DNA from: Tropicibacter sp. R16_0
GTDB lineage: Bacteria > Pseudomonadota > Alphaproteobacteria > Rhodobacterales > Rhodobacteraceae
Reading direction: 5' to 3'
DNA: 64,000 nucleotides
Assembly: GCF_017743935.1 (NCBI RefSeq)
Contig: NZ_JAGHRE010000007.1
Span: forward strand, 1-64,000
Part shown: positions 1 through 64,000 of the stretch, one piece after another
Layout: each line of letters starts with the position of its first letter
How positions within the stretch are numbered: position 1 is the first letter of the stretch
Notes under the pieces: generated by a model
What the model saw: the letters and a program-made list of their open reading frames with translations, nothing else
Told to the model about the DNA's origin: nothing
The model's database searches: none
Made by a program: the position numbers and the translations under genes

Positions 1-166
1 CACCCTGACCTGCTCGCCGCGCAGCCGCGCCACCTATGGCACCGGCAGCGTCGCCGAGGCCGCGGCCCTCTCCGCCGCAGGCCCTGGCGCCCGGCTGCTG
101 GCACCCCGACATATCTCGACCGACCGCCTGGCCACCTGCGCGGTCGCAATTGGAGTACCCTCATGA
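1..166 (+). CDS. cobE: Cobalamin biosynthesis protein CobE/CbiG C-terminal part (5' end outside window)
   Basis: Reading frame 2 is open from the window edge to a TGA at 164-166 and encodes about 54 residues. It contains [15 protein letters not shown] and, near the end, TCAVAIG. CobE and the C-terminal domain of CbiG characteristically carry a G-V/T-x-S-V-x-E-A-A-A-L segment and a late TCAVA segment. CbiG opens the lactone ring in the anaerobic pathway, while CobE is a small partner protein of the aerobic pathway. The stop overlaps the start of cobM (ATGA), so the two are translationally coupled. The start codon lies outside the window, so length and domain content cannot be judged; a fused CbiG-type protein is possible. 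Confidence 0.72.
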
Positions 167-957
167 CCGTTCACTTCATCGGCGCCGGCCCCGGCGCTGC
201 CGACCTGTTGACCCTGCGGGGCCGCGACATCATCGCGTCCTGCCCTGTCTGCCTCTATGCCGGGTCGCTGGTGCCAGAGGAAATCCTGAGCCACTGCCCG
301 GACGATGCAAAGGTGATCAATACGGCGGCGATGGACCTAGATGCAATTGTGGCTGAGATTAAAGCTGCTGATGCTGCAGGTCAGGATGTAGCACGGCTTC
401 ACTCCGGTGACCTGTCGGTCTGGTCCGCCATGGGCGAGCAAATCCGCCGGTTGAAGGCCGAAGGTATCCCGGTGAGCGTTACCCCTGGCGTGCCCTCTTT
501 TGCTGCTGCGGCCGCCGCCTTGGGAACCGAACTGACACTGCCCGGCCTGGGACAATCGGTGGTTCTGACCCGGACACCGGGGCGCGCGTCGTCGATGCCC
601 GAAGGCGAGAGCCTTGAAAACTTCGCACGCACTGGCACCACGCTGGCGATCCACCTGTCGATCGGAAATCTGGACAAGGTGATTGCGGATTTGACACCGC
701 ACTATGGTGCGGAGTGTCCCGTGGCGGTGGTCTATCGCGCCAGCTGGCCCGACGAGCAGATCATCCGCGCCACGCTGGAGACCCTGAAAGAGTCCCTGGA
801 CGAAAAGATCTCGCGCACCGCATTGATCCTTGTGGGGCCGGTCCTGAAAGGCGAAGGGTTCGACGAAAGCTGCCTCTATTCCACCGACTACGACCGCCGC
901 TATCGTCCGCAAAGCGCCGAGAGCCCGTGGTCGAGCTGGCAGCATGGCGACGATTGA
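163..957 (+). CDS. cobM: Precorrin-4 C11-methyltransferase
   Basis: The 264-residue protein is a SAM-dependent tetrapyrrole methylase that adds the C11 methyl group to precorrin-4 in cobalamin synthesis. The N-terminal [11 protein letters not shown] (about residues 7-17) is the family's glycine-rich motif. [14 protein letters not shown] near residue 80 and TPGVPSF near 107 are the other methylase signatures, and the specific SLVPEEIL stretch fits CobM/CbiF rather than CobI or CobJ. It starts with ATG at 163 inside the stop of cobE and is followed after 13 bases by cobB, so it belongs to one cob operon. The usual family length is about 250-260 residues, so it looks complete. Confidence 0.93.
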
Positions 958-970
958 GGAGAAAACGCAG

Positions 971-2287
971 ATGACCAATCCCCCCGGCGTTCTGATTTCC
1001 GCCCCCTCTTCGGGGACCGGGAAAACCACGGTCATGTTGGGCCTGCTGCGCGCGTTGGCCGAGGACGGCTTGGCGGTGCAACCCTTCAAAAGCGGACCGG
1101 ATTATATCGACCCGGCCTTTCACCTGGCCGCTGCGGGCCGTCCCTCGTTCAACATCGACAGTTGGGCGATGGGAGAGGACTTGTTGGGCGCCATCGCGAC
1201 CCAGGCCCAAGGCGCCGATATTGTGGTCGCCGAAGGGTCGATGGGCCTGTTTGACGGTGTCGCCAAACCCGGCGCGGTGGGGCATGGCACAAGCGCCGAA
1301 ACGGCGTTGCGCATGGGTTGGCCTGTGGTCCTGGTTCTGGATGTGGGCGGACAGGCGCAGTCGGCTGCGGCGACTGCCTTGGGCTTTCGGATGTACAACC
1401 CCGACCTGCCCTTTGCAGGCGTGATCCTGAACCGCTGCGCCAGCCCGCGCCACGAGCGCTTGACTCGCTTGGGCATGGAGCGCGCAGGCCTGCCCGTTTT
1501 GGGTGTTCTGCCTCGGCGTGGCGACCTGACCCTGCCGGAACGCCACCTGGGCCTGATTCAGGCGGTCGAGCACCCGGATCTGGAAGCCGCAATCACCGGC
1601 TATGCCGCGTTCCTGCGCGAGCATGTAGACCTGGACGCGATCCGGGCGGCGGCCTCCTCAGGCTCACACGAGCCATCGTCGGCCGCGCTGCCGCGCCCCC
1701 CGGCGCAACGGATCGCGCTGGCTCGCGATGCTGCGTTTTCCTTTACCTACCCGCATTTGCTGAAAGGCTGGCGTGAGGCCGGGGCCGAGATCCTGCCGTT
1801 TTCGCCGCTTGCTGACGAAGCGCCCGATCCGGAGGCCGATCTGGTCTGGCTGCCTGGCGGGTACCCGGAGTTGCATGCGGGTACCTTGGCTGCGGCAGAA
1901 ACTTTCCGCACGGGTCTGCGCAAACATGCCGAGACCAAACCGGTGCATGGCGAGTGTGGAGGCTACATGGCCTTGGGAGAGGCTTTGGTCGACAAGGACG
2001 GCGCGCGGCATCAGATGGCCGGGCTGCTTGGTCTTGTAACATCTTACGAAAAGCGCAAGTTCAACCTGGGCTATCGCAAGGCGCAACTGGTGGCACCGAT
2101 GCCCGGCTTTGCGACTGGCACGGAACTGCGTGGGCATGAGTTCCACTATTCCTCGATCGTGGAGCAACCCGATGCACCGCTTGCGCGGGTGTTTGACGCC
2201 GAAGGCGCCGAAGGACCGCAGACCGGATCGGTGCGCGGTCATGTCACCGGCACCTTCTTTCACCTCATTGCAGAAGACAGCAAATGA
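971..2287 (+). CDS. cobB: Cobyrinate a,c-diamide synthase
   Basis: The 438-residue protein amidates the a and c carboxylates of (hydrogeno)byrinic or cobyrinic acid using glutamine and ATP. Residues 10-20 carry the P-loop SAPSSGTGKTT. The C-terminal class I amidotransferase domain has the nucleophile region HGECGGYMAL with Cys near residue 329, and HEFHYS further on supplies the catalytic histidine region. I chose ATG 971 because GAGGAG at 956-961 sits about nine bases upstream; an in-frame ATG at 944 would overlap cobM and lacks such a site. The stop overlaps the start of cobA by four bases. In the aerobic route the substrate would be hydrogenobyrinate, which fits the presence of cobF. Confidence 0.93.
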   Translation: MTNPPGVLISAPSSGTGKTTVMLGLLRALAEDGLAVQPFKSGPDYIDPAFHLAAAGRPSFNIDSWAMGEDLLGAIATQAQGADIVVAEGSMGLFDGVAKPGAVGHGTSAETALRMGWPVVLVLDVGGQAQSAAATALGFRMYNPDLPFAGVILNRCASPRHERLTRLGMERAGLPVLGVLPRRGDLTLPERHLGLIQAVEHPDLEAAITGYAAFLREHVDLDAIRAAASSGSHEPSSAALPRPPAQRIALARDAAFSFTYPHLLKGWREAGAEILPFSPLADEAPDPEADLVWLPGGYPELHAGTLAAAETFRTGLRKHAETKPVHGECGGYMALGEALVDKDGARHQMAGLLGLVTSYEKRKFNLGYRKAQLVAPMPGFATGTELRGHEFHYSSIVEQPDAPLARVFDAEGAEGPQTGSVRGHVTGTFFHLIAEDSK

Positions 2288-3012
2288 CTGGTTTTGTTTC
2301 CTTTATCGGCTCTGGTCCCGGCGACCCAGAGCTCTTGACGCTTAAGGCCGTGGACCGGATGGGCAAGGCCGATGCCGTATTGTTTGACGATCTGAGCAGC
2401 GGCCCGATCCTGAGCCATGCGCGCGAGGATGCGGATCTTGTGGGCGTTGGCAAACGCGCCGGACGCCCCTCGCCCAAGCAGGACCATGTGAGCCGCCTGC
2501 TGGTGGATTATGCCCAGACCGGTGCCAAGGTGGTGCGTCTGAAATCCGGCGATGGCGGGATGTTTGGGCGGCTGGAAGAGGAACTGGTTGCCCTGCGAGA
2601 CGCCGGGATCGAATATGAGATCATACCTGGCATCCCCTCGGCCGTTGCGGCCGCGGCCGCCGCAGGCATCCCGCTGACCCGCCGCCTGACAGCGCGCCGT
2701 GTGCAGTTCGTCACTGGTCACGACGTTAGCGGCAAGCTTCCCGATGACCTGAACCTGCAGGCCTTGGCCGACGACCAGGCGACGACGGTCGTCTTCATGG
2801 GCAAACGTACTTTTCCCCTGCTCGTTAAAGCGCTGGAGGCACACGGCCTGCCGCTCGACACCCCGGCCTTGCTGGCGGAGGCGGTTTCGACCCCGGACCA
2901 GGCCCTGCATCGATCCACTATGGGAGAGCTGGCCGAGCGCCTGAGTGCCGAGATCGGGTCGGCACCGGCGCTGATCCTTTATGGCCCGTTGGCGGAGCTG
3001 GACGATGTATGA
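2284..3012 (+). CDS. cobA: Uroporphyrinogen-III C-methyltransferase
   Basis: This 242-residue SAM-dependent enzyme methylates uroporphyrinogen III at C2 and C7 to give precorrin-2, the entry to cobalamin and siroheme. FIGSGPGDPELLTLKA at residues 6-21 is the first methylase motif. RLKSGDGGMFGR near residue 80 and IPGIPSAVAAAA near 115 are typical of CobA/SUMT. There is no CysG-type siroheme domain, so it is the stand-alone form. The start overlaps the cobB stop (ATGA) and the end overlaps cobF by eight bases. This points to a dedicated cobalamin copy; a separate siroheme enzyme elsewhere would be expected. Confidence 0.93.
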   Translation: MTGFVSFIGSGPGDPELLTLKAVDRMGKADAVLFDDLSSGPILSHAREDADLVGVGKRAGRPSPKQDHVSRLLVDYAQTGAKVVRLKSGDGGMFGRLEEELVALRDAGIEYEIIPGIPSAVAAAAAAGIPLTRRLTARRVQFVTGHDVSGKLPDDLNLQALADDQATTVVFMGKRTFPLLVKALEAHGLPLDTPALLAEAVSTPDQALHRSTMGELAERLSAEIGSAPALILYGPLAELDDV

Positions 3013-3742
3013 GCTGAACCTGATCGGCATCGGCACCGGCAACCCAGATCACGTGACGTTTCAAGGCGCTCAAGCAATCCGCGAGGCCGATCTTATCCTG
3101 ATCCCCCGCAAGGGAGAGAACAAGGCCGATCTGGCGGGGCTGCGCGAACAGATCATCGCGCAAGTGGCGGAACAACCACCCGAGATTGCCTATTTCGACA
3201 TCCCCAAACGCCGCGCTGAAGATGGTTATCTGCGTGGCGTCGATGAGTGGCACGACGCCATCGCCCTGCGTTGGCAAAAGGCGATTGCGTCGCACCCGCA
3301 GGCCCAACAGGTGGCACTGCTGATCTGGGGCGATCCGTCACTCTATGACAGCTCACTGAGAATTGCGTCGCGATTGACCCCTTACCCAACCACCCGTGTG
3401 ATCCCGGGCATCACCGCGCTGCAAGCGCTGACGGCGGCTCATGCGATCCCCATCAACGACATCGGTGCGCCCTATGTGGTCACGACAGGGCGACGCATCC
3501 GCGATGACGGCTGGCCCGAAGGGATGGGCAAGGTGGCGGTCATGCTCGATGGCGAATGCTCGTTTCAAAGCCTTGAGATGGGCGGCTATCACATCTGGTG
3601 GGGGGCTTATGTGGGGATGAAGGAGCAAATTCTCGTATCTGGTCCTTTGGAAGACGTCGCTGCCGAGATTCTAGAAACCCGAGCCAAGGCACGGGCAGAT
3701 CACGGCTGGATCATGGATATCTACCTGCTTCAAAGACACTGA
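3005..3742 (+). CDS. cobF: Precorrin-6A synthase (deacetylating)
   Basis: The 245-residue methylase acts at C1 of precorrin-5 with loss of acetate, giving precorrin-6A. CobF is specific to the aerobic cobalamin pathway, so this gene defines the pathway type. Motifs are IGIGTGNPDHVTFQ at about residues 7-20, LLIWGDPSLYDS near 110 and IPGITALQALTAAH near 132. I chose ATG 3005, which overlaps the cobA stop by eight bases; an upstream in-frame start at 2981 would only add residues not conserved in the family. It is the last gene of the visible cob operon, followed by a large palindromic repeat. Confidence 0.93.
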   Translation: MYELNLIGIGTGNPDHVTFQGAQAIREADLILIPRKGENKADLAGLREQIIAQVAEQPPEIAYFDIPKRRAEDGYLRGVDEWHDAIALRWQKAIASHPQAQQVALLIWGDPSLYDSSLRIASRLTPYPTTRVIPGITALQALTAAHAIPINDIGAPYVVTTGRRIRDDGWPEGMGKVAVMLDGECSFQSLEMGGYHIWWGAYVGMKEQILVSGPLEDVAAEILETRAKARADHGWIMDIYLLQRH

Positions 3743-4234
3743 AGCGTTTACCGGGCGGAATCTTAAGCTTCTGCAATCCGCTCGGCTCGGACGCTCAGAC
3801 CGATTTGGTCGAGTACGCGGCAAGTCCGAACTGCGTCTCACAAGCAGTGTCATAAACACCAAAAACGGGTGCGCTCCCGCCCGTCGTCGATGCCCTCACG
3901 GGCACCTCCTCCCGTTGGGCCGGGCCGCGCTGCGCGCGGCGGTTGGCGCTCTTCTGCCCCCATCACACACGCAAAACACCATCCACTGTTTCTATAGAGC
4001 CCACCACCTGCCAAATGCGGGACCGCGCCGAGCTTTGCTCGGCGCCCGGCCCAAGGCCGTTGGCGGAGCTGACGCAGTCAGGTCTGCTCGGGCGCGGGAG
4101 CCCCCCGGCGTGTTGGGACCCGGCATTTCTCAAGCGGAAAAGGGGCCGGTGCCATACATACGGATAGACTTAGGCTACCGACCCGATCACCGCAGCGCAT
4201 CAAAGCTTTGTTTTTACTCACAAAGACGCCCTTG
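3743..4234. other. Intergenic region between convergent genes
   Basis: This 492-base stretch separates cobF (+) from the ThDP enzyme (-). It holds the composite repeat at 3873-4101 and otherwise unremarkable sequence. Open frames here are short, overlap the repeat and show no homology that I recognise. No rho-independent terminator with a T-run is obvious outside the repeat. Confidence 0.6.
3873..4101. repeat. Dispersed palindromic repeat, copy A (composite, two inverted modules)
   Basis: Left module 3873-3942 starts GCTCCCGCCCGTCGTCGATG and is the reverse complement of the type I module found alone in copies C, E and G. Right module 4021-4101 (type II) starts with a perfect hairpin GCGCCGAGC-ttt-GCTCGGCGC, continues with CCCGGCCCAAGGCC and a CTGAC-gca-GTCAG hairpin, and ends GCGGGAGC. 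The outermost GCTCCCGC and GCGGGAGC form a terminal inverted repeat. A 78-base spacer, not shared with other copies, lies between the modules. No coding capacity is visible. Confidence 0.85.
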
Positions 4235-5785
4235 TCACATCGATACTTCGATCAAACGCGGGCCTGTTGTGCCAAAGGCATCTTCCAACGCATCCGAGAA
4301 CGCCTCGGCACTGTCGACCCGCACGCCCTCGACCCCCATGGCACGGGCTTGCGCGATCCAGTCGATCCGAGGGCGGTCCAGCGTCAGCATGTCGATGGCG
4401 CGTGGGCCTGGATTTTGCACGCCCACATTGGTCAGTTCTCCGCGCAGGATCTGATAGGAATGGTTGGCCCAGATCACCACGGTGATGTCCAACTGTTCCC
4501 GTGCCATGGTCCAGAGCGCCTGTGGCATGTAAAGCGCCGACCCATCCCCGGTCAGTGTCAGCACCTTGCGATCCGGGCAGGCAATCGCAGCCCCGATGGC
4601 ACAAGACAGCGAATAGCCGATAGAGCCCCCGCAGTTGTTGAGCCAGGTGTGTGGCGCTGCCCCTTTGGTTACGGGATGAAAGGCGCGGCCCGTGGTGATG
4701 GATTCGTCTACGACGATGGCATTTTCGGGGATTTTCTGCCCCAGGACCTGCGCAATGCTGTCCGGGTTAAGAGGACCGGTCACCGAAACCTCAGGGTTGC
4801 GCGTGGCCAGATCTGGCTTGGCTTCCTTGGCCCCCGCTTCCGCACAAAGCCCTTCCAGCGTACCATGCAGATCAGCGCTCCAGTTCGCCAGTTCGATGAT
4901 CTCGGCCCCATCTGCGGTCAGAACCGCAGGCTTTCCGGGATAGGCAAAAAACCCGATCGGAGCCCGTGCCCCAACCAGAACGATGCGCTTGAAGGGTGCC
5001 AGAACCTCGACCGCCAGGTCAATCGGATAAGGCACGCGGGCAACCGGCACCCGCCCTGCCCCACGCTCCATCCGGGCGTTGGACCATTCCGACAACAACG
5101 CACATCCTGTGTGTGCCGCGATCCGTCCCGCCAAGTCCAATGCCTCTGCCGTCAAGGCCTCACCGCCCAGCAGCAACAGGCTGTCTGCTCCGTCCAGGGC
5201 AGCGGCCGCAGCGGCTATGTCAGCCTCGGCAGGCATCACACGGACCGGAGGTGCCAGGGGCGCGGCCACCTGACCGCCATCGGTCCAGGCCGTGTCAGAT
5301 GGCAGGATCAACGTCGCGACCTGACCCGGTGCCGTGTTTGCCCCCTGTACCGACCGCGCCGCATCTGCCCCGACATCCGCGGCCGATTTGGCGCTGTGCA
5401 CCCAATGCGACACCGGACGCGCCAACCCCTCGATATCAGCCGTCAGGGGCGCATCCAGCTCCAGATGCGAGGCCGCGTGTTCGCCCACGATGTTGACCAC
5501 ACCTGATCCGGCCTTTTTGGCGTTGTGCAGATTCGAGATGCCATTTGCCAGGCCGGGCCCAAGATGCAGCAACGTCGACGCGGGTTTGCCGGCCATCCTG
5601 TAATACCCATCTGCCGCCCCGGTTGCGACGCCTTCGAACAGGGTCAGGACCGAACGCATGCCGGGAACACGATCCAGAGCGGCCACAAAATGCATCTCGG
5701 ACGTACCGGGGTTGGTGAAACAGACCTCGACCCCGCTGTCCAAGAGCGTATGCACCAGGCTTTCTGCCCCATTCATGTCCGCCAT
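4235..5785 (-). CDS. Thiamine-diphosphate enzyme, acetolactate synthase large-subunit-like
   Basis: The 516-residue protein has the three-domain layout of ThDP decarboxylases and synthases. FTNPGTSEMHFVAAL (about residues 23-37) and the cofactor-activating Glu in LFEGVATGAADGY (Glu51) are in the N-terminal domain. The C-terminal ThDP/Mg motif is GDG near residue 413, followed 25 residues later by Asn-His. The family is usually annotated as acetolactate synthase-like or benzoylformate decarboxylase-like, and no small subunit gene is adjacent. ATG 5785 was chosen because family similarity begins at MADMNGAESL; a longer frame upstream looks non-coding. It diverges from the DUF302/ThDP/CoA-transferase genes, so all may serve one acid-degradation pathway. 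Substrate unknown. Confidence 0.8.
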   Translation of the reverse strand: MADMNGAESLVHTLLDSGVEVCFTNPGTSEMHFVAALDRVPGMRSVLTLFEGVATGAADGYYRMAGKPASTLLHLGPGLANGISNLHNAKKAGSGVVNIVGEHAASHLELDAPLTADIEGLARPVSHWVHSAKSAADVGADAARSVQGANTAPGQVATLILPSDTAWTDGGQVAAPLAPPVRVMPAEADIAAAAAALDGADSLLLLGGEALTAEALDLAGRIAAHTGCALLSEWSNARMERGAGRVPVARVPYPIDLAVEVLAPFKRIVLVGARAPIGFFAYPGKPAVLTADGAEIIELANWSADLHGTLEGLCAEAGAKEAKPDLATRNPEVSVTGPLNPDSIAQVLGQKIPENAIVVDESITTGRAFHPVTKGAAPHTWLNNCGGSIGYSLSCAIGAAIACPDRKVLTLTGDGSALYMPQALWTMAREQLDITVVIWANHSYQILRGELTNVGVQNPGPRAIDMLTLDRPRIDWIAQARAMGVEGVRVDSAEAFSDALEDAFGTTGPRLIEVSM

Positions 5786-5904
5786 CACTGCCTCTCCCGC
5801 TGATGTTCCCGGCGACCTTAGGGTGACATTTTGAGCCACGCAATCGTGACCACACCCAAGCGGTGTTTGATGGCACAAAGGCCGGGCCAGAGAGGAGAGA
5901 GGCG

Positions 5905-6384
5905 ATGTTTCGATTTGTTGTGGTCCTGAGTGCGCTGGTGCTGTCCCTCCCCGCATGGGCTGGCGACCTTCAGCCGCGTGAAGGCTGGGCTGTTCACCCC
6001 ACTTCGCAGACCTATGAGGCATTGACCAAAGCGGTAAGGGCGGCTGTCAAATCCAACGGGCTTATTGTCGTCACCCAGGCAGGGCCCACCAAGGCCGCCG
6101 CCAATCGCGGCATCACCATCCCGGGCAACCGGGTTATTGGCGTTTTCAACAACGACTTCGCCGTTCGGGTTCTGGAAACATCGACCGCGGCCATGATCGA
6201 GGCCCCCATCCGCATTTATGTGACCGAAAACGCAGATGGCACCGCCACGCTATCCTATAAGCTGCCATCGCATGTCATGGCCCCCTATGCGGATGAAGGC
6301 GGCGCGGCGCTTGCCGCGATTGCCCAGGAACTGGACGCCGCGTTTCAGGCCATCGCCAAGGACGCCACAACCGGGTCACACTGA
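5905..6384 (+). CDS. Secreted DUF302 domain protein
   Basis: A 159-residue protein with an N-terminal signal peptide (MFRFVVVLSALVLSLPAWAG, cleavage likely after AWA). The mature part has the DUF302 pattern: TYEALTKAVRAAVKSNG, then PGNRVIGVFNNDFAVRVLE and PIRIYVTEN. DUF302 proteins are small periplasmic proteins of unknown biochemical function. GAGAGGAGAG lies a few bases before ATG 5905, which decides the start over an upstream in-frame ATG at 5863. It sits between two ThDP enzyme genes, diverging from the first and 69 bases upstream of the second. A role linked to them is inference from position only. Confidence 0.82.
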   Translation: MFRFVVVLSALVLSLPAWAGDLQPREGWAVHPTSQTYEALTKAVRAAVKSNGLIVVTQAGPTKAAANRGITIPGNRVIGVFNNDFAVRVLETSTAAMIEAPIRIYVTENADGTATLSYKLPSHVMAPYADEGGAALAAIAQELDAAFQAIAKDATTGSH

Positions 6385-6453
6385 CGTGATCGGGCTTGCG
6401 CCTGCCCGATCTCTCCGCAATCTCGCATCCTGAAACAGTTCGGAGTGACCCAT

Positions 6454-8073
6454 ATGCCCAATCCTTCCCCCCGTGCCGCCGATTTGCTGGCGCGCCGCCT
6501 ATACGAAGCCGGATGCCGCCACGCGTTCGGGATGCCGGGGGGCGAAGTACTGACGCTTGTGGATGCGCTGGAACAGGCAGGGATCACCTTTCATCTGGCC
6601 AAGCACGAAAACGCAGCCGGTTTCATGGCCGAGGGCGTGCATCACGCCGATGGCGCGCCCGCCATTCTGGTCGGCACGCTTGGGCCGGGCGCCATGAACG
6701 GGATAAACGTGGTCGCCAATGCGTTGCAGGACCGGGTGCCGATGATCGTGCTGTCGGGCTGCGTCGACGAGGATGAGGCGCTGACCTACACCCACCAGGT
6801 CATGGACCATCAAGCTGTGTTTCGCCCCATCACCAAGGGCAGCTTTCGCCTGACAGCAAAGGGCGCCGACATTATCGCCGACAAGGCGGTGTCGCTTGCG
6901 ATGCAGCCCCGCCCCGGTCCGGTGCATATCGACGTTCCGATCTCGGTCGCGGACACGCGCGTGACCGGCGTGCCCCTGCGGCGACTGGCCCCGGCGGCGC
7001 GGGTGGTGCCCCAGGGTGCGAAACTGGCGCAGGCGCGAGAATGGCTGGCCGACAGCAAGCGCCCCATTGCCATTGTTGGTCTGGACCTGCTGGCCGAAAC
7101 CTCGGCCTGCGTGTTGCGGGCATTCCTTGAGCACTACCAGATCCCATTTGTAACCACCTACAAGGCCAAAGGCATTCTGCCCGAGGATCATCCCTTGTGC
7201 CTGGGCGGTGCTGGCCTGTCGCCTCTGGCGGACAAGCATCTGTTGCCGCTCGTTGAACAGGCCGATCTGATCCTGTGCCTGGGTTACGACCCAATCGAAA
7301 TGCGCCCCGGCTGGCGCGAGGCCTGGGACCCGTCGAAACAGCGGGTCATCGACATCGCCACCGTGCCCAACGATCACTACATGCATCAGGCCAGTCTGAA
7401 TTTTGTTGCCCATGTGGGCGAAACGCTTGAAGTCCTTGCCAAGGGCAACGCCGCGCGCGCGGTCTGGTCCGGGGATGAGCCGCAGGCAACCAAGGCGGCG
7501 CTGACACAGGCGTTTCCGGAAGACGACGACTGGGGCCCTGCCGCCGTCATCGCCGAAACCCGCGATGTGATGCCGCCCGAGACACTGGCCACCGCCGACA
7601 GCGGCGCGCATCGCATCCTGCTGAGCCAGATGTGGAACTGTACCGAGCCGCGGGGCCTGATCCAAAGCTCGGCGCTCTGCACCATGGGCTGCGCCGTGCC
7701 AATGGCGATTGGTCGCAAGCTGGCACAACCGGATCGGCCAGTTGTCAGCTTTTCGGGCGATGCCGGCCTGCTGATGGTCGCCGGAGAGCTTGCCACCGCA
7801 GCTGAGTTGGACACGCGCGCGATTTTCATCGTGTTCGTGGACGCCAGCCTTGCACTCATCGAGCTGAAGCAACGCCAGCGCCAAATGACCAACCGGGGCG
7901 TCGATTTCAGCCGCCACGACTTTGCCGCCATGGGCCGCGCTTTTGGCGGTGCAGGTCACACGGTGCGCAACCGCACCGAATTGCGGGCCGCATTGGAACA
8001 GGCGCAACAGGCCGACACATTCACCGTGATCGCAGCCGAGATCGAGCGGGAGGGATACGATGGCCGTATCTGA
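6454..8073 (+). CDS. Thiamine-diphosphate-binding enzyme (acetolactate synthase / 2-oxoacid decarboxylase superfamily)
   Basis: The 539-residue protein has N-terminal ThDP pyrimidine domain features: AFGMPGGEVLTLVDAL near residues 24-39 and KHENAAGFMAEG with the cofactor-activating Glu52. The C-terminal metal motif reads GDAG near residue 434, then VDASLALIELKQ, so the usual second metal ligand Asn is Asp here. This is atypical although conservative. ATG 6454 is favoured over an in-frame GTG at 6445 because GGAG at 6442-6445 is correctly spaced. The end overlaps the CoA-transferase gene by 14 bases, so the two are one operon. The pairing with a class III CoA-transferase recalls oxalyl-CoA decarboxylase/formyl-CoA transferase, but the substrate cannot be named from sequence. 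Confidence 0.8.
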   Translation: MPNPSPRAADLLARRLYEAGCRHAFGMPGGEVLTLVDALEQAGITFHLAKHENAAGFMAEGVHHADGAPAILVGTLGPGAMNGINVVANALQDRVPMIVLSGCVDEDEALTYTHQVMDHQAVFRPITKGSFRLTAKGADIIADKAVSLAMQPRPGPVHIDVPISVADTRVTGVPLRRLAPAARVVPQGAKLAQAREWLADSKRPIAIVGLDLLAETSACVLRAFLEHYQIPFVTTYKAKGILPEDHPLCLGGAGLSPLADKHLLPLVEQADLILCLGYDPIEMRPGWREAWDPSKQRVIDIATVPNDHYMHQASLNFVAHVGETLEVLAKGNAARAVWSGDEPQATKAALTQAFPEDDDWGPAAVIAETRDVMPPETLATADSGAHRILLSQMWNCTEPRGLIQSSALCTMGCAVPMAIGRKLAQPDRPVVSFSGDAGLLMVAGELATAAELDTRAIFIVFVDASLALIELKQRQRQMTNRGVDFSRHDFAAMGRAFGGAGHTVRNRTELRAALEQAQQADTFTVIAAEIEREGYDGRI

Positions 8074-9244
8074 GGGCGCGCTTGCCGGTGTGAAAGTTCT
8101 GGACCTCAGCCGCATTCTGGCCGGTCCCACCTGTACGCAACTGTTGGGCGATCTGGGCGCAAGCGTTCTGAAGATCGAGAACCCGGTCACGGGCGGTGAT
8201 GATACCCGTCAGTGGGGTCCGCCGTATGTGACAGATGCCGATGGCAACGCGAGCGACCTGAGCGCCTATTTCATGTCCGCCAACCGCAACAAGAAATCGG
8301 TCGCGGTAGACATAACCACGCCGGATGGCCAGGCCACCATCCGCCGTTTGGCGGCCGAGGCGGATATCCTGATCGAGAATTTCAAACCCGGCGGGTTGGC
8401 CAAATACGGCTTGGATTACGCCACCATCTCAAAAGAGTTGCCGGGCCTCGTCTATTGCTCGATCTCGGGCTACGGGCAGACCGGGCCGAATGCCTCGAAA
8501 CCCGGATACGACCTGATGGCGCAAGGCTATGGCGGGATCATGTCTCTGACCGGTGAGCCGACAGGCGCGCCGATGAAGGTGGGCGTGGGAATCGCCGATG
8601 TGATGTGTGGAATGTATGCAACCGTTGGTATCCTTGCCGCGCTGCGCCACGCCGAGCGCACAGGGGAAGGCCAGCAGATCGACATTGCTCTGGTCGATGC
8701 ACAGGTGTCTTGGCTGATCAACGAGGGTGTGAACTATCTGACCAGCGGCAACGTTCCCGAGCGACGTGGCAACGGGCATCCCAACATTGTTCCTTATGAC
8801 GTCTACGAAACCGCCGACGGTCACGTGATCCTGGCCGTGGGCAATGACAACCAATTCACCCGGTTTTGCGAGTTTCTGGGACTGGACGAACTGCCAACTG
8901 ACGAACGGTTTGCCACCAACCCCGCCCGCCTGGAACACCGTGATGCGTTGAACGCGCTCCTGCGTCCCGCATTGCTGAACCACGGCACGCAAACGGTGAT
9001 TCGCGAGCTTGAAGCACGCAAGGTTCCGGTTGGCCCGGTGCAGACGTTGGATCAGGTCTTCGACAGCGATCAGGTCACTGCGCGCGCGATGCAGATCGAC
9101 ATGGAGGCCACCCCCGGCCCCGTCCACCTGATCGGCAATCCGCTGAATTTCAGCCGCACACCTGTAACATATCGCCATGCTCCGCCGACCTTCGGGGCGG
9201 ACACCCAAGCCGTTCTCAACAGCAAAACCCCCTTCAAAGACTGA
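8060..9244 (+). CDS. Class III (CaiB/BaiF family) CoA-transferase
   Basis: The 394-residue protein moves CoA between carboxylic acids through an aspartyl-CoA thioester intermediate. GVKVLDLSRILAGPTCTQ at about residues 9-26 and LGDLGASVLKIE are the family N-terminal signature. The catalytic Asp is in GIADVMCGMYAT (near residue 177), and RNKKSVAVD and ENFKPG are further CaiB landmarks. The ATG start lies 14 bases inside the preceding ThDP enzyme gene, implying coupled translation. The likely job is to activate or recycle the acid handled by that enzyme. The family is large and substrate cannot be predicted reliably. Confidence 0.88.
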   Translation: MAVSEGALAGVKVLDLSRILAGPTCTQLLGDLGASVLKIENPVTGGDDTRQWGPPYVTDADGNASDLSAYFMSANRNKKSVAVDITTPDGQATIRRLAAEADILIENFKPGGLAKYGLDYATISKELPGLVYCSISGYGQTGPNASKPGYDLMAQGYGGIMSLTGEPTGAPMKVGVGIADVMCGMYATVGILAALRHAERTGEGQQIDIALVDAQVSWLINEGVNYLTSGNVPERRGNGHPNIVPYDVYETADGHVILAVGNDNQFTRFCEFLGLDELPTDERFATNPARLEHRDALNALLRPALLNHGTQTVIRELEARKVPVGPVQTLDQVFDSDQVTARAMQIDMEATPGPVHLIGNPLNFSRTPVTYRHAPPTFGADTQAVLNSKTPFKD

Positions 9245-9422
9245 AACACATCTGCGATTTGCGCGGGGTTTTGCTGAAACAACTGCCTGAATCGGCGGCG
9301 AATCTCACATTTTGCACACACGGGTTTTCACCAATTCGCGAGCGGCGTCGATACTGTTACTGGCCGCCTATACAGTTTGCTAAGCCGTAAGAGCCAGCAC
9401 TCACACAAGGATCGGACCTAGC

Positions 9423-10793
9423 ATGAAACAAGACATTTTCGGACAGATGAACAGCCTGACCCGCGACGACAGCGTCGAGGCGTGGAACGGTGTCCTGCTG
9501 GGGTTCATGGCGCATGCCGCTGTCACGCCGCAACATCTGGGTGCCGTGCTGACGTCTGAACCGGACTTTGCCCTGGGTCACGCGGTCAAAGGGATCTTTA
9601 CCATCCTGCTGGGTCGGCGCGAGCTTTATTCGGTGGCCGAGCAAGCCCTGAAGGACGCAAAGGCCGCGATGCAGGCCCGCCCGGTGAGCACGCGTGAGAC
9701 GCTGTTTGTCGAAGCCTTGCAAGTCTGGCTGGCTGGCAGCCCGACCGGAGCGGTCCAAAAATTCGAAGAGGTGCTGCGCTCTCATCCCGAAGACACGCTG
9801 GCCATGAAACTCAGCCACGCGGCGCGCTTTGTGCTGGGCGATGCCGGGGGCATGCGCCGGTCCATCGAACGTGTGATGCCCGCCTATGCGCCCGATCACG
9901 CGGGTCGCGGCTATCTGCTGGGCTGCCACGCCTTTGCATTGGAGGAAACTGGCGCCTATGAAAAAGCCGAAATCGCAGGCCGTCAGGCGCTGTGGATGGT
10001 GTCGGACGACGCCTGGGGCCTGCATGCGGTGGCGCATGTGCACGACATGACCGGCAACGCGGCGCAGGGCCTGGAATGGCTGGCGGGGCGCGAGGATGCG
10101 TTCACCCACTGCAACAACTTCCGCTACCACGTCTGGTGGCACAAGGCGCTGATGCATCTGGACCTGGGTCAGATCGACGAGGTGATGGCGCTGTATGATG
10201 CGGAAATTCGCGCTGACAAGACTGACGATTACCGCGACATTTCCAACGCGACCTCGCTGCTGTCGCGGCTCGAGCTTGAAGGTGTCAACGTTGGCGACCG
10301 GTGGGAAGAGCTGGCCGAACTCAGCGCGGCCCGCACCGAAGATGGCTGCCTGATCTTTGCCGATCTGCACTATCTGCTGGCCCTGACCGGTGACAAACGC
10401 GAAGACGCCGCCACCGCAATGCTGCGCCGGATCGCGCGGGACGCGAAACAAAACAAATGCGACACCACCCGCCGCATGGCGCAGCCGGGCATGGACGCGG
10501 CCCTTGGCCTGCACGCCTTTGGTGACGGTGACTATGGGCTGGCGTTTGATCACCTTGCCAATGCGCGCGGCTCCATGCAGCTGGCCGGGGGCAGCCACGC
10601 CCAGCGCGATGTGTTCGAGCGCCTGACCATCGACGCAGGCCTGCGTGCGGGCCGGTTGGACGCGGTCGAGAGCATTCTGGATGACCGCCAAGCCCAGCGC
10701 GCCGGTGGTGAAGACAATTATGCCCTGGCCCGCCGTGCGCTGATTGCCTCTGGACGTGGCGGTGAGAACGCGCAAAGCGTCCCCGCAGAATAA
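9423..10793 (+). CDS. Tetratricopeptide repeat protein, TTC38-like
   Basis: The 456-residue protein consists of degenerate TPR helices throughout and matches the TTC38-type pattern: HAVAHVHDMTGNAAQGLEWL near residue 202 and CNNFRYHVWWHKALMHLDLG near 230. There is no signal peptide or membrane segment, so it is probably cytoplasmic. The TTC38 family has no established enzymatic function. Only 22 bases separate it from opgC on the same strand, so it is likely the first gene of the glucan operon. Either it scaffolds or regulates glucan synthesis, or the link is only positional. The start ATG 9423 follows the weak purine run AAGGATCGGACCTAGC. Confidence 0.83.
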   Translation: MKQDIFGQMNSLTRDDSVEAWNGVLLGFMAHAAVTPQHLGAVLTSEPDFALGHAVKGIFTILLGRRELYSVAEQALKDAKAAMQARPVSTRETLFVEALQVWLAGSPTGAVQKFEEVLRSHPEDTLAMKLSHAARFVLGDAGGMRRSIERVMPAYAPDHAGRGYLLGCHAFALEETGAYEKAEIAGRQALWMVSDDAWGLHAVAHVHDMTGNAAQGLEWLAGREDAFTHCNNFRYHVWWHKALMHLDLGQIDEVMALYDAEIRADKTDDYRDISNATSLLSRLELEGVNVGDRWEELAELSAARTEDGCLIFADLHYLLALTGDKREDAATAMLRRIARDAKQNKCDTTRRMAQPGMDAALGLHAFGDGDYGLAFDHLANARGSMQLAGGSHAQRDVFERLTIDAGLRAGRLDAVESILDDRQAQRAGGEDNYALARRALIASGRGGENAQSVPAE

Positions 10794-10815
10794 GAAACTA
10801 AGGACAGTACCCGAT

Positions 10816-12039
10816 ATGGCGACCGTTTCGCCCTCAACTGATTTTGCCCCTGTCGCGGCGTCGACCGCGACACCAGCGGTGCGCGTGCGTGATCCGCGAT
10901 TGGATTTCTATCGCGGCATCGCGATGTTCATCATCTTGATCGCACATATCCCAAACGATCCCTGGGCACGCTGGATCCCGGCCCGCTTCGGGTTCTCGGA
11001 CGCGACCGAGATATTCGTGTTCTGTTCGGGCATGGCCTCGGCCATCGCCTTTGGCGGCGCTTTCGTGCGCAAGGGCTGGTGGATGGGCACCGCCCGCGTG
11101 GCGTTCCGCATCTGGCAGGTCTATTGGGCGCATATCGGGTTGTTTTTCTTTGTCGCCATGTCGATGGCGGCGCTGGATCAGTCGGGGCTGTTCGAAAAGA
11201 CCTACATCAACTCCCTCAACCTCCAGCATTTCTTCAAGGACCCGGCATCGCAGATGGTGGGGATCTTCACGCTGACCTATGTGCCCAACTACTTTGACAT
11301 TCTGCCGATGTATCTGGTTGTGCTGGCGCTGATGCCTGTGTTTGTCGGCCTGCAACAAAAGCTGGGGTTCTGGGCCGCAGCCTTGGCCTCGGTCGCACTA
11401 TGGGCCGTTGCGCAAACCGGTGTGCTCGCCCTTCCGGCCGAGCCCTGGTCGGCGCGCGAATGGTTCTTCAACCCCTTTGGCTGGCAGCTGTTGTTCTTTA
11501 CCGGCTTTGCCTTCATGCGCGGCTGGATTCCCGCCCCGCCGGTGTCCAAGACCCTGATCTGGGTCAGCGCCCTGTTCCTTGTGCTGTCCGCGCCCTTTGG
11601 TTCGTGGAAAGTGTTCCTGTGGATCGACGCGTGGAACAGCGACCTAGCTGATCAGATCCGCAAGGTCTGGCCCCTGACCAAGGAGTTCCGTGACAAGACC
11701 GAGTTCGGCCTGTTCCGCTACATGCACTTCCTGGCGTTGGCCTATCTGGGTTGGGTCGTGGCAGGTGAAAAGGGTGCACGCCTTATCGCCACCGGGACCG
11801 GAGCGCTGGCGCAGGTTTGGCAAGTCGTCCTGACATTGATCACCAAAGTCGGCCAGCAGTCCCTTGCGGTCTTTGTGTTCTCGATGGCCGCCGCGCGCAT
11901 CCTGGGTGTCTTGCTGGATCAAACCGGGCGTGACTTCTTTCCCGTTCTCTTTGCCAATCTGCTTGGCTTTGCGCTGATCATCGGCGTGGCCTACTTGGCG
12001 GGCTGGTTCAAATCGCAACCTTGGAAGGCCAAGAAATGA
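10816..12039 (+). CDS. opgC: OpgC membrane protein (periplasmic glucan succinyltransferase family)
   Basis: The 407-residue polytopic membrane protein has an acyltransferase-3/OpgC domain. It begins with RDPRLDFYRGIAMFIILIAH (about residues 25-44), followed by FVFCSGMASAIAFGGAF and further hydrophobic segments, about ten in total. OpgC adds succinyl groups to osmoregulated periplasmic glucans. ATG 10816 was chosen: residues upstream of it overlap the TPR gene in another frame and are not hydrophobic. The stop overlaps the start of opgG (ATGA), coupling modification and backbone synthesis. Confidence 0.88.
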   Translation: MATVSPSTDFAPVAASTATPAVRVRDPRLDFYRGIAMFIILIAHIPNDPWARWIPARFGFSDATEIFVFCSGMASAIAFGGAFVRKGWWMGTARVAFRIWQVYWAHIGLFFFVAMSMAALDQSGLFEKTYINSLNLQHFFKDPASQMVGIFTLTYVPNYFDILPMYLVVLALMPVFVGLQQKLGFWAAALASVALWAVAQTGVLALPAEPWSAREWFFNPFGWQLLFFTGFAFMRGWIPAPPVSKTLIWVSALFLVLSAPFGSWKVFLWIDAWNSDLADQIRKVWPLTKEFRDKTEFGLFRYMHFLALAYLGWVVAGEKGARLIATGTGALAQVWQVVLTLITKVGQQSLAVFVFSMAAARILGVLLDQTGRDFFPVLFANLLGFALIIGVAYLAGWFKSQPWKAKK

Positions 12040-13538
12040 AGCTCTCCCGTCGTCACTTCCTCGCCTCCGCCTCGGCGCTTGCTCTGGCCCCCGCGGTGAA
12101 CGCCACCGGCGCAGGCGTGCCCTTTGACCGCGAGACTGTGGTGGCCGAAGCCCGCGATCTGGCCAGCCGCCCCTATGCGCCGCGCCCGCGTGTACCCGAG
12201 GCCTGGCAAAACCTGAGCTATGAGCAGTACCGCGAGATCCGGTTCCGTCTGGACAAGGCGCTTTGGTACGGAACTGACACGCCCTACAATGTCGATTTCT
12301 TCACGCCTGGGCTCTATTTCCCACAGGCAGTCAAAGTTTTCTCGGTCGAGGATGGCCTGTCAACGCCGGTGCCCTTCAGCCTGGACATGTTCAAAAAGTC
12401 CGACAAGGTGCCCGAGCTTCCCGTGGATGCTGACACGCTTGGCTTTTCCGGCCTGCGCCTGCGCACCGAGTTGCACCGTCCCGGCAAGACAGACGAATTC
12501 TGCGTCTTCCAAGGCGCCAGCTATTTCCGCGCTATTGGCCTGGGCGAGGCTTATGGCCTCTCGGCTCGTGGCTTGGCCCTGAAAACCGGCGACCCCGAGG
12601 GCGAGGAATTTCCCGATTTCATCCGCTTCTGGCTGGAACGCCCCAAAGTGGGCCAGCGCAACATGGTGGTGCATGCCCTTATGGACAGCCCCAGTGTCAC
12701 CGGCGCGTATCGCTTCGACGTGACCCCGGGCGAGGATTGCGTGATGGAGGTTGAGGCGACACTCTTTGCTCGTGAAGAGATGGAGCATGTGGGCCTTGGT
12801 CCGCTGACCTCGATGTTCCTGTTTGATGAGACCAATCCGACCCGGTTCGACGATTTCCGCCCTGCAGTTCACGACAGCGACGGGTTGATGATCCACAATG
12901 GCGCGGGTGAGGTGCTGTGGCGCCCGCTTGCCAACCCCAAGCACCTGCAAGTGTCGTCCTTTGTCGACACCAACCCGCGTGGCTTTGGCCTGATGCAGCG
13001 GTCGCGGGAATTCTCGGACTTTGCCGATCTTGAGGCGCATTATCACCGCCGCCCAGGCCTGTGGGTTGAACCCAAGGGCGATTGGGGCAAGGGCACCGTA
13101 CGCCTGGTGGAGATCCCGGCCGATCAGGAGATCTATGACAACATCGTCGCCTATTGGCGCCCGTCTGAACCCTATGCCGCCGGTCAACAGGTCGACATCG
13201 CCTATCGCCTGACCTGGGGTGAGCACCCCTATCGCACGCCCCTGCCCGAGGTGATCAACACCGCCATGGGCAAACGCCATTTTGCCGAGGGACGCGTTGC
13301 GGTGATCGACTTTGCGGCCTCCGAGCTGTTCGACGATCTCGATGCCATCGACATCTTCACCCAATCCCCGCATGTCGAAACCTCAAAGGGTGTCTTGCAG
13401 CGCAACCCCGACACCGGCGGCGCACGGCTGGCGTTTTCCTTTGACCCCGGCGAGCGCGATCACGTGGAGCTGCGCGCACAGCTGCGCAAGGATGGTGCGG
13501 CCGCGTCCGAGGTCTGGCTCTATCGGTGGACCGCTTGA
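12036..13538 (+). CDS. opgG: Periplasmic glucan biosynthesis protein OpgG/MdoG
   Basis: The 500-residue periplasmic protein is required for synthesis or branching of osmoregulated periplasmic glucans. It starts MKLSRRHFLASASALALAPA, where SRRHFLA is a twin-arginine (Tat) signal. The body carries OpgG landmarks: YEQYREIRFR, FTPGLYFPQAVKVF, FQGASYFRAIG, YGLSARGLA and FGLMQRSREFSDFADLEAHY. ATG 12036 overlaps the opgC stop; an in-frame TTG at 12021 is less likely. The end overlaps opgH by 13 bases if opgH starts at GTG 13526. Length is normal for the family. Confidence 0.93.
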   Translation: MKLSRRHFLASASALALAPAVNATGAGVPFDRETVVAEARDLASRPYAPRPRVPEAWQNLSYEQYREIRFRLDKALWYGTDTPYNVDFFTPGLYFPQAVKVFSVEDGLSTPVPFSLDMFKKSDKVPELPVDADTLGFSGLRLRTELHRPGKTDEFCVFQGASYFRAIGLGEAYGLSARGLALKTGDPEGEEFPDFIRFWLERPKVGQRNMVVHALMDSPSVTGAYRFDVTPGEDCVMEVEATLFAREEMEHVGLGPLTSMFLFDETNPTRFDDFRPAVHDSDGLMIHNGAGEVLWRPLANPKHLQVSSFVDTNPRGFGLMQRSREFSDFADLEAHYHRRPGLWVEPKGDWGKGTVRLVEIPADQEIYDNIVAYWRPSEPYAAGQQVDIAYRLTWGEHPYRTPLPEVINTAMGKRHFAEGRVAVIDFAASELFDDLDAIDIFTQSPHVETSKGVLQRNPDTGGARLAFSFDPGERDHVELRAQLRKDGAAASEVWLYRWTA

Positions 13539-15406
13539 ACCACGATCTGCACATAATGCCCCCCGAGGCGCCTTTGGCCATGCCCGAGCAGGACTTTGGC
13601 GCGGCGTTCCGTGATGCTGATGCGCCCGAGGCGCGGCAGGCTCAGGGTGTCACGGGCTGGCGGTTCATGGCCTTTGTGCCCGCGCTGATCGCCACGCTTG
13701 GGCTGTTGTGGCTGATGCAAGACTGGTTCTCGGACGAAGGGATCAGCGTGATCGAGGGCGCGCTGCTGGCGCTGATCTCGTTCAACTTCTTTTGGATCGC
13801 CTTTACCGTCTCGACCGTGTCGATCGGCTTGATCTCGTTGTCGCGCCAGGCGCCCACCTCCCGCCCGTCAAAGCCCGAACCGCTCAACGTGGCGCTGGTC
13901 ATGCCGGTCTACAACGAAGTGCCCTGGTATGTGCTGGGCAATGCGCGATCCATGCTCGAAGAGCTGCGCGCCCGAGGTGGAGTGCACCGCTATGCGATGT
14001 TCATCCTGTCCGACACCCGCGACGACGCCATCGCCGCGCAGGAGCAGGCCAGCGTCGAGGCCTTGCGCGCGTCGTTGATGCCGGGAACCGAACTTTACTA
14101 TCGCCGCCGCCCGCAGAACACCGACCGCAAGGTGGGCAATATCGCCGATTGGGTCAGCCGCTGGGGCGGTGCCTATCAGGCGATGCTGGTGTTGGACGCC
14201 GATAGCCTTATGACTGGGCGGGCGATTGCGCGGCTGACGGATGCTTTGGCACGTGATCCGGGCGCCGGACTGATTCAGAGCTTTCCGCAGCTGACCGGCG
14301 CGCAGTCGGTCTTTGCCCGAATGCAGCAGTTTGCCAATGGCGTCTACGGCGCGGCGCTCGCCGAAGGCGTGGCGCGTTGGTGCGGGCAAGAGGGGAACTA
14401 CTGGGGCCACAACGCCATCATCCGCACCGCAGCCTTTGCCAATTGTGCAGGCCTCCCAAGGCTGCGGACGTTCCGCGGCAAGGAACAGCTGATCATGAGC
14501 CACGACTTTGTCGAGGCAGGCCTGCTGCGCCGTGCGGGCTGGTCCGTGCGGTTCCTGCCACGCATCCGCGGGTCATATGAGGAAACGCCGCCCACTCTGA
14601 TCGACCATGTGTTGCGAGACCGCCGCTGGTGTCAGGGCAACCTGCAGCATCTGAACCTGCTGGGCGCGCGCGGTTTCCGCTCGATCTCGCGGTTTCATCT
14701 GTTTCATGGGGCCATTGGCTATCTGATGTCGCCGATCTGGTTTGCTCTGCTGGTGATGTGGGCATTGATCGGTCAGGGGGAAGACGCGAGCGTTCTGCAC
14801 TACTTCCGTCCCGACAACCCGCTGTTCCCCCAGTGGCCGCAGATGACCGAAGGGCGTCATGTTCTGATCATCGTGCTGATGTATGCGATGCTGCTGGTGC
14901 CCAAGCTGATGGGCGCAGCGGCCCTGCCCCTGACCGGTGCGCGCTATACTGAGTTTGGCGGTGGCTGGCGATTTACGCTGTCCTTCGTCTCCGAGGTGAT
15001 CCTGTCCGTGATCTACGCGCCGATCCTGATGGTGCAGCAGATGATTGCGGTGTTTCGTACGATGCTGGGTCTGCAAAAGGGCTGGTCGCCCCAGGCCCGC
15101 GACGGCGGAACTTATGGCCTGAAAACGCTGGCCATGTGTCACGCGTTGGAAACGATCAGTGGATTGGTTCTGACCACAGGGATCATCGCAGGGCTGGTCT
15201 CGGTCTGGCTGGCGCCAATTGCTCTCAGCTTGGCTTTGGCCATTCCACTGTCCGCCCTGAGTGGCGTTACAGCGAAGACCGCGCGCAATCTTTTGGGCTT
15301 GCGCGAGGACTTTCGCGAACCTGCCATTGCCCAGGCTGCGCGGCACTACAGAACTGAATTGAAATCGCTTCTGGACAACAACTCCTCGGCCACTCCAGCA
15401 GAGTAA
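13526..15406 (+). CDS. opgH: Glucans biosynthesis glucosyltransferase OpgH/MdoH
   Basis: The 626-residue inner-membrane glycosyltransferase family 2 protein polymerises the glucan backbone from UDP-glucose. LVMPVYNEVPW near residue 127, LVLDADSLMTGR near 221, SHDFVEAGLLRRAGW near 326 and the RRWCQGNLQHLNLL (Q-x-x-R/W-type) motif near 369 are typical. Two N-terminal and several C-terminal membrane segments are visible. It is shorter than the roughly 850-residue enterobacterial protein, as expected for alphaproteobacterial forms. The start may be GTG 13526, inside opgG, or ATG 13556. It is the last gene of the operon, followed by repeat copy B. Confidence 0.93.
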   Translation: MDRLNHDLHIMPPEAPLAMPEQDFGAAFRDADAPEARQAQGVTGWRFMAFVPALIATLGLLWLMQDWFSDEGISVIEGALLALISFNFFWIAFTVSTVSIGLISLSRQAPTSRPSKPEPLNVALVMPVYNEVPWYVLGNARSMLEELRARGGVHRYAMFILSDTRDDAIAAQEQASVEALRASLMPGTELYYRRRPQNTDRKVGNIADWVSRWGGAYQAMLVLDADSLMTGRAIARLTDALARDPGAGLIQSFPQLTGAQSVFARMQQFANGVYGAALAEGVARWCGQEGNYWGHNAIIRTAAFANCAGLPRLRTFRGKEQLIMSHDFVEAGLLRRAGWSVRFLPRIRGSYEETPPTLIDHVLRDRRWCQGNLQHLNLLGARGFRSISRFHLFHGAIGYLMSPIWFALLVMWALIGQGEDASVLHYFRPDNPLFPQWPQMTEGRHVLIIVLMYAMLLVPKLMGAAALPLTGARYTEFGGGWRFTLSFVSEVILSVIYAPILMVQQMIAVFRTMLGLQKGWSPQARDGGTYGLKTLAMCHALETISGLVLTTGIIAGLVSVWLAPIALSLALAIPLSALSGVTAKTARNLLGLREDFREPAIAQAARHYRTELKSLLDNNSSATPAE

Positions 15407-15445
15407 TCTCCGAACGGTGTCGACCTGTGTTGGCTGTTCGGGGGC

Positions 15446-15654
15446 GCTCCCGCCCGTCGGTCGTGCATCATAGATGCCCTCCTCCCGTTGGGCCGGGCGC
15501 CGGGCTACGCCCGGCGGTTTGCGATTGGCGCCAGGCAATTCAATCAAAGACGAAGCATTCACCACAGGCGCAACCGCGCCGAGCGACGAGCGAGGCGCCC
15601 GGCCCAAGGCCGTTAGCGGGGCTGACGCAGTCAGGTCTGCTCGGGCGCGGGAGC
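15446..15654. repeat. Dispersed palindromic repeat, copy B (composite)
   Basis: Left module 15446-15517 is type I in reverse orientation, with a perfect hairpin (GCCGGGC arms) and the shared CCTCCCGTTGGGCCGGGCG core. Right module 15573-15654 is type II, with GCGCC/GGCGC outer arms, CCCGGCCCAAGGCC, CTGAC-gca-GTCAG and terminal GCGGGAGC. A 55-base spacer separates them. It lies between the convergent opgH and esterase genes and has the same order of modules as copy A. Confidence 0.85.
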
Positions 15655-15677
15655 ACCCCCTAGCCCAGACACGCCTC

Positions 15678-16499
15678 CTAGCTTCCAGGCAGCCCCTCAT
15701 ACCAATCCACCACCAGATCCGCCCATCCTTTGGGCACCTGGTGTCCCCCCGGAAACAGAACAAATTCCAGCGCACCGTCCGTTCCACAACTCCAGCGGCG
15801 GTGCATGAAGTCTCCGTCCCGGCTGAACCCCGCGGGTTTGTGGTCTGTACATCCGTTCGCATCGCGCCAGATCTCGAGGCCGGCAAAGATATCGCCCTGG
15901 ACAAAACGCCCACCGCCCAGCACGCGGCCTTCCAACGGGACAACATTGTCTGTCCAGCCATGGGTATGCAGCATCCGGATCGGGCCTTTGCACTCGGCGG
16001 GATGTGGACGCCAGAACCCACCCGAAACAGGCACGTAGGCTGAAAATGCCTCGGGCGCGGCACAAGCCAGGTAGTTCACCATGAAGCCTCCCGCGGAAAA
16101 CCCGCCCAGCATCACCCGGCCCTCATCCACACCAAAATGATCCGCCGCATCCGCAACGGCGTCCTTCAAGAACTCCGTCTCGTCGCGCCCCTCCCAACCG
16201 GGGTAGAAATTCCAACTCAAACCCCGGTTCGAGCCGATCCGTTGCGAGCCATTGGGCGCCATCACCGCATATCCCCGCGCAAGCAGGCCATCCACCATCG
16301 CTCGGTTGCGCATCGTGGCCGCTCCATTGCCGCCATAGCCGTGCAAGAACACCACCAGCGGTGGCGTCTCGGCGCGCGGCAGTTCGATGTGATAGCTGCC
16401 ACCTTCGATCTCGCATGCGTCTTCCGGCCCACCACAAGCCGCCTGCGCGCTCTGACCTGCCGCGATCAGACCCAGGCCCATCAACAACCGTCGGATCAT
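15678..16499 (-). CDS. Secreted alpha/beta hydrolase, polyhydroxybutyrate depolymerase/esterase (LpqC-like)
   Basis: The 273-residue protein has a signal peptide (MIRRLLMGLGLIAAGQSAQA) and a mature alpha/beta-hydrolase domain. VVFLHGYGGNGA (about residues 49-60) forms the oxyanion region and GGFSAGGFM places the nucleophile at Ser135. HTHGWTDNVVP supplies the acid residue region and GGHQVPKGW the catalytic His. The family includes extracellular PHB depolymerases, feruloyl esterases and LpqC. The start overlaps the stop of the rhodanese gene by three bases (ATGA), so it is second in a two-gene operon. Substrate unknown; a short-chain ester is the cautious guess. Confidence 0.83.
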   Translation of the reverse strand: MIRRLLMGLGLIAAGQSAQAACGGPEDACEIEGGSYHIELPRAETPPLVVFLHGYGGNGAATMRNRAMVDGLLARGYAVMAPNGSQRIGSNRGLSWNFYPGWEGRDETEFLKDAVADAADHFGVDEGRVMLGGFSAGGFMVNYLACAAPEAFSAYVPVSGGFWRPHPAECKGPIRMLHTHGWTDNVVPLEGRVLGGGRFVQGDIFAGLEIWRDANGCTDHKPAGFSRDGDFMHRRWSCGTDGALEFVLFPGGHQVPKGWADLVVDWYEGLPGS

Positions 16500-16966
16500 C
16501 CCGATCCTCCCTCAATTTGCGTAACCGGCAGGCCGGTTTTCAACCAACCCGGCCCAGCTGCCGAACCCAGCATACCCTCGGGCACGTCGACAATGTTGGA
16601 AAAGCCCGCTTCGGTCAGCGCACGGCTCAGACGGGCAGAACGCACACCGCGCGCGCAGATCACTGCGATCGGGCGAGTTTTGTCAGCGCCGGCAATCTGC
16701 GCAAGCGCTGTCAGAAAGTCGTCACGCCGCATGTCGATCGGATGGGCCCCGGCCGGAACCCCGGTGGTCGACCACTCACGCGGTGTGCGGATATCGACCA
16801 GCACAACATCGCCCTGCGCAGCGGCCTCATGCGCCTGCGCCACCGTCAGCTTGGCGCCCCCATAGTGGGGCGGTGTCGCGCGCCACCAAAAAACGCCTGC
16901 AGCAAGCGCCGCCGCGCCCCCAAAAAGTACCAATCGTCGCGTGGGAAAATTTCTTTGCCGCGTCAT
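16496..16966 (-). CDS. Membrane-anchored rhodanese-like protein
   Basis: The 156-residue protein has an N-terminal segment TRRLVLFGGAAALAAGVFWW, a single membrane anchor or uncleaved signal. A single rhodanese domain follows, with VLVDIRTPREW (about residues 55-65) and the active-site loop VICARGVRSAR (Cys104). Rhodaneses transfer sulfane sulfur or act as persulfide carriers; the loop CARGVRS is compatible with activity. ATG 16966 was chosen because residues further upstream look like untranslated leader. It is divergent from the mrp operon across a 225-base gap and translationally coupled to the esterase gene. Confidence 0.85.
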   Translation of the reverse strand: MTRQRNFPTRRLVLFGGAAALAAGVFWWRATPPHYGGAKLTVAQAHEAAAQGDVVLVDIRTPREWSTTGVPAGAHPIDMRRDDFLTALAQIAGADKTRPIAVICARGVRSARLSRALTEAGFSNIVDVPEGMLGSAAGPGWLKTGLPVTQIEGGSG

Positions 16967-17191
16967 GTTAGCGCGCCTTGACCTGTTTCTGGAGCAATCG
17001 GAACAACTGGACTTATCTAGGACACGAACCGGCGGGAAATCCACTCAAGTTCCCGTCAGAACCGCCAAAAACGACCCAGAATCGGTATCGGACCAAAATC
17101 GTGAATATTTCAAGGTCTGGACAGGCGGCGAAATATCCTTACTCAAAATACAGGTTTACGTCCGAACCAGGCAAATAGCGGAGGATTGCTT

Positions 17192-20056
17192 GTGTCCCTG
17201 TTCCTGATAGCAGCCTTACCGTTTCTAGGAGCGGTCTTTCCCGCTCTGCTGATCCGAGCCGGCCGCAACGCCTCGTCCGCCTCTGCCGGGGCAACGACAT
17301 TTCTGGCGCTGCTGGGGTTGCTGGTCAACGCCCCCGCCGTGTTTCGCGGAGAGGTCGTGACCGCACGGTTCGACTGGCTGCCCGGATTGGGATTGAACGC
17401 CAACTTCTACCTTGATGGATTGGGCTTTCTTTTTGCCGGGCTGATCCTGGGCATTGGCTTGCTGATCATCCTCTATGCGCGGTTCTACCTGTCGCGTGAG
17501 GATCCGATGGGGCAATTCTATACCTACCTTCTGCTCTTTCAGGGCGCGATGGTAGGGATCGTTCTGTCCGACAACATACTGCTTTTGTTGATTTTCTGGG
17601 AGCTCACCTCGCTCAGCTCGTTCCTGCTGATCGGCTATTGGAAGCACCTGCCCGCCGGGCGACAGGGCGCGCGGATGGCGTTGGCCGTGACCGGTTCAGG
17701 CGGATTGGCGATGATCGCCGGCATGCTGATCCTGGGCAATATCGTGGGCAGCTACGACCTGACCGTGATCTTGCAGAACAAAGAGCTGATCCAGGCCTCG
17801 CCCTATTACCTGCCCGCACTGATCCTGATCCTGATCGGGGCCTTCACCAAGTCGGCGCAGTTCCCGTTCCACTTCTGGCTGCCACACGCGATGGCCGCGC
17901 CAACGCCGGTATCGGCATATCTGCATTCTGCCACGATGGTGAAAGCAGGTCTCTTCCTGATGGCGCGCCTTTGGCCGGTTTTGGCCGGCACGGATGCCTG
18001 GTTCTACATTGTGGCCACAACTGGTCTTATCACCATGCTTCTGGGTGCGGTGATCGCCCTGTTCAAGGATGACCTCAAGGCGCTTTTGGCCTTTTCGACG
18101 GTCTCTCACCTAGGTCTGATCACCATGCTTCTGGGCTTTGGCACCAAGTTTGCGGCGGTGGTTGCGGTGTTCCACATCATCAACCACGCGACGTTCAAGG
18201 CCGCACTCTTTATGTCCGCAGGCATCGTTGATCACGAGGCACACACGCGCGACATCAAACGACTGGGCGGTTTGCGTCACCTGATGCCCGTGACCTTCAT
18301 CATCGCCACGGTGGCCTCGCTGTCGATGGCCGGTATCCCGCCGCTCAACGGCTTCTTGTCGAAAGAGATGATGCTGGATGCAGCGACGCAAACAACCTGG
18401 CTGAACTCACCCTACTTGGTGCCCGGCGTGGTGCTGGTTGCCGCGCTCTTTTCAGCCGCCTACTCCTTCCGCTACATCGCACATGTCTTTCTGGGACCGG
18501 TCCGCGATGACTATCCGGCGAAACCGCATGATCCGGGCGTCGGCATGTGGTTGGCACCTGCATTCCTGGTGACACTTGTGGTTCTGATCGGTCTGTTTTC
18601 CAACGCCATCGTGGGCCCGCTGGTCGCCGTTGCCTCTGGCGCGGTGATTGGTGGAGAGAAACTGCCCTATTACTCGCTCAAGATCTGGCACGGATTCAAT
18701 GCGGCGCTTTACATGTCCATCGTGGCCACCATCGGCGCTGTCATCCTTTTGGCAATGCACGGGCGGCTCGAGCGGATCTGGAACGCCCTGCCCCGGCCCG
18801 AGGCCAAGGTCATCTTTGATGCGGTCATTGGCTGCCTGACTGCCACCAGCCGCAAAATCACCGAAGGGCTGCACAACCGTTCGATGGCGCGGTATTCGGC
18901 GATCTTTGTGGTCTTTGTCGTCTCGCTGGCGGGCTATGGATATTACACCGGCACGGATTCTGTTCCGACACGCATCGGGATCGAGGCGGGCGTCATGCCC
19001 ATCATCGGCTGGATCTGTCTGATGGGGGCCACGATCTGTCTGGTGGTGTTCCATCACAACCGCTTTGTTTCGCTGGTGTTGGTGGGTGTCGTGGGTCTGA
19101 TCATCTCGATCGGGTTCAATTACTTGTCCGCGCCTGACCTGGCCCTGACGCAGATCTCGGTCGAGGTGGTGACGATCATCCTGCTCTTGTTGGCGCTGAA
19201 CTTCATGCCCAAGGAAACCCCGTGGGAGACCACCAACGAGCGCCGGTTCCGGGATGTGATCATTGCGGGCATTTCCGGTCTGGGTGTTGGCGGGCTGATC
19301 TATGCACTGATGATGCGCGATTTTGCTTTCCCGACGATCTCGGAATTCCATCTGGCGAACTCTTACAAGGGTGGCGGTGGCACCAATGTGGTCAACGTGA
19401 TCCTGGTGGACTTCAGGGGCTTTGATACCTTTGGCGAGATCATCGTTCTGGGGATCGCGGCGTTGGTGATCTATGCCCTGACCGAGGCAGTGCTCGGCAC
19501 CCGAGTGCGGGCCTATCTGCTGAACCGCAAACCGGACATGCCGCAGTCGGGTGATGCGCACCCGCTTATGATGGTGGTTGTCACACGCGTGATGATGCCG
19601 ATTGCCCTGATGGTGGCGGCCTATATCTTCTTCCGCGGTCACAACCTGCCCGGGGGTGGGTTCATCGCCGGTCTGATCGCCGCAATCGCATTTATCATGC
19701 AGTACATGGCCAGCGGGTTCAGCTGGGCTGCTGAACGGCAGAAAGTGTTCTATCACGGCATCATCGGCTCGGGCGTCTTGATCGCCGCGATCACCGGCAT
19801 GGGCGCCTGGCTGAACGGCAAGCCGTTCCTGACCAGCGACTTTGGCTACATCCATTGGCCACCGCTTGAGGAATTCGAATGGGCCACCGCCATGGGCTTT
19901 GACCTGGGCGTGTTCCTGGCCGTTGTGGGCGCGGTGATGCTGGCGCTGGAAAGCCTGTCGCGCTTTGCCTGGCAGCCGGGGATCGCGTCGGAACACGCGA
20001 TGGACATCAACCCCGCGCGCGACGACGAAGACACCGAAGAAAAGAAGGAGGTCTGA
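17192..20056 (+). CDS. mrpA: Monovalent cation/H+ antiporter subunit A fused to subunit B (MrpA-MrpB)
   Basis: The 954-residue polytopic protein is the large subunit of the Mrp Na+(K+)/H+ antiporter. The N-terminal two thirds are a NADH-dehydrogenase-like channel domain (SAQFPFHFWLPHAMAAPTPV, LLAFSTVSHLGLI, INHATFKAALFMSAGIVDHE). After the MrpA C-terminal helices, a MrpB (MnhB) domain occupies about residues 790-925 (TRVMMPIALMVAAYIFFRGH, NLPGGGFIAGLIAAIAF). The fusion is common in group 2 Mrp systems such as rhizobial PhaAB. GTG 17192 is preferred over TTG 17186 because GGAGG at 17180-17184 is seven bases upstream. The acidic tail ends just before mrpC. Confidence 0.93.
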   Translation: MSLFLIAALPFLGAVFPALLIRAGRNASSASAGATTFLALLGLLVNAPAVFRGEVVTARFDWLPGLGLNANFYLDGLGFLFAGLILGIGLLIILYARFYLSREDPMGQFYTYLLLFQGAMVGIVLSDNILLLLIFWELTSLSSFLLIGYWKHLPAGRQGARMALAVTGSGGLAMIAGMLILGNIVGSYDLTVILQNKELIQASPYYLPALILILIGAFTKSAQFPFHFWLPHAMAAPTPVSAYLHSATMVKAGLFLMARLWPVLAGTDAWFYIVATTGLITMLLGAVIALFKDDLKALLAFSTVSHLGLITMLLGFGTKFAAVVAVFHIINHATFKAALFMSAGIVDHEAHTRDIKRLGGLRHLMPVTFIIATVASLSMAGIPPLNGFLSKEMMLDAATQTTWLNSPYLVPGVVLVAALFSAAYSFRYIAHVFLGPVRDDYPAKPHDPGVGMWLAPAFLVTLVVLIGLFSNAIVGPLVAVASGAVIGGEKLPYYSLKIWHGFNAALYMSIVATIGAVILLAMHGRLERIWNALPRPEAKVIFDAVIGCLTATSRKITEGLHNRSMARYSAIFVVFVVSLAGYGYYTGTDSVPTRIGIEAGVMPIIGWICLMGATICLVVFHHNRFVSLVLVGVVGLIISIGFNYLSAPDLALTQISVEVVTIILLLLALNFMPKETPWETTNERRFRDVIIAGISGLGVGGLIYALMMRDFAFPTISEFHLANSYKGGGGTNVVNVILVDFRGFDTFGEIIVLGIAALVIYALTEAVLGTRVRAYLLNRKPDMPQSGDAHPLMMVVVTRVMMPIALMVAAYIFFRGHNLPGGGFIAGLIAAIAFIMQYMASGFSWAAERQKVFYHGIIGSGVLIAAITGMGAWLNGKPFLTSDFGYIHWPPLEEFEWATAMGFDLGVFLAVVGAVMLALESLSRFAWQPGIASEHAMDINPARDDEDTEEKKEV

Positions 20057-20057
20057 G

Positions 20058-20402
20058 ATGGAAATCCTTCTGGCCAGTGCTGTTGGAATGTTGACGGCTG
20101 CAGGGGTCTATCTGCTGCTTAGACGTCGCACATTCCCTGTGATCGTGGGGATTTCGCTGCTGTCCTATGCGGTGAACGTGTTCCTGTTCGCGACCGGACG
20201 GCTGGCATTGAACGCGCCACCCGTTTTGAACAAATACGCCGATGTGCCTTATACCGACCCGCTGCCGCAGGCACTGGTTCTGACGGCGATCGTGATCTCG
20301 TTCGGGATGACCGCCGTGGTCGTGATGATCGCGCTCAGCGCCTATCTGTCGTCGCAAAACGACCGCATCGACATGACCGAGAATACGGGGGACGACGTAT
20401 GA
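20058..20402 (+). CDS. mrpC: Mrp antiporter subunit C
   Basis: The 114-residue protein with three membrane helices resembles NuoK. GVYLLLRRRTFPVIVGISLL and DPLPQALVLTAIVISFGMTA (about residues 16-35 and 66-85) are typical for MrpC/MnhC. The ribosome site AAGGAGG at 20046-20052 overlaps the end of mrpA. The ATG start and acidic C-terminus match the family. The stop overlaps the start of mrpD (ATGA). All seven Mrp functions are needed together for antiport. Confidence 0.93.
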   Translation: MEILLASAVGMLTAAGVYLLLRRRTFPVIVGISLLSYAVNVFLFATGRLALNAPPVLNKYADVPYTDPLPQALVLTAIVISFGMTAVVVMIALSAYLSSQNDRIDMTENTGDDV

Positions 20403-21961
20403 GCCACCTGATTGTCGCCCCGATCGTGCTGCCAGCGGTGCTGGCGCCGTTCATCATCATGGTCCTGCGCCATCACCTGAGCCTCCAGCGGATCTTTTCC
20501 GTTGCCGGCACGGTCATGCTGTTGGCGATCTCGCTTGCTTTGCTTGGCATGACACTGGACGGCCAGGTGCACGTCTATGAGCTGGGCGATTGGCCCGCGC
20601 CCTTTGGCATTGTCATGGTGTTGGATCGTCTCTCGGCCCTGATGGTGCTGCTGACGGCGGTGCTGGCCATGGCCGTGGTGCTTTATTCCATCGGCTCGGG
20701 CTGGGACAACCGCGGGCGCCACTTCCATGCGCTGTTGCAATTCCAGCTCATGGGGGTTTGTGGTGCCTTCCTGACCGGCGACGCCTTCAACCTCTTTGTC
20801 TTCTTCGAGGTTCTGCTGATCGCCTCCTACGGGTTGATGATCCACGGCGGTGGCCCGCGCCGCTTGCGGGCGGGTGTGCAATATGTGGTCTACAACCTGC
20901 TTGGCTCGACCCTGTTCCTGTTTGCCCTTGGTACGCTCTATGCGGTGACCGGTACGCTGAACATGGCGGATCTGGCCGTGCGCGTGGGTGAGATGCCCGC
21001 AGATGACACCGCCCTGCTGCGCGTAGGGGCCGTGCTGCTGTTGCTGGTGTTCTGCGTCAAGGCCGCCGTGCTGCCGTTGCACTTCTGGCTGCCCACCAGC
21101 TACGCCAACGCGCCCCTTCCCGTTTCAGCGCTGTTTGCGATCATGACCAAGGTCGGCGCCTATTCGATCCTACGCATCTATACGCTGGTCTTTGGCCCCG
21201 AGGTCGAGGCTACCTCAGGTCTGGTGGGGGATTGGCTGCTGCCTGCGGCGATGCTGACGCTAATTGTCGGGTCCATCGGTATCCTGGGCACAAGGATCAT
21301 CAACCGCATGATCGCCTTTGGTGCCATCGCTTCGATGGGGACGTTGCTGATTTCCATCGCGCTCTTCACCCCCATCGGGACCAGCGCCGCGCTCTACTAC
21401 ACGATCCACTCGACCATCGCGACGGCGTTGCTGTTCCTGGTGGCCGATCAGGTGCGCGAGCGCCGTGGTATCCGCATCCGTTCACACAGCCCGATGCCAC
21501 AGGCCGGGTTGCTGGCAGGCCTCTTCTTTGTTGGGGCCATCGCCATGGCAGGGATGCCGCCGCTGTCGGGCTTTGTCGGCAAGCTGCTGGTCATGGATGC
21601 CGCCCGCCAAAGCACCGATTTCGGAATGATCTGGGCCGTGATCCTGATCAGTTCGTTCATCACGATCGTGGGTTTTGCCCGTTCAGGGTCGATCATCTTC
21701 TGGCGCAGCCACGACCCCGATTTCATCGACGCACCCGAACCCGTGGTCGAAATCGAAGGCACCGAAGACGAGCATGCCAAGGAGCCCGCACCAGAACCGC
21801 ACCCCGGCCTCGCATTCTCGGCGGTGTTCGGATTGGTTGCTCTGCTGGTGCTGCTCACGATCTTTGCCGGTCCGGTACTGGAATTCACGGACGAAACAGC
21901 CGCACAGCTTTTTGAGCCGTCCGGCTATATCGACGCTGTTTTGCATGGGGGACAGAAATGA
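20399..21961 (+). CDS. mrpD: Mrp antiporter subunit D
   Basis: The 520-residue membrane protein belongs to the NuoL/M/N-like proton channel family. FVFFEVLLIASYGLMIHGGG (residues about 137-156, with the conserved Glu), VKAAVLPLHFWLPTSYANAP and MAGMPPLSGFVGKLLVM are diagnostic. A charged loop around residues 450-465 precedes the last helix. It starts by ATGA overlap with mrpC and ends by ATGA overlap with mrpE. Together with MrpA it forms the ion-translocating core. Confidence 0.93.
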   Translation: MSHLIVAPIVLPAVLAPFIIMVLRHHLSLQRIFSVAGTVMLLAISLALLGMTLDGQVHVYELGDWPAPFGIVMVLDRLSALMVLLTAVLAMAVVLYSIGSGWDNRGRHFHALLQFQLMGVCGAFLTGDAFNLFVFFEVLLIASYGLMIHGGGPRRLRAGVQYVVYNLLGSTLFLFALGTLYAVTGTLNMADLAVRVGEMPADDTALLRVGAVLLLLVFCVKAAVLPLHFWLPTSYANAPLPVSALFAIMTKVGAYSILRIYTLVFGPEVEATSGLVGDWLLPAAMLTLIVGSIGILGTRIINRMIAFGAIASMGTLLISIALFTPIGTSAALYYTIHSTIATALLFLVADQVRERRGIRIRSHSPMPQAGLLAGLFFVGAIAMAGMPPLSGFVGKLLVMDAARQSTDFGMIWAVILISSFITIVGFARSGSIIFWRSHDPDFIDAPEPVVEIEGTEDEHAKEPAPEPHPGLAFSAVFGLVALLVLLTIFAGPVLEFTDETAAQLFEPSGYIDAVLHGGQK

Positions 21962-22455
21962 AAGTTCTACGTCGTATATTTCCCCACCCGCATCTGACCC
22001 TGCTTTTGACGCTGGTCTGGATGCTGCTGGCCAATTCGCTGTCGCTGAATTCGCTGGTGTTCGGCCTGTTTCTGGGCGTGGTGATCCCCTTTGTCACACA
22101 GCCCTATTGGCCCGACCAACCCAAGCTGCGCAATTGGCCGATGATCATCGAATACATCCTCGTGGTGCTCTACGACATCGTTGTTGCGAATATCGTCGTG
22201 GCCAAGATCATCCTCTTCAAGCGCGACCAGGACCGGCAACCCGCCTGGATCTGTGTTCCGCTGGAGCTGCGCACGCCCGAGGCCATCACGGTTCTGGCCG
22301 GCACCATCACCATGACCCCCGGCACGGTCACCGCTGATCTGTCGTCCGAGGGGCACAACCTGCTGGTCCATTGCTTGGACGCCCCCGACCCGGACGCCGT
22401 GCGGGACGAGATCAAACAGCGCTATGAACGCCGCCTGAAGGAGATTTTCGAATGA
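21958..22455 (+). CDS. mrpE: Mrp antiporter subunit E
   Basis: The 165-residue protein has two N-terminal membrane helices (HPHLTLLLTLVWMLLANSLS, LVFGLFLGVVIPFV) and a soluble C-terminal domain. Within this are TPEAITVLAGTITMTPGTVT and LLVHCLDAPD, standard MrpE/MnhE motifs. It is coupled by ATGA overlaps to mrpD and mrpF. Length is normal for the family. Confidence 0.92.
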   Translation: MKVLRRIFPHPHLTLLLTLVWMLLANSLSLNSLVFGLFLGVVIPFVTQPYWPDQPKLRNWPMIIEYILVVLYDIVVANIVVAKIILFKRDQDRQPAWICVPLELRTPEAITVLAGTITMTPGTVTADLSSEGHNLLVHCLDAPDPDAVRDEIKQRYERRLKEIFE

Positions 22456-22721
22456 TCACCTACGCAATCTACTTCACTTTCGCCTGTTTCGGCGCGGGCC
22501 TTTTGATGAACCTCTACAAGATCGCCACCGCCAAAGGCGTCGGCGACCGGGTTCTGGCGCTTGATACGATGGTGATCAACGCCATCGCGCTGATGATCCT
22601 TTATGGCCTTGCCTTGGGAACCGAGGTGTTTTTTGAGGCCGCCATGATCATCGCCATGCTGGGCTTTGTCTCAACCGTCGCATACGCGCGCTTTTTGTTG
22701 CGCGGCAACATCATCGAATAA
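22452..22721 (+). CDS. mrpF: Mrp antiporter subunit F
   Basis: The 89-residue protein has three membrane helices. KIATAKGVGDRVLALDTMVI near residues 19-38 is the conserved MrpF/MnhF segment with the D-R-x-x-A-L-D core. It is coupled to mrpE by an ATGA overlap and is followed after 13 bases by mrpG with an AAGGAGGGGGG ribosome site. Confidence 0.92.
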   Translation: MITYAIYFTFACFGAGLLMNLYKIATAKGVGDRVLALDTMVINAIALMILYGLALGTEVFFEAAMIIAMLGFVSTVAYARFLLRGNIIE

Positions 22722-22734
22722 GGAGGGGGGAGAC

Positions 22735-23127
22735 ATGGAAACCGCATTCGAAGCCCTCATCGCCTTTTTCCTGATCGTGTCTGGCATCTTCGGCTTTGTC
22801 GGCTCTTACGGCCTTTTGAAACTCAAGGATTCGATGTCGCGCCTGCATGCGCCCACCAAGGCGACAACGCTTGGCGTGGGCGGGGTGCTGCTGGCGTCAA
22901 TCTTTCACTCGATCGCCATCGAACATCACCTGTCGCTGCACGAGTTGCTCATCACGCTCTTCCTGTTCCTGACCGCCCCTGTGACGGCGCATTTCATCGC
23001 CAAGGCTCACATCCACATGAGCGAGACACCCGAGAGCTTGCCCGGCGCGGAACAAGACGGCATATGGGCCACTCATGATGTGCCTGTGGACGAAGAGACC
23101 GAAGGCGACAAGGATTCCAACGCCTGA
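22735..23127 (+). CDS. mrpG: Mrp antiporter subunit G
   Basis: The 130-residue protein has three membrane helices and the MrpG/MnhG signature KLKDSMSRLHAPTKATTLGV (about residues 30-49), then FLFLTAPVTAHFIAKAH. The C-terminal 30 residues are acidic and beyond the conserved core. ATG 22735 was chosen on the strong AAGGAGG site upstream. It closes the mrp operon. The selD fusion gene begins 15 bases later and may be cotranscribed, although no functional tie is evident. Confidence 0.92.
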   Translation: METAFEALIAFFLIVSGIFGFVGSYGLLKLKDSMSRLHAPTKATTLGVGGVLLASIFHSIAIEHHLSLHELLITLFLFLTAPVTAHFIAKAHIHMSETPESLPGAEQDGIWATHDVPVDEETEGDKDSNA

Positions 23128-23142
23128 CGCAAAGGCCAGCTG

Positions 23143-25299
23143 ATGCATAACCCGCCCCTGCCCTTGACCCGCGACCTGGTGCTGATTGGCGGGGGGCACA
23201 GCCATGCGCTGGTGCTGCGCAAATGGGGCATGTCGCCCCTGCCCGGCACGAGATTGACCCTTATCAATCCTGGTCCCACCGCGCCCTATTCGGGCATGCT
23301 GCCGGGGTTTGTTGCCGGTCACTATACGCGGGATGCTTTGGACATCGACCTGGTGCGCTTGGCGCGGTTTGCAGGCGCTCGGCTGGTGCTGGGCGCCGTA
23401 ACCGGCATGGATGCTGCCGCCAAAACGATATCGGTCGAAGGGCGCCCGCCGATTGCTTATGATGTGGCTTCGGTCAACGTCGGCATCACCTCTGACATGC
23501 CCGCTGTGCCCGGATTTGCCGAGCACGCGGTGCCTGCCAAACCTCTGGGGCCGTTTGCAGAAAAATGGTCTGCCTATCTGGCGGGCACCGGTCCTGCCCG
23601 CGTTGCCATCATCGGCGGTGGCGTTGCCGGGGCAGAGCTGGTCATGGCCATGGCACACGCGTTGAAATCGCGGGGGCGTCCGGCAGAAATTACCCTGGTC
23701 GATCAGGCCCAAGCGCTCAGCGCCACGGGCCCCAAGGCGGCCCGCATGATCCGCCAAGCCATGTCCGAGCTGAGCGTGACCCTGATTGAAAACACAGGCG
23801 TGGCCCAGATCAAACCGGCAAGTCTGGTTCTGAGTTCAGGGCAAGAGATCGAGGCAGATTTTATCACCGGCGCAGCCGGGGCCCGGCCCTATGATTGGAC
23901 CGCAAACTGTGGCCTGGACCTGCACGAGGGGTACATCTCGGTCGACGCTCACCTTTGTTCCAGCGATCCATCCGTCTTTGCCGCAGGTGATTGCGCGCAT
24001 TTGAGCCATGATCCCCGCCCAAAGGCTGGCGTCTATGCCGTGCGCGAGGCTCCGATCCTGCTCAACAATCTGCGCGCTGCCTTGGGTGTAGGCCGGTCAA
24101 AGACCTACAAGCCGCAACGAGATTACCTCAAACTGATCTCACTGGGCGGCAAATCTGCCCTGGCCGAACGGCTGGGCACCGCCGTTCAAGGCGGGTTGAT
24201 GTGGCGGTGGAAAGATCACATCGATCAGGCCTTTATGACCCGGTTTCGCGATCTGCCCACGATGCCACAACCTGAGCTGCCACGCGACCATGCTGACGGG
24301 TTGACCGAGGCGCTTGGCGACAAACCCATGTGCGGCGGCTGCGGGGCCAAGGTCGGGCGCGGCGCGCTGCGACAGGCGCTGGCACCCATGGTCCCGCGTC
24401 GCGCTGATGTCACCCCGTTGCCGGGGGATGACGCAGCGCTGTTGCAAACGGGCGCCCTGCAACAGGTGATGACCTCGGACCACCTGCGCAGCCTGACCGA
24501 CGACCCGGTGGTGATGACCCGCATTGCCGCGGTGCATGCCTTGGGCGACATCTGGGCCATGGGCGCCGAGCCGCAGGCCGCCACCGTCACACTGATCCTG
24601 CCACGATTGGCGCCAGCCCTGCAGCAGCGCACACTGGACGAGATCATGATGACGGCCAACCATGTGATCTCGGGGGCGGGCGCTGACATCGTCGGCGGGC
24701 ATACCTCGGTCGGGGATGAGTTGACCATCGGGTTCACCCTGACCGGCCTTTGCCCTCGCCCCCCGATCACCCTGAGCGGTGGCCAACCCGGTGACGTTCT
24801 CATCCTGACCAAGCTTATAGGCAGCGGCGTGATCATGGCCGCTGAAATGGCGGGACAGGCGCGTGGTGAATGGGTGGCCTCCGCGCTGGATCACATGACC
24901 CGGCCACAGGGCGAGGCCTCCGGCATCCTGAAAGTGGCGCATGCGATGACTGATGTCACAGGATTTGGCTTGGCAGGCCATTTGCAAGGCCTGGCCGAGG
25001 CTTCGGGTTGTGGAGCAGATCTGGACCTGAACGCCATTCCGATCTTGCCCGGTGCCGAGGCTCTGTCCGCCCAAGGTGTACGGTCAACGCTCTACCCCGA
25101 AAACCGCAGCCTGGCGCCCGAGCTTCCATCAGGTGGCAAGGCGGACCTTCTGTTTGATCCGCAAACCGCCGGAGGGCTGCTGGCCGCGGTACCGCGCGAC
25201 GCGGCTGACGGCCTGCTCACAGAACTGCATGACGCAGGATATCCGGCGGCGCGCATTGGGGTCCTGACCCAAGGCGCAGCACTGAACGTCATGGGCTGA
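23143..25299 (+). CDS. selD: Flavin-dependent pyridine nucleotide oxidoreductase fused to selenide, water dikinase (SelD)
   Basis: The 718-residue protein has two parts. Residues 1 to about 380 form an Ndh/sulfide-quinone-reductase-like flavoprotein: LVLIGGGHSHALVL (12-25) for FAD, VAIIGGGVAGAELV (154-167) for NAD(P), and VFAAGDCAH near 278. From about 390 a complete SelD domain follows; MCGGCGAKVG places the catalytic pair at Cys400 and Lys403 (equivalent to E. coli Cys17 and Lys20), with Ala where E. coli has the nonessential Cys19. TPLPGDDAAL and GGHTSVGDELTIG are further SelD motifs. SelD makes selenophosphate from selenide and ATP. The flavoprotein domain may reduce a selenium compound to selenide, which is inference. 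It converges on selU. Confidence 0.92.
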   Translation: MHNPPLPLTRDLVLIGGGHSHALVLRKWGMSPLPGTRLTLINPGPTAPYSGMLPGFVAGHYTRDALDIDLVRLARFAGARLVLGAVTGMDAAAKTISVEGRPPIAYDVASVNVGITSDMPAVPGFAEHAVPAKPLGPFAEKWSAYLAGTGPARVAIIGGGVAGAELVMAMAHALKSRGRPAEITLVDQAQALSATGPKAARMIRQAMSELSVTLIENTGVAQIKPASLVLSSGQEIEADFITGAAGARPYDWTANCGLDLHEGYISVDAHLCSSDPSVFAAGDCAHLSHDPRPKAGVYAVREAPILLNNLRAALGVGRSKTYKPQRDYLKLISLGGKSALAERLGTAVQGGLMWRWKDHIDQAFMTRFRDLPTMPQPELPRDHADGLTEALGDKPMCGGCGAKVGRGALRQALAPMVPRRADVTPLPGDDAALLQTGALQQVMTSDHLRSLTDDPVVMTRIAAVHALGDIWAMGAEPQAATVTLILPRLAPALQQRTLDEIMMTANHVISGAGADIVGGHTSVGDELTIGFTLTGLCPRPPITLSGGQPGDVLILTKLIGSGVIMAAEMAGQARGEWVASALDHMTRPQGEASGILKVAHAMTDVTGFGLAGHLQGLAEASGCGADLDLNAIPILPGAEALSAQGVRSTLYPENRSLAPELPSGGKADLLFDPQTAGGLLAAVPRDAADGLLTELHDAGYPAARIGVLTQGAALNVMG

Positions 25300-25341
25300 C
25301 CCCCTCGCCGTGATCGATACCATACAAGGGCAGCGTTATGC

Positions 25342-25421
25342 GGTGCCGCGCCGCGCGCAGCGCGGCGCCCGGCCCAACGGGAGGAGACGCCCCGACAGGG
25401 GTGCCGACGACGGGCGGGAGC
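25342..25421. repeat. Dispersed palindromic repeat, copy C (single type I module)
   Basis: It has a perfect hairpin GCGCCGCGC-gca-GCGCGGCGC, then the CCCGGCCCAACGGGAGGAG core, a GCCCC-gaca-GGGG(T) hairpin and terminal GACGGGCGGGAGC. It lies between the convergent selD and selU genes. It is in the opposite orientation to the left modules of copies A, B and D. Confidence 0.85.
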
Positions 25422-25449
25422 CCCCCGAGCCATCACGCGTCGCAAAGCA

Positions 25450-26520
25450 TCACGTCAGAGGCAACCGATGCAGCAGATCCTCGATCTGCACCGCCGCAGT
25501 TTCCAAACCGGGCCCGTCCAATCGACCGGCCTGAACCTGCCCGATCACCCGCGTATCATGGGCCTTGCGTGATTTCAGATACGCTGGGTCATAATGCTGC
25601 TCCATCAAGGCGCGTGTCACCCCGGCCTTGTCTCCAGCCGCGATCAACGCAAACCAGCCGTCGACAACGTCATGCCCGCGATGCTGCCGCAAATATCCCA
25701 ATCGCTGGCGCAGCCCCGTCGCATCCGACAGGACGTCGTCATAGGCCTGCACCAGGTATTCTGTCCGCGCCTCGATCGAGGCCTGCACCTCAATCCTGGG
25801 CGCCGCTTTCAAAACCGCCCACAGCGAAGGCGGCAGGATGCGCTCGCCGATCTTGCTGCTTTCCGCCTCGATCAACACAGGACGCGAAGGATCCAGCGCG
25901 CAAAGCGCTCCAGCTAAGGCGGATTCGAAGGCTTTCTGACTGGGCTGCCCGCCCGACATCGCCCCCAGCATCGAGCCGCGGTGGTTGGCCAGACCTTCAA
26001 GGTCCAGAACTTGGACGCCGCGCCCGCGCAACACGTGAAGCAGGTCGGTCTTTGCGGTTCCGGTAAACCCGTCGAGTGCCACCATCCGGTGTGGCAAAGG
26101 ATCATCATACAGATACCGGTTCACCAACCTGCGATAGGTGCGATAGCCGCCCTCAATCACCTCGGCCCGCCATCCGATCTGTTGCAACATCCAGGTGAAC
26201 GATCCCGACCGCTGACCGCCGCGCCAGCAATAGACCAGCGGACGCCATCCGCCCTCATGGTGGCTCAGGCTCTGCTCGATGGCGTTGGCCGCGTTGCGAA
26301 ACACCAATGCCGCCCCAAGTTTGCGCGCCAGAAACGGACTTTCCTGCACATAGATGGAGCCGACCCGCGCGCGCTCATCATTGTCCAGAACCGGCAGATT
26401 GATGGCGCCAGGCAGATGATCTTCGGCATGTTCGGCGGGACTGCGGACATCGATCACGGTATCGAAACCATGCGCATAAAGATCCGGCAGGGAAGCAAAT
26501 GAAATGGCCATGCCCAGCAT
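25450..26520 (-). CDS. selU: tRNA 2-selenouridine synthase (SelU/MnmH)
   Basis: The 356-residue enzyme exchanges sulfur for selenium in 2-thiouridine (wobble U34) of certain tRNAs via geranylated intermediates, using selenophosphate. The N-terminal rhodanese domain has VIDVRSPAEHAEDHLPGAIN and the active-site loop YCWRGGQRS (Cys98). A C-terminal P-loop domain has DGFTGTAKTDLL (near residues 150-161), in which Ala replaces the usual Gly before Lys. LEGLANHRGSMLG is the characteristic LexxAxHRGS segment. The start may be ATG 26520 or the in-frame ATG at 26511. Convergence with selD supports a selenouridine route; selA and selB are not in the window. Confidence 0.92.
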   Translation of the reverse strand: MLGMAISFASLPDLYAHGFDTVIDVRSPAEHAEDHLPGAINLPVLDNDERARVGSIYVQESPFLARKLGAALVFRNAANAIEQSLSHHEGGWRPLVYCWRGGQRSGSFTWMLQQIGWRAEVIEGGYRTYRRLVNRYLYDDPLPHRMVALDGFTGTAKTDLLHVLRGRGVQVLDLEGLANHRGSMLGAMSGGQPSQKAFESALAGALCALDPSRPVLIEAESSKIGERILPPSLWAVLKAAPRIEVQASIEARTEYLVQAYDDVLSDATGLRQRLGYLRQHRGHDVVDGWFALIAAGDKAGVTRALMEQHYDPAYLKSRKAHDTRVIGQVQAGRLDGPGLETAAVQIEDLLHRLPLT

Positions 26521-26594
26521 CTAACCGGCATGGTCGACAAGGAAAACCCTGTCGTGGGGTATCCAAGGTCGGGTGAGGCAACCCATACCTTGTC

Positions 26595-26618
26595 ATTTTG
26601 GATCACTTATATCAAAAT
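26595..26618. promoter_or_regulatory. Candidate MarR operator (inverted repeat)
   Basis: ATTTTG at 26595-26600 and CAAAAT at 26613-26618 form 6-base arms around a 12-base spacer. It is AT-rich in a GC-rich background and lies 35 bases upstream of the marR start, in the divergent gap with selU. MarR proteins commonly repress themselves from such sites. No binding data can be deduced from sequence. Confidence 0.35.
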
Positions 26619-26652
26619 CGCGCGTCGCAAGTGACAAGAAAAAAGGGAACAA

Positions 26653-27132
26653 ATGACCATCTACGCGATGCCCGGCCACCTGATCCGGCGACTCAACCAG
26701 ATCTCCGTTGCGTTGTTCATGGACCGAATGGCCCAGATCGGCATCAAGTTGACCCCTGTGCAATTTGCGACCCTGACAACGATCCGATCAAACCCGGGGC
26801 TGGACCAGGCGTCGCTTGCTGGCCTGATCGCATATGACCGGGCCACGCTGGGCAAGGTCATCGACAGATTGGCCGCGCGCGGGCTTGTCTGCAGGACGAT
26901 CTCGGCGCAAGACCGTCGCGCCAAATGCCTGCGATTGACGGCCGCCGGGCAAGAGTTGTTGGAGACTGCACATCCCCATGTCGAGGCTGTGCAGCCCGAA
27001 ATGCTGGCTGGGCTGAGCGCAAAAGAACAAGAGCAACTGATTGCGCTTTTGAAGAAGACCACCGATGCCGGAAACGCCTTGAGCCGCGCGCCCTTGGCTG
27101 CCGCAACACAGGATCAACTCAAACCTGCTTAG
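26653..27132 (+). CDS. MarR family transcriptional regulator
   Basis: The 159-residue winged-helix regulator has a DNA-binding region around LDQASLAGLIAYDRATLGK and a wing around RTISAQDRRAKCLRLTAAGQ (about residues 80-99), as in MarR/HosA/SlyA. It starts with ATG 26653 after AAAAGGGAAC. The divergent neighbour is selU, and a candidate operator lies at 26595-26618. MarR proteins usually sense aromatic acids or oxidants; no target pathway is adjacent. Length is normal. Confidence 0.88.
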   Translation: MTIYAMPGHLIRRLNQISVALFMDRMAQIGIKLTPVQFATLTTIRSNPGLDQASLAGLIAYDRATLGKVIDRLAARGLVCRTISAQDRRAKCLRLTAAGQELLETAHPHVEAVQPEMLAGLSAKEQEQLIALLKKTTDAGNALSRAPLAAATQDQLKPA

Positions 27133-27201
27133 CCCAATCGGGGCTGAGCGGCCCCAAGGTAACATAGGGCGTGTTCACCCTTTCCGGGGCAAACTGGGCT
27201 A
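27130..27201. terminator. Convergent-end inverted repeat including both stop codons
   Basis: TAGCCCA at 27130-27136 and TGGGCTA at 27195-27201 are inverted repeats, so the TAG stop of marR and the TAG stop of the minus-strand YedK gene are the arms' outer bases. Inside, GGGGC-tgagcg-GCCCC at 27140-27155 forms a further hairpin. There is no T-run, so a role as a bidirectional terminator is tentative. Confidence 0.35.
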
Positions 27202-27864
27202 GTCTTCAAAGGGCTCGATCAGTTCAGGCCCTTGCGACCGGTTGGAATTCACGGCCGGATCCACGCGATGATAGCCCAACACCTCTTCGTCACCGGGCCG
27301 CATCAGACGGGCTGCGCCCTTGCCCTGCTCGCCCAACCACAACGGCCAATCATCCGGCTCCAGGATCAAGGGCATGCGATGATGGATCTTGGCCATATGG
27401 GCATTGGCCTGGGTCGTGACGATTGCACAGCTGGCTTGCCGCGCCTCGGGTGGCCCCCAATCCTGCCACACGCCAGCAAAGGCAATGGGTGTTCCATCAC
27501 GGCGATGAATGTACCACGGCAGCCGGGTGTCCTGCGGTGACTTGGTCCATTCATAGAACCCCGTCGCGACCAGAAGGCAGCGCCGTTCCCGACAAGCTGC
27601 ACGAAAGGCGGGTTTCTCGGCCAGGGTCTCAGCCCGAGCGTTGATCAACAGGGGACCCGCGTTTTCGGCCTTGTACCAATGCGGTAGAAACCCCCATCGC
27701 ATTGGCAGCAGTTGCCGCCCGGTTTCACCCGTGCGCACCACGTGCACTTGATTAGTCGGACACACATTGAAATTCGGTACCTTTGGCAAAGCGTTCGACG
27801 GCTGCGCCGCAAACAATTGCGCCATCGCATCGCTTGGCAGGGTGATCGCAAATCGTCCGCACAT
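27199..27864 (-). CDS. SOS response-associated peptidase / abasic-site DNA-protein crosslink protein (YedK/HMCES)
   Basis: The 221-residue SRAP-domain protein forms a thiazolidine crosslink with abasic sites in single-stranded DNA. MCGRFAITLP gives the catalytic Cys2, exposed after Met removal. PMRWGFLPHWYK, NARAETLAEKPAF (with conserved Asn/Glu region), RCLLVATGFYEW and KIHHRMPLIL (catalytic His) are in canonical order. It is monocistronic and convergent with marR. Repeat copy D lies upstream. No LexA-like site was recognised before it, which does not exclude SOS control. Confidence 0.93.
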   Translation of the reverse strand: MCGRFAITLPSDAMAQLFAAQPSNALPKVPNFNVCPTNQVHVVRTGETGRQLLPMRWGFLPHWYKAENAGPLLINARAETLAEKPAFRAACRERRCLLVATGFYEWTKSPQDTRLPWYIHRRDGTPIAFAGVWQDWGPPEARQASCAIVTTQANAHMAKIHHRMPLILEPDDWPLWLGEQGKGAARLMRPGDEEVLGYHRVDPAVNSNRSQGPELIEPFED

Positions 27865-27971
27865 GCCCGCACTCTAAGGTTTGTGAAAAGGGAATTACAA
27901 CATGGATTGACGACGTGTTCCGCCTCATTCTCAAACCGCCGTCGTGCAAGTCGCGTGTACATGACCCGGAA

Positions 27972-28160
27972 GCTCTCCCGCCCGTCGTCGATGCCCTCAC
28001 GGGCACCTCCTCCCGTTGGGCCGGGCCTCGCTACGCTCGGCGGGCGGCCACAGCGGCGAAACAGATGCCCCAAACGGGACCGCGCCGAGCCGTAGGCGAG
28101 GCGCCCGGCCCAAGGCCGCCAGCGGTGCCGACGAAGTCGGGATCGTGCGGGCGCGGGAGC
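27972..28160. repeat. Dispersed palindromic repeat, copy D (composite)
   Basis: Left module 27972-28045 is type I in reverse orientation and is nearly identical to copy A over CCCGCCCGTCGTCGATGCCC and the following core. Right module 28078-28160 is type II, with GCGCC-GA-GCC-gta-GGC-GA-GGCGC and a CCGAC-gaa-GTCGG hairpin, ending GCGGGAGC. The spacer is only 32 bases. Compared with copies A and B the inner hairpin differs by a compensatory T-A to C-G pair. Confidence 0.85.
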
Positions 28161-28211
28161 GCGCCGTTCACACCAAAAAGCTGCAAGGCCTGTGGAAAAG
28201 AAACGCCTGAC

Positions 28212-28239
28212 AAAAAAGAGCGCAGGTTTCCCTGCGCTC
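28212..28239 (-). terminator. Rho-independent terminator of the 5'-nucleotidase gene
   Basis: Read on the minus strand, GAGCGCAGG, the loop GAAA and CCTGCGCTC form a perfect nine-pair GC-rich stem followed by TTTTTTG. It is 22 bases beyond the minus-strand stop at 28262. This is the clearest intrinsic terminator in the window. Confidence 0.92.
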
Positions 28240-28261
28240 TCGAAGCCTTCATCAAGCCGGA

Positions 28262-29845
28262 TTACTTCTGCCTGATGCGCCCATCCACATAGGGCTGATA
28301 TGGCGCGTTGGCGGCCAGGTACTCTGCCGTCACGTCGGCCAGATCCGGTCCATAGTCATAGGCGTTCTTGTCATCGCCTGCGAACATCTTGTAACCGTCA
28401 CCGCCGTTGCGGACATAGTTGTTGGTGACAACCAGATATGTCGCGGCCGGATCAATCGGAACAAATCCGTCCTCGCTCGCCACCATCACATCGCTGATCC
28501 GCCCCTCATTCGGAGCCACCGAAGGATCCCAGGTGAACGTCAGACCCGATACCTGCGGAAAACGGCCCTTGACCTCTTCGACCTGGCTCACGCCATTTTC
28601 GAGCGCGTCAATCACGGTCTGGCCGGTGATTTCAAATGTGGACAGCGTGTTTTGGAAGGGCAGCACGGTCAGCACCTCGCCCATTGTCACCTCGCCCGCG
28701 TCGATGCTGGCGCGCAGACCGCCGGCGTTGGCGATGGCGATGGTCGCGCCCTGATCCGCCACCCGCTCCAGCATGGCATCCGCCACCAGGTTGCCCATCT
28801 GGCATTCCTGCACACGACAGACCGCACGGTCGCCTTCGATCGGTGTTGCGGCCTCGGCCACGACGCGCTGCTTCATCTCTTCGATCGGCGCACCCATTTC
28901 CGCGACACGCGCCGCAATGTCTGCATCCGGCGTCACAGAGGCATCCAGCAGAATCGGCTCCCCTTCGGCCGAGGTCACGTTGCCCGCATCATCAAACGTC
29001 AGCGTGATTTCACCCAGGAACTTGGAATAGGCATAGGCCTGCACCACCGGCACGTCGCCCACCATCGTCGGGTATGGCCCCGCCGCGCGATCATGGGTGT
29101 TTGCCAGCAAGGTGTGCGAGTGACCGCCGATCACCAGATCCAGCTCGGGCACCGCTGCCGCGATCTCCAGATCCTTGGCAAGGCCAACGTGGTTGAGCGC
29201 GATGATGATGTTCACACCCTCCGCTTCCAAGGCCGCGACATCCGCTTTCAGGCTTTCGATCTCGTCCTGGAACACAACATCCTTGCCCGGGCTCGACGTC
29301 TCGACCGTGTCGGTTGCCAGGGCCGAGATGATGCCGATCTTTTGTCCGCCAACCTCCAGCACGACGTGGTTCTTGACGCGGTCCTTCAGTTCAGCCGAGC
29401 TGCTCAGATCCAGGTTGCCCGAAATGACCGGAAAGCTGACGGCATCGACAAAGGCCGCCAGGCCTGCTGGACCATCATCAAACTCGTGATTGCCCACCGC
29501 CATCACGTCATAACCGATGGCCTCCATGAACTCGGCCTCGGCCGCACCCTTGTAGGTGGTGTAGAACAGCGAGCCTTGGAACGGGTCGCCCGCATCCAGC
29601 AGCAATACGTTTTCGTCAGCCAATTCCGCACGTTTGCTGTCGACCATCGTCTTGATCCGCGCCACGCCGCCAAAGCACTTCCCTTCAGCCTCGTCATCCG
29701 CCTTGCAGGTGGAATCGTATTTATTGATCGACTCAATCCGGCTGTGAATGTCGTTGGTGTGCAAAATGGTCAGCTTGTAGTCCGCTGCCGCCATCCCGGC
29801 CGTCAGGCCCAGTGCGGCAGCAGACATCAGAAATCGGTTCAACAT
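28262..29845 (-). CDS. Secreted bifunctional metallophosphatase/5'-nucleotidase
   Basis: The 527-residue periplasmic enzyme hydrolyses nucleoside 5'-phosphates or related phosphoesters. A signal peptide (MLNRFLMSAAALGLTAGMAA) precedes the calcineurin-like domain: LHTNDIHSRIES, LLLDAGDPFQGSLFY, AVGNHEFDDG, ALNHVGL and GGHSHTLL carry the dimetal ligands. The C-terminal substrate domain includes NAGGLRASIDAGEVTMG and TNNYVRNGGDGYKMF, as in UshA/NutA. It is monocistronic with its own terminator. A role in phosphate or nucleoside scavenging fits the downstream salvage operon elsewhere in the window, but this is inference. Confidence 0.9.
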   Translation of the reverse strand: MLNRFLMSAAALGLTAGMAAADYKLTILHTNDIHSRIESINKYDSTCKADDEAEGKCFGGVARIKTMVDSKRAELADENVLLLDAGDPFQGSLFYTTYKGAAEAEFMEAIGYDVMAVGNHEFDDGPAGLAAFVDAVSFPVISGNLDLSSSAELKDRVKNHVVLEVGGQKIGIISALATDTVETSSPGKDVVFQDEIESLKADVAALEAEGVNIIIALNHVGLAKDLEIAAAVPELDLVIGGHSHTLLANTHDRAAGPYPTMVGDVPVVQAYAYSKFLGEITLTFDDAGNVTSAEGEPILLDASVTPDADIAARVAEMGAPIEEMKQRVVAEAATPIEGDRAVCRVQECQMGNLVADAMLERVADQGATIAIANAGGLRASIDAGEVTMGEVLTVLPFQNTLSTFEITGQTVIDALENGVSQVEEVKGRFPQVSGLTFTWDPSVAPNEGRISDVMVASEDGFVPIDPAATYLVVTNNYVRNGGDGYKMFAGDDKNAYDYGPDLADVTAEYLAANAPYQPYVDGRIRQK

Positions 29846-29988
29846 GACTGAACTCCCTTTTTGTTGGTTTTGGACAGATCGTGCCCCTGTTTGGTCCCCA
29901 GAGTCAAAGACAGAAACAGGCGACGTAAGGAGAGGTCACGCTGCATTGGTTCTTGATTCCCACGCGTGCCCAAGGCATCACCCAAACC

Positions 29989-30327
29989 ATGCTGATCTAT
30001 AAAATCTTCCGCGCGGACGAATGGGCCGCATTGCAGACCGCTGGAGAAACCGACGGTGCACCAATTGATGTGAGTGACGGCTTCGTTCACTTCTCGACCG
30101 CCGAACAAGCAGCCGAGACAGCTGCCAAACACTTCGCAAATGCCGATGGGCTGACCCTGCTTGCCTGCGACGCTGACGCGATGGGTGACGCGCTGAAGTG
30201 GGAGGTGTCGCGCGGCGGTGCTCTGTTCCCGCATCTCTATCGCAAGCTGCACATGACCGACGTTCTTTGGGCCAAACCGCTGCCGCTTGCGGACGGTGCG
30301 CATCAGTTCCCCGAGGATATGGAATGA
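29989..30327 (+). CDS. DUF952 family protein
   Basis: The 112-residue cytoplasmic protein matches DUF952: LIYKIFRADEWAALQ at the start, DVSDGFVHFSTAEQAAETAA in the middle (about residues 29-48) and LFPHLYRKL near 85. The family resembles the ADP-ribosyltransferase-like fold in some annotations, but its function is not established. ATG 29989 was chosen because the conserved region begins there. It is coupled by ATGA overlap to the DUF1330 gene and then pyrD. Confidence 0.85.
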   Translation: MLIYKIFRADEWAALQTAGETDGAPIDVSDGFVHFSTAEQAAETAAKHFANADGLTLLACDADAMGDALKWEVSRGGALFPHLYRKLHMTDVLWAKPLPLADGAHQFPEDME

Positions 30328-30758
30328 CCGCCACATATATCGACCCGGAACGCGAACAGTTCGAAGCCTTCAAGGCACTTGATCGGGATCAGCCGATCGA
30401 GATGCTGAACCTTGTGAAATTCCGCGAGCGCGCGGCCTATCCGGCGGAGCATCCGTTGGCCTCGGCCGGGCTGACCGGCGCCGAAGCGTATGGCAACTAT
30501 GGCATCGATACCGCGCCGATCATCGCGCGGCTCGGTGCCACGATTGTTTGGCGCGGCACCATGCAAGCCGTGCTGATCGGCCCCGGCGATGAGCATTGGG
30601 ACGAGGTCTTTATCGCCCGTTACCCAACTGCGCATGCATTTCTGGAAATGGTGACCGACCCCGAATATCAGCGCGCCGTCATTCACCGGCAAGCTGCGGT
30701 CGAAACCTCGCGTTTGATCCGCTGTGCACCAGCAGCCGGTGGAAAGGCCTTCGGATGA
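30324..30758 (+). CDS. DUF1330 family protein
   Basis: The 144-residue protein has a ferredoxin-like (dimeric alpha/beta barrel) DUF1330 domain: [13 protein letters not shown] (about residues 25-37), [20 protein letters not shown], and [20 protein letters not shown]. No catalytic residues are defined for the family. It starts inside the stop of the DUF952 gene and ends inside the start of pyrD (ATGA both times), so the three are tightly coupled. Confidence 0.85.
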
Positions 30759-31813
30759 AACTGACCGAGAAACTGGGTCTGTCCGCACTGCATCGGATAG
30801 ATCCCGAAGCCGCACACAGCCTGTCGATCAAGGCACTCAAAATGGGTTTTACGCCCACGCCCGGGCCAGTCACGTCGCAGCGCTTGCGTACACAAGTCGC
30901 CGGGCTTGATCTGCCCAATCCGGTGGGGCTGGCCGCAGGGTTCGACAAAAACGCCGAGGCGCTGGCCCCGCTGTCGCGATCGGGGTTCGGGTTTATCGAA
31001 GTGGGCGCAGCCACACCGCGCCCGCAGCCCGGCAACCCGAAACCGCGCCTCTTTCGCCTGACCGAAGACAAGGCGGCGATCAATCGTTTCGGCTTCAACA
31101 ATGAAGGGATGGACGCCATCGGCGCGCGACTGGCCAAACGTCCCAAGGATGCAGTAATCGGGCTGAACCTGGGCGCCAACAAGGACAGCACAGACCGGCC
31201 AGCCGACTTTGCACGCGTGCTGGCGCATTGCGCCGCGCACTTGGATTTTGCAACCGTCAACGTCTCCTCTCCAAATACCGAAAAGCTGCGCGATCTGCAG
31301 GGCAAAGAGGCGCTGACCGCGCTTTTGGCTGGCGTGATCGAGACCCGCAACGGGTTGGAGCGCCGGGTGCCTGTGTTCTTGAAGATCGCACCGGATCTGG
31401 CCGAAGCCGAGATCGAAGATATCGCTGCCGTGGCGCGTGAAACTGGCGTGGATGCGGTGATTGCAACCAATACCACCCTTTCGCGAGACGGGTTGGCCAG
31501 TGCACACAAGGGCGAGGCTGGCGGCCTGTCCGGTGCACCGCTGTTTGAAAAATCGACCCGAGTCCTGGCGCGGCTGTCTGCGCTGACCGAAGGGCGCACA
31601 CCGCTGATCGGTGTCGGCGGGATCAGCACCGCCGAGCAAGCCTATGCCAAGATCTGCGCCGGTGCCTCGGCCGTGCAATTCTACACGGCCATGGTCTTTG
31701 GCGGAGTGTCGCTGGCGGGCGACATTGCGCGAGGTCTGGATGATCTGCTCAAACGCGATGGATTTGCCTCGGTCGCCGAAGCTGTTGGCAGCAAACAAGA
31801 GGATTGGCTGTGA
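30755..31813 (+). CDS. pyrD: Dihydroorotate dehydrogenase (quinone), class 2
   Basis: The 352-residue FMN enzyme oxidises dihydroorotate to orotate at the inner membrane, passing electrons to quinone. It has the class 2 N-terminal helix region, then [16 protein letters not shown] (about residues 50-65), [20 protein letters not shown] and [29 protein letters not shown] holds the catalytic Ser region and [16 protein letters not shown] the FMN phosphate site. The start overlaps the DUF1330 stop, and the stop overlaps the arsC-like gene. Confidence 0.95.
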
Positions 31814-32151
31814 TCGAATATTGGCACAACCCACGCTGTTCCAAATCCCGTCAGGGGTTGGCTTTGCTCGAAGAGAAGGGCGCAGAACTCACTGTGCGCA
31901 AGTACCTCGAAGACGCGCCGTCTTTGGATGAGTTGCGTGCTACGCAAGCCGCGCTTGGCGTCGCTGCGATTGAGATGATGCGGACCGGTGAAAAGATGTT
32001 CAAGGAGTTGGGCCTCAGCAAGGACGCCGACGATGCGACCCTGTTGCAAGCGATGGCGGACCACCCGATCCTGATCGAGCGTCCGTTGGGCAAAACTGGC
32101 AACAAGGCCGTGATTGGTCGCCCGCCCGAGAACCTGCTCGACCTGCTCTAA
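31810..32151 (+). CDS. arsC: Arsenate reductase ArsC-family protein (thioredoxin fold)
   Basis: The 113-residue protein has the glutaredoxin-dependent ArsC fold: [20 protein letters not shown] places the reactive Cys at residue 10. [20 protein letters not shown] near residues 88-107 carries the conserved arginines that bind arsenate. GTG 31810 was chosen because it overlaps the pyrD stop (GTGA) and because family similarity starts there; TTG 31804 is an alternative. No arsR, arsB or acr3 genes are near, so arsenate reduction is the family activity rather than a proven role. Confidence 0.85.
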
Positions 32152-32193
32152 ACCCTGCGCGGCCTGTCGGCCTTGCGTCCTGCGGACGGCGGG

Positions 32194-32280
32194 GGGCCAG
32201 GCTCATGCGGGCTTTGCCCGCATGAGCCTGGCCCAACGGGAGGAGGTGTTTCGCAAGAAACATCGACGACGGGCGGGAGC
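32194..32280. repeat. Dispersed palindromic repeat, copy E (single type I module)
   Basis: The first stem is a perfect 19-pair inverted repeat at 32194-32212 and 32216-32234 (GGGCCAGGCTC arms) with a three-base loop. Its sequence is unlike the GCGCC-type stem of other copies, yet it occupies the same place. CCCAACGGGAGGAGG follows, then TGTTTC-gcaa-GAAACA in place of TGCCCC-gcaa-GGGGCA, then CATCGACGACGGGCGGGAGC. It lies between convergent arsC-like and MATE genes. Confidence 0.85.
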
Positions 32281-32285
32281 GCTCC

Positions 32286-33596
32286 CTAGCTTGCGACTTG
32301 CGCCTCGAGCCTGGGATAGCGCACCCACATGGTCAAGCCACGCGCCACATTCAGCACCATGAGAGCCGCCCACAGGCCGTGGTTGCCATAGATGGGCACC
32401 AGCACGACCAAGGCCACCACATAGGCCGCCACGGATTGGATCATCGCGATCCGCATATCGCGGGTCCAGGTGCCGCCGATGTAGATGCCATCGAACATCC
32501 AGCTGGCCACGCCCAAAACCGGCGCCAGCGCCGCCCAGAACAGGAAATCGCGCCCGACCTCCCGCACCTCTGGCGAGGTTGCCATCAAGTCGATGATCGC
32601 AGGCCCTGCCAACCAGAAGACAAGCCCCAATCCAACCGCTCCGCCCACACCCCATTGCGAGGCAACAACAGCCGCGCGACGCACCTGTGCCCGATCTTTT
32701 GCGCCAACGGCACCGCCCACCAAGGCCTCTGCCGAAAAGGCAAAGCCATCGAGTGCAAAGGCAGTCACCTCCAGAAACTGCAAAAGGATCTGGTTGGCCG
32801 CCAGGTTCACGTCACCCAGATCCGAGCCGATGAACAGGAACGTTGTGAATGATCCCGTCAGCAGAACCGACCGCACCATGATATCCGCATTCACGGCCAT
32901 CATCCGGCGCAAGCGCGCAGGGTCGAAGATCCGCGCCCAATTGCGCCACTGGTCGCCCGCAAAGGCATCGCGGCACAGCCACAGACCAAGCGCCAACCCA
33001 GTCCATTCAGCGATCAGCGTCGCTATGGCCACCCCCTCGACGCCCCAGCCCAGCCCCAGCACGAACCATAGGTCCAACACGATGTTGAGCCCGTTCATCC
33101 ACAGTTGCAGGACAAAGACGCCTCGCGTGCGCTCGACCGCGATCAGCCAGCCGGTGATGGCGTAAAGTGCGATGGTCGCCGGTGCGCCCCAGATGCGGAT
33201 CGACAAGTAGTCGAGTGCCAATCCCTCAACCTCGGCACTGGCGGGTGCCAGCCAGAACGCCCCTGCAAACAGTGCGGTCTGCCCAAGAAGGAACAACACC
33301 CCGCCCGCAAGTCCCAAAAGCAGGCCGCGCATGAGCAATGCGCCGGTCTCGGCCACATCGCCTGCGCCGCGGGCTTGGGCGGCCAAGCCGGTCGTTCCCA
33401 TCCGCAGAAAGCCAAAGATCCAATAAAGCGCGGACAGGATCACAGCGCCGATCCCAACGGCCCCGATGGGCGCTGCCGCCCCCATCTGCCCCACAACGCC
33501 CGTATCCACCGCGCCCAGAATGGGTACGGTGGCATTTGAAATCACAATGGGGATGGCGATGTTCAGAACCCGCCGATGGGTGATCTGATCAGTCAC
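32286..33596 (-). CDS. MATE family efflux transporter (DinF-like)
   Basis: The 436-residue protein has about twelve membrane helices in two MATE bundles. The first begins LNIAIPIVISNATVPILGAV followed by DTGVVGQMG, and FGFLRMGTTGLAAQARGAGD resembles DinF. The second half contains DGFAFSAEALVGGAVGAKDR. MATE proteins export cationic drugs or metabolites with Na+ or H+. The ATG at 33596 is four bases after the stop of the thioesterase gene on the same strand, so these probably form one operon. Confidence 0.9.
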   Translation of the reverse strand: MTDQITHRRVLNIAIPIVISNATVPILGAVDTGVVGQMGAAAPIGAVGIGAVILSALYWIFGFLRMGTTGLAAQARGAGDVAETGALLMRGLLLGLAGGVLFLLGQTALFAGAFWLAPASAEVEGLALDYLSIRIWGAPATIALYAITGWLIAVERTRGVFVLQLWMNGLNIVLDLWFVLGLGWGVEGVAIATLIAEWTGLALGLWLCRDAFAGDQWRNWARIFDPARLRRMMAVNADIMVRSVLLTGSFTTFLFIGSDLGDVNLAANQILLQFLEVTAFALDGFAFSAEALVGGAVGAKDRAQVRRAAVVASQWGVGGAVGLGLVFWLAGPAIIDLMATSPEVREVGRDFLFWAALAPVLGVASWMFDGIYIGGTWTRDMRIAMIQSVAAYVVALVVLVPIYGNHGLWAALMVLNVARGLTMWVRYPRLEAQVAS

Positions 33597-33600
33597 CGCT

Positions 33601-34113
33601 TCACTCGGTCTTGAGTTGCGGCATCAGGAAATGTCCGCTGGCCTGGGCAAAAAGCTTGTCGTGATTGTCCTGCCAGGCCTCGACCCGGACCGAGGCATAA
33701 CGCCGCCCTGCCCGGCTGATATAGGCACGGGCATAAGCATCGCGCGGCAGGCCCGAGCGCAGGTAATCCACCGTCAGGTCGATGGTCTTGGGAAACGCGG
33801 GCATATTGCCGGCCTCGATATCTTCGGGCGACAACTCCCCGCTCTCGATCAGCGGCCACAGGTGCGACCAGCTGAGCGAGATCACGGCCGTCACCTCAAG
33901 AAACGCGGCCGTCACGCCGCCATGGATCGCAGGCAGAAACGGGTTGCCGATCAGCTTGTCGTCGAAATTCAGCACCCCGGTCAGTTCATCCCCACGCCGA
34001 TCAAAAGTGATGTCGAGAAACTGTATGTAGGGCACGCCCCCCACCAGCGCGTTCAAAGTGGCATCGCGGCGCTGTTTCACCACTTGCATCGGTTCGGGCT
34101 TGGAACGGGCCAT
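33601..34113 (-). CDS. PaaI-family acyl-CoA thioesterase (hotdog fold), distal copy
   Basis: The 170-residue hotdog protein has FLPAIHGGVTAAFLEVTAVI, where HGG near residue 67 is the conserved PaaI-type loop, then IDLTVDYLRSG and ARAYISRAGRRYASVRVEAW. The family hydrolyses aromatic or short-chain acyl-CoA thioesters. ATG 34113 shares one base with the stop of the preceding thioesterase gene (TGATG). It is somewhat longer than its neighbour and only distantly similar to it, so the two are a heterologous pair rather than a recent duplication. Confidence 0.85.
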   Translation of the reverse strand: MARSKPEPMQVVKQRRDATLNALVGGVPYIQFLDITFDRRGDELTGVLNFDDKLIGNPFLPAIHGGVTAAFLEVTAVISLSWSHLWPLIESGELSPEDIEAGNMPAFPKTIDLTVDYLRSGLPRDAYARAYISRAGRRYASVRVEAWQDNHDKLFAQASGHFLMPQLKTE

Positions 34114-34532
34114 CAGCGTTTCTCCACCGTGAATGCGCCCGAGGCCGTGGCCACGGGGCGATCCGTGTCTTCGTCGGTCGCGGTTGCGCGCACAAAGGCC
34201 ACGTTGCGAGTGATGTGATAGCAAGTCGCCTTGGTGGTGATTGCCTGCCCTGGGGTGGCCGCCCGCATGTAGTCAATCCGCAAGTCGATCGTCGCGGTCC
34301 CACCGGGCGCGGCGGGGTGACTCATCACTGCAGCCCCCGCACAGGTGTCCATCATGGCCGAAACGGCCCCGCCGTGGATCACACCGGTCTTGGGATCACC
34401 GATCAGCGCCTCATTGTAGGGCATGGTGATCTCTGCCTCGCCGTGTCCGATATGGGTCAACTGCAAGCCAAGCGCTTTGGCATGAGGGATGGCCTGAATG
34501 AACTGGGCCGCAATTTTTGTCTTGTCTGTCAT
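34113..34532 (-). CDS. PaaI-family acyl-CoA thioesterase (hotdog fold), proximal copy
   Basis: The 139-residue hotdog protein contains IGDPKTGVIHGGAVSAMMDT with the HGG loop near residue 55, ATIDLRIDYMRAATPGQAIT and ATATDEDTDRPVATASGAF. This is the compact PaaI form, generally a homotetrameric thioesterase for phenylacetyl- or other aryl/short acyl-CoAs. ATG 34532 was chosen since similarity starts at MTDKTKIAAQF. It is the first gene of a minus-strand operon with the second thioesterase and the MATE gene, and is divergent from a MerR regulator. Confidence 0.88.
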   Translation of the reverse strand: MTDKTKIAAQFIQAIPHAKALGLQLTHIGHGEAEITMPYNEALIGDPKTGVIHGGAVSAMMDTCAGAAVMSHPAAPGGTATIDLRIDYMRAATPGQAITTKATCYHITRNVAFVRATATDEDTDRPVATASGAFTVEKR

Positions 34533-34649
34533 CGCTTGCACTTTATGCGTGGGCTTTGTCTCTTTATGAGCCTGCGCCCGCCAAAAGGGCAAGCCCACCT
34601 GTTGCGCTTGTCGCTACGACACCATAGGTTGCCGCCAAGGAGATTGAGA

Positions 34650-35033
34650 ATGTCTGACATCCGCCTGTCATTCAAGGAGATGTGCGCCGAGTTCGACGTC
34701 ACGCCGCGCACGCTTCGGTATTACGAGTACATCGAGCTGTTGCAGCCCGACCGCGAGGGCCGCTCGCGCTATTACGGTGCACGCGAACGCGCCCGCATGA
34801 AGCTGATCATGCGTGGACGGCGTTTCGGGTTTCCACTGGAAGAGATTCGACAGTGGCTGCTGATCTATGAACATGAAGGCAATCGCGCCCAGATGGAGGC
34901 ATTCGTCCGCAATGCGGGCGTACAGCTTACCGAGCTCGAGTCGCAAAAGCAGCAACTCGAAGAAGCCATGTCCGAGCTGATCCAGCTGCGCGAAGAAACC
35001 GCCAAGGACTTGCAGGACGGCAAGATCGAGTGA
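34650..35033 (+). CDS. MerR family transcriptional regulator (first of two)
   Basis: The 127-residue regulator has an N-terminal MerR helix-turn-helix: FKEMCAEFDVTPRTLRYYEY (about residues 8-27), then GRRFGFPLEEIRQWLLIYEH. A C-terminal coiled coil (QLTELESQKQQLEEAMSELI) mediates dimerisation. There are no metal-binding cysteines, as in the short LiuR-like regulators of acid degradation. AAGGAG at 34637-34642 precedes ATG 34650. It is a paralogue of the regulator at 35578 and lies near the same beta-oxidation genes and the thioesterase operon. Confidence 0.9.
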   Translation: MSDIRLSFKEMCAEFDVTPRTLRYYEYIELLQPDREGRSRYYGARERARMKLIMRGRRFGFPLEEIRQWLLIYEHEGNRAQMEAFVRNAGVQLTELESQKQQLEEAMSELIQLREETAKDLQDGKIE

Positions 35034-35184
35034 TTTGGGCGCGCGTCCAGCGCTCAAAAACACGTGAGATGCCCCAGACGACGTTGATCTAACCATTTCT
35101 CGGCTACATTCTGGTCATCGGTGCGTCGCTACCGGTGATCAAGGGTCACTAAAATGCCGCACCCAAACTGGTGAGAGGTGGCCC

Positions 35185-35370
35185 ATGAAACTTCCAGTTC
35201 TGATCGTGATTTCGTGCTTAGTCCTGACCGCCTGCGATGTCGGTCCAAATGGCTATGGAACTGCACCTGCCGGTGTTTCCCAAGCCCAGTGGGATGCCCA
35301 GGTTGCCTCAAATCGGTCGGCTCGGCGACAGCATTATGCTGGTCCACGTGGCGGTGCTTCGGGCCGGTGA
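35185..35370 (+). CDS. Small lipoprotein, function unknown
   Basis: The 61-residue product starts MKLPVLIVISCLVLTACD, a short lipoprotein signal with LTAC as lipobox. The mature part is only about 45 residues and ends with a Gly/Arg-rich tail (HYAGPRGGASGR). GAGAGGTGGCCC lies just before the ATG. It has no recognisable domain. Small lipoproteins of this kind are common in Rhodobacterales; function unknown. Confidence 0.65.
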   Translation: MKLPVLIVISCLVLTACDVGPNGYGTAPAGVSQAQWDAQVASNRSARRQHYAGPRGGASGR

Positions 35371-35491
35371 TTCACCTGAAATGAGAGCTGCACCAGGCGC
35401 TGGCTCGCGTGACGCCACGGCAATTTTCATGCCGAAAGCAGGCAAAAATTTAATTGATCTTACGTCAAGAATTTCGTGACGCAGCGTTCGA

Positions 35492-35508
35492 CTTACGTAA
35501 ACGTCAAG
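35492..35508. promoter_or_regulatory. Candidate LiuR-type MerR operator
   Basis: CTTACGTAAACGTCAAG contains the core ACGT-AA-ACGT within TTACGTAAACG. The published LiuR (MerR family) consensus is a palindrome of the form TTTACGTnnACGTAAA. The site lies 70 bases upstream of the second MerR gene, which precedes the acyl-CoA dehydrogenase. A partial copy, CTTACGTCAAG, is at 35459-35469. The match is by eye and the consensus is from memory of the family. Confidence 0.5.
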
Positions 35509-35547
35509 CTGATGTTGTAAACAGCGACAACACTGATCACCTCAGGG

Positions 35548-35562
35548 TCACAACACTTGTGA
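35548..35562. promoter_or_regulatory. Palindrome in the leader of the second MerR gene
   Basis: TCACAA-CAC-TTGTGA is a perfect six-base inverted repeat 15 bases upstream of the ATG at 35578. It could be a second operator, a promoter-spacer palindrome of MerR type, or a leader hairpin. Nothing in the sequence decides between these. Confidence 0.35.
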
Positions 35563-35577
35563 TGAGAGTTTGACATT

Positions 35578-35979
35578 ATGACTGACAACACACTGACCAT
35601 CCGCGAGATGTGCGACACGTATGATGTGACTCCTCGGACCTTGCGGTTCTACGAGTCCAAAGAGCTGTTGTTCCCAATCCGCGAGGGGCAGAAGCGGCTG
35701 TTCACCAAGCGTGACCGGGCTCGCCTGAAACTGATCCTGCGCGGCAAGCGTTTTGGCTTCAGCCTGGAGCAGATCCGCCAACTGCTGGACCTGTACGACG
35801 TAGGTGACCAGCAGCAGGTTCAATTGGAACGCACCTATGAGCTGGCGCGCGAGCGTCTGGCGGACATGGAATTGCAGCGCGATGAGCTGAACCAGGCCAT
35901 CGACGACCTCAAGGAACAACTCAAGTGGGGTGAAAAAATCATCGCCTCGAGCAAGCAAGCCAAGAAGGCCGCGGAATAA
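35578..35979 (+). CDS. MerR family transcriptional regulator (second of two, LiuR-like)
   Basis: The 133-residue regulator has IREMCDTYDVTPRTLRFYES (about residues 8-27) as its helix-turn-helix and GKRFGFSLEQIRQLLDLYD following, then a long coiled coil. It is clearly paralogous to the regulator at 34650. It lacks metal-site cysteines, consistent with sensing an acyl-CoA or with effector-free regulation. It is 54 bases upstream of the acyl-CoA dehydrogenase gene on the same strand and has a LiuR-like site in front. Control of the fatty or branched acid degradation genes downstream is the likely role. Confidence 0.9.
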   Translation: MTDNTLTIREMCDTYDVTPRTLRFYESKELLFPIREGQKRLFTKRDRARLKLILRGKRFGFSLEQIRQLLDLYDVGDQQQVQLERTYELARERLADMELQRDELNQAIDDLKEQLKWGEKIIASSKQAKKAAE

Positions 35980-36033
35980 CGTCAACGGCCTTTTGAAGAT
36001 CGAAACCAGATTAGTTCATCCAGGGAGCTCCTC

Positions 36034-37812
36034 ATGCCCATCTACAACGCCCCGACCAAGGATACCCAATTCGTTCTGCACGACGTCCTCAAGGTCTCGC
36101 AATCCGACATTCCCGGCTATGACGAGCTGGAAAGCGAATTCACCGGCGCCGTTCTGGAAGAAGCCGGCAAGCTGGCCACCAACGTGCTGCATCCGCTGAA
36201 CGTTGTGGGTGACACCGAAGGCTGCACGCTGGAAAACGGCGTTGTCCGCACCCCGACCGGGTTCAAAGAGGCGTTTGAAGAGGTCAAAGCAGGCGGTTGG
36301 ACTGGCCTGGACATGCCCGAGCAGTATGGCGGCCAAAACATGCCTTACGTTGTGGGCACCGCAGTGGGCGAGATGTTTTCGGCCGCAAACCAGGCGTTCA
36401 CCATGTATCAGGGCCTGACCCATGGTGCGGCCTCGGCCATCCTGGCGCACGGCACCGAGGAGCAGAAGAACACCTATCTGCCGAACATGGTCAGCTGCGA
36501 CTGGACCGGCACCATGAACCTGACCGAGCCGCATTGCGGCACCGACCTGGGCCTGATGCGCACCAAGGCGGAACCGCAGGAAGACGGCAGCTACAAGATC
36601 ACCGGTCAAAAGATCTTCATCTCGTCGGGTGATCACGACATGGCCGAAAACATCGTGCACCTGGTGCTGGCCAAGATCGTTGGTGGCCCCGAGGGCATCA
36701 AGGGCGTGTCGCTGTTCATAGTGCCCAAATACATCGTCAACGAAGATGGCTCGCTGGGCAACCGCAACCCCGCAACCGTCGGCAAGATCGAAGAGAAAAT
36801 GGGCATCCACGGCAACTCGACCTGCGTGATGAACTATGACGGTGCGACCGGCTATCTGCTGGGCCAAGAGCACAAGGGCATGCGTGCGATGTTCACCATG
36901 ATGAACGAAGCGCGTCTGGGTGTAGGTATGCAAGGTCTGTCGATGGCTGACGCGGCCTATCAGAACGCCGTCGAATACGCCAAAGACCGCCTGCAGGGCC
37001 GTGACGTGACCGGCGTCAAGAACCCAGATGGCCCGGCTGATCCGCTGATCGTGCACCCCGATATCCGCCGCAACCTGATGGACCAGAAAAGTTTTGTCGA
37101 AGGCGCCCGTGCGTTCATTCTGTGGGGCGCGTCGATGATCGACGCGGCACACCGCAAGGGTGACAAGGACGCCGACGGCCTGATCTCGCTGCTGACACCC
37201 GTCATCAAGGGCTTCCTGACCGACGAAGGCTATGACATGACCGTTCAGGCCCAGCAGGTCTATGGCGGCCACGGCTACATCGAAGAATGGGGCATGTCGC
37301 AATACACCCGCGACGCCCGTATCGCGATGATCTACGAAGGTGCCAACGGCGTTCAGGCGCTGGACCTGGTGGGCCGCAAGCTGGCCGCTGATGGTGGCAA
37401 GCACGTCATGGCCTTCTTTGAGCTAGTGAAATCCTACATCAAGGACAACGCCGGTCAGGACGAAGCGTTCGATCGCGATTTCCTGGAGCCGCTGAAAGCA
37501 GCCTCCAAGGATCTGCAGGCAGCTGGCATGTATTTCATGCAGAATGCGGCCAACCCGAACAACGCGCTGTCGGGCTCGTATGACTTCATGCACATGTTCG
37601 GCCACGTTTGCCTGGGCCTGATGTGGGCGCGTATGGGCAAAGCCTCGCTGGACGCGCTGGCCGCCGGTGCCGAGGACAAGGAGTTCTACGAGACCAAGCT
37701 GGTTACGGGCCGCTTCTACATGGCGCGCCGACTGCCTGCGACCGGCATGCACCTGGCCCGCATCCAGAGCGGTGGCGACACCGTTATGACACTGGACGCC
37801 GCCAGCTTCTAA
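36034..37812 (+). CDS. Acyl-CoA dehydrogenase, long form with C-terminal extension (DmdC-like)
   Basis: The 592-residue FAD enzyme introduces the 2,3-double bond into acyl-CoA. Landmarks are [20 protein letters not shown] (about residues 156-175), [16 protein letters not shown] and [20 protein letters not shown]. The catalytic base is Glu435 in [14 protein letters not shown]. The C-terminal 130 residues form the extra helical domain of the roughly 590-residue subgroup that includes 3-methylmercaptopropionyl-CoA dehydrogenase DmdC. Several paralogues usually exist in roseobacters, so DmdC activity is not assured; linkage with thiolase and FadJ genes favours general beta-oxidation. A GGGAG ribosome site precedes ATG 36034. 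Confidence 0.9.
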
Positions 37813-37870
37813 GCGGAAGATCGGCTTCGGGTGGCCCGCCGCCCGAAGCCAACCATTCCAAAGGACGCCC

Positions 37871-38083
37871 ATGCCCAAACGTTTCAAACTGACCCGCCGT
37901 TTCCCCTGCGCCATGACCGAGGATGCCTATCGCAAACTCAAGAATTTCGCGCGCGAGGCCGGGCTGGACGAAGGCGAGGCGCTGTCCTTTTTGTTCGAGA
38001 ATTTCAACAGTGTGATCAACGAGGAGAACCTGACCCACAGACTGCGCCTGTTCAACGCAGAGCTAGAAGATCGCAAGCGGTGA
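37871..38083 (+). CDS. Small basic protein, possible ribbon-helix-helix fold
   Basis: The 70-residue protein is MPKRFKLTRRFPCAMTEDAY followed by two predicted helices (AYRKLKNFAREAGLDEGEAL, FLFENFNSVINEENLTHRLR). A basic beta strand followed by two helices is the plan of CopG/Arc-like ribbon-helix-helix proteins, but the match is weak. It begins 58 bases after the acyl-CoA dehydrogenase gene with AAAGGACGCCC upstream. Codon use looks like a real gene. Function unknown; a co-regulator or modulator of the fad cluster is only a guess. Confidence 0.7.
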   Translation: MPKRFKLTRRFPCAMTEDAYRKLKNFAREAGLDEGEALSFLFENFNSVINEENLTHRLRLFNAELEDRKR

Positions 38084-38392
38084 CATGACATCTGCTGCGT
38101 CTCTGGCCACTATTTTGTCCGCCTCCGGCGGCCGTATTTGGCACGAGAAGAAACAAAGGGACCACCAAAAGGTCCACCCCACCACCCGGCCCGACCGTCA
38201 AACGGAACGCAGGCGGGGCGGCAAGGCTTCTCCTCGTACGGTCATCGGCTCGGCAGCCTGTACCGCGCATCTAGTAAGCACGCATTAACCTTAACGCATC
38301 GTTAGCGAGGAAAAGAAATTCCCATATCTTCTTCTCGTCGCAAATACGGAAATTCCGACGCCTATCAAAAACGCCACGGGAGGGGCATCGCC
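38084..38392. other. Intergenic region between small protein and GST genes
   Basis: The 309-base gap holds a CCTCCGGCGG-based motif at 38118-38156. Further on, an AT-rich part (about 38275-38360) containing TTAACCTTAACG may be the promoter of the GST-thiolase-fadJ group. A frame at 38085-38288 is open but has no ribosome site, similarity or coding bias, and I do not call it. Confidence 0.5.
38118..38156 (+). repeat. CCTCCGGCGG...GTATTTGG intergenic motif
   Basis: The stretch reads CGCCTCCGGCGG, then CCGTATTTGG, then CACGAGAAGAAAC. A motif of this form (a CCGCCGGAGG palindrome followed by TATTTGG and AAGAAG) is frequent between genes in Rhodobacteraceae as far as I recall. Only this copy was noticed in the window, so calling it a repeat rests on outside knowledge. 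Confidence 0.4.
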
Positions 38393-39031
38393 ATGACAAT
38401 GAAACTCTACTGCTTCGGAGAAAGCGGCAATTCCTACAAGGCGGCCCTTGCCCTGCAATTGAGCGGGTTGCAGTGGGAGCCGGTGTTTGTCGACTTTTTC
38501 AAAGGCGAGACTCGTACGCCCGAATACCGCGCAAACGTCAACGAATTGGGTGAGGCTCCCGTGTTGGTCGATGGCGAATTCAAAACCGGGCAATCAGGTG
38601 CAATCCAGGCTTATATCACCGAAAGATCGGGCAAGTTCGGTGGCAAGACGCACGAAGAGAACTACGAGATCTTTCGCTGGGTTTTGTGGGACAACCACAA
38701 GCTCAGCTCGATGGCCGGTGTTACCCGCTTTCTGATGAATTTCCTGCCCGAAGACAAACGCCCCGCCGAGGTGATCGCCTTCAACCAGGGCCGCCTGCGT
38801 GGCGCGTATGAGCTGCTGAACAACCACCTGGACGGCCGTGATTGGATCGTTGGTGACGGGATCACCAACGCCGATCTCAGCTGCTGTGGCTATCTCTACT
38901 ACCCCGAACCCTTCGGCTTTGACCGCGCCGAATGGCCCCACATCGACGCCTGGCTGGACCGCATCAGCGCCCTGCCCGGCTGGAAACACCCCTACGACCT
39001 GATGCCCGGCAATCCGTCGGACCGCGCCTAA
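38393..39031 (+). CDS. Glutathione S-transferase family protein
   Basis: The 212-residue protein has an N-terminal thioredoxin-like domain (MKLYCFGESGNSYKAALALQ) with ELGEAPVLVD containing the cis-Pro glutathione site, then TGQSGAIQAYI. The C-terminal helical domain carries DGITNADLSCCGYLYYPEPF with the N-capping box Asp. Catalytic Ser14-type residue in GNSYK is plausible. It starts at ATG 38393 (or 38399) after GGGAGGGG and is 11 bases upstream of the thiolase gene, so it is cotranscribed with beta-oxidation genes. It may detoxify reactive enoyl intermediates, which is inference. Confidence 0.88.
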   Translation: MTMKLYCFGESGNSYKAALALQLSGLQWEPVFVDFFKGETRTPEYRANVNELGEAPVLVDGEFKTGQSGAIQAYITERSGKFGGKTHEENYEIFRWVLWDNHKLSSMAGVTRFLMNFLPEDKRPAEVIAFNQGRLRGAYELLNNHLDGRDWIVGDGITNADLSCCGYLYYPEPFGFDRAEWPHIDAWLDRISALPGWKHPYDLMPGNPSDRA

Positions 39032-39042
39032 GGAGAGACTAA

Positions 39043-40254
39043 ATGACCGAAGCCTATATCTATGACGCCCTGCGCACCCCGCGCGGCAAGGGCCGCAAGG
39101 ATGGCAGCCTGCACGAGGTGACCAGCCTGCGCCTGTCCGCGCTGACCATGAACGCCATCAAGGAACGCAACAACCTTGAAGGCCACGCCGTCGAAGACGT
39201 GATCTGGGGCAATGTCACCCAGGTGATGGAACAGGGCGGCTGTCTGGCACGCTCGGCCGTTCTGGCCTCGGACCTGGACGAGTCGATCCCCGGCCTGTCG
39301 ATCAACCGGTTCTGTGCATCCGGCATGGAAGCCGTTAACCTGGCCGCAAACCAGGTCAAAGGCGGCGCAGGCGATGGCTACATCGCCGGTGGTGTCGAGA
39401 TGATGGGCCGCGTGGCCATGGGCAGCGATGGCGCGGCGATTGCCGTTGATCCGTCAATCGCCATCGACGGCTATTTCGTGCCGCAGGGCATCTCGGCCGA
39501 CATCATCGCTACCGAATACGGTTTCAGCCGCGATCAGGCCGACCAACTGGCCATGGAATCGCAGCGCCGTGCGGCGCAGGCCTGGGAAGAAGGCCGGTTC
39601 GACAAATCGGTCATCTCGGTCAAGGATCAGAACGGCCTGACCATTCTGGACCGCGACGAATACATGCGCCCGGGCACCGACATGCAAAGCCTTGGCAGCC
39701 TGAACCCTGCGTTCCAGATGATGGGCGAGCAGATGCCGGGCTTCGACAAGATCGCCATGCTGAAGTACCCGCACCTGGAAAAGATCAACCACATCCACCA
39801 CGCGGGCAACAGCTCGGGCATCGTGGATGGTGCTGCTGCTGTGCTGATCGGCAACAAGGAGTTTGGAGAAAAGCACGGTCTGAAACCGCGGGCGCGCATC
39901 AAGGCCACCGCCAAAATCGGCTTGGACCCGACCATCATGCTGACCGGCCCGGTGCCGGTGACGCAAAAGATCATGGCCGACAATGGCATGGCAATTTCCG
40001 ACTTTGACCTGTTCGAGGTGAACGAAGCCTTCGCCTCGGTCGTGATGCGCTTCCAGCAGGCGTTTGATGTCGATCCTGAGCTGGTGAACGTCAATGGCGG
40101 CTCGATCGCAATGGGTCACCCGCTGGGTGCGACCGGCGCGATCATCATCGGCACCCTGCTGGACGAGCTGGAGCGTCAGGACAAGGAAACCGGTCTGGCA
40201 ACCCTGTGTATCGCATCCGGCATGGGTGCAGCGACCATCATCGAGCGCGTGTAA
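39043..40254 (+). CDS. fadA: Acetyl-CoA C-acyltransferase (3-ketoacyl-CoA thiolase)
   Basis: The 403-residue thiolase cleaves 3-ketoacyl-CoA. The acylated cysteine is in NRFCASGMEAVNLAANQV (near residue 90), and HHAGNSSGIVDGAAAVL, GGSIAMGHPLGATGA (catalytic His) and LCIASGMGAATI (second Cys) follow. AAGGAGAGACTAA is a strong ribosome site. It is followed after 24 bases by the bifunctional FadJ-type gene, giving the thiolase and multifunctional subunits of a beta-oxidation complex. FadA or FadI/AtoB naming is by context. Confidence 0.92.
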   Translation: MTEAYIYDALRTPRGKGRKDGSLHEVTSLRLSALTMNAIKERNNLEGHAVEDVIWGNVTQVMEQGGCLARSAVLASDLDESIPGLSINRFCASGMEAVNLAANQVKGGAGDGYIAGGVEMMGRVAMGSDGAAIAVDPSIAIDGYFVPQGISADIIATEYGFSRDQADQLAMESQRRAAQAWEEGRFDKSVISVKDQNGLTILDRDEYMRPGTDMQSLGSLNPAFQMMGEQMPGFDKIAMLKYPHLEKINHIHHAGNSSGIVDGAAAVLIGNKEFGEKHGLKPRARIKATAKIGLDPTIMLTGPVPVTQKIMADNGMAISDFDLFEVNEAFASVVMRFQQAFDVDPELVNVNGGSIAMGHPLGATGAIIIGTLLDELERQDKETGLATLCIASGMGAATIIERV

Positions 40255-40278
40255 GAACGGCGTCTGGAGAACAAGAAA

Positions 40279-42480
40279 ATGGCTGAATTTACACTGACCA
40301 AAGACGCAGACGGCGTCGCAACCATCACCTGGGACGTGCCCGGCAAGACCATGAACGTGATGTCGTTCACCGGTCTCGAAGAGCTGAACGCCTGCATCGA
40401 CGACGCGCTGACCGATGACGCGGTCAAGGGCATAGTCGTGACCTCGGGCAAAGAAGGCTCGTTTGCGGGCGGTATGGACCTGAACCTGCTGGCCGTGATG
40501 AAGGAGCAAGCAGGCGACGATCCGGCCAAGGGCCTGTTCGAGGGCACTATGCAGATGCACGCCCTGCTGCGCAAAATCGAACGCGCCGGCATGGACAAAA
40601 AGACCAACAAGGGCGGCAAGCCGATTGCCTCGGCCCTGCCCGGCACCGCTGCTGGCATCGGTCTGGAACTGCCGCTGGCAACCCACCGCATCTTTGTGAG
40701 CGAGAACCCAAAGGCAAAATACGGCCTGCCGGAAATTCTGGTCGGGATCTTCCCCGGTGCAGGCGGCACTACCCGTCTGGCGCGCAAGCTGGGTGCCATG
40801 GGTGCCTCGCCCCTGCTGCTCGAAGGCAAGATGCTGGATGCCAAGAAAGCCAAAGGTGCAGGTCTGGTGGATGAAGTTGTTGCCGATCCGGTGGCCGCAG
40901 CCCGCGAATGGGTGCTGAACGCCAAGGATGCCGACATCGTCAAGCCGTGGGACGCCAAGGGCTACAAGATCCCCGGTGGTGCGCCGTATTCGCCTGCGGG
41001 TTTCCCGACCTTTGTGGGTGCAGCCGCCATGGTGCACGGCAAGACCCAGGGGGCGTTCCCCGCTGCCAAGGCTCTGCTGAGTGCGGTTTACGAAGGGCTG
41101 CTGGTCGACTTTGACAACGCGCTGAAGATCGAAGCGCGCTGGTTCACATCGGTGCTGATGAACCCCTCGTCGGGGGCAATGATCCGCTCGCTGTTCCTGA
41201 ACAAGGAAGCGCTGGAAAAGGGCGCGGTGCGTCCCAAGGATGTGCCCGATCAGCGCGTCAAGAAGCTGGGCGTTCTGGGGGCTGGCATGATGGGCGCGGG
41301 CATCGCGCTGGTGTCGGCGCAGGCCGGTATGGAAGTGGTTCTGATCGACCGTGACCAGGCGGCGGCCGACAAGGGCAAGGCCTATACCGAAGCGTACCTC
41401 GACAAGGGCATGAAGCGCGGGAAGGTCAGCCAAGAGAAGAAAGACGCGATGCTGGGCCTGATCACCGCGACCCCGGATCTGGAACAGCTGAAAGGCTGTG
41501 ATCTGATCATCGAGGCCGTGTTCGAAGACCCTGCCGTCAAGGCCGACATGACCAAGAAGGTCGAGGCGATCATTCCTGAGGATTGCATCTTTGCCTCGAA
41601 CACCTCGACCCTGCCGATCACCGATCTGGCCAAGGCGAGCGTGCGGCCCGATCAGTTCATCGGCATCCACTTCTTCTCGCCCGTTGAGAAAATGTTGCTG
41701 GTCGAGATCATCAAAGGCAAGGAAACCGGGGATCGTGCGGTCGCCAAGGCGCTGGATTACGTGCGTCAGATCCGCAAAACCCCGATCGTGGTCAACGATG
41801 CGCGTTTCTTCTACTGCAACCGCTGCATCATCCCCTATGGCAACGAAGCAACCCGCATGATCACCGAGGGCGTGGCCCCCGTGCTGATCGACAATGCAGC
41901 CCGTCAGCTGGGCTTCCCGGTTGGTCCGGTGCAGCTGGGCGACGAGACCTCGATCGACCTGGGTGTGCGCATCATGAAGGCCACCAAGGCCGCCATGGGC
42001 AACGCATACCCGGCGTCCGAGGCCGACGATCTGATCGTCTGGATGGAAGAAGAAGGTCGCCTGGGTCGCAAGGCCAACGCGGGCTATTTCGACTATGACG
42101 AAAAGGGCAAGCGCATCGGCTACTGGAAAGGTATCCACGACAAATACCCACTGGCCGACGAGCAGCCTGACCTGATCGAGGTGCAGGAACGTCTGATGTT
42201 CGCACAGGTTCTGGAAGCCGTTCGTGCACTGGAAGAGGGCGTCGTCGAAGACATCCGCGAGGCGGACGTGGGCGCGATCCTGGCCTGGGGCTTTGCGCCG
42301 TGGTCCGGTGGCCCGCTGAGCTGGCTGGACATCATCGGCGCGCCTTATGCGGCCGAGCGTTGCGACCAGCTGGCTGCGAAGTACGGCGAGCGTTTTGCCT
42401 GCCCGCCCCTGCTGCGCGAGATGGCTGAAAAGGGCCAGACATTCTATGGCCGCTTCAACCCCGAAGCAAAAGCAGCCTGA
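40279..42480 (+). CDS. fadJ: Bifunctional enoyl-CoA hydratase / 3-hydroxyacyl-CoA dehydrogenase
   Basis: The 733-residue protein performs hydration and NAD-dependent oxidation in beta-oxidation. The N-terminal crotonase domain has GSFAGGMDLN and YGLPEILVGIFPGAGGTTRL with the catalytic Glu. The 3-hydroxyacyl-CoA dehydrogenase domain starts near residue 330 with LGVLGAGMMGAGIALVSAQA (NAD site) and has FIGIHFFSPVEKMLLVEI with the catalytic His. Two C-terminal HCDH domains follow (KTPIVVNDARFFYCNR, AWGFAPWSGGPLSWLD). It is the last gene of the cluster, followed by a hairpin at 42501. FadB versus FadJ/FadN naming is uncertain. Confidence 0.93.
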   Translation: MAEFTLTKDADGVATITWDVPGKTMNVMSFTGLEELNACIDDALTDDAVKGIVVTSGKEGSFAGGMDLNLLAVMKEQAGDDPAKGLFEGTMQMHALLRKIERAGMDKKTNKGGKPIASALPGTAAGIGLELPLATHRIFVSENPKAKYGLPEILVGIFPGAGGTTRLARKLGAMGASPLLLEGKMLDAKKAKGAGLVDEVVADPVAAAREWVLNAKDADIVKPWDAKGYKIPGGAPYSPAGFPTFVGAAAMVHGKTQGAFPAAKALLSAVYEGLLVDFDNALKIEARWFTSVLMNPSSGAMIRSLFLNKEALEKGAVRPKDVPDQRVKKLGVLGAGMMGAGIALVSAQAGMEVVLIDRDQAAADKGKAYTEAYLDKGMKRGKVSQEKKDAMLGLITATPDLEQLKGCDLIIEAVFEDPAVKADMTKKVEAIIPEDCIFASNTSTLPITDLAKASVRPDQFIGIHFFSPVEKMLLVEIIKGKETGDRAVAKALDYVRQIRKTPIVVNDARFFYCNRCIIPYGNEATRMITEGVAPVLIDNAARQLGFPVGPVQLGDETSIDLGVRIMKATKAAMGNAYPASEADDLIVWMEEEGRLGRKANAGYFDYDEKGKRIGYWKGIHDKYPLADEQPDLIEVQERLMFAQVLEAVRALEEGVVEDIREADVGAILAWGFAPWSGGPLSWLDIIGAPYAAERCDQLAAKYGERFACPPLLREMAEKGQTFYGRFNPEAKAA

Positions 42481-42500
42481 GGCTGATCACATCAAACAAT

Positions 42501-42530
42501 GAAACCGGCGCCCCTTGGGGCGCCGGTTTC
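42501..42530. terminator. Perfect hairpin between convergent fadJ and Hint genes
   Basis: GAAACCGGCGCCCC, a TT loop and GGGGCGCCGGTTTC form a 14-pair inverted repeat 20 bases after the fadJ stop. It lacks a T-run, but its position between convergent genes suggests a bidirectional terminator. Confidence 0.75.
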
Positions 42531-42581
42531 ACGTTGGAGACCGAGGGTATCGAAACTCCAAACCCCCCGAACACTCGGGGA

Positions 42582-43298
42582 CTACTTGGACCTTACAGGG
42601 CGGCTGGGACGGACCGGTCCATCGTGGAACCCACCCGGAAGCTGGGCAGGGTCTGAGGCCACGGCCAGGGCGTCGTCATCGTCGATGATGCAATTCACCA
42701 GAAACTGCGCAGCAGGCCCGCTTAGAACATCATACAGTCCTTGCGTGGGTTTTCCGGCTTCGGAATACAAGGGCTGCGGGCTGGGACAATGTGCGAGCAT
42801 GCCCCCCTCGACATAGATCACTTCGTCATTGTTGAAGCCGATTGTTGTCACTTCGATCTGCTCGCCAGGATAGCCTAAGGAAATCCCGCGCAACCCGTTC
42901 AGCATCCGTGCCGGCACAACGGCAAAGGGATCACCGACAGCGTCCTGTGCCGCGTCGCATTCAATCAGCATCCCCTGATCCGGCATCAACCAAAGCTCGC
43001 GCCGGTTGAAGAGCGCGCCGTCAGGAACCAGAACCGGGCGCCGCAGTCCTGCGACGTCCCCTTCGGGCATGATCAACGTTTCGCGCTGGATATCGACGAT
43101 GGGTTGCATCGCATGATCAAAGGTCAGCACCCGGTCGCCAACAGACAGGGTCTCAACTGCCCGCCAACCCAGGTTCGAGGCCACATGCGTGCCCCTGAGA
43201 AACCCGGCCTGACCAGTGATCAGCAGACCGTCCAGCGCAGCGCTGGTCTCGACCATACGCGGGGTCCCCCGACCCCGTTTTTCTTTCCATCCGAACAC
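42582..43298 (-). CDS. Hint-domain protein lacking the usual N-terminal cysteine
   Basis: The 238-residue protein has a Hint (Hedgehog/intein) domain: AGFLRGTHVASNLGWRAVE (about residues 31-49), then LSVGDRVLTFDHAMQPIVDI and LMPDQGMLI, and the C-terminal block DVLSGPAAQFLVN. In self-processing Hint domains a Cys precedes the F-x-x-G-T segment; here it is Gly. No effector domain precedes it, and no secretion signal is evident. Stand-alone Hint proteins are common in Rhodobacterales and of unknown function. The DDDD acidic loop near the C-terminus is unexplained. It is convergent with fadJ. Confidence 0.8.
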   Translation of the reverse strand: MFGWKEKRGRGTPRMVETSAALDGLLITGQAGFLRGTHVASNLGWRAVETLSVGDRVLTFDHAMQPIVDIQRETLIMPEGDVAGLRRPVLVPDGALFNRRELWLMPDQGMLIECDAAQDAVGDPFAVVPARMLNGLRGISLGYPGEQIEVTTIGFNNDEVIYVEGGMLAHCPSPQPLYSEAGKPTQGLYDVLSGPAAQFLVNCIIDDDDALAVASDPAQLPGGFHDGPVRPSRPVRSK

Positions 43299-43488
43299 AA
43301 GCCTATTCCTTGTATGTGGCAGCAGCAGTCACAAGCATGCCGGATTAACTATGATGTCCAAACAGCAGGCCCGATTCGCGTGCCGCTGTGAGGTCAGAAC
43401 AAGGGCAAGAATGTGGCATTGCGCGGGCAATTTCCGACAATGCGGGTCAGTTGAGGACGATTGACTTCAAATTTTCAACAAACGCGGC

Positions 43489-44145
43489 TTAACCGTCGAA
43501 CGTGTATCCGAACCTTTGGATATCCGGCTGGCACATATCCTGGACAGCCTGGGCCGTCTCATCATCGAAATAGACCCGGTGATCTTCCTTGCGCCGGGAT
43601 CGGTTGATGTGGGGCATGTCCAAGGAAAATCCCAGATGCGCCTCAACCGGTTTCAGGTCCTGCACCAAATGCTCCATCCGAACAAAGGCCTGACATTGCT
43701 CGCGCCCATCCGAGCGCCGAACATAGGCCGAAGCCGGCATCTGACGAAACCCGGATTGAGTGTCCGGGTGCAACAGGAATGGCTTGAATTCAAGCGCCTT
43801 TGCCAGTGTCACCGCCGGATGCTCAAAGCTCTGCTCTTGCAGCCAATGATAGTAGCTGACGGCGCGGTCCCACGGGTTGCGCACCAGGGTGAAGACAAAC
43901 ATCTGGTCCAGAATGTGCCCGGCAACGACCCCTTCTATGTCCGCAAGTGTCGCGTGTTTCCACAGCCGCCCCCGTGCCTGATCCGCCAGGGCCTTTGCCC
44001 GTGATCTGCGCCGCTGTGCCTTGGGCGTGTCGCCCAGCAGGATGTCATCTTTCTTGGCCCGCGCTTCCAACGCCAGGGACAAGGACGTGCCGCCGGTCTT
44101 GGGGATGTGAACAAAGATGTAATTTCGGCCGGTCGAGATGATCAT
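43489..44145 (-). CDS. Sulfotransferase family 2 domain protein
   Basis: The 218-residue protein has NYIFVHIPKTGGTSLSLALE (residues 8-27), the 5'-phosphosulfate (PAPS) loop, and FTLVRNPWDRAVSYYHWLQE near residues 84-103, the 3'-phosphate binding region. This matches the sulfotransferase-2 / heparan-type group often annotated in marine bacteria. It may sulfate a carbohydrate or other surface molecule. It lies 38 bases after the EamA transporter gene on the same strand, so it could be cotranscribed with it. Confidence 0.88.
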   Translation of the reverse strand: MIISTGRNYIFVHIPKTGGTSLSLALEARAKKDDILLGDTPKAQRRRSRAKALADQARGRLWKHATLADIEGVVAGHILDQMFVFTLVRNPWDRAVSYYHWLQEQSFEHPAVTLAKALEFKPFLLHPDTQSGFRQMPASAYVRRSDGREQCQAFVRMEHLVQDLKPVEAHLGFSLDMPHINRSRRKEDHRVYFDDETAQAVQDMCQPDIQRFGYTFDG

Positions 44146-44182
44146 GACACAGCCATACCACGTTGTGATGCGGGGAAAACCC

Positions 44183-45094
44183 TCAGGCCTTTGACCTTAT
44201 GGCGATGATGCTGCCCGCAAAGGCGATCAGCGCGATGCCTGCAATCTGCCACAGCCCCAGCCCCTGCCCCAGAACCGCCCAGGCAAAGACCGGCCCAAAG
44301 ATCATCACCGAGTATTCGAACACGGCCACGTAAGACGGCTCGCCCAGTTGATAGGCCTTGATCAACATGAACACAGCCGTCACTGACCCGACCGCCTGCA
44401 CCACCACCCAAACCAGTGCCTCGTCCATGGGCCACACCCAACCGCGGGTGACAAAACCTGCGGGGCCGTCGACGCTGTCCATGGGAAAGAAATGCAGCAC
44501 CGTGACACCCGTCACGCCCATCAGACCAAGCGCGATGGTCATGCCCCCCAACAAGGCGACGGTGCTTTCGCCACCGCACAAGCTGCGGGTGGCGATGGCG
44601 GCCAACGCGTAGAAAAACCCGCCAACAACCGGGATCAGGATCTTCCAGTCGAAGTCCGCCGGATCGGGCTGAAGGATTAACAGGATACCGGTGAACCCGA
44701 TGGCCACAGCCAAAACACGCCACGGCCCGATCTTTTGCCCCATGCCCACCCCCGTGATCAGCAAAATGAAGATCGGAGAGGTAAAGAGCCCAGCCAAGGC
44801 CTGAGCAATGGGCATCAAGGCCAAAGCGCTGAAATAAAACAACATCGCTGTGGCAATCAGCAGGCTACGGACAACAACCGCCCACAGGCGCTGCGGGCCG
44901 AACTGACCCAAGCCAACAACCGACATCAGAAAGACGATGGGCAACATCATGGCCGATCGCACCACGTGAAACTGCCACAAACCGATGCTTTCGGCCAAGT
45001 ACACGATGAAGTTGTCGATGACCCCGATCAGGGCCATTGACGCAACCATGAAGGCCGCCGCCGCGATGGGAGAGTTCTTGATTTCCGCCTGCAT
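44183..45094 (-). CDS. DMT superfamily (EamA) transporter
   Basis: The 303-residue protein has ten membrane helices in two EamA repeats. SALALMPIAQALAGLFTSPI (near residue 92) and SYVAVFEYSVMIFGPVFAWA (near 255) are the family motifs at the end of each repeat. Direction and substrate of transport cannot be inferred. It is divergent from the gene at 45256 and upstream of the sulfotransferase gene. Confidence 0.9.
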   Translation of the reverse strand: MQAEIKNSPIAAAAFMVASMALIGVIDNFIVYLAESIGLWQFHVVRSAMMLPIVFLMSVVGLGQFGPQRLWAVVVRSLLIATAMLFYFSALALMPIAQALAGLFTSPIFILLITGVGMGQKIGPWRVLAVAIGFTGILLILQPDPADFDWKILIPVVGGFFYALAAIATRSLCGGESTVALLGGMTIALGLMGVTGVTVLHFFPMDSVDGPAGFVTRGWVWPMDEALVWVVVQAVGSVTAVFMLIKAYQLGEPSYVAVFEYSVMIFGPVFAWAVLGQGLGLWQIAGIALIAFAGSIIAIRSKA

Positions 45095-45255
45095 GGCTCT
45101 TGTTCGGCGGTTTACTGCCCCTTGGCAAGCCCATGCGCGACCCCGGCGCTCATTTCCGACAGCATCCCAAAGGAAATATCCCGCTAGCCGTTTGCGGCGC
45201 GGGCGCGGGACATGCTAGACAAAAGCAAAAGACAACGCGAGCAGATCCAGCACGA

Positions 45256-46269
45256 ATGACCGCTCTCAAGCAATATGAACGGATCGAGGCAACCGGTCTG
45301 TGGCGACCCACAGCCGAAGAACAACGCCGCGAGGTTGTTGTGTCCATCGGCGAGGCGACGCTGACCATCTCGGATTTCAATGACAGTGCCCTGACACATT
45401 GGTCGCTGGCGGCCCTTGTCCGCCAGAACCCCGGTGAGTTTCCGGCCGTCTATCACCCCGATGGTGATCCTGGTGAGACGTTGGAACTGGCTGAGAGTGA
45501 AACCACAATGATCGAGGCCATCGAGCGGCTGCAACGGGCCATCGACCGCGCCCGCCCGCATCCCGGGCGCTTGCGCTTGGTTTCGATTTTGGGCGTCGGT
45601 GCTGCTCTGGCGGCGGTGCTGGTGTTCTGGCTGCCGGGCGCGATGAAGCGGCACACCGTCAGCGTGGTACCCGACATCAAACGACAAGAGATTGGTCGCG
45701 CGCTGCTGGACCGGATCGAGCGCGTCGGGGGGCAAGAATGCTCGGAACCCGATGCCGATCCGATCCTGCGCCAATTGGCGGCGCGCACAGGCGTCGATCG
45801 GCTGGCCGTTGTGCCCGCAGGCGTCGCGGACAGCTTGCATCTGCCGGGGGGCATCGTGCTGCTCAATCGCACCTTGATCGAAGATCACGAAGACCCGGCC
45901 GTGGCTGCGGGCTTTGTCCTGGCCGAACGCGCTCGCGCCGAACAGACGGACCCGTTGGACGAGATCCTGGATTTTGCCGGGGCCTGGCCATCCTTTCGCC
46001 TGCTGACCACAGGGGACATCGCCCCCAATGTGCTGGACCGCTATGCCGAGTATGCCCTGGCAGAGCCACGACCGGCCTTGGATGAGGATCAGACACTGGC
46101 GCTTTTTGCCCAGGCCGCGATCCCCTCTTCCCCTTACGCCTATGCGCTGGATGTCACCGGCGAGACGGTTCTGGGTTTGATCGAGGCCGACCCGATGGCC
46201 GGGCGGACGCTGGAGCCGGTGCTTCCGGATCGCGATTGGGTGCTGCTGCAGAGCATCTGCGACCAGTAA
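45256..46269 (+). CDS. Single-pass membrane protein with degenerate M48-peptidase-like region
   Basis: The 337-residue protein has a cytoplasmic N-terminus, one membrane helix at about residues 107-127 (LVSILGVGAALAAVLVFWLP) and a C-terminal soluble domain. LPGGIVLLNRTLIEDHEDPA (196-215), followed by VAAGFVLAERARAE, resembles the M48 metallopeptidase segment PGG-x-hhh-x-x-x-L-hhh-x-x-E-L-A-x-V-h-x-HExxH. Here the HExxH position reads AERAR, so both zinc-binding His residues are missing and only Glu224 remains. It is probably a pseudo-peptidase. ATG 45256 is chosen as the conserved-looking start. Function unknown. Confidence 0.7.
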   Translation: MTALKQYERIEATGLWRPTAEEQRREVVVSIGEATLTISDFNDSALTHWSLAALVRQNPGEFPAVYHPDGDPGETLELAESETTMIEAIERLQRAIDRARPHPGRLRLVSILGVGAALAAVLVFWLPGAMKRHTVSVVPDIKRQEIGRALLDRIERVGGQECSEPDADPILRQLAARTGVDRLAVVPAGVADSLHLPGGIVLLNRTLIEDHEDPAVAAGFVLAERARAEQTDPLDEILDFAGAWPSFRLLTTGDIAPNVLDRYAEYALAEPRPALDEDQTLALFAQAAIPSSPYAYALDVTGETVLGLIEADPMAGRTLEPVLPDRDWVLLQSICDQ

Positions 46270-46305
46270 GGCCGCAGTCGCGCTTTGCGTTCTAATGGGT
46301 CAGGA

Positions 46306-47712
46306 TCACTTGGTCAGGCGTGCGCCCGAAAACCCGGCGCCGCGTACCTGGTTCAATGCTGATGCCGCCTGTGCCTGTGAGTTGAATGGACCTGCCAAGA
46401 CCACCTTGTAGGTTCCTGATCCACGGCGCACGGTGCCCACGTTCATGGGCAAGCCGGTCCCCGACAGCCTTTGCGCGGCCTGACGGGCAGCCGCATCGTT
46501 CTGATAAGAGGCAACGCGGACATAGCGCGCCTCGACCGGTGCTGTGGGGCCCGAGCGTGTCGAGAAGGTCAAACGGTTCGGGCGCTTGGCCAAATTCGTG
46601 TAGGAGTTTTCGACACCCTCAACCGGAATAATCGGCACGTCGGTCGGAACCCGGCGCAGCGTACGCGGGATGGTTCGTTCCCAAATCGCATCAGACTGCG
46701 CATCGCCCGCCGCAGTGCGTATGCCGCGGTTCGGGTTCAATCGGTCATCTTCCCGTTCGACAGCCCGGAACCCTGTGGGCGGCTCGAACCGGCTGACCGT
46801 GATCGCCGGACGCAGGGTGCGTTCAGCACGATGCGGATTCAGGCGGTCGTCAGTCCAAACCGGGCGGAACCCTTTGGGCACATCGACGTTGAGCGTGTTT
46901 TGACGGTTGTCATACACATGGCGCGGTGCGACGCGGGTGTTCAGAGACACCTTAACCCCTGTGCTGGCCGGGGTCGCGTTGGTCGGGGCCGTGTTCAAGC
47001 TCGACGATTTGCGGCTGGTACCAGAGCCATGGGTGATCGGAGATTCCGTTTGCGGACCGCAGCGCACGCCCGTTTTGTTGATGAACTGCTGACTGAACGC
47101 CGACGCGTTGGAGCATCCGCCACCTGTTGCAGCCGGTGCTGTGCGGCGCGGGGCCACCACCGGCGCAGCGGCGGTTGTGGGTTTGGGCGCAGTTGTAGTG
47201 GCCGGACGCGTGGTCGTTGGGCGAGCCGTGGTCGTCGTCGCCGGACGCGCCGTTGTCGTGCGTGTTGTGGTGCGCACAGTGGGCGTCGGCGCTGGTTTCG
47301 GGGTCGAGACAACCGTAGGCTTCGGCCCGGGGCTGGGCTTGGCCTGAGCCTTCGGTTTCGGTTTCGGCGCAGCTGTTGCAGCCGCCGTCGCAGTAGGCGC
47401 AGTTGGTTCGATGGTGATCAGCTTGGGCTTGGCCGTCTGTGTCGGGCTCGCCGTGGCGCCGGCAACGGCTGTTGGCTTGTAGCCACAGACCTGACGGCGG
47501 TCGCGCGACACGCGCGGAACCCATGTCACGTTGCCGTCAATTCCTGCGCGGATGTAGATACACCCGCGGCTGTCAACATATTGTTTGCCTTTGTAGGACG
47601 CAGGTGGGAATTCGGCCGGAGGCGACGATTTTCGCAGAGTTTGGGCGTTCAAACTCGTCAATCCGGCCGTCGCGGCCATTATGGTTACTGCAATAACTCT
47701 TGTAATTCTCAT
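46306..47712 (-). CDS. SPOR-domain protein with Thr/Ala/Pro-rich linker
   Basis: The 468-residue exported protein has a signal peptide (MRITRVIAVTIMAATAGLTS), a small Cys-containing N-terminal module (SRGCIYIRAGIDGNVTWVPR ... QVCGYKP) and a long low-complexity linker of Thr, Ala, Pro and Lys at about residues 90-200. A middle domain carries two GFRPV/GFRAV-type segments. A C-terminal SPOR domain (RYVRVASYQNDAAARQAAQ ... YKVVLAGPFNSQAQAASAL) starts near residue 395 and binds denuded peptidoglycan at the septum. A cell-wall or division role is likely. ATG 47712 is preferred over GTG 47724. It converges on the gene at 45256. Confidence 0.82.
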   Translation of the reverse strand: MRITRVIAVTIMAATAGLTSLNAQTLRKSSPPAEFPPASYKGKQYVDSRGCIYIRAGIDGNVTWVPRVSRDRRQVCGYKPTAVAGATASPTQTAKPKLITIEPTAPTATAAATAAPKPKPKAQAKPSPGPKPTVVSTPKPAPTPTVRTTTRTTTARPATTTTARPTTTRPATTTAPKPTTAAAPVVAPRRTAPAATGGGCSNASAFSQQFINKTGVRCGPQTESPITHGSGTSRKSSSLNTAPTNATPASTGVKVSLNTRVAPRHVYDNRQNTLNVDVPKGFRPVWTDDRLNPHRAERTLRPAITVSRFEPPTGFRAVEREDDRLNPNRGIRTAAGDAQSDAIWERTIPRTLRRVPTDVPIIPVEGVENSYTNLAKRPNRLTFSTRSGPTAPVEARYVRVASYQNDAAARQAAQRLSGTGLPMNVGTVRRGSGTYKVVLAGPFNSQAQAASALNQVRGAGFSGARLTK

Positions 47713-47790
47713 GACTGCCCCCACAAGATGTGGAGGCAGGATGCAGCAAATCAGCTCTTGAGTAAAGGACTCAGTTGCCTCTGATTCGCC

Positions 47791-48423
47791 TTATTTCGTC
47801 CCGAACATCCGATCGCCCGCATCGCCAAGTCCCGGCACGATATAGGCTTTTTCGTTCAACTCTCGATCCAGCGCGCCTGTGACGATCGGCACATCGGGGT
47901 GTGCTTCTTTCATTCGCGCAACGCCCTCGGGCGCGGCCAGCAGGCACAGAAAGCGGATGTCGGTGGCGCCTGCTTCCTTGAGCAGATCAATCGCCGCGGC
48001 CGAGCTGTTGCCCGTGGCCAGCATGGGATCAACCGCAATCACCAGACGATCCTTCAAGCCTTCAGGCGCTTTGAAATAGTATTGCACCGGCTTGAGCGTT
48101 ACCGGGTCCCTGTAAAGACCCACAAAGCCAACCCGCGCCGATGGGACCAGTTCGAGCACCCCATCAAGCATGCCGTTGCCCGCGCGCAGGATGGACACCA
48201 GCGCCATTTTCTTGCCCGCCAAGATGGGCGCTTCCATCTCTTCTATCGGGGTCTGGATCGTGCGCGTGGTCAGTGGCATCTCGCGCGTGATCTCATAGGC
48301 GAGCAGCTGCGTGATCTCGCGCAGCAACTGCCGGAATACGGCGGTCGATGTGTCCTTGTCCCGCATCAGCGTAAGTTTGTGCTGCACCAACGGGTGATCG
48401 ACAACGGTCAGGTGGTCGCTCAT
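47791..48423 (-). CDS. upp: Uracil phosphoribosyltransferase
   Basis: The 210-residue enzyme converts uracil and PRPP to [23 protein letters not shown] (about residues 131-150) is the PRPP-binding loop, and [11 protein letters not shown] and [17 protein letters not shown] are uracil-site motifs. It is last in the salvage operon, coupled to add by ATGA overlap. Length is normal. Confidence 0.95.
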
Positions 48424-49406
48424 GTCATCTCCAATCGTTTCTTGACCCGCGCGCGGGTGTCTTCATCGCAGAATGCCGCCTCAAGCGCTGTGGCGTTAAG
48501 GTCGGCGAAATCCTGTTCGCTCCAGTCGAAAGCCTGCGCCAGCATCTCATATTCGCGGCGCATCGTCGTGTGGAAAAAGGGCGGATCGTCGGTCGAGACG
48601 GTCACCTTGACGCCCGCATCACGCAACCGCGCAATCGGGTGGGCCGCAAAATCCGGGTAAAGACCCAAAACAACGTTCGAGCCAGGGCAAACCTCGAGCA
48701 CTGTGCCGCGATCCTGCAACTCATGCACCAGATCGGCGTCTTCAATGGCGCGCACGCCGTGGCCAACACGCTCGACCCGCAGGTCTCGCACCGCGTCGCG
48801 CACGCTCTCGGGTCCGCCAAACTCGCCTGCATGGGTGGTCAGACGCAGCCCGGCCTCGCGCGCGCAGTCAAAGCTCCAGGCGAAATCGCCCTGACGGCCC
48901 ACACCTTCGTTGCCGCCCATGCCAAAGCCCACAATCCAGTCGCCCGCCGTTTCAGCCGCGCAGATGGCCGAGGCTTTGGCCTGTTCTGGTCCAAAGTGGC
49001 GCACGCAAGTGACCACGCCTCGCAGGGTGATGCCCAATTTGGCTTCGGCCTCATCCGCGGCATCCTGAATGGCCGCCAGATAATCGCGCCATGCGGCCAC
49101 GTCGCCGCCCCCGCAGAAATCCGGGCTTAGAAAGGTCTCGGAATAGACCACACCGTTTGCGGCGCTTTCTTCGAGGATTGCGAGCGTCAGGCGGCGGAAC
49201 TCCTCTGGCCCTGTCAGCACCTCGCTGGCCGCCTCATAGACGCTCAGGAAATGTGCGAAATCGCGGAAATCGTAAGAACCATCCGGCTTGAAGATGCCGC
49301 TGAGGTCCATTTTCTTTTCATGTGCAAGCTGCCGGATAAAGGCGGGCGGCGCGGCCCCTTCATGGTGCAGATGCAATTCGATCTTGGGCAGGTCGGCGAC
49401 CGTCAT
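48420..49406 (-). CDS. add: Adenosine deaminase
   Basis: The 328-residue zinc enzyme deaminates adenosine to inosine. [14 protein letters not shown] (residues 8-21) holds two zinc His residues and [10 protein letters not shown] near 188 the third. [12 protein letters not shown] and [13 protein letters not shown] (zinc Asp) complete the site. It overlaps upp and deoB by ATGA. Bacterial add in this operon fits purine nucleoside salvage together with deoB. Confidence 0.94.
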
Positions 49407-50614
49407 AGGAAACTCCGCCCCGGACCTTGGGCCGGGATATTGAGGTGATGTGCGATGCTGGCAGCAACGTCGGCAAAATCAATCTGACCAATCCGACCGC
49501 TGCCCAGACCTGCGATCAGCACGGGCACTTGTTCGCGAGTGTGGTCGGTGCCGGTCCAGCTGGGGTCATTGCCGTGATCTGCTGTCAGCACCAGCATATC
49601 CCCGTCGCGCAGCTTGGGCAGGAGGACCCCGATCTGCGCATCAAACCATTCCAACGCACGGGCATAGCCGCTGATGTCGCGGCGATGACCATAGAGGCTG
49701 TCGAACTCGACGAAATTGGCAAAGGTCAGACTGCCATCTTCGGCGGTTTCGACTTCAGCGATCAGGGCCTTCATCAGCTCGGCATCCGAACCTTTGGTCA
49801 GCGTGTCGATGCCCTGCATGGTGAAAATGTCGCCGATCTTGCCGATGGCGTGAACCTTGCGCCCCGCATCTTGAACCCAATTGGTCAGGACAGGCGCAGG
49901 TGGTGCGATGGCATAATCCTTGCGGTTGGTGGTGCGGGTGAACCCCTTCTCGGGCGTGCCGACAAAGGGCCGCGCGATGACACGGCCCACTTTCATCTCA
50001 TGCAGCAGCGGGGCCACATCGGCACAAAGCTGGAGCAGGCGGTCGATACCAAATGTTTCCTCATGCGCGGCGATCTGAAAGACGCTGTCGGCCGAGGTAT
50101 AGCAGATCGGCCAGCCGCTGCGCATGTGTTCCGCGCCATGCTGGTCGATTATAACCGTGCCGCTGGCGTGACAGTCCCCCAGGATGCCACCGGTTCCGGC
50201 AGCTTGCGCGACAGCGCGGGTCAGATCGGCAGAGAATGCGGGCTGAGTGTCGGGGAAATAGTGCCAATCCCACGGCACCGGCAATCCTGCCAGCTCCCAA
50301 TGACCTGAGGGCGTATCCTTGCCCAGGCTATGTTCACGCGCACATCCCCAGAGGCCGCGTGGACTGCCCTCAAGCCCCGGTGTAGACGCGCCTGACGCCA
50401 AAAAGGTCGCGGCACTCAGCCCCAAACGATCAAGATTGGGCAAGTTCAATGGACCGCTGCGCCCCTCTTCCGCCTGTCCTGCAGCGCAGGCCTGCGCGAT
50501 ATGCGCTATTGTGTTGGCACCGGTGTCGGGCACATCGCCGTTAAAAAACCGGTCAGCATCCGGCGCGCCACCGATGCCCACCGAATCCATCACCACAAGA
50601 AAGGCCCGTGTCAT
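49403..50614 (-). CDS. deoB: Phosphopentomutase
   Basis: The 403-residue alkaline-phosphatase-fold enzyme interconverts (deoxy)ribose 1- and 5-phosphates. VMDSVGIGGAPDADRFF (about residues 8-24) carries the first metal Asp. SLGKDTPSGHWEL contains the catalytic Thr region, and LTADHGNDPSWTGTDHTREQ the metal His/Asp residues. It overlaps add and deoA by ATGA. It funnels nucleoside ribose into central metabolism. Confidence 0.95.
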   Translation of the reverse strand: MTRAFLVVMDSVGIGGAPDADRFFNGDVPDTGANTIAHIAQACAAGQAEEGRSGPLNLPNLDRLGLSAATFLASGASTPGLEGSPRGLWGCAREHSLGKDTPSGHWELAGLPVPWDWHYFPDTQPAFSADLTRAVAQAAGTGGILGDCHASGTVIIDQHGAEHMRSGWPICYTSADSVFQIAAHEETFGIDRLLQLCADVAPLLHEMKVGRVIARPFVGTPEKGFTRTTNRKDYAIAPPAPVLTNWVQDAGRKVHAIGKIGDIFTMQGIDTLTKGSDAELMKALIAEVETAEDGSLTFANFVEFDSLYGHRRDISGYARALEWFDAQIGVLLPKLRDGDMLVLTADHGNDPSWTGTDHTREQVPVLIAGLGSGRIGQIDFADVAASIAHHLNIPAQGPGRSFL

Positions 50615-51918
50615 GTACCGATCCTTTCATGGATCAAGGGCGGCACTTCCGGAGCGGTATCGCCGAGCGTTATGGCCTGGCGCAGAGCGGCCTCGGCCAG
50701 ACGTGCCGCATCCTCGCGGCTGGCATGGATCACCGCCAGCGGCTCGCCCTTGTTCACCTTGGCCCCCAGGCGCACGACATCGGACAGGCCAACCGCCGGA
50801 TCAATCTCATCGCTTTCGACCTGGCGCCCGCCGCCCAAAGCCACAACAGCCAGTCCCAATGCCTCGCCATCAATGGTGGCGACATAGCCGGTTTCGCGCG
50901 CTGTGACTTCTTGAATGACGTTGGCCTCAGGCAGGAAACGGGCCCAGTTGTCGACAAACTGCACCGGACCGCCAACGCTGGCGATCATCCGCCCGAACCG
51001 GTTGGCCGCGCGGCCATCGCGGATAATCTCGGCAATAGTGGCGGTGCCCTCTTCAACCGATGCAGACAGACCTGCATCCTTCAACAGAACACCACCCAAA
51101 GCCGACGAGAGCTCGGACAGCAGGCTCACCTCGCCGCTGGTCAGCGCGCGCATGATCTCGGCCACCTCGAGCGCGTTGCCCAAGGAACTTGCCAGTGGCT
51201 GGTTCATGTCGGTGATCACGGCAGACGTCCGGCACCCGGCGGCATTGGCGGTGTCGGCAAGCGCCGTGGCCAACGCCCGCGCCTCGTCCGGTGTTTTCAT
51301 GAAAGCGCCGCTGCCCACCTTGACGTCCAGCACCAGCGCATCGGGGCTGGCGGCGAGCTTTTTGGACAGGATCGAGGCGGTGATCAGATCAAGGCTTTCG
51401 ACCGTCGCCGTCACGTCGCGAATGGCATAGAGCCGCTTGTCAGCGGGCGCGATCTGCGCCGTGGCGCCAACGATCGCGGCGCCGACGTTGCTCACGATGT
51501 CCGCCAGACGCTCTTGCCCCACTTGCGTGGTGACGCCGGGGATCGCTTCCATCTTGTCAAGCGTGCCGCCGGTGTGGCCCAGACCACGACCCGAAATCAT
51601 CGGCACATAGGCCCCACATTCTGCCAGTGCAGGCGCCAGCATCAGCGAAACACAATCGCCCACGCCGCCGGTCGAATGCTTGTCGATCACCGGACCATCC
51701 AGATCCCAGCTCAACACATCGCCGCTGTCGCGCATCGCCAGCGTCAACGCCGCGCGCCCCTCGGCTCCAAGCGCGCCCATACAGACAGCCATGGCAAACG
51801 CCCCGGCCTGCGCATCGCTGACACCGCCGTCTGCAAGACCTTGGGCAAACCAGCTGAGCTCTGCAGCGTCAGGCACATCGTGGCGACGCAGTTTCGCAAT
51901 GATCGAGCGGGCATCCAT
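50611..51918 (-). CDS. deoA: Thymidine phosphorylase
   Basis: The 435-residue enzyme phosphorolyses thymidine/deoxyuridine. DKHSTGGVGDCVSLMLAP (near residue 82) is the phosphate loop, and ISGRGLGHTGGTLDKMEAIP and DVKVGSGAFMKT are the family signatures. ATG 51918 lies four bases after the cdd stop. Together with cdd and deoB it degrades pyrimidine nucleosides. Confidence 0.95.
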   Translation of the reverse strand: MDARSIIAKLRRHDVPDAAELSWFAQGLADGGVSDAQAGAFAMAVCMGALGAEGRAALTLAMRDSGDVLSWDLDGPVIDKHSTGGVGDCVSLMLAPALAECGAYVPMISGRGLGHTGGTLDKMEAIPGVTTQVGQERLADIVSNVGAAIVGATAQIAPADKRLYAIRDVTATVESLDLITASILSKKLAASPDALVLDVKVGSGAFMKTPDEARALATALADTANAAGCRTSAVITDMNQPLASSLGNALEVAEIMRALTSGEVSLLSELSSALGGVLLKDAGLSASVEEGTATIAEIIRDGRAANRFGRMIASVGGPVQFVDNWARFLPEANVIQEVTARETGYVATIDGEALGLAVVALGGGRQVESDEIDPAVGLSDVVRLGAKVNKGEPLAVIHASREDAARLAEAALRQAITLGDTAPEVPPLIHERIGT

Positions 51919-51922
51919 CAAG

Positions 51923-52315
51923 TCAGTTGCCCTCCATATGCTCGGCCCCGAAGGCACCGGGCAAGAGCTCTCCGATCGTCATGGATTTTTCGATACCGTC
52001 TGCGGAGGCCATGGTCACCACCACGTCCGACGACCCGAATTCGGCCAGCTTCTGACGGCAACCACCGCATGGGGGAACGGGAAAGGGGCTGTCCGCCACG
52101 ACATAGACTTCGGTCAGGCGGGTCTCGCCCGCGGCCACCATGGCGGCAATCGCACCGGCCTCGGCACAAGTGCCTTCGGGATAGGCCACGTTTTCGACGT
52201 TGCAGCCCGAATAGACTTGGCCGTCCTGGCCCAAAACAGCCGCGCCCACCTTGAAATTCGAATAGGGCGCATAGGCCTTTTCGCGCACTTTTTCTGCTGC
52301 ATCTTTCAAGCTCAT
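51923..52315 (-). CDS. cdd: Cytidine deaminase
   Basis: The 130-residue zinc enzyme deaminates cytidine and deoxycytidine. GCNVENVAYPEGTCAEAGAI (about residues 37-56) holds the first zinc Cys and catalytic Glu, and PVPPCGGCRQKL the other two Cys ligands. It is the first gene of the minus-strand operon cdd-deoA-deoB-add-upp. The promoter should be in 52316-52600, a region shared with the divergent hupE gene; I see no certain operator there. Confidence 0.94.
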   Translation of the reverse strand: MSLKDAAEKVREKAYAPYSNFKVGAAVLGQDGQVYSGCNVENVAYPEGTCAEAGAIAAMVAAGETRLTEVYVVADSPFPVPPCGGCRQKLAEFGSSDVVVTMASADGIEKSMTIGELLPGAFGAEHMEGN

Positions 52316-52600
52316 GGCGATTCCCCGAATTTTGATCAATTGGTCGAAGAAAGACACTTTAATCCGAATTGAACTTCAAGGTGAAGGGGTCACTCGGGGG
52401 AAGGATCCTGCTGCTAAGCCCGGCACGCGTATCGGGCGACGCCTGAGCACGGTGAGCGACCGATACACGCGCCCGTACTCGATTGCGACGTTTTCAGGCA
52501 GTCCCAAACAGAATGCGCAACGCAAGCCCGGTTTCTGTTGAGCACAAACACAATCCAACATAGTGTTTTGTCAATGAATTCTGCCCCAATGGAGTTTTCA

Positions 52601-53197
52601 ATGCAGCTGCGCGCAACAATCTGCTTTCTGGCCGTTTCCGTTTTCCTTCTGTCTTTCCCCGGGATGTCCATGGCCCATTCCGGTGATGGGTACGGCGGCG
52701 GTTTTGTCGCCGGATTTACCCACCCTGTTCTGGGATGGGATCACGTGGCGGCCATGGTTGCAGTGGGGCTTTGGGGGGCGTTTCTTGGTGCCCCGGCGAT
52801 CTGGACCCTTCCCATCGTATTTCCGCTGGTCATGGCGCTTGGTGCCGTGGCCGGAATCGTGGGCATCCCGGTGCCCGGGGTTGAAACCGGCATCGCGCTG
52901 TCAGCCGTTGTTTTGGGCCTGATGATCGTGTTTGCCTTGAAACCGGCCGTCTGGATATCCGCCGTGATCGTCGGTGTCTTTGCTATCTTTCACGGCTACG
53001 CGCACGGAACCGAATTGCCCGCAACCGTGAACGCCTTTGCCTATGCGGTCGGCTTTGTGATCGCAACCGGCCTGCTGCATCTGTGCGGGATTGCTTTTGG
53101 GATGCTGGTGAAATGGCCGGTTGGACGCGTTGCAGTGCGCGGCGCCGGGGGGCTGATCTCGCTGGCCGGGCTTGCCTTTCTAACCGGCGTCGCCTGA
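52601..53197 (+). CDS. hupE: HupE/UreJ family protein (putative nickel/cobalt permease)
   Basis: The 198-residue protein has a signal-like N-terminus (MQLRATICFLAVSVFLLSFP) and six membrane helices. The family signature HPVLGWDHVAAM (His41, Asp47, His48) matches the metal-coordinating HPxxGxDHxxxM motif of HupE/UreJ nickel transporters. HGYAHGTELP near residue 130 is the second conserved segment. ATG 52601 was chosen for GGAG at 52591-52594; upstream ATGs at 52574 and 52589 are alternatives. It is followed after one base by a related gene. Cobalt or nickel supply fits cobalamin synthesis, but this is inference. Confidence 0.88.
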   Translation: MQLRATICFLAVSVFLLSFPGMSMAHSGDGYGGGFVAGFTHPVLGWDHVAAMVAVGLWGAFLGAPAIWTLPIVFPLVMALGAVAGIVGIPVPGVETGIALSAVVLGLMIVFALKPAVWISAVIVGVFAIFHGYAHGTELPATVNAFAYAVGFVIATGLLHLCGIAFGMLVKWPVGRVAVRGAGGLISLAGLAFLTGVA

Positions 53198-53198
53198 C

Positions 53199-53807
53199 GT
53201 GGCGCGATTTTCCGGCCTGCTCTGTCTTCTGCTTGTCCTCGGGAGCAGCCCGGCCTATGCCCACGCTCCGATCCCCGGAATCAAAGGGTTCTATGTCGGG
53301 CTATTGCACCCGTTCTCGACCCCGTCTCAAGCGCTCGCGCTATTAGGCTTGGGGCTATTGCTGGGGCAGTTCACCGCAGAAAAGGTACGCTGGCAATTGG
53401 GCAGCTTTCTGATTTGCTGCCTGTTTGCCGTCATCCTGGGCACCGCTGAACTTGCCGTGGACAACGCCCTGTTCGCAGTTGCACTCGGCGCCTGCACACT
53501 TGCGGCTCTTTTGCCCGGCAAAGCCTTTGTTCTTGCGCTCACTCTGTCGGGAGCGGGCGGCCTGTTGATCGGCTGCGCCTCGATCCCTGATGCCGGGCCC
53601 GCGGTGGATCGGGTCATCACGATGGCGGGGTCAACTGTCGGCGCCAACCTGGGTTTGCTCTATATCTGGGGGGCCTCACATTTCCTGCAGAACCGGTTTA
53701 CAGCACCTTGGGTCAATATCGGTTTTCGTGTTGCAGCGGCCTGGGTGGGAGCGGTGTCCCTCCTGATGCTCGCCCTTGGATATGCAAGCAGCACGCAAAT
53801 GACCTAG
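53199..53807 (+). CDS. Degenerate HupE-like membrane protein
   Basis: The 202-residue protein has a cleavable-looking signal (MARFSGLLCLLLVLGSSPAY) then AHAPIPGIKGFYVGLLHPFS and about six membrane helices, the same plan as HupE. HPFSTPSQALAL aligns with HPxxGxDH, but Asp and second His are Ser43 and Gln44, so metal ligands are lost. GTG 53199 immediately follows the hupE stop, so the two are coupled. It may be a partner subunit of the permease rather than a transporter. It converges on the cupin gene. Confidence 0.75.
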   Translation: MARFSGLLCLLLVLGSSPAYAHAPIPGIKGFYVGLLHPFSTPSQALALLGLGLLLGQFTAEKVRWQLGSFLICCLFAVILGTAELAVDNALFAVALGACTLAALLPGKAFVLALTLSGAGGLLIGCASIPDAGPAVDRVITMAGSTVGANLGLLYIWGASHFLQNRFTAPWVNIGFRVAAAWVGAVSLLMLALGYASSTQMT

Positions 53808-53866
53808 CCCGCATTGGCCCTAGGCGTGAGCGCACTGCTGTTGCAGTCCCAATTGATTGCGACTGG

Positions 53867-54952
53867 TCAGCCCAACGTCGTCTGAAAGGTTCCCGGCAAG
53901 GTCACTTCGAGCAGTTCGACATCATCGCTGGGATCCGACAGACGGGTCTTCATGCCCGGTGGGATGACAAAGGCATCGCCCTGCTCCAATGCAAACGGCT
54001 CGCGGCCTTCCCCTTCGAGGGTCAGGGTGCCGTTCATCACAAAGGTAAAGTGTATGTCCGTGTCATGGCTGGCCCACTGCGGCGCGCCCTCGCCCCGACG
54101 AACGACCTGGACACCTGCAACACCTTTGGTGTTTTCCGCAATCGTCGTGTCACGGCAGATATACCCCGGCAGGCGGAACGGTGCCCATTCGGCCCCTTCG
54201 GCGCGGTTGTAGACAAAGCGCTGCCCGTCCCATTCCCGATCCGGGCGGAAATGCGGGGTTGGCAGTTCCATCTCGTGGTCGATCTCGGTCACATGTTCAG
54301 CCGGAACGCCAATCTCGATCACTTGTACATTGTCGCTTGCTTCGAGCACGCGGTGGCGGATTTCGGGTGGCTGGATAAAGCAATCCCCAGCTGTCAGACG
54401 CATCTTGTCGCCCTGATCCTCGTAAACCACATCCACCCAGCCGTGGATGCAAAAGATCAGCTGAAAGCCCACCTTGTGAAAATGCACCATGTCAGGCACA
54501 GGCCCGCCGTCAGGTATGCGGATGTGGCTGGCGATGATCGAGCCACCCAGACGATCCGGCACCAGATCACGATAATGCATGCCCGCGCGCCCGATGATCC
54601 AAGGCGCCTGGTCCTTGAGGCGGCGCACCACAAAAGAATGCACCGTTTCCGGCATCACCATCGGCGGATTGCGCTCTTCGATCTCAATCACAGTACCGTT
54701 GGGGGCAACCAGACGCCGATCACCGCCTGCAAACTCATCCGGCGCGTCGGTCAGGATTCGGATCGTTCCGGGTGTTTCAGACGCGTCCTTTTCCACGCGC
54801 AGGCGCAGCCCATGGCCCGAAAACACTGCTGTGCGCGGGTCGTCAGCGGGATAGATGGAATCCATCCGCATCCCCAGGGTTTTGGTGAAAAACGGGATGT
54901 CATCGCGCAACTCTTTGGTCGGCAAGCGCATTTCGGCTATTGTGTCGGGCAT
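53867..54952 (-). CDS. VOC-like plus double cupin domain protein
   Basis: The 361-residue protein combines a VOC/glyoxalase-like region at residues 1-95 (LPTKELRDDIPFFTKTLGMR ... PNGTVIEIEE) with two cupins. Cupin 1 near 150-230 has VHFHKVGFQLIFCIHG and GDCFIQPPEIRH, so the usual metal Glu is Gln. Cupin 2 near 270-355 has SHDTDIHFTFVMNGTLTLEG and GDAFVIPPGM. Bicupin dioxygenases act on aromatic or keto acids, but this architecture fits no enzyme I can name. ATG 54952 was chosen on similarity. It is divergent from maeB. Confidence 0.75.
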   Translation of the reverse strand: MPDTIAEMRLPTKELRDDIPFFTKTLGMRMDSIYPADDPRTAVFSGHGLRLRVEKDASETPGTIRILTDAPDEFAGGDRRLVAPNGTVIEIEERNPPMVMPETVHSFVVRRLKDQAPWIIGRAGMHYRDLVPDRLGGSIIASHIRIPDGGPVPDMVHFHKVGFQLIFCIHGWVDVVYEDQGDKMRLTAGDCFIQPPEIRHRVLEASDNVQVIEIGVPAEHVTEIDHEMELPTPHFRPDREWDGQRFVYNRAEGAEWAPFRLPGYICRDTTIAENTKGVAGVQVVRRGEGAPQWASHDTDIHFTFVMNGTLTLEGEGREPFALEQGDAFVIPPGMKTRLSDPSDDVELLEVTLPGTFQTTLG

Positions 54953-55067
54953 TGGCTCTCTCCTCTGGCGCGGACAGTGCCGCCGAGGCGACGGATTTGC
55001 AAGAAGTCGCCTGCGACAGGATTTCCCGGCCACTCGACCTTTCGCGGGGTTTCCCCAGCGTCAAAAA

Positions 55068-55085
55068 TAGTTTAACGCTAAACTA
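55068..55085. promoter_or_regulatory. Perfect inverted repeat upstream of maeB
   Basis: TAGTTTA-ACGC-TAAACTA has seven-base perfect arms and lies eight bases before the GGAGG of maeB, in the gap to the divergent cupin gene. It is an operator candidate for a regulator that I cannot identify. Its position over the transcript leader suggests repression. Confidence 0.5.
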
Positions 55086-55107
55086 AATTTCCGGAGGAGT
55101 GTTTTAT

Positions 55108-57381
55108 ATGTCCGAAAACCAGAGCCAGCGGCAGGCCGCACTGGACTATCACGAGTTTCCCAAACCCGGAAAGCTTGAGATCAAGGCGACGAAACCGATG
55201 GCCAATGGCCGTGATCTGTCACGCGCCTATTCGCCGGGCGTGGCTGAGGCCTGTATCGAGATCAAGGAAGATCCGGCAACGGCATCCCGCTACACCGCTC
55301 GCGGAAATTTGGTGGCGGTCGTGTCTAACGGAACGGCGGTTCTGGGTCTGGGCAACATCGGCGCGCTGGCCTCAAAACCGGTGATGGAGGGCAAGGCCGT
55401 CCTGTTCAAGAAATTCGCCAATATCGACTGCTTCGACATCGAGGTGGACGAAAGCGATCCGGAAAAGCTGGCCGATATTGTCTGTGCACTTGGGCCGACC
55501 TTTGGGGCCATCAACCTAGAAGACATCAAAGCGCCCGACTGCTTTATCGTGGAAAAGATCTGCCGCGAGCGGATGAACATTCCGGTGTTTCACGATGACC
55601 AGCACGGCACCGCGATTGTTGTTGGTGCGGCCGCCAAAAACGCCCTGCATGTGGCGGGAAAGCGGTTCGAGGATATCAAGATCGTCTCGACCGGTGGTGG
55701 GGCGGCGGGCATTGCCTGTTTGAACATGCTGCTGAAACTGGGTGTGAAACGCGAAAACGTCTGGCTGTGCGACATTCACGGGTTGGTCTACGAGGGCCGG
55801 ACCGAGGATATGAACCCGCACAAGGCGGCCTTTGCCCAAGCTTCGGACCTGCGCACACTGGATGAGGTGATCGACGGCGCCGATCTGTTCCTGGGCCTCT
55901 CGGGCCCCAACGTGCTGAAACCCGAGATGGTGCAGAAGATGGCCGATCGTCCAATCATCTTTGCCCTGGCCAACCCGACGCCGGAGATCCTACCGGAAGA
56001 GGCCCGCAAAGTGGCCCCCGGCGCCATCATTGCCACGGGCCGCAGTGATTTCCCCAATCAGGTCAACAATGTACTTTGCTTCCCCTTCATCTTCCGCGGC
56101 GCGCTGGATGTGGGCGCGACCGAGATCAACGACGAAATGCAGATCGCCTGTGTCGACGGCATCGCCGAACTGGCCCGCGCCACCACCAGCGCCGAGGCCG
56201 CCGCTGCCTATAAAGGCGAGCAACTGACATTCGGCGCCGACTACCTGATTCCAAAGCCATTTGACCCGCGTTTGGTGGGTGTTGTTTCTTCGTCGGTGGC
56301 AAAAGCCGCAATGGAGAGTGGCGTTGCAAAACGGCCCATCGAAGACCTTGAAGCCTACAAAGAAAAACTTAATCAAACGGTATTCAAGTCAGCCCTACTA
56401 ATGCGGCCCGTGTTCGAGGCCGCAAGCGCCGCGTCGCGCCGGATCGTCTTTGCCGAAGGCGAAGACGAACGGGTTTTGCGCGCGGCTCAGGCGATCCTTG
56501 AGGAAACGACAGAAACCCCGATCCTGATCGGCCGCCCCGAGGTGATCGAGGCGCGCTGCGAACGCCTTGGCCTGTCCGTCCGCCCGGGGCAGGACCTCCA
56601 GATTGTGAACCCGGAAAACGATCCGCGCTACTATGAATACTGGAATTCGTACCACGAGCTGATGCAACGGCGTGGCGTTTCGCCTGACCTGGCCAAGGCG
56701 ATCATGCGCACGAACTCCACCGCCATTGGTGCGATCATGGTGCACCGCGGCGATGCCGACAGCCTGATTTGCGGCACCTTTGGCGAATACCGCTGGCATC
56801 TGAATTATGTCGAGCAGGTTCTGGGCAATGGCAACCTGCATCCGCATGGGGCGCTGTCGCTGATGATCCTCGAGGACGGACCGCTCTTCATTGCCGACAC
56901 CCATGTGCGCCAATTGCCAACGCCCGAAGAACTGGCCGAGATCACCATCGGCGCCGCCCGTCATGCCCGCCGTTTCGGGGTCGAGCCCAAGATCGCGTTC
57001 TGCTCGCAATCGCAGTTCGGCAATCAGGCCGAGGGGTCGGGCAAGCGCCTGCGCGATGCCATTGCCCTGCTCGACGCGGAACAGCGGGACTTCATGTATG
57101 AAGGCGAGATGAACCTTGATGCCGCGCTGGACCCCGAGCTGCGGCAGAGGATTTTCCCGAACTCGCGCCTGCAAGGGGCCGCCAATGTTCTGATCTTTGC
57201 CCATGCGGACGCGGCCAGTGGCGTGCGCAACGTGCTCAAGATGAAAGCAGACGGCATCGAAGTTGGCCCGATCCTGATGGGCATGGGCAACAAGGCCCAT
57301 ATCGTGTCGCCCTCGATCACCGCGCGCGGCCTGCTGAACATGGCCGCCATCGCCGGTACGCCGGTCACCCAATACGGGTAA
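55108..57381 (+). CDS. maeB: NADP-dependent malic enzyme with C-terminal phosphotransacetylase-like domain
   Basis: The 757-residue protein decarboxylates malate to pyruvate. The malic enzyme part (to about residue 425) has [27 protein letters not shown]-type [20 protein letters not shown] near 165 and [20 protein letters not shown] for NADP. From about 430 a phosphate acetyltransferase-like domain follows ([20 protein letters not shown] ... [17 protein letters not shown]), usually catalytically inactive and regulatory in MaeB. ATG 55108 with GGAGG at 55093-55097 is preferred over GTG 55099. A palindrome precedes it and a hairpin follows. Confidence 0.94.
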
Positions 57382-57386
57382 GACAA

Positions 57387-57428
57387 TCGGGCGCTCTGAC
57401 CGAGGCAAGTGGATTTCAGAGCGCCCGA
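57387..57428. terminator. Hairpin between convergent maeB and lipoprotein genes
   Basis: TCGGGCGCTCTGA (57387-57399) and TCAGAGCGCCCGA (57416-57428) form a 13-pair inverted repeat around a 16-base loop. There is no T-run. The place, six bases after the maeB stop and immediately before the minus-strand stop of the next gene, suggests bidirectional termination. Confidence 0.7.
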
Positions 57429-57433
57429 TGTGA

Positions 57434-57799
57434 TCAGCCGATGACCCGGTGCCCACGGCCCTGCATGCAGTTGATCAATACCTGACGACGAGCTTCGTCT
57501 TCGGAATATGCCCCTTCGGCAGCGCCAAGCACGCCGCCAATCGCGGCACCAACCAGAGCCCCCTCGGTGCTTTCACCGCTTGCCGAGGTCAAACCACCAA
57601 TAAGACCGCCTGAAACGGCACCGGCCCCGATGGCGCCCGCTTGTTGCTGCGGATTGTAGTTTGCGGCCAAGGCCCGACATTCAACTTCATCCTGGCCAAA
57701 GTGAGCATTCCGTGCGCCATCCACGGCCAATGGGCGTGAGCTGGGATAGCCACCGCACGCGGCCAACCCCAGAAGTGCGACAAACACAATCTTATGCAT
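57434..57799 (-). CDS. Glycine-zipper lipoprotein
   Basis: The 121-residue protein begins MHKIVFVALLGLAACGGYPS with LAAC as lipobox. The middle is a glycine zipper (GAIGAGAVSGGLIGG and GALVGAAIGGVLGAAEG), a pattern of membrane-inserting outer membrane lipoproteins of the SlyB/Rcc01693 type. Three Cys residues remain after processing. ATG 57799 was chosen because the signal starts there. Function unknown; cell envelope structure is the usual suggestion. Confidence 0.82.
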   Translation of the reverse strand: MHKIVFVALLGLAACGGYPSSRPLAVDGARNAHFGQDEVECRALAANYNPQQQAGAIGAGAVSGGLIGGLTSASGESTEGALVGAAIGGVLGAAEGAYSEDEARRQVLINCMQGRGHRVIG

Positions 57800-58034
57800 G
57801 TTCCGGTCTTTCTTTTTGATCGCTGAATGCAACGGGTGCAGCCAGCTTTGTGTTCTTGAAAACAGGGCCCTCCCTGTCGCCCCACCCACATATGCGCGAG
57901 ATGTTTTCAATCAATAATGACAATAAATATTTCTGAATAACCCCGTCGCGTCGGCAGGGATCTGCCAAAGGACCTCGAATCTCCTCCGGCCGCCGCAGAT
58001 TCAATGTCGCCAATCGGCCGCGCAATTTTATGAC

Positions 58035-58131
58035 TTTGCAAAGTCAGCAAAGCCTTCATGATAAGCTTAGCGAAACGGGAGATTTGCAAAAATTTGCAGT
58101 ATTATTTTGGGCAATCTGCAAATTTATTGCG
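58035..58131. promoter_or_regulatory. TTTGCAAA boxes upstream of prpE (candidate ScfR/PccR operator)
   Basis: TTTGCAAA occurs at 58035-58042 and again at 58083-58090, the latter followed by AA and TTTGCAGT, and TCTGCAAA-ttta-TTGC lies at 58115-58130. Short-chain fatty acyl-CoA regulators such as PccR of Rhodobacter sphaeroides bind pairs of TTTGCAAA spaced by a few bases. The whole gap 57800-58220 (421 bases) is otherwise AT-rich without a gene, and holds the prpE promoter and the leader of the minus-strand lipoprotein gene. Confidence 0.65.
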
Positions 58132-58220
58132 ATAATCTGACGCTGCGTTCCTCTATTTTCTTGCCCCCCTGCCCAGCCCGGGCGTAACACATTCGCCAAG
58201 CCTAAAGTGAGGAGGACGCC

Positions 58221-60110
58221 GTGGCCTATCAGGACGTATACGACAACTGGAAACAGGATCCCGAGGCCTTTTGGCTTGAGGCCGCCAAAGGCATCGATTG
58301 GGTCGAGGCCCCGACACAGGCGCTCAACGACAGCAAAGCTCCACTGTATGAATGGTTCACCGACGCCAAGGTCAACACCTGCTGGAACGCCGTTGACCGC
58401 CATGTCGAAGCCGGGCGCGGCGAGCAGACCGCCATCATCTATGACAGCCCGATCACCCACACCAAGCGCGAGATTTCCTATGTCGAGCTGCGCAACCGGG
58501 TCGCCACTCTGGCCGGTGCGCTGCGCGCCAAGGGCATCGAAAAGGGCGACCGCGTCATCATCTACATGCCGATGATCCCCGAAGCGCTCGAGGCGATGCT
58601 GGCCTGTGCCCGTCTGGGCGCCGTGCATTCGGTGGTGTTCGGCGGCTTTGCAAGCAACGAATTGGCCGTTCGCATCGACGACGCCAAGCCCAAGGCGATC
58701 ATCGCCGCCTCTTGCGGGATGGAGCCGGGCCGCGTGGTGCATTACAAACCGCTGCTGGATGGCGCCATTGACCTGTCCGAGCACAAGCCCGACTTCTGCG
58801 TGATCTTCCAGCGCGAACAGGAAGTCGCCCAACTGATCGAAGGGCGCGACTACAACTGGCACGGTTTCCAATACGGCGTGGAACCGGCCGAATGCGTCCC
58901 GGTCGAAGGCAACCACCCGGCCTATATCCTCTATACCTCGGGCACGACGGGCGCGCCCAAGGGTGTCATTCGTCCCACTGCGGGCCATCTGGTCGCGCTG
59001 AACTGGACGATGAAGAACATCTATAACGTCGACCCCGGCGATGTGTTCTGGGCCGCCTCGGACGTGGGTTGGGTCGTGGGGCATTCCTACATCTGCTATG
59101 GCCCGCTGATCCACGGCAACACCACCATCGTGTTCGAAGGCAAGCCCGTCGGCACGCCGGATGCGGGCACCTTTTGGCGGGTGATTTCTGAACATAAAGT
59201 CAAAAGCTTCTTCACCGCCCCCACCGCCATCCGCGCCGTCAAGCGCGAGGACCCAAAGGGCGAGATGATCGGGGATTACGACATCTCCTGCCTCAAGGCG
59301 CTGTATCTGGCCGGCGAACGCGCCGACCCCGACACCATCACCTGGGCGCAGGATGCGCTCAAGGTGCCGGTGATCGACCATTGGTGGCAGACCGAGACCG
59401 GCTGGACCATCGCAGGCAACCCGCTGGGGATCGAGGAACTGCCGACCAAGCTGGGCTCTCCGGCCAAGCCGATGCCCGGCTATGACGTGCAGATCCTGGA
59501 CGAAGGCGGCCACCCGATGAAGGCCGGAGAGCTTGGCGCGATTGCCGTCAAACTTCCCCTGCCCCCCGGCACCCTGCCCGGCCTCTGGAATGCCGAAGAG
59601 CGGTTCAAGAAATCCTATCTGCAGCAGTTCCCCGGTTATTATGAAACCGGCGATGCAGGCATGATCGACGAGGACGGCTACCTCTACATCATGGCGCGCA
59701 CCGATGACGTCATCAACGTGGCGGGCCACCGCCTGTCGACGGGCGGCATGGAAGAGGTTCTGGCCGGTCACCCGGATGTCGCCGAATGCGCCGTGATCGG
59801 CGTGACGGATCAGCTCAAGGGTCAGATGCCGGTTGGTTTCCTGTGCCTCAACGCCGGGTCCGACCGCGACCATGGCGACGTGGTGACCGAAGTGGTCAAA
59901 CTGGTGCGTGAAAAGATCGGGCCGGTGGCGGCGTTCAAGCTGGCCGTTGTTGTGGACCGGCTGCCCAAGACCCGCTCGGGCAAGATCCTGCGCGGCACGA
60001 TGGTGTCGATCGCTGATGGCAAGGACTACAAGATGCCCGCCACCATCGACGACCCGGCAATCCTGGACGAAATCAAGACGGCGCTGCAAACCATCGGCTA
60101 CGCCAGCTGA
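58221..60110 (+). CDS. prpE: Propionyl-CoA synthetase
   Basis: The 629-residue AMP-forming acyl-CoA synthetase activates propionate (and acetate less well). YILYTSGTTGAPKGVIRPTA (near residue 235) is the adenylate P-loop, and WWQTETGWTIAGN and YETGDAGMIDEDGYLYIM are core motifs. KTRSGKILRGTM near residue 592 carries the catalytic, acetylatable Lys. GTG 58221 follows GAGGAGG at 58209-58215. Upstream TTTGCAAA boxes suggest control by a ScfR-type regulator and thus propionyl-CoA metabolism. Confidence 0.94.
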   Translation: MAYQDVYDNWKQDPEAFWLEAAKGIDWVEAPTQALNDSKAPLYEWFTDAKVNTCWNAVDRHVEAGRGEQTAIIYDSPITHTKREISYVELRNRVATLAGALRAKGIEKGDRVIIYMPMIPEALEAMLACARLGAVHSVVFGGFASNELAVRIDDAKPKAIIAASCGMEPGRVVHYKPLLDGAIDLSEHKPDFCVIFQREQEVAQLIEGRDYNWHGFQYGVEPAECVPVEGNHPAYILYTSGTTGAPKGVIRPTAGHLVALNWTMKNIYNVDPGDVFWAASDVGWVVGHSYICYGPLIHGNTTIVFEGKPVGTPDAGTFWRVISEHKVKSFFTAPTAIRAVKREDPKGEMIGDYDISCLKALYLAGERADPDTITWAQDALKVPVIDHWWQTETGWTIAGNPLGIEELPTKLGSPAKPMPGYDVQILDEGGHPMKAGELGAIAVKLPLPPGTLPGLWNAEERFKKSYLQQFPGYYETGDAGMIDEDGYLYIMARTDDVINVAGHRLSTGGMEEVLAGHPDVAECAVIGVTDQLKGQMPVGFLCLNAGSDRDHGDVVTEVVKLVREKIGPVAAFKLAVVVDRLPKTRSGKILRGTMVSIADGKDYKMPATIDDPAILDEIKTALQTIGYAS

Positions 60111-60117
60111 CACAGGC

Positions 60118-60199
60118 GACCGCGCCGGACCGACAGGCCCGGCGCCCGGCCCAACGCTTCTGGGGGCGCATCTCTGATGCGTGCCCAAGGGGCGGGAGT
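60118..60199. repeat. Dispersed palindromic repeat, copy F (degenerate single module)
   Basis: It has GCGCCGG-a-CC-gaca-GG-c-CCGGCGC as its first hairpin and the CCCGGCCCAAC core, then a diverged second part with GGGCGCAT and ATGCGTGCCC, ending GGGGCGGGAG. It lies between the tandem genes prpE and amidase and is the most diverged copy. Confidence 0.75.
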
Positions 60200-60318
60200 T
60201 CCCCCGTCCCGACACCACATTTCCTGATCCGCAAACCACCGAAAAATGACGCTGCGGCGCCCATGGTTTCGCTTGCCTTCTCCTGACCCGCGCCTAACCT
60301 GCGAGCGGGAGATTTTTC

Positions 60319-61749
60319 ATGACCGATACCGATACTTGGCGCCTCAGCGCCTCTGAAACCGTTGCGCGCACCACCTCTGGCGATCTGACAGCCGAAGCCG
60401 CTGTGGACGCCGCTCTGACCCGCATGGATGCGGTCAACCCGGACCTCAACGCCGTTGTGGTGTCCTGCGCCGACGATGCCCGCGCGCGAGCGCTTGATCT
60501 CGACAAGGCCCGCGCATCTGGCGCGCCCACCGGCCCGCTGCACGGCGTGCCCGTCACCATCAAGATCAACGTTGATCAGACCGGCTATGCCAGCAGCAAC
60601 GGTGTGCCCGCGCTCAAGGATCTGATCGCCCCCGACGACGCCCCATTGGTCCGCCATCTGCAGGATGCGGGCGCCGTCGTAATCGGCCGGACCAATACAC
60701 CCGAATTCAGCTTTCGCGCCGACACGGACAACCCGCTGCACGGCCGCACCCACAACCCCTGGGGCAAGCACGTCTCACCCGGTGGCTCATCGGGCGGCGC
60801 AGGCTCGGCCATCATGGCAGGCATCGGCGCGCTGGCCCATGGCAACGACATCGGTGGCTCGCTGCGCTTTCCGGCTGCTGCCAATGGCGCCGTCACCGTC
60901 AAACCCGGCCTGGGTCGCGTACCCGCCTGGAACCCCAGCCAAACGGCCGAACGCGGGATGCTGGCACAGAGCATGTCTGTCCAGGGCTTGATCTGCCGCA
61001 CGGCGCATGACCTGCATCTGGCCATGCCCACGATGATCCGCCCCGACGCGCGCGATCCGTTTCACGCGCCGCTGCCCTGGCGCGGGGAGGCGCTCGATGG
61101 ACCAATCAAGGTGGGCTTCACCAAAGAAACCTATGAATTCGACCTCGACCCCGAGGTCTCACGCGCCCTCGACATGGCCCGCGATGCGCTCACCGATGCG
61201 GGCTACGAGGTGGTCGAGGTCGAACCACCCCATCTGCGCGAGTGCGGCATGGACGGGTATCGTACCCTGATGGGCGAAGTGCTGGCCCTGATGGGACCCG
61301 ATATCGAAAAATACGGCTCGCCCACCATTCGCGCGGTCTTTGACGAGTATTTCGAACAGTTCCCCCCCTATGAGGGAACGGACATTCTACGCATGATGGC
61401 CAAACGCAGCTTTTATGCGCGCGAATGGTCGATGTTCCTTGACAGCTACCCGTTGGTGCTCTGTCCCTTCCTGCCACAGCCCTTCTTTGCGCCTGACCGT
61501 GACACCCAAGGTGCAGACGGTGTACAAGAGGTTCTGGGCTCTGCGCTCTGGTCCTATTCCATGAATTTCATGGGGCTGCCTGCCGCCTGTGTGCCAACCC
61601 ATGTGGCCGAACTGCCGCAAGGGCCCCAGCCGATGAGCGTGCAAATCGTTGCCCGCCGCTGGCGCGAGGATCTGGCCGTGGACGCCAGCGCCGCCATCGA
61701 GGCCCGCCTGGGTCGCATGTGCGATCTGCTCTGGCAACGCATGGGCTGA
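60319..61749 (+). CDS. Amidase (amidase signature family)
   Basis: The 476-residue hydrolase has the Ser-cisSer-Lys triad: Lys82 in LHGVPVTIKINVDQ, cis-Ser158 in SPGGSSGGAGSAIM and nucleophile Ser181 in HGNDIGGSLRFPAA. This is the amidase signature of GatA, indoleacetamide hydrolases and many others. GatA is not favoured, as the gatCAB partners are absent. It begins after GCGAGCGGGAGATTTTTC and is followed after 25 bases by an acyl-CoA ligase gene, so the two may convert an amide to an acid and then to its CoA ester. Confidence 0.88.
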   Translation: MTDTDTWRLSASETVARTTSGDLTAEAAVDAALTRMDAVNPDLNAVVVSCADDARARALDLDKARASGAPTGPLHGVPVTIKINVDQTGYASSNGVPALKDLIAPDDAPLVRHLQDAGAVVIGRTNTPEFSFRADTDNPLHGRTHNPWGKHVSPGGSSGGAGSAIMAGIGALAHGNDIGGSLRFPAAANGAVTVKPGLGRVPAWNPSQTAERGMLAQSMSVQGLICRTAHDLHLAMPTMIRPDARDPFHAPLPWRGEALDGPIKVGFTKETYEFDLDPEVSRALDMARDALTDAGYEVVEVEPPHLRECGMDGYRTLMGEVLALMGPDIEKYGSPTIRAVFDEYFEQFPPYEGTDILRMMAKRSFYAREWSMFLDSYPLVLCPFLPQPFFAPDRDTQGADGVQEVLGSALWSYSMNFMGLPAACVPTHVAELPQGPQPMSVQIVARRWREDLAVDASAAIEARLGRMCDLLWQRMG

Positions 61750-61774
61750 GATCGGAACAAGAGGGAGGAGAGAC

Positions 61775-63334
61775 ATGCAGATCACATCCGTGCTGCGCCG
61801 CGCCGTGCAGGTGAACCCAAAGGGCACCGCCACCGTTTTCAAGGATCGCTCGCAAAGCTGGGCGCAATTGTTGGACCGGGTCCAGCGACTGGCCGGAGCC
61901 TTACAAGAACTGGGCATGAAGCCTGGCGACCGAGTCGCGCTCTTGTCGCTGAACTCCGATCGCTTCATCGAATACTTCTTTGCCACCGTCTGGGGCGGTG
62001 GGGCAATGATGCCGATGAACATCCGATGGGCCCCTGCCGAATGCGCCTATGCACTCAATGATGCCGGGGCCGAGATCTTGCTGGTTGACGATGCCTTTGC
62101 CGCCGCCGCACCCGCGATCCAGGCGCAAGTCCCGGGTCTGAAAACGTTGGTCTTCTGCGGCGATGGCGACACGCCCGAGGGCATGGTGAACTACGAAGAA
62201 CTCATCGCCGCCGCCACGCCGGTCGCAGACGCTGACCGCAGCCATGATGATCTGGCAGGCATCTTCTACACTGGCGGCACCACAGGCTTTCCCAAGGGTG
62301 TGATGCTGTCACAGACGAACTTCTACGTCAGTGGCATCTCGAACGCGCAAGAGCTCAAGGTGGTCGACGGCACCATCTATCTGCACGCCGCGCCCATGTT
62401 CCACATCGCCGACCTTTTGTGGTTCATGGCCATCACCTTTGTTGCAGGCACCCATGTGGTGATCCCCATGTTCACGCCCGAGGCCACGCTCGAGGCCATC
62501 GAGCAGCACAAACCCACCCACACCCTGCTGGTGCCCGTGATGCTGCAGATGATGCTGGCCTCGCCCAAGCTGGCCGAGACCGACATCTCCTCTCTGGAGC
62601 TCATCGGTTATGGCGCCTCGCCCATCACCGAGGCCACGCTGGCCGATGCCTTCAAGGCCTTTCCCAAGGTCGCCTTCATGCAGGCCTTTGGTCAGACAGA
62701 GCTCAGCCCGGTCGCCACGGTTCTGGACAGCAAGTACCATACGCTGGACGGGCCTCATGCGGGAAAACTGCGCTCGGCCGGGCGCGCGACACGGGTCTGC
62801 GAGATCAAGATTGTTGGCGAAGACGGTCAAACACTGCCGACCGGAGAAATCGGTGAGATCGCGGTCAAAGGCCCGATCACCATGCTGGGCTATTGGAACA
62901 AGCCAGATGTGACAGCCGAAACCATCCGCGACGGCTGGGTCATGACCGGGGATGCCGGTTATATGGACGAAGAAGGGTTCGTCTTTCTGATGGACCGGGT
63001 GAAAGACATGATCGTCTCGGGCGGCGAGAATGTCTATTCGGCCGAGGTCGAGAACGCCCTCGCCCAACACCCCGCGGTGGTCACCAGCGCGGTCATCGGC
63101 GTGCCATCCGACCAATGGGGTGAAAGCGTACATGCCATCGTGATCCTGCACCCCGAGGCTCAGGCAACCGCCGAAGAACTGATGGCGCATTGCCATGAGT
63201 TGATCGCAGGCTACAAATGTCCGCGCAGCATTGATTTCCGGACCGAGCCGTTTCCTCTGTCCGGGGCCAACAAGGTGCTGAAAACCGAGTTGCGCAAGCC
63301 CTATTGGGAAGGACGAGATCGGCAGATTTCCTGA
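61775..63334 (+). CDS. AMP-dependent acyl-CoA ligase (long-chain or DmdB-like)
   Basis: The 519-residue enzyme has FYTGGTTGFPKGVMLSQ (near residue 168) as adenylate loop, AFGQTELSPVATVLDSKY, and GWVMTGDAGYMDEEGFVFLM. MDRVKDMIVSGGENVYSAEV and a C-terminal GANKVLKTELRKPYW with the catalytic Lys complete the fold. The family includes long-chain fatty acid ligases and 3-methylmercaptopropionyl-CoA ligase DmdB. GAGGGAGGAGAGAC precedes ATG 61775. It probably activates the product of the amidase; the chain length is unknown. Confidence 0.87.
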   Translation: MQITSVLRRAVQVNPKGTATVFKDRSQSWAQLLDRVQRLAGALQELGMKPGDRVALLSLNSDRFIEYFFATVWGGGAMMPMNIRWAPAECAYALNDAGAEILLVDDAFAAAAPAIQAQVPGLKTLVFCGDGDTPEGMVNYEELIAAATPVADADRSHDDLAGIFYTGGTTGFPKGVMLSQTNFYVSGISNAQELKVVDGTIYLHAAPMFHIADLLWFMAITFVAGTHVVIPMFTPEATLEAIEQHKPTHTLLVPVMLQMMLASPKLAETDISSLELIGYGASPITEATLADAFKAFPKVAFMQAFGQTELSPVATVLDSKYHTLDGPHAGKLRSAGRATRVCEIKIVGEDGQTLPTGEIGEIAVKGPITMLGYWNKPDVTAETIRDGWVMTGDAGYMDEEGFVFLMDRVKDMIVSGGENVYSAEVENALAQHPAVVTSAVIGVPSDQWGESVHAIVILHPEAQATAEELMAHCHELIAGYKCPRSIDFRTEPFPLSGANKVLKTELRKPYWEGRDRQIS

Positions 63335-63395
63335 GTTTGCTCATGACGATCACGCGCCTGCCCGTTTTGGGTCCAGCCAAATCGGCGCGTTCTGC

Positions 63396-63478
63396 GGTAC
63401 CGCGCCGAGCCGCTAGGCGAGGCGCCCGGCCCAACGGGAGGAGGTGCCCCGCAAGGGGCATCGACGACGGGCGGGAGC
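63396..63478. repeat. Dispersed palindromic repeat, copy G (single type I module)
   Basis: It has GCGCC-GA-GCC-gcta-GGC-GA-GGCGC, the CCCGGCCCAACGGGAGGAGG core, TGCCCC-gcaa-GGGGCA and CATCGACGACGGGCGGGAGC. It is the most complete single copy and can serve as the reference type I module. It lies between convergent genes. Confidence 0.85.
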
Positions 63479-63727
63479 CTTTCGCCCCGTCCGTAAGATC
63501 AGATCGGATCATCAGATGAAAAACGAAACCCGTTTTGTGCAGCCGGACCTCGACAAATTGCCCTGTCACCGGCAGCGGCAACAGGGCCGATGGTGCTGAA
63601 ACACTCAGTCAGGCCGCTTTACGTGCGAGCGCGAAACCAATCGCGCCCGCGTTTGCGTACCAATGCAAACTCTTGAGAAACACGACACGAACAAAGCACT
63701 CACAACTTGTCGTGCATCGCTACACCC

Positions 63728-63782
63728 AACCTGAAATCAGGTTACTCGAGACATACTCATGTAACTGTGAGTTTGTTCACAG
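63728..63782. promoter_or_regulatory. CRP/FNR-type palindrome and adjacent hairpin
   Basis: AACCTGA-AA-TCAGGTT at 63728-63743 is a perfect seven-base-arm palindrome. CTGTGA-gtttgt-TCACAG at 63765-63782 contains TGTGA-N6-TCACA, the classic CRP consensus. Since both neighbouring genes end here, there is no obvious promoter for it, unless an untranslated RNA starts nearby. Confidence 0.35.
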
Positions 63783-63837
63783 AAACACGAATTTTCTCCT
63801 AACGCGGATCGCTGAATTTCGGGGATCAAGGCCCAGA

Positions 63838-64000
63838 TCAGGTAAATTGTTCCGAGATTAGCCGCTCTTCCAACCCGTGGCCGGGATCAAACAGAATACG
63901 GTGTCCGATCGAGGGTTCGGACCGGATTTCAACCCAGTCTATATCGCTGATCGAAATCGAATCCGCGTCTGCCATGACCGGGCGCTTGCGCGGGTCCACA
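63838..64000 (-). CDS. nadK: NAD kinase, C-terminal 53 residues (5' part outside window)
   Basis: The minus-strand frame from the window edge to the stop TGA (complement of TCA at 63838-63840) encodes VDPRKRPVMADADSISISDI ... HRILFDPGHGLEERLISEQF. NAD kinases of alphaproteobacteria end with a strand of this form (RPV-x-A-x-AD..., then LLFD...H-x-LEERI-x-x-EQF). The enzyme phosphorylates NAD to NADP. It is convergent with the acyl-CoA ligase gene across the 503-base gap. Confidence 0.82.
   Translation of the reverse strand, partial: VDPRKRPVMADADSISISDIDWVEIRSEPSIGHRILFDPGHGLEERLISEQFT

Follow-up and report, generated by a model that had tools for sequence, protein, structure and literature searches.

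A Modular Palindromic Repeat Family Behind Genes in Rhodobacteraceae, with a One-Strand Fold and Conserved Positions

Introduction

The stretch of DNA analysed here (64,000 nt of the Tropicibacter sp. R16_0 genome, hereafter the window) carries seven palindromic intergenic elements, A to G, and raises the question of whether such repeats are selfish passengers or act at the ends of the genes behind which they lie. Dispersed palindromes are usually classed as selfish REPs or MITEs. REPs are short palindromes of about 20–40 nt with a fixed 5′ tetranucleotide, and MITEs are short, dispersed elements with terminal inverted repeats and a target-site duplication. The first-pass annotation of the window had likened the elements to BIME/REP or MITE organisation and suggested mobility, and it overlooked the main pattern, which is their placement at convergent gene ends.

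Results

Module Anatomy of the Window Elements

The seven copies lie where the first-pass annotation had placed them, and each contains a type I module according to R1, a covariance model built from 36 type I copies of the host genome. The two kinds of module that it had described were likewise recovered, with type II modules located in A, B and D. On the forward strand, the type I consensus consists, in order, of hairpin 1, CCCGGCCC, AAC, GGGAGGAGG, hairpin 2, CGACGACGGGCGGGAG and a tail of NNCCCC, and in the type II module a similar hairpin 1 and a CCCGGCCCAA core are followed by GGCCG, a long second hairpin and CGGGCGCGGGAG. The modules are 85–93 nt in length with two hairpins each, and thus exceed the short palindrome of a REP.

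Composite A has a type I module on the minus strand as its left half (3866..3948; R1 80.7 bits) and a type II module on the plus strand as its right half (4019..4108; core match, R1 25.5 bits), flanked by convergent genes with stops at 3742 (+) and 4235 (−). Composite B is built alike, with type I at 15439..15523 (−; R1 72.5 bits) and type II at 15573..15665 (+; type II core match), and its convergent neighbours terminate at 15406 (+) and 15678 (−). Composite D, with type I at 27967..28049 (−; R1 81.9 bits) and type II at 28081..28170 (+; type II core match), is flanked by two minus-strand genes (stop 28262, start 27864) and recurs as a composite in congeners. The composite nature of A, B and D therefore stands as first described, but their spacer is not unique throughout: a spacer core, TTGTGGCGAAACAGATGCCCCAAGCGG (≤7 mismatches), is shared by 9 of the 26 type II contexts, D among them (against 3 of 1000 random 90-mers), and is absent from A and B.

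C, E, F and G had all been taken as single type I-like modules, which holds for C (25344..25428, +; R1 65.2 bits; the block recurring in congeners is 25332-25430) and G (63404..63485, +; R1 72.4 bits). E is instead a composite with a third kind of partner, an inverted type III module at 32154..32202 (−) that has its central palindrome in common with the type I module, followed by type I at 32203..32287 (+; R1 75.0 bits). The 133-nt block 32154-32286 is found dozens of times in three congeners, and since the neighbouring genes stop at 32151 (+) and 32286 (−), E occupies the whole gap. F is a divergent type I relative (60114..60206, +) with a weak R1 score of 43.4 bits and no GGGAGGAGG block, and its orthologue is present in all three congeners. 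A domain scan of ten genes adjoining A–E revealed no transposase, and ordinary enzyme, transporter or repair-type domains were obtained.

With strict cores at most 200 nt apart, 25 paired sites were obtained (21 I/II, three I/I and one II/II), all of them facing outward, and type I stood alone at 115 sites and type II at three. Under looser detection, 52 of 115 classed type I modules are paired with type II (up to two mismatches accepted), eight have another CTCCCGC-like end upstream, 21 have the type III partner with its long central palindrome common with type I (E among them), 15 are singles whose left side is GCGTTCTGCGGTG-like, and the remaining 19 are unclassed. The composites carry terminal inverted repeats near CGGGGGYGCTCCCGC/GCGGGAGCACCCCCG, a consensus drawn by eye from 23 composites in 24 entries, one being read from both strands.

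Extent and Distribution of the Family

The seven elements are members of a genome-wide family. Searched over the whole 5.24 Mb host genome (37 contigs), the type I core CCCGGCCCAACGGGAG (≤1 mismatch) occurs 57 + 59 times and the type II core CCCGGCCCAAGGCC (exact) 14 + 12 times, with 0 + 1 in the reversed-letter control of each, while R1 gives at least 143 matches at E 0.01 among 150 scored candidates. Merging R1 matches with type II cores yields about 168 modules at 143 sites, the R1 part being a lower bound. The wider search that the first-pass annotation had proposed thus carries the family beyond this locus, into the rest of the host genome and into other Rhodobacteraceae. A variant with a GCATGCCCTGACGGGCCC hairpin and a GTTGGG core was seen by eye in two convergent gaps of the host genome (L276:7576-7693 and L277:18345-18460); R1 misses it, so the family is larger than the count.

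Across 61 genomes (host included), R1 matched 10 at E 0.001, with zero matches among the 24 genomes from other families. At E 1e-4, at least 52 of 394 Rhodobacteraceae genomes contain a match, a lower bound obtained with 11 candidates scored in each genome. The distribution in the family is therefore patchy, and as the majority of genomes gave no copy, the element is not essential to the lineage. Among the matches listed in a pattern scan of named genomes (at least 99 stretches), Ruegeria, Phaeobacter, Leisingera, Tritonibacter, Tropicimonas, Falsiruegeria, Shimia and other Rhodobacteraceae were represented, including one strain of Ruegeria pomeroyi and several of Leisingera, as well as one MAG named just Alphaproteobacteria. 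A Longimicrobiales match (L252) was rejected as chance, lying within a predicted gene with a P-loop-coding look by eye, and plasmid records searched with one composite query (copy A) gave no match.

The family does not correspond to a known RNA family in Rfam 15: the window has no match above the gathering cut-off, and copy A gave two sub-threshold matches with E of 1.3 and 2.1. No description of the family was found in the literature searched. The main text of the Ruegeria pomeroyi small-RNA paper (PMC4809877) makes no mention of palindromes, terminators, stem-loops, paralogs or multiple copies, and the part of PMC2680597 considered here holds nothing bearing on the family. A separate GC-rich gene-end repeat, CCTCCGGCGGGGTATATTT or CCCCCGGAGTATTT, was noticed by eye in the host and another genus (L284:690-768; L300 and L302 near 1410-1450) and is possibly a second widespread roseobacter 3′-end repeat.

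Placement at Gene Ends

The elements lie directly 3′ of genes, with a strong preference for convergent pairs. Gene calls came from a simple hexamer caller, so that starts are rough and stops better. Among the 117 of 143 host sites for which sequence was read, 80 are convergent, 33 tandem and one divergent, one is inside a called gene and two are at an edge. The nearest stop codon is at a median of 19 nt from the modelled element (113 sites), and for tandem pairs the distance to the next called start has a median of 119 nt and never falls below 48 nt. Element-free gaps of ≥20 nt in the same fetched loci number 14 convergent, 113 tandem and 71 divergent, counts that come from loci centred on elements and do not represent a genome-wide rate. 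In 400 kb free of R1 matches, gaps of ≥100 nt were 14 convergent (two of which contain the variant element by eye), 87 tandem and 48 divergent, a sample picked with the R1 match list known and therefore serving only as an element-poor comparison. Within the window, all four called convergent gaps longer than 130 nt are occupied (A, B, C and E) and none of the five shorter ones. In other genomes, 96 of 109 junctions (three of the 109 congeneric) could be classed, as 56 convergent, 35 tandem and five divergent, with 13 at an edge.

Single modules in tandem gene pairs face either way relative to the upstream gene (four sense, six antisense), which is not predicted by a cis-acting RNA role. Counted by contig strand, element-bearing tandem pairs were 25 minus and eight plus, perhaps through contig orientation.

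Bidirectional intrinsic terminators consist of a GC-rich hairpin with a U-tract between convergent genes. The roseobacter repeat resembles them as a GC-rich hairpin between convergent genes, near both stop codons, but differs in its multi-hairpin modules, its conserved sequence and mismatches, and the lack of a U-tract: the module tail beyond GGGAG is mostly NNCCCC-like, with no T-run. The idea that the elements replace canonical terminators was rejected, as the U-tract frequency tests showed no difference. U-tract terminators were called at 46 of 160 element-bearing convergent-gap ends versus 23 of 68 in the comparison (P = 0.53), a weak test in which the reversed-letter control fires at 18 of 80. 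Under a stricter U-tract rule the counts were 29/160 versus 9/28 for convergent-gap ends and 9/33 versus 12/113 for tandem pairs, element-bearing first.

Fold and Strand Specificity

The forward-strand module folds into hairpin 1, a closing stem (CCC-GCCC/GGGC-GGG), an AACG bulge, a G-C pair, tandem sheared G.A pairs (GGAG/CGAC), a variable hairpin 2 and the tail GGGAG-NN-CCCC. An alignment of 32 copies drawn from six other genera, which was fitted to the model and hence leans towards it, gave 126 doubly changed cells versus 35.3 in shuffled alignments (0 of 500 shuffles as high), a covariation score of 0.468 versus 0.132 shuffled and ≤0.114 in slid versions, and 87.4% of cells paired versus 35.8–46.9% in slid versions. 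A sequence-only alignment of 36 host copies, with some columns misaligned, scored 0.185 versus 0.107, again with 0 of 500 shuffles as high. Single-sequence folding z-scores were modest, ranging from −0.73 to −4.0 in the nine forward window modules.

The fold is restricted to one strand. The inner loop GGAG/CGAC forms tandem G.A and A.G in 26 of the 32 copies and is fully Watson-Crick in five of the other six. G.T pairs outnumber A.C pairs by 31 to 2 and 139 to 7. When stems were located with a strand-symmetric finder, in which G.T and A.C are scored equally, the ratio for type I was 19 to 1 in the host, 3 to 0 in the six genera and 22 to 3 at named loci (some of them congeners), and for type II it was 31 to 0 in the host and 8 to 0 in five sequences elsewhere; alignment A2 gave 45 to 18 with this finder. 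Comparison of the two strands also showed the forward one to be more stable than its complement in 66 of the 92 type I modules and in 24 of the 26 type II modules. The excess of G.T over A.C, together with the G.A/Watson-Crick exchange, indicates an RNA-like constraint on one single strand, so the constrained molecule is RNA or single-stranded DNA; as the modules of composites face outward, each DNA strand has one module in the folding sense.

These results bear on two other explanations. The motif CCUCCUCCC is that of CcsR/cuckoo-type small RNAs, and the type I GGGAGGAGG block might serve as a sponge or target for small RNAs carrying it. The exact complement is present in 45 of 102 host copies, yet it is kept in just 4 of 32 other-genus copies, a count on which the idea was dropped, and the GGGAGGAGG block is accounted for by the tandem G.A stem; we consider this explanation very improbable. 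Alternatively, the palindrome might be a DNA-level site, recognised by gyrase, a nucleoid protein or a comparable factor at the supercoils of convergent transcription. Such a site would fit the convergent preference, the lack of a clear orientation preference relative to tandem genes and the interaction of REPs in other bacteria with gyrase, IHF and DNA polymerase I, as described in a section of PMC5082802. However, a double-stranded or cruciform role is strand-symmetric, which disagrees with the 19 to 1 and 31 to 0 ratios, and the mismatches are G.A, not T.C, and we regard a DNA-level role as unlikely.

Conservation of Sites Across Species

The same junctions are occupied in relatives. The window is syntenic with three congeners (G001–G003) at about 90%, 87% and 83% identity, and all 21 intervals (seven window intervals in each of three congeners) hold a family member, although the content of a site varies. 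In G001 and G002 the A interval measures 2.3 kb and includes other DNA; at D, the window and G003 carry the composite, G002 has only the type II module and G001 has a compact composite; and at the G site of G001 the core mark and inspection by eye indicate a type II-like module in reversed orientation. Over the seven orthologous sites and all species pairs, 181 pairs have changed; taking G.A as a pair, 150 of them are paired in both species, 30 are broken in one species and one is unpaired in both.

Mapping 35 congener element sites (three Falsiruegeria loci included) to the host gave 28 clean cases, 27 of them at an occupied junction (two via whole-genome look-up and three via protein matches) and one empty; the host library is rich in element loci and favours occupied sites, a bias tested by the two whole-genome look-ups, and the 35 sites overlap, some host sites being reached from two congeners and a few being window sites. 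At three further sites (L077, L078 and one in L181) both species have an element but the host carries additional DNA between its flanks, two matched on one side only and two were unmapped. The empty site (L243 vs L279), a between-species comparison at an operon junction, demonstrates that elements can be gained or lost, and no target duplication was seen at it.

In the closest congener, the orthologue is at least as near as any host paralogue in 11 of 14 cases, whereas in the two other congeners some host paralogue is nearer than the orthologue in 10 of 10, suggesting that modules are exchanged or converge while the sites persist. Eight junctions in other genera, corresponding to seven host sites, have both flanking proteins (>45% identity) in common with a host element junction. 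L028/L078 was ruled out as a module swap at one junction, because the left genes differ, and the two were counted apart.

Transposase and Mobility Evidence

The likeness to BIME/REP or MITE organisation proposed in the first-pass annotation stands in that the family is dispersed and modular with outward, BIME-like pairs. As the main account, mobility was not supported: no Y1/RAYT transposase (PF01797) was found in the host or three congeners, target-site duplications were not found and sites are kept across species. PF01797 is present in 5 of 14 control genomes, and a search of 18 genomes gave Y1 genes in four. Of these Y1 proteins, the four that were scanned match IS200/IS605 above the cut-off, and three also gave a sub-threshold match to the REP transposase model. 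In 23 composites there was no direct-repeat excess over shuffled pairs. The repeat is thus MITE-like in its shortness, dispersal and the terminal inverted repeats of composites, but differs from MITEs in that neither target-site duplication nor matching transposase was found. The layout of genes between nearby outward modules gave no candidate for an autonomous element.

In G018 (L302, L303 and L300), shortened IS200/IS605 transposase genes that lack the central part of the Y1 domain adjoin family elements. R1 matches adjoin the Y1 genes in L302 and L300, and in L303 at E 0.29. The unit common to L302 and L303 (L302 1475-1995) leaves out the flanking modules, while that common to L302 and L300 begins at L302 1407, within hairpin 1 of one module. 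A RAYT flanked by elements was rejected here, the scanned proteins being shortened IS200/IS605 transposases, though some association with the family in G018 may still exist.

The repeat might nevertheless be a REP/BIME-like selfish element, copied as folded single-stranded DNA in trans by a lost or unrecognised transposase, tolerated only behind genes and mostly old. The many copies, outward inverted pairs and terminal inverted repeats, the patchy distribution, the one empty operon junction and the exchange of module types all agree with this explanation, and a one-strand fold is compatible with single-stranded DNA. Against it stand the failure to find PF01797 in the host and congeners although 5 of 14 control genomes were positive, the identity of the scanned Y1 proteins as IS200/IS605 with none above the REP transposase cut-off, and the lack of target duplication; moreover, the pairing kept at old shared sites and the occupancy of 27 of 28 sites suggest that selection has acted on more than mobility. 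We therefore consider a purely selfish repeat possible, though we lean against it.

Discussion

Compensatory change at old shared sites, constraint on one strand and placement at convergent gene ends together point to a function as RNA at the 3′ end. The reading that we favour, to which we give about even chances, is a bidirectional 3′-end RNA element, either a terminator or a barrier to 3′ trimming, of REP-like origin. RNA polymerase passing the stop codon would produce a transcript that folds at its 3′ end, and the folded end may promote or mark transcript ending; as there is no U-tract, this would probably involve Rho or a block of 3′–5′ exonucleases. The element would keep converging transcripts apart, and the outward composite pair would supply each of the two transcripts with one module in the folding sense. 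The family may once have spread in a REP-like manner, with modules at a site still exchanged and the site kept. Weighing against a 3′-end role are the U-tract comparisons, which showed no difference, the single modules of tandem pairs that face either way, the modest single-sequence folding scores and the many Rhodobacteraceae genomes that gave no copy. Whichever reading is right, a REP-like origin is likely. Rather unlikely, in our view, is the more specific proposal that the outward modules form a new class of bidirectional, U-tract-free 3′-end RNAs, in which each of two converging transcripts has a sense-strand 3′ structure of its own and a cellular factor reads the GGCCCAAC/GCGGGAG core and the tandem G.A stem, with sites fixed and module types swapped.

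The closest in kind are Br-REP1 and Br-REP2 of Bradyrhizobium, which the relevant section of PMC5082802 describes as palindromic repeats of 3′-UTRs at about 200 sites with three stem-loops, Br-REP1 being first found between convergent genes and Br-REP abundance varying strongly among related alphaproteobacteria. The roseobacter repeat is alike in its 3′-UTR palindromes, convergent placement and patchy abundance, and differs in consensus sequence and family; its strand-specific fold, outward two-module design and conservation of position are features that the same section does not report for Br-REP. Compared with REP/BIME elements with a RAYT, as presented in the part of PMC2817692 used here, where the tabulated REPs are short units mostly starting with GTAG or GTGG, it is alike in copy number (over 100), in its imperfect palindromes that form inverted pairs and in its intergenic location, but differs in its longer, two-hairpin modules, the failure to find a RAYT in the host and congeners and the positions kept between species.

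The question of whether palindromic repeats act at gene ends is directly testable in the roseobacters that carry this family, and the family would add a new annotation class to Rhodobacteraceae genomes.
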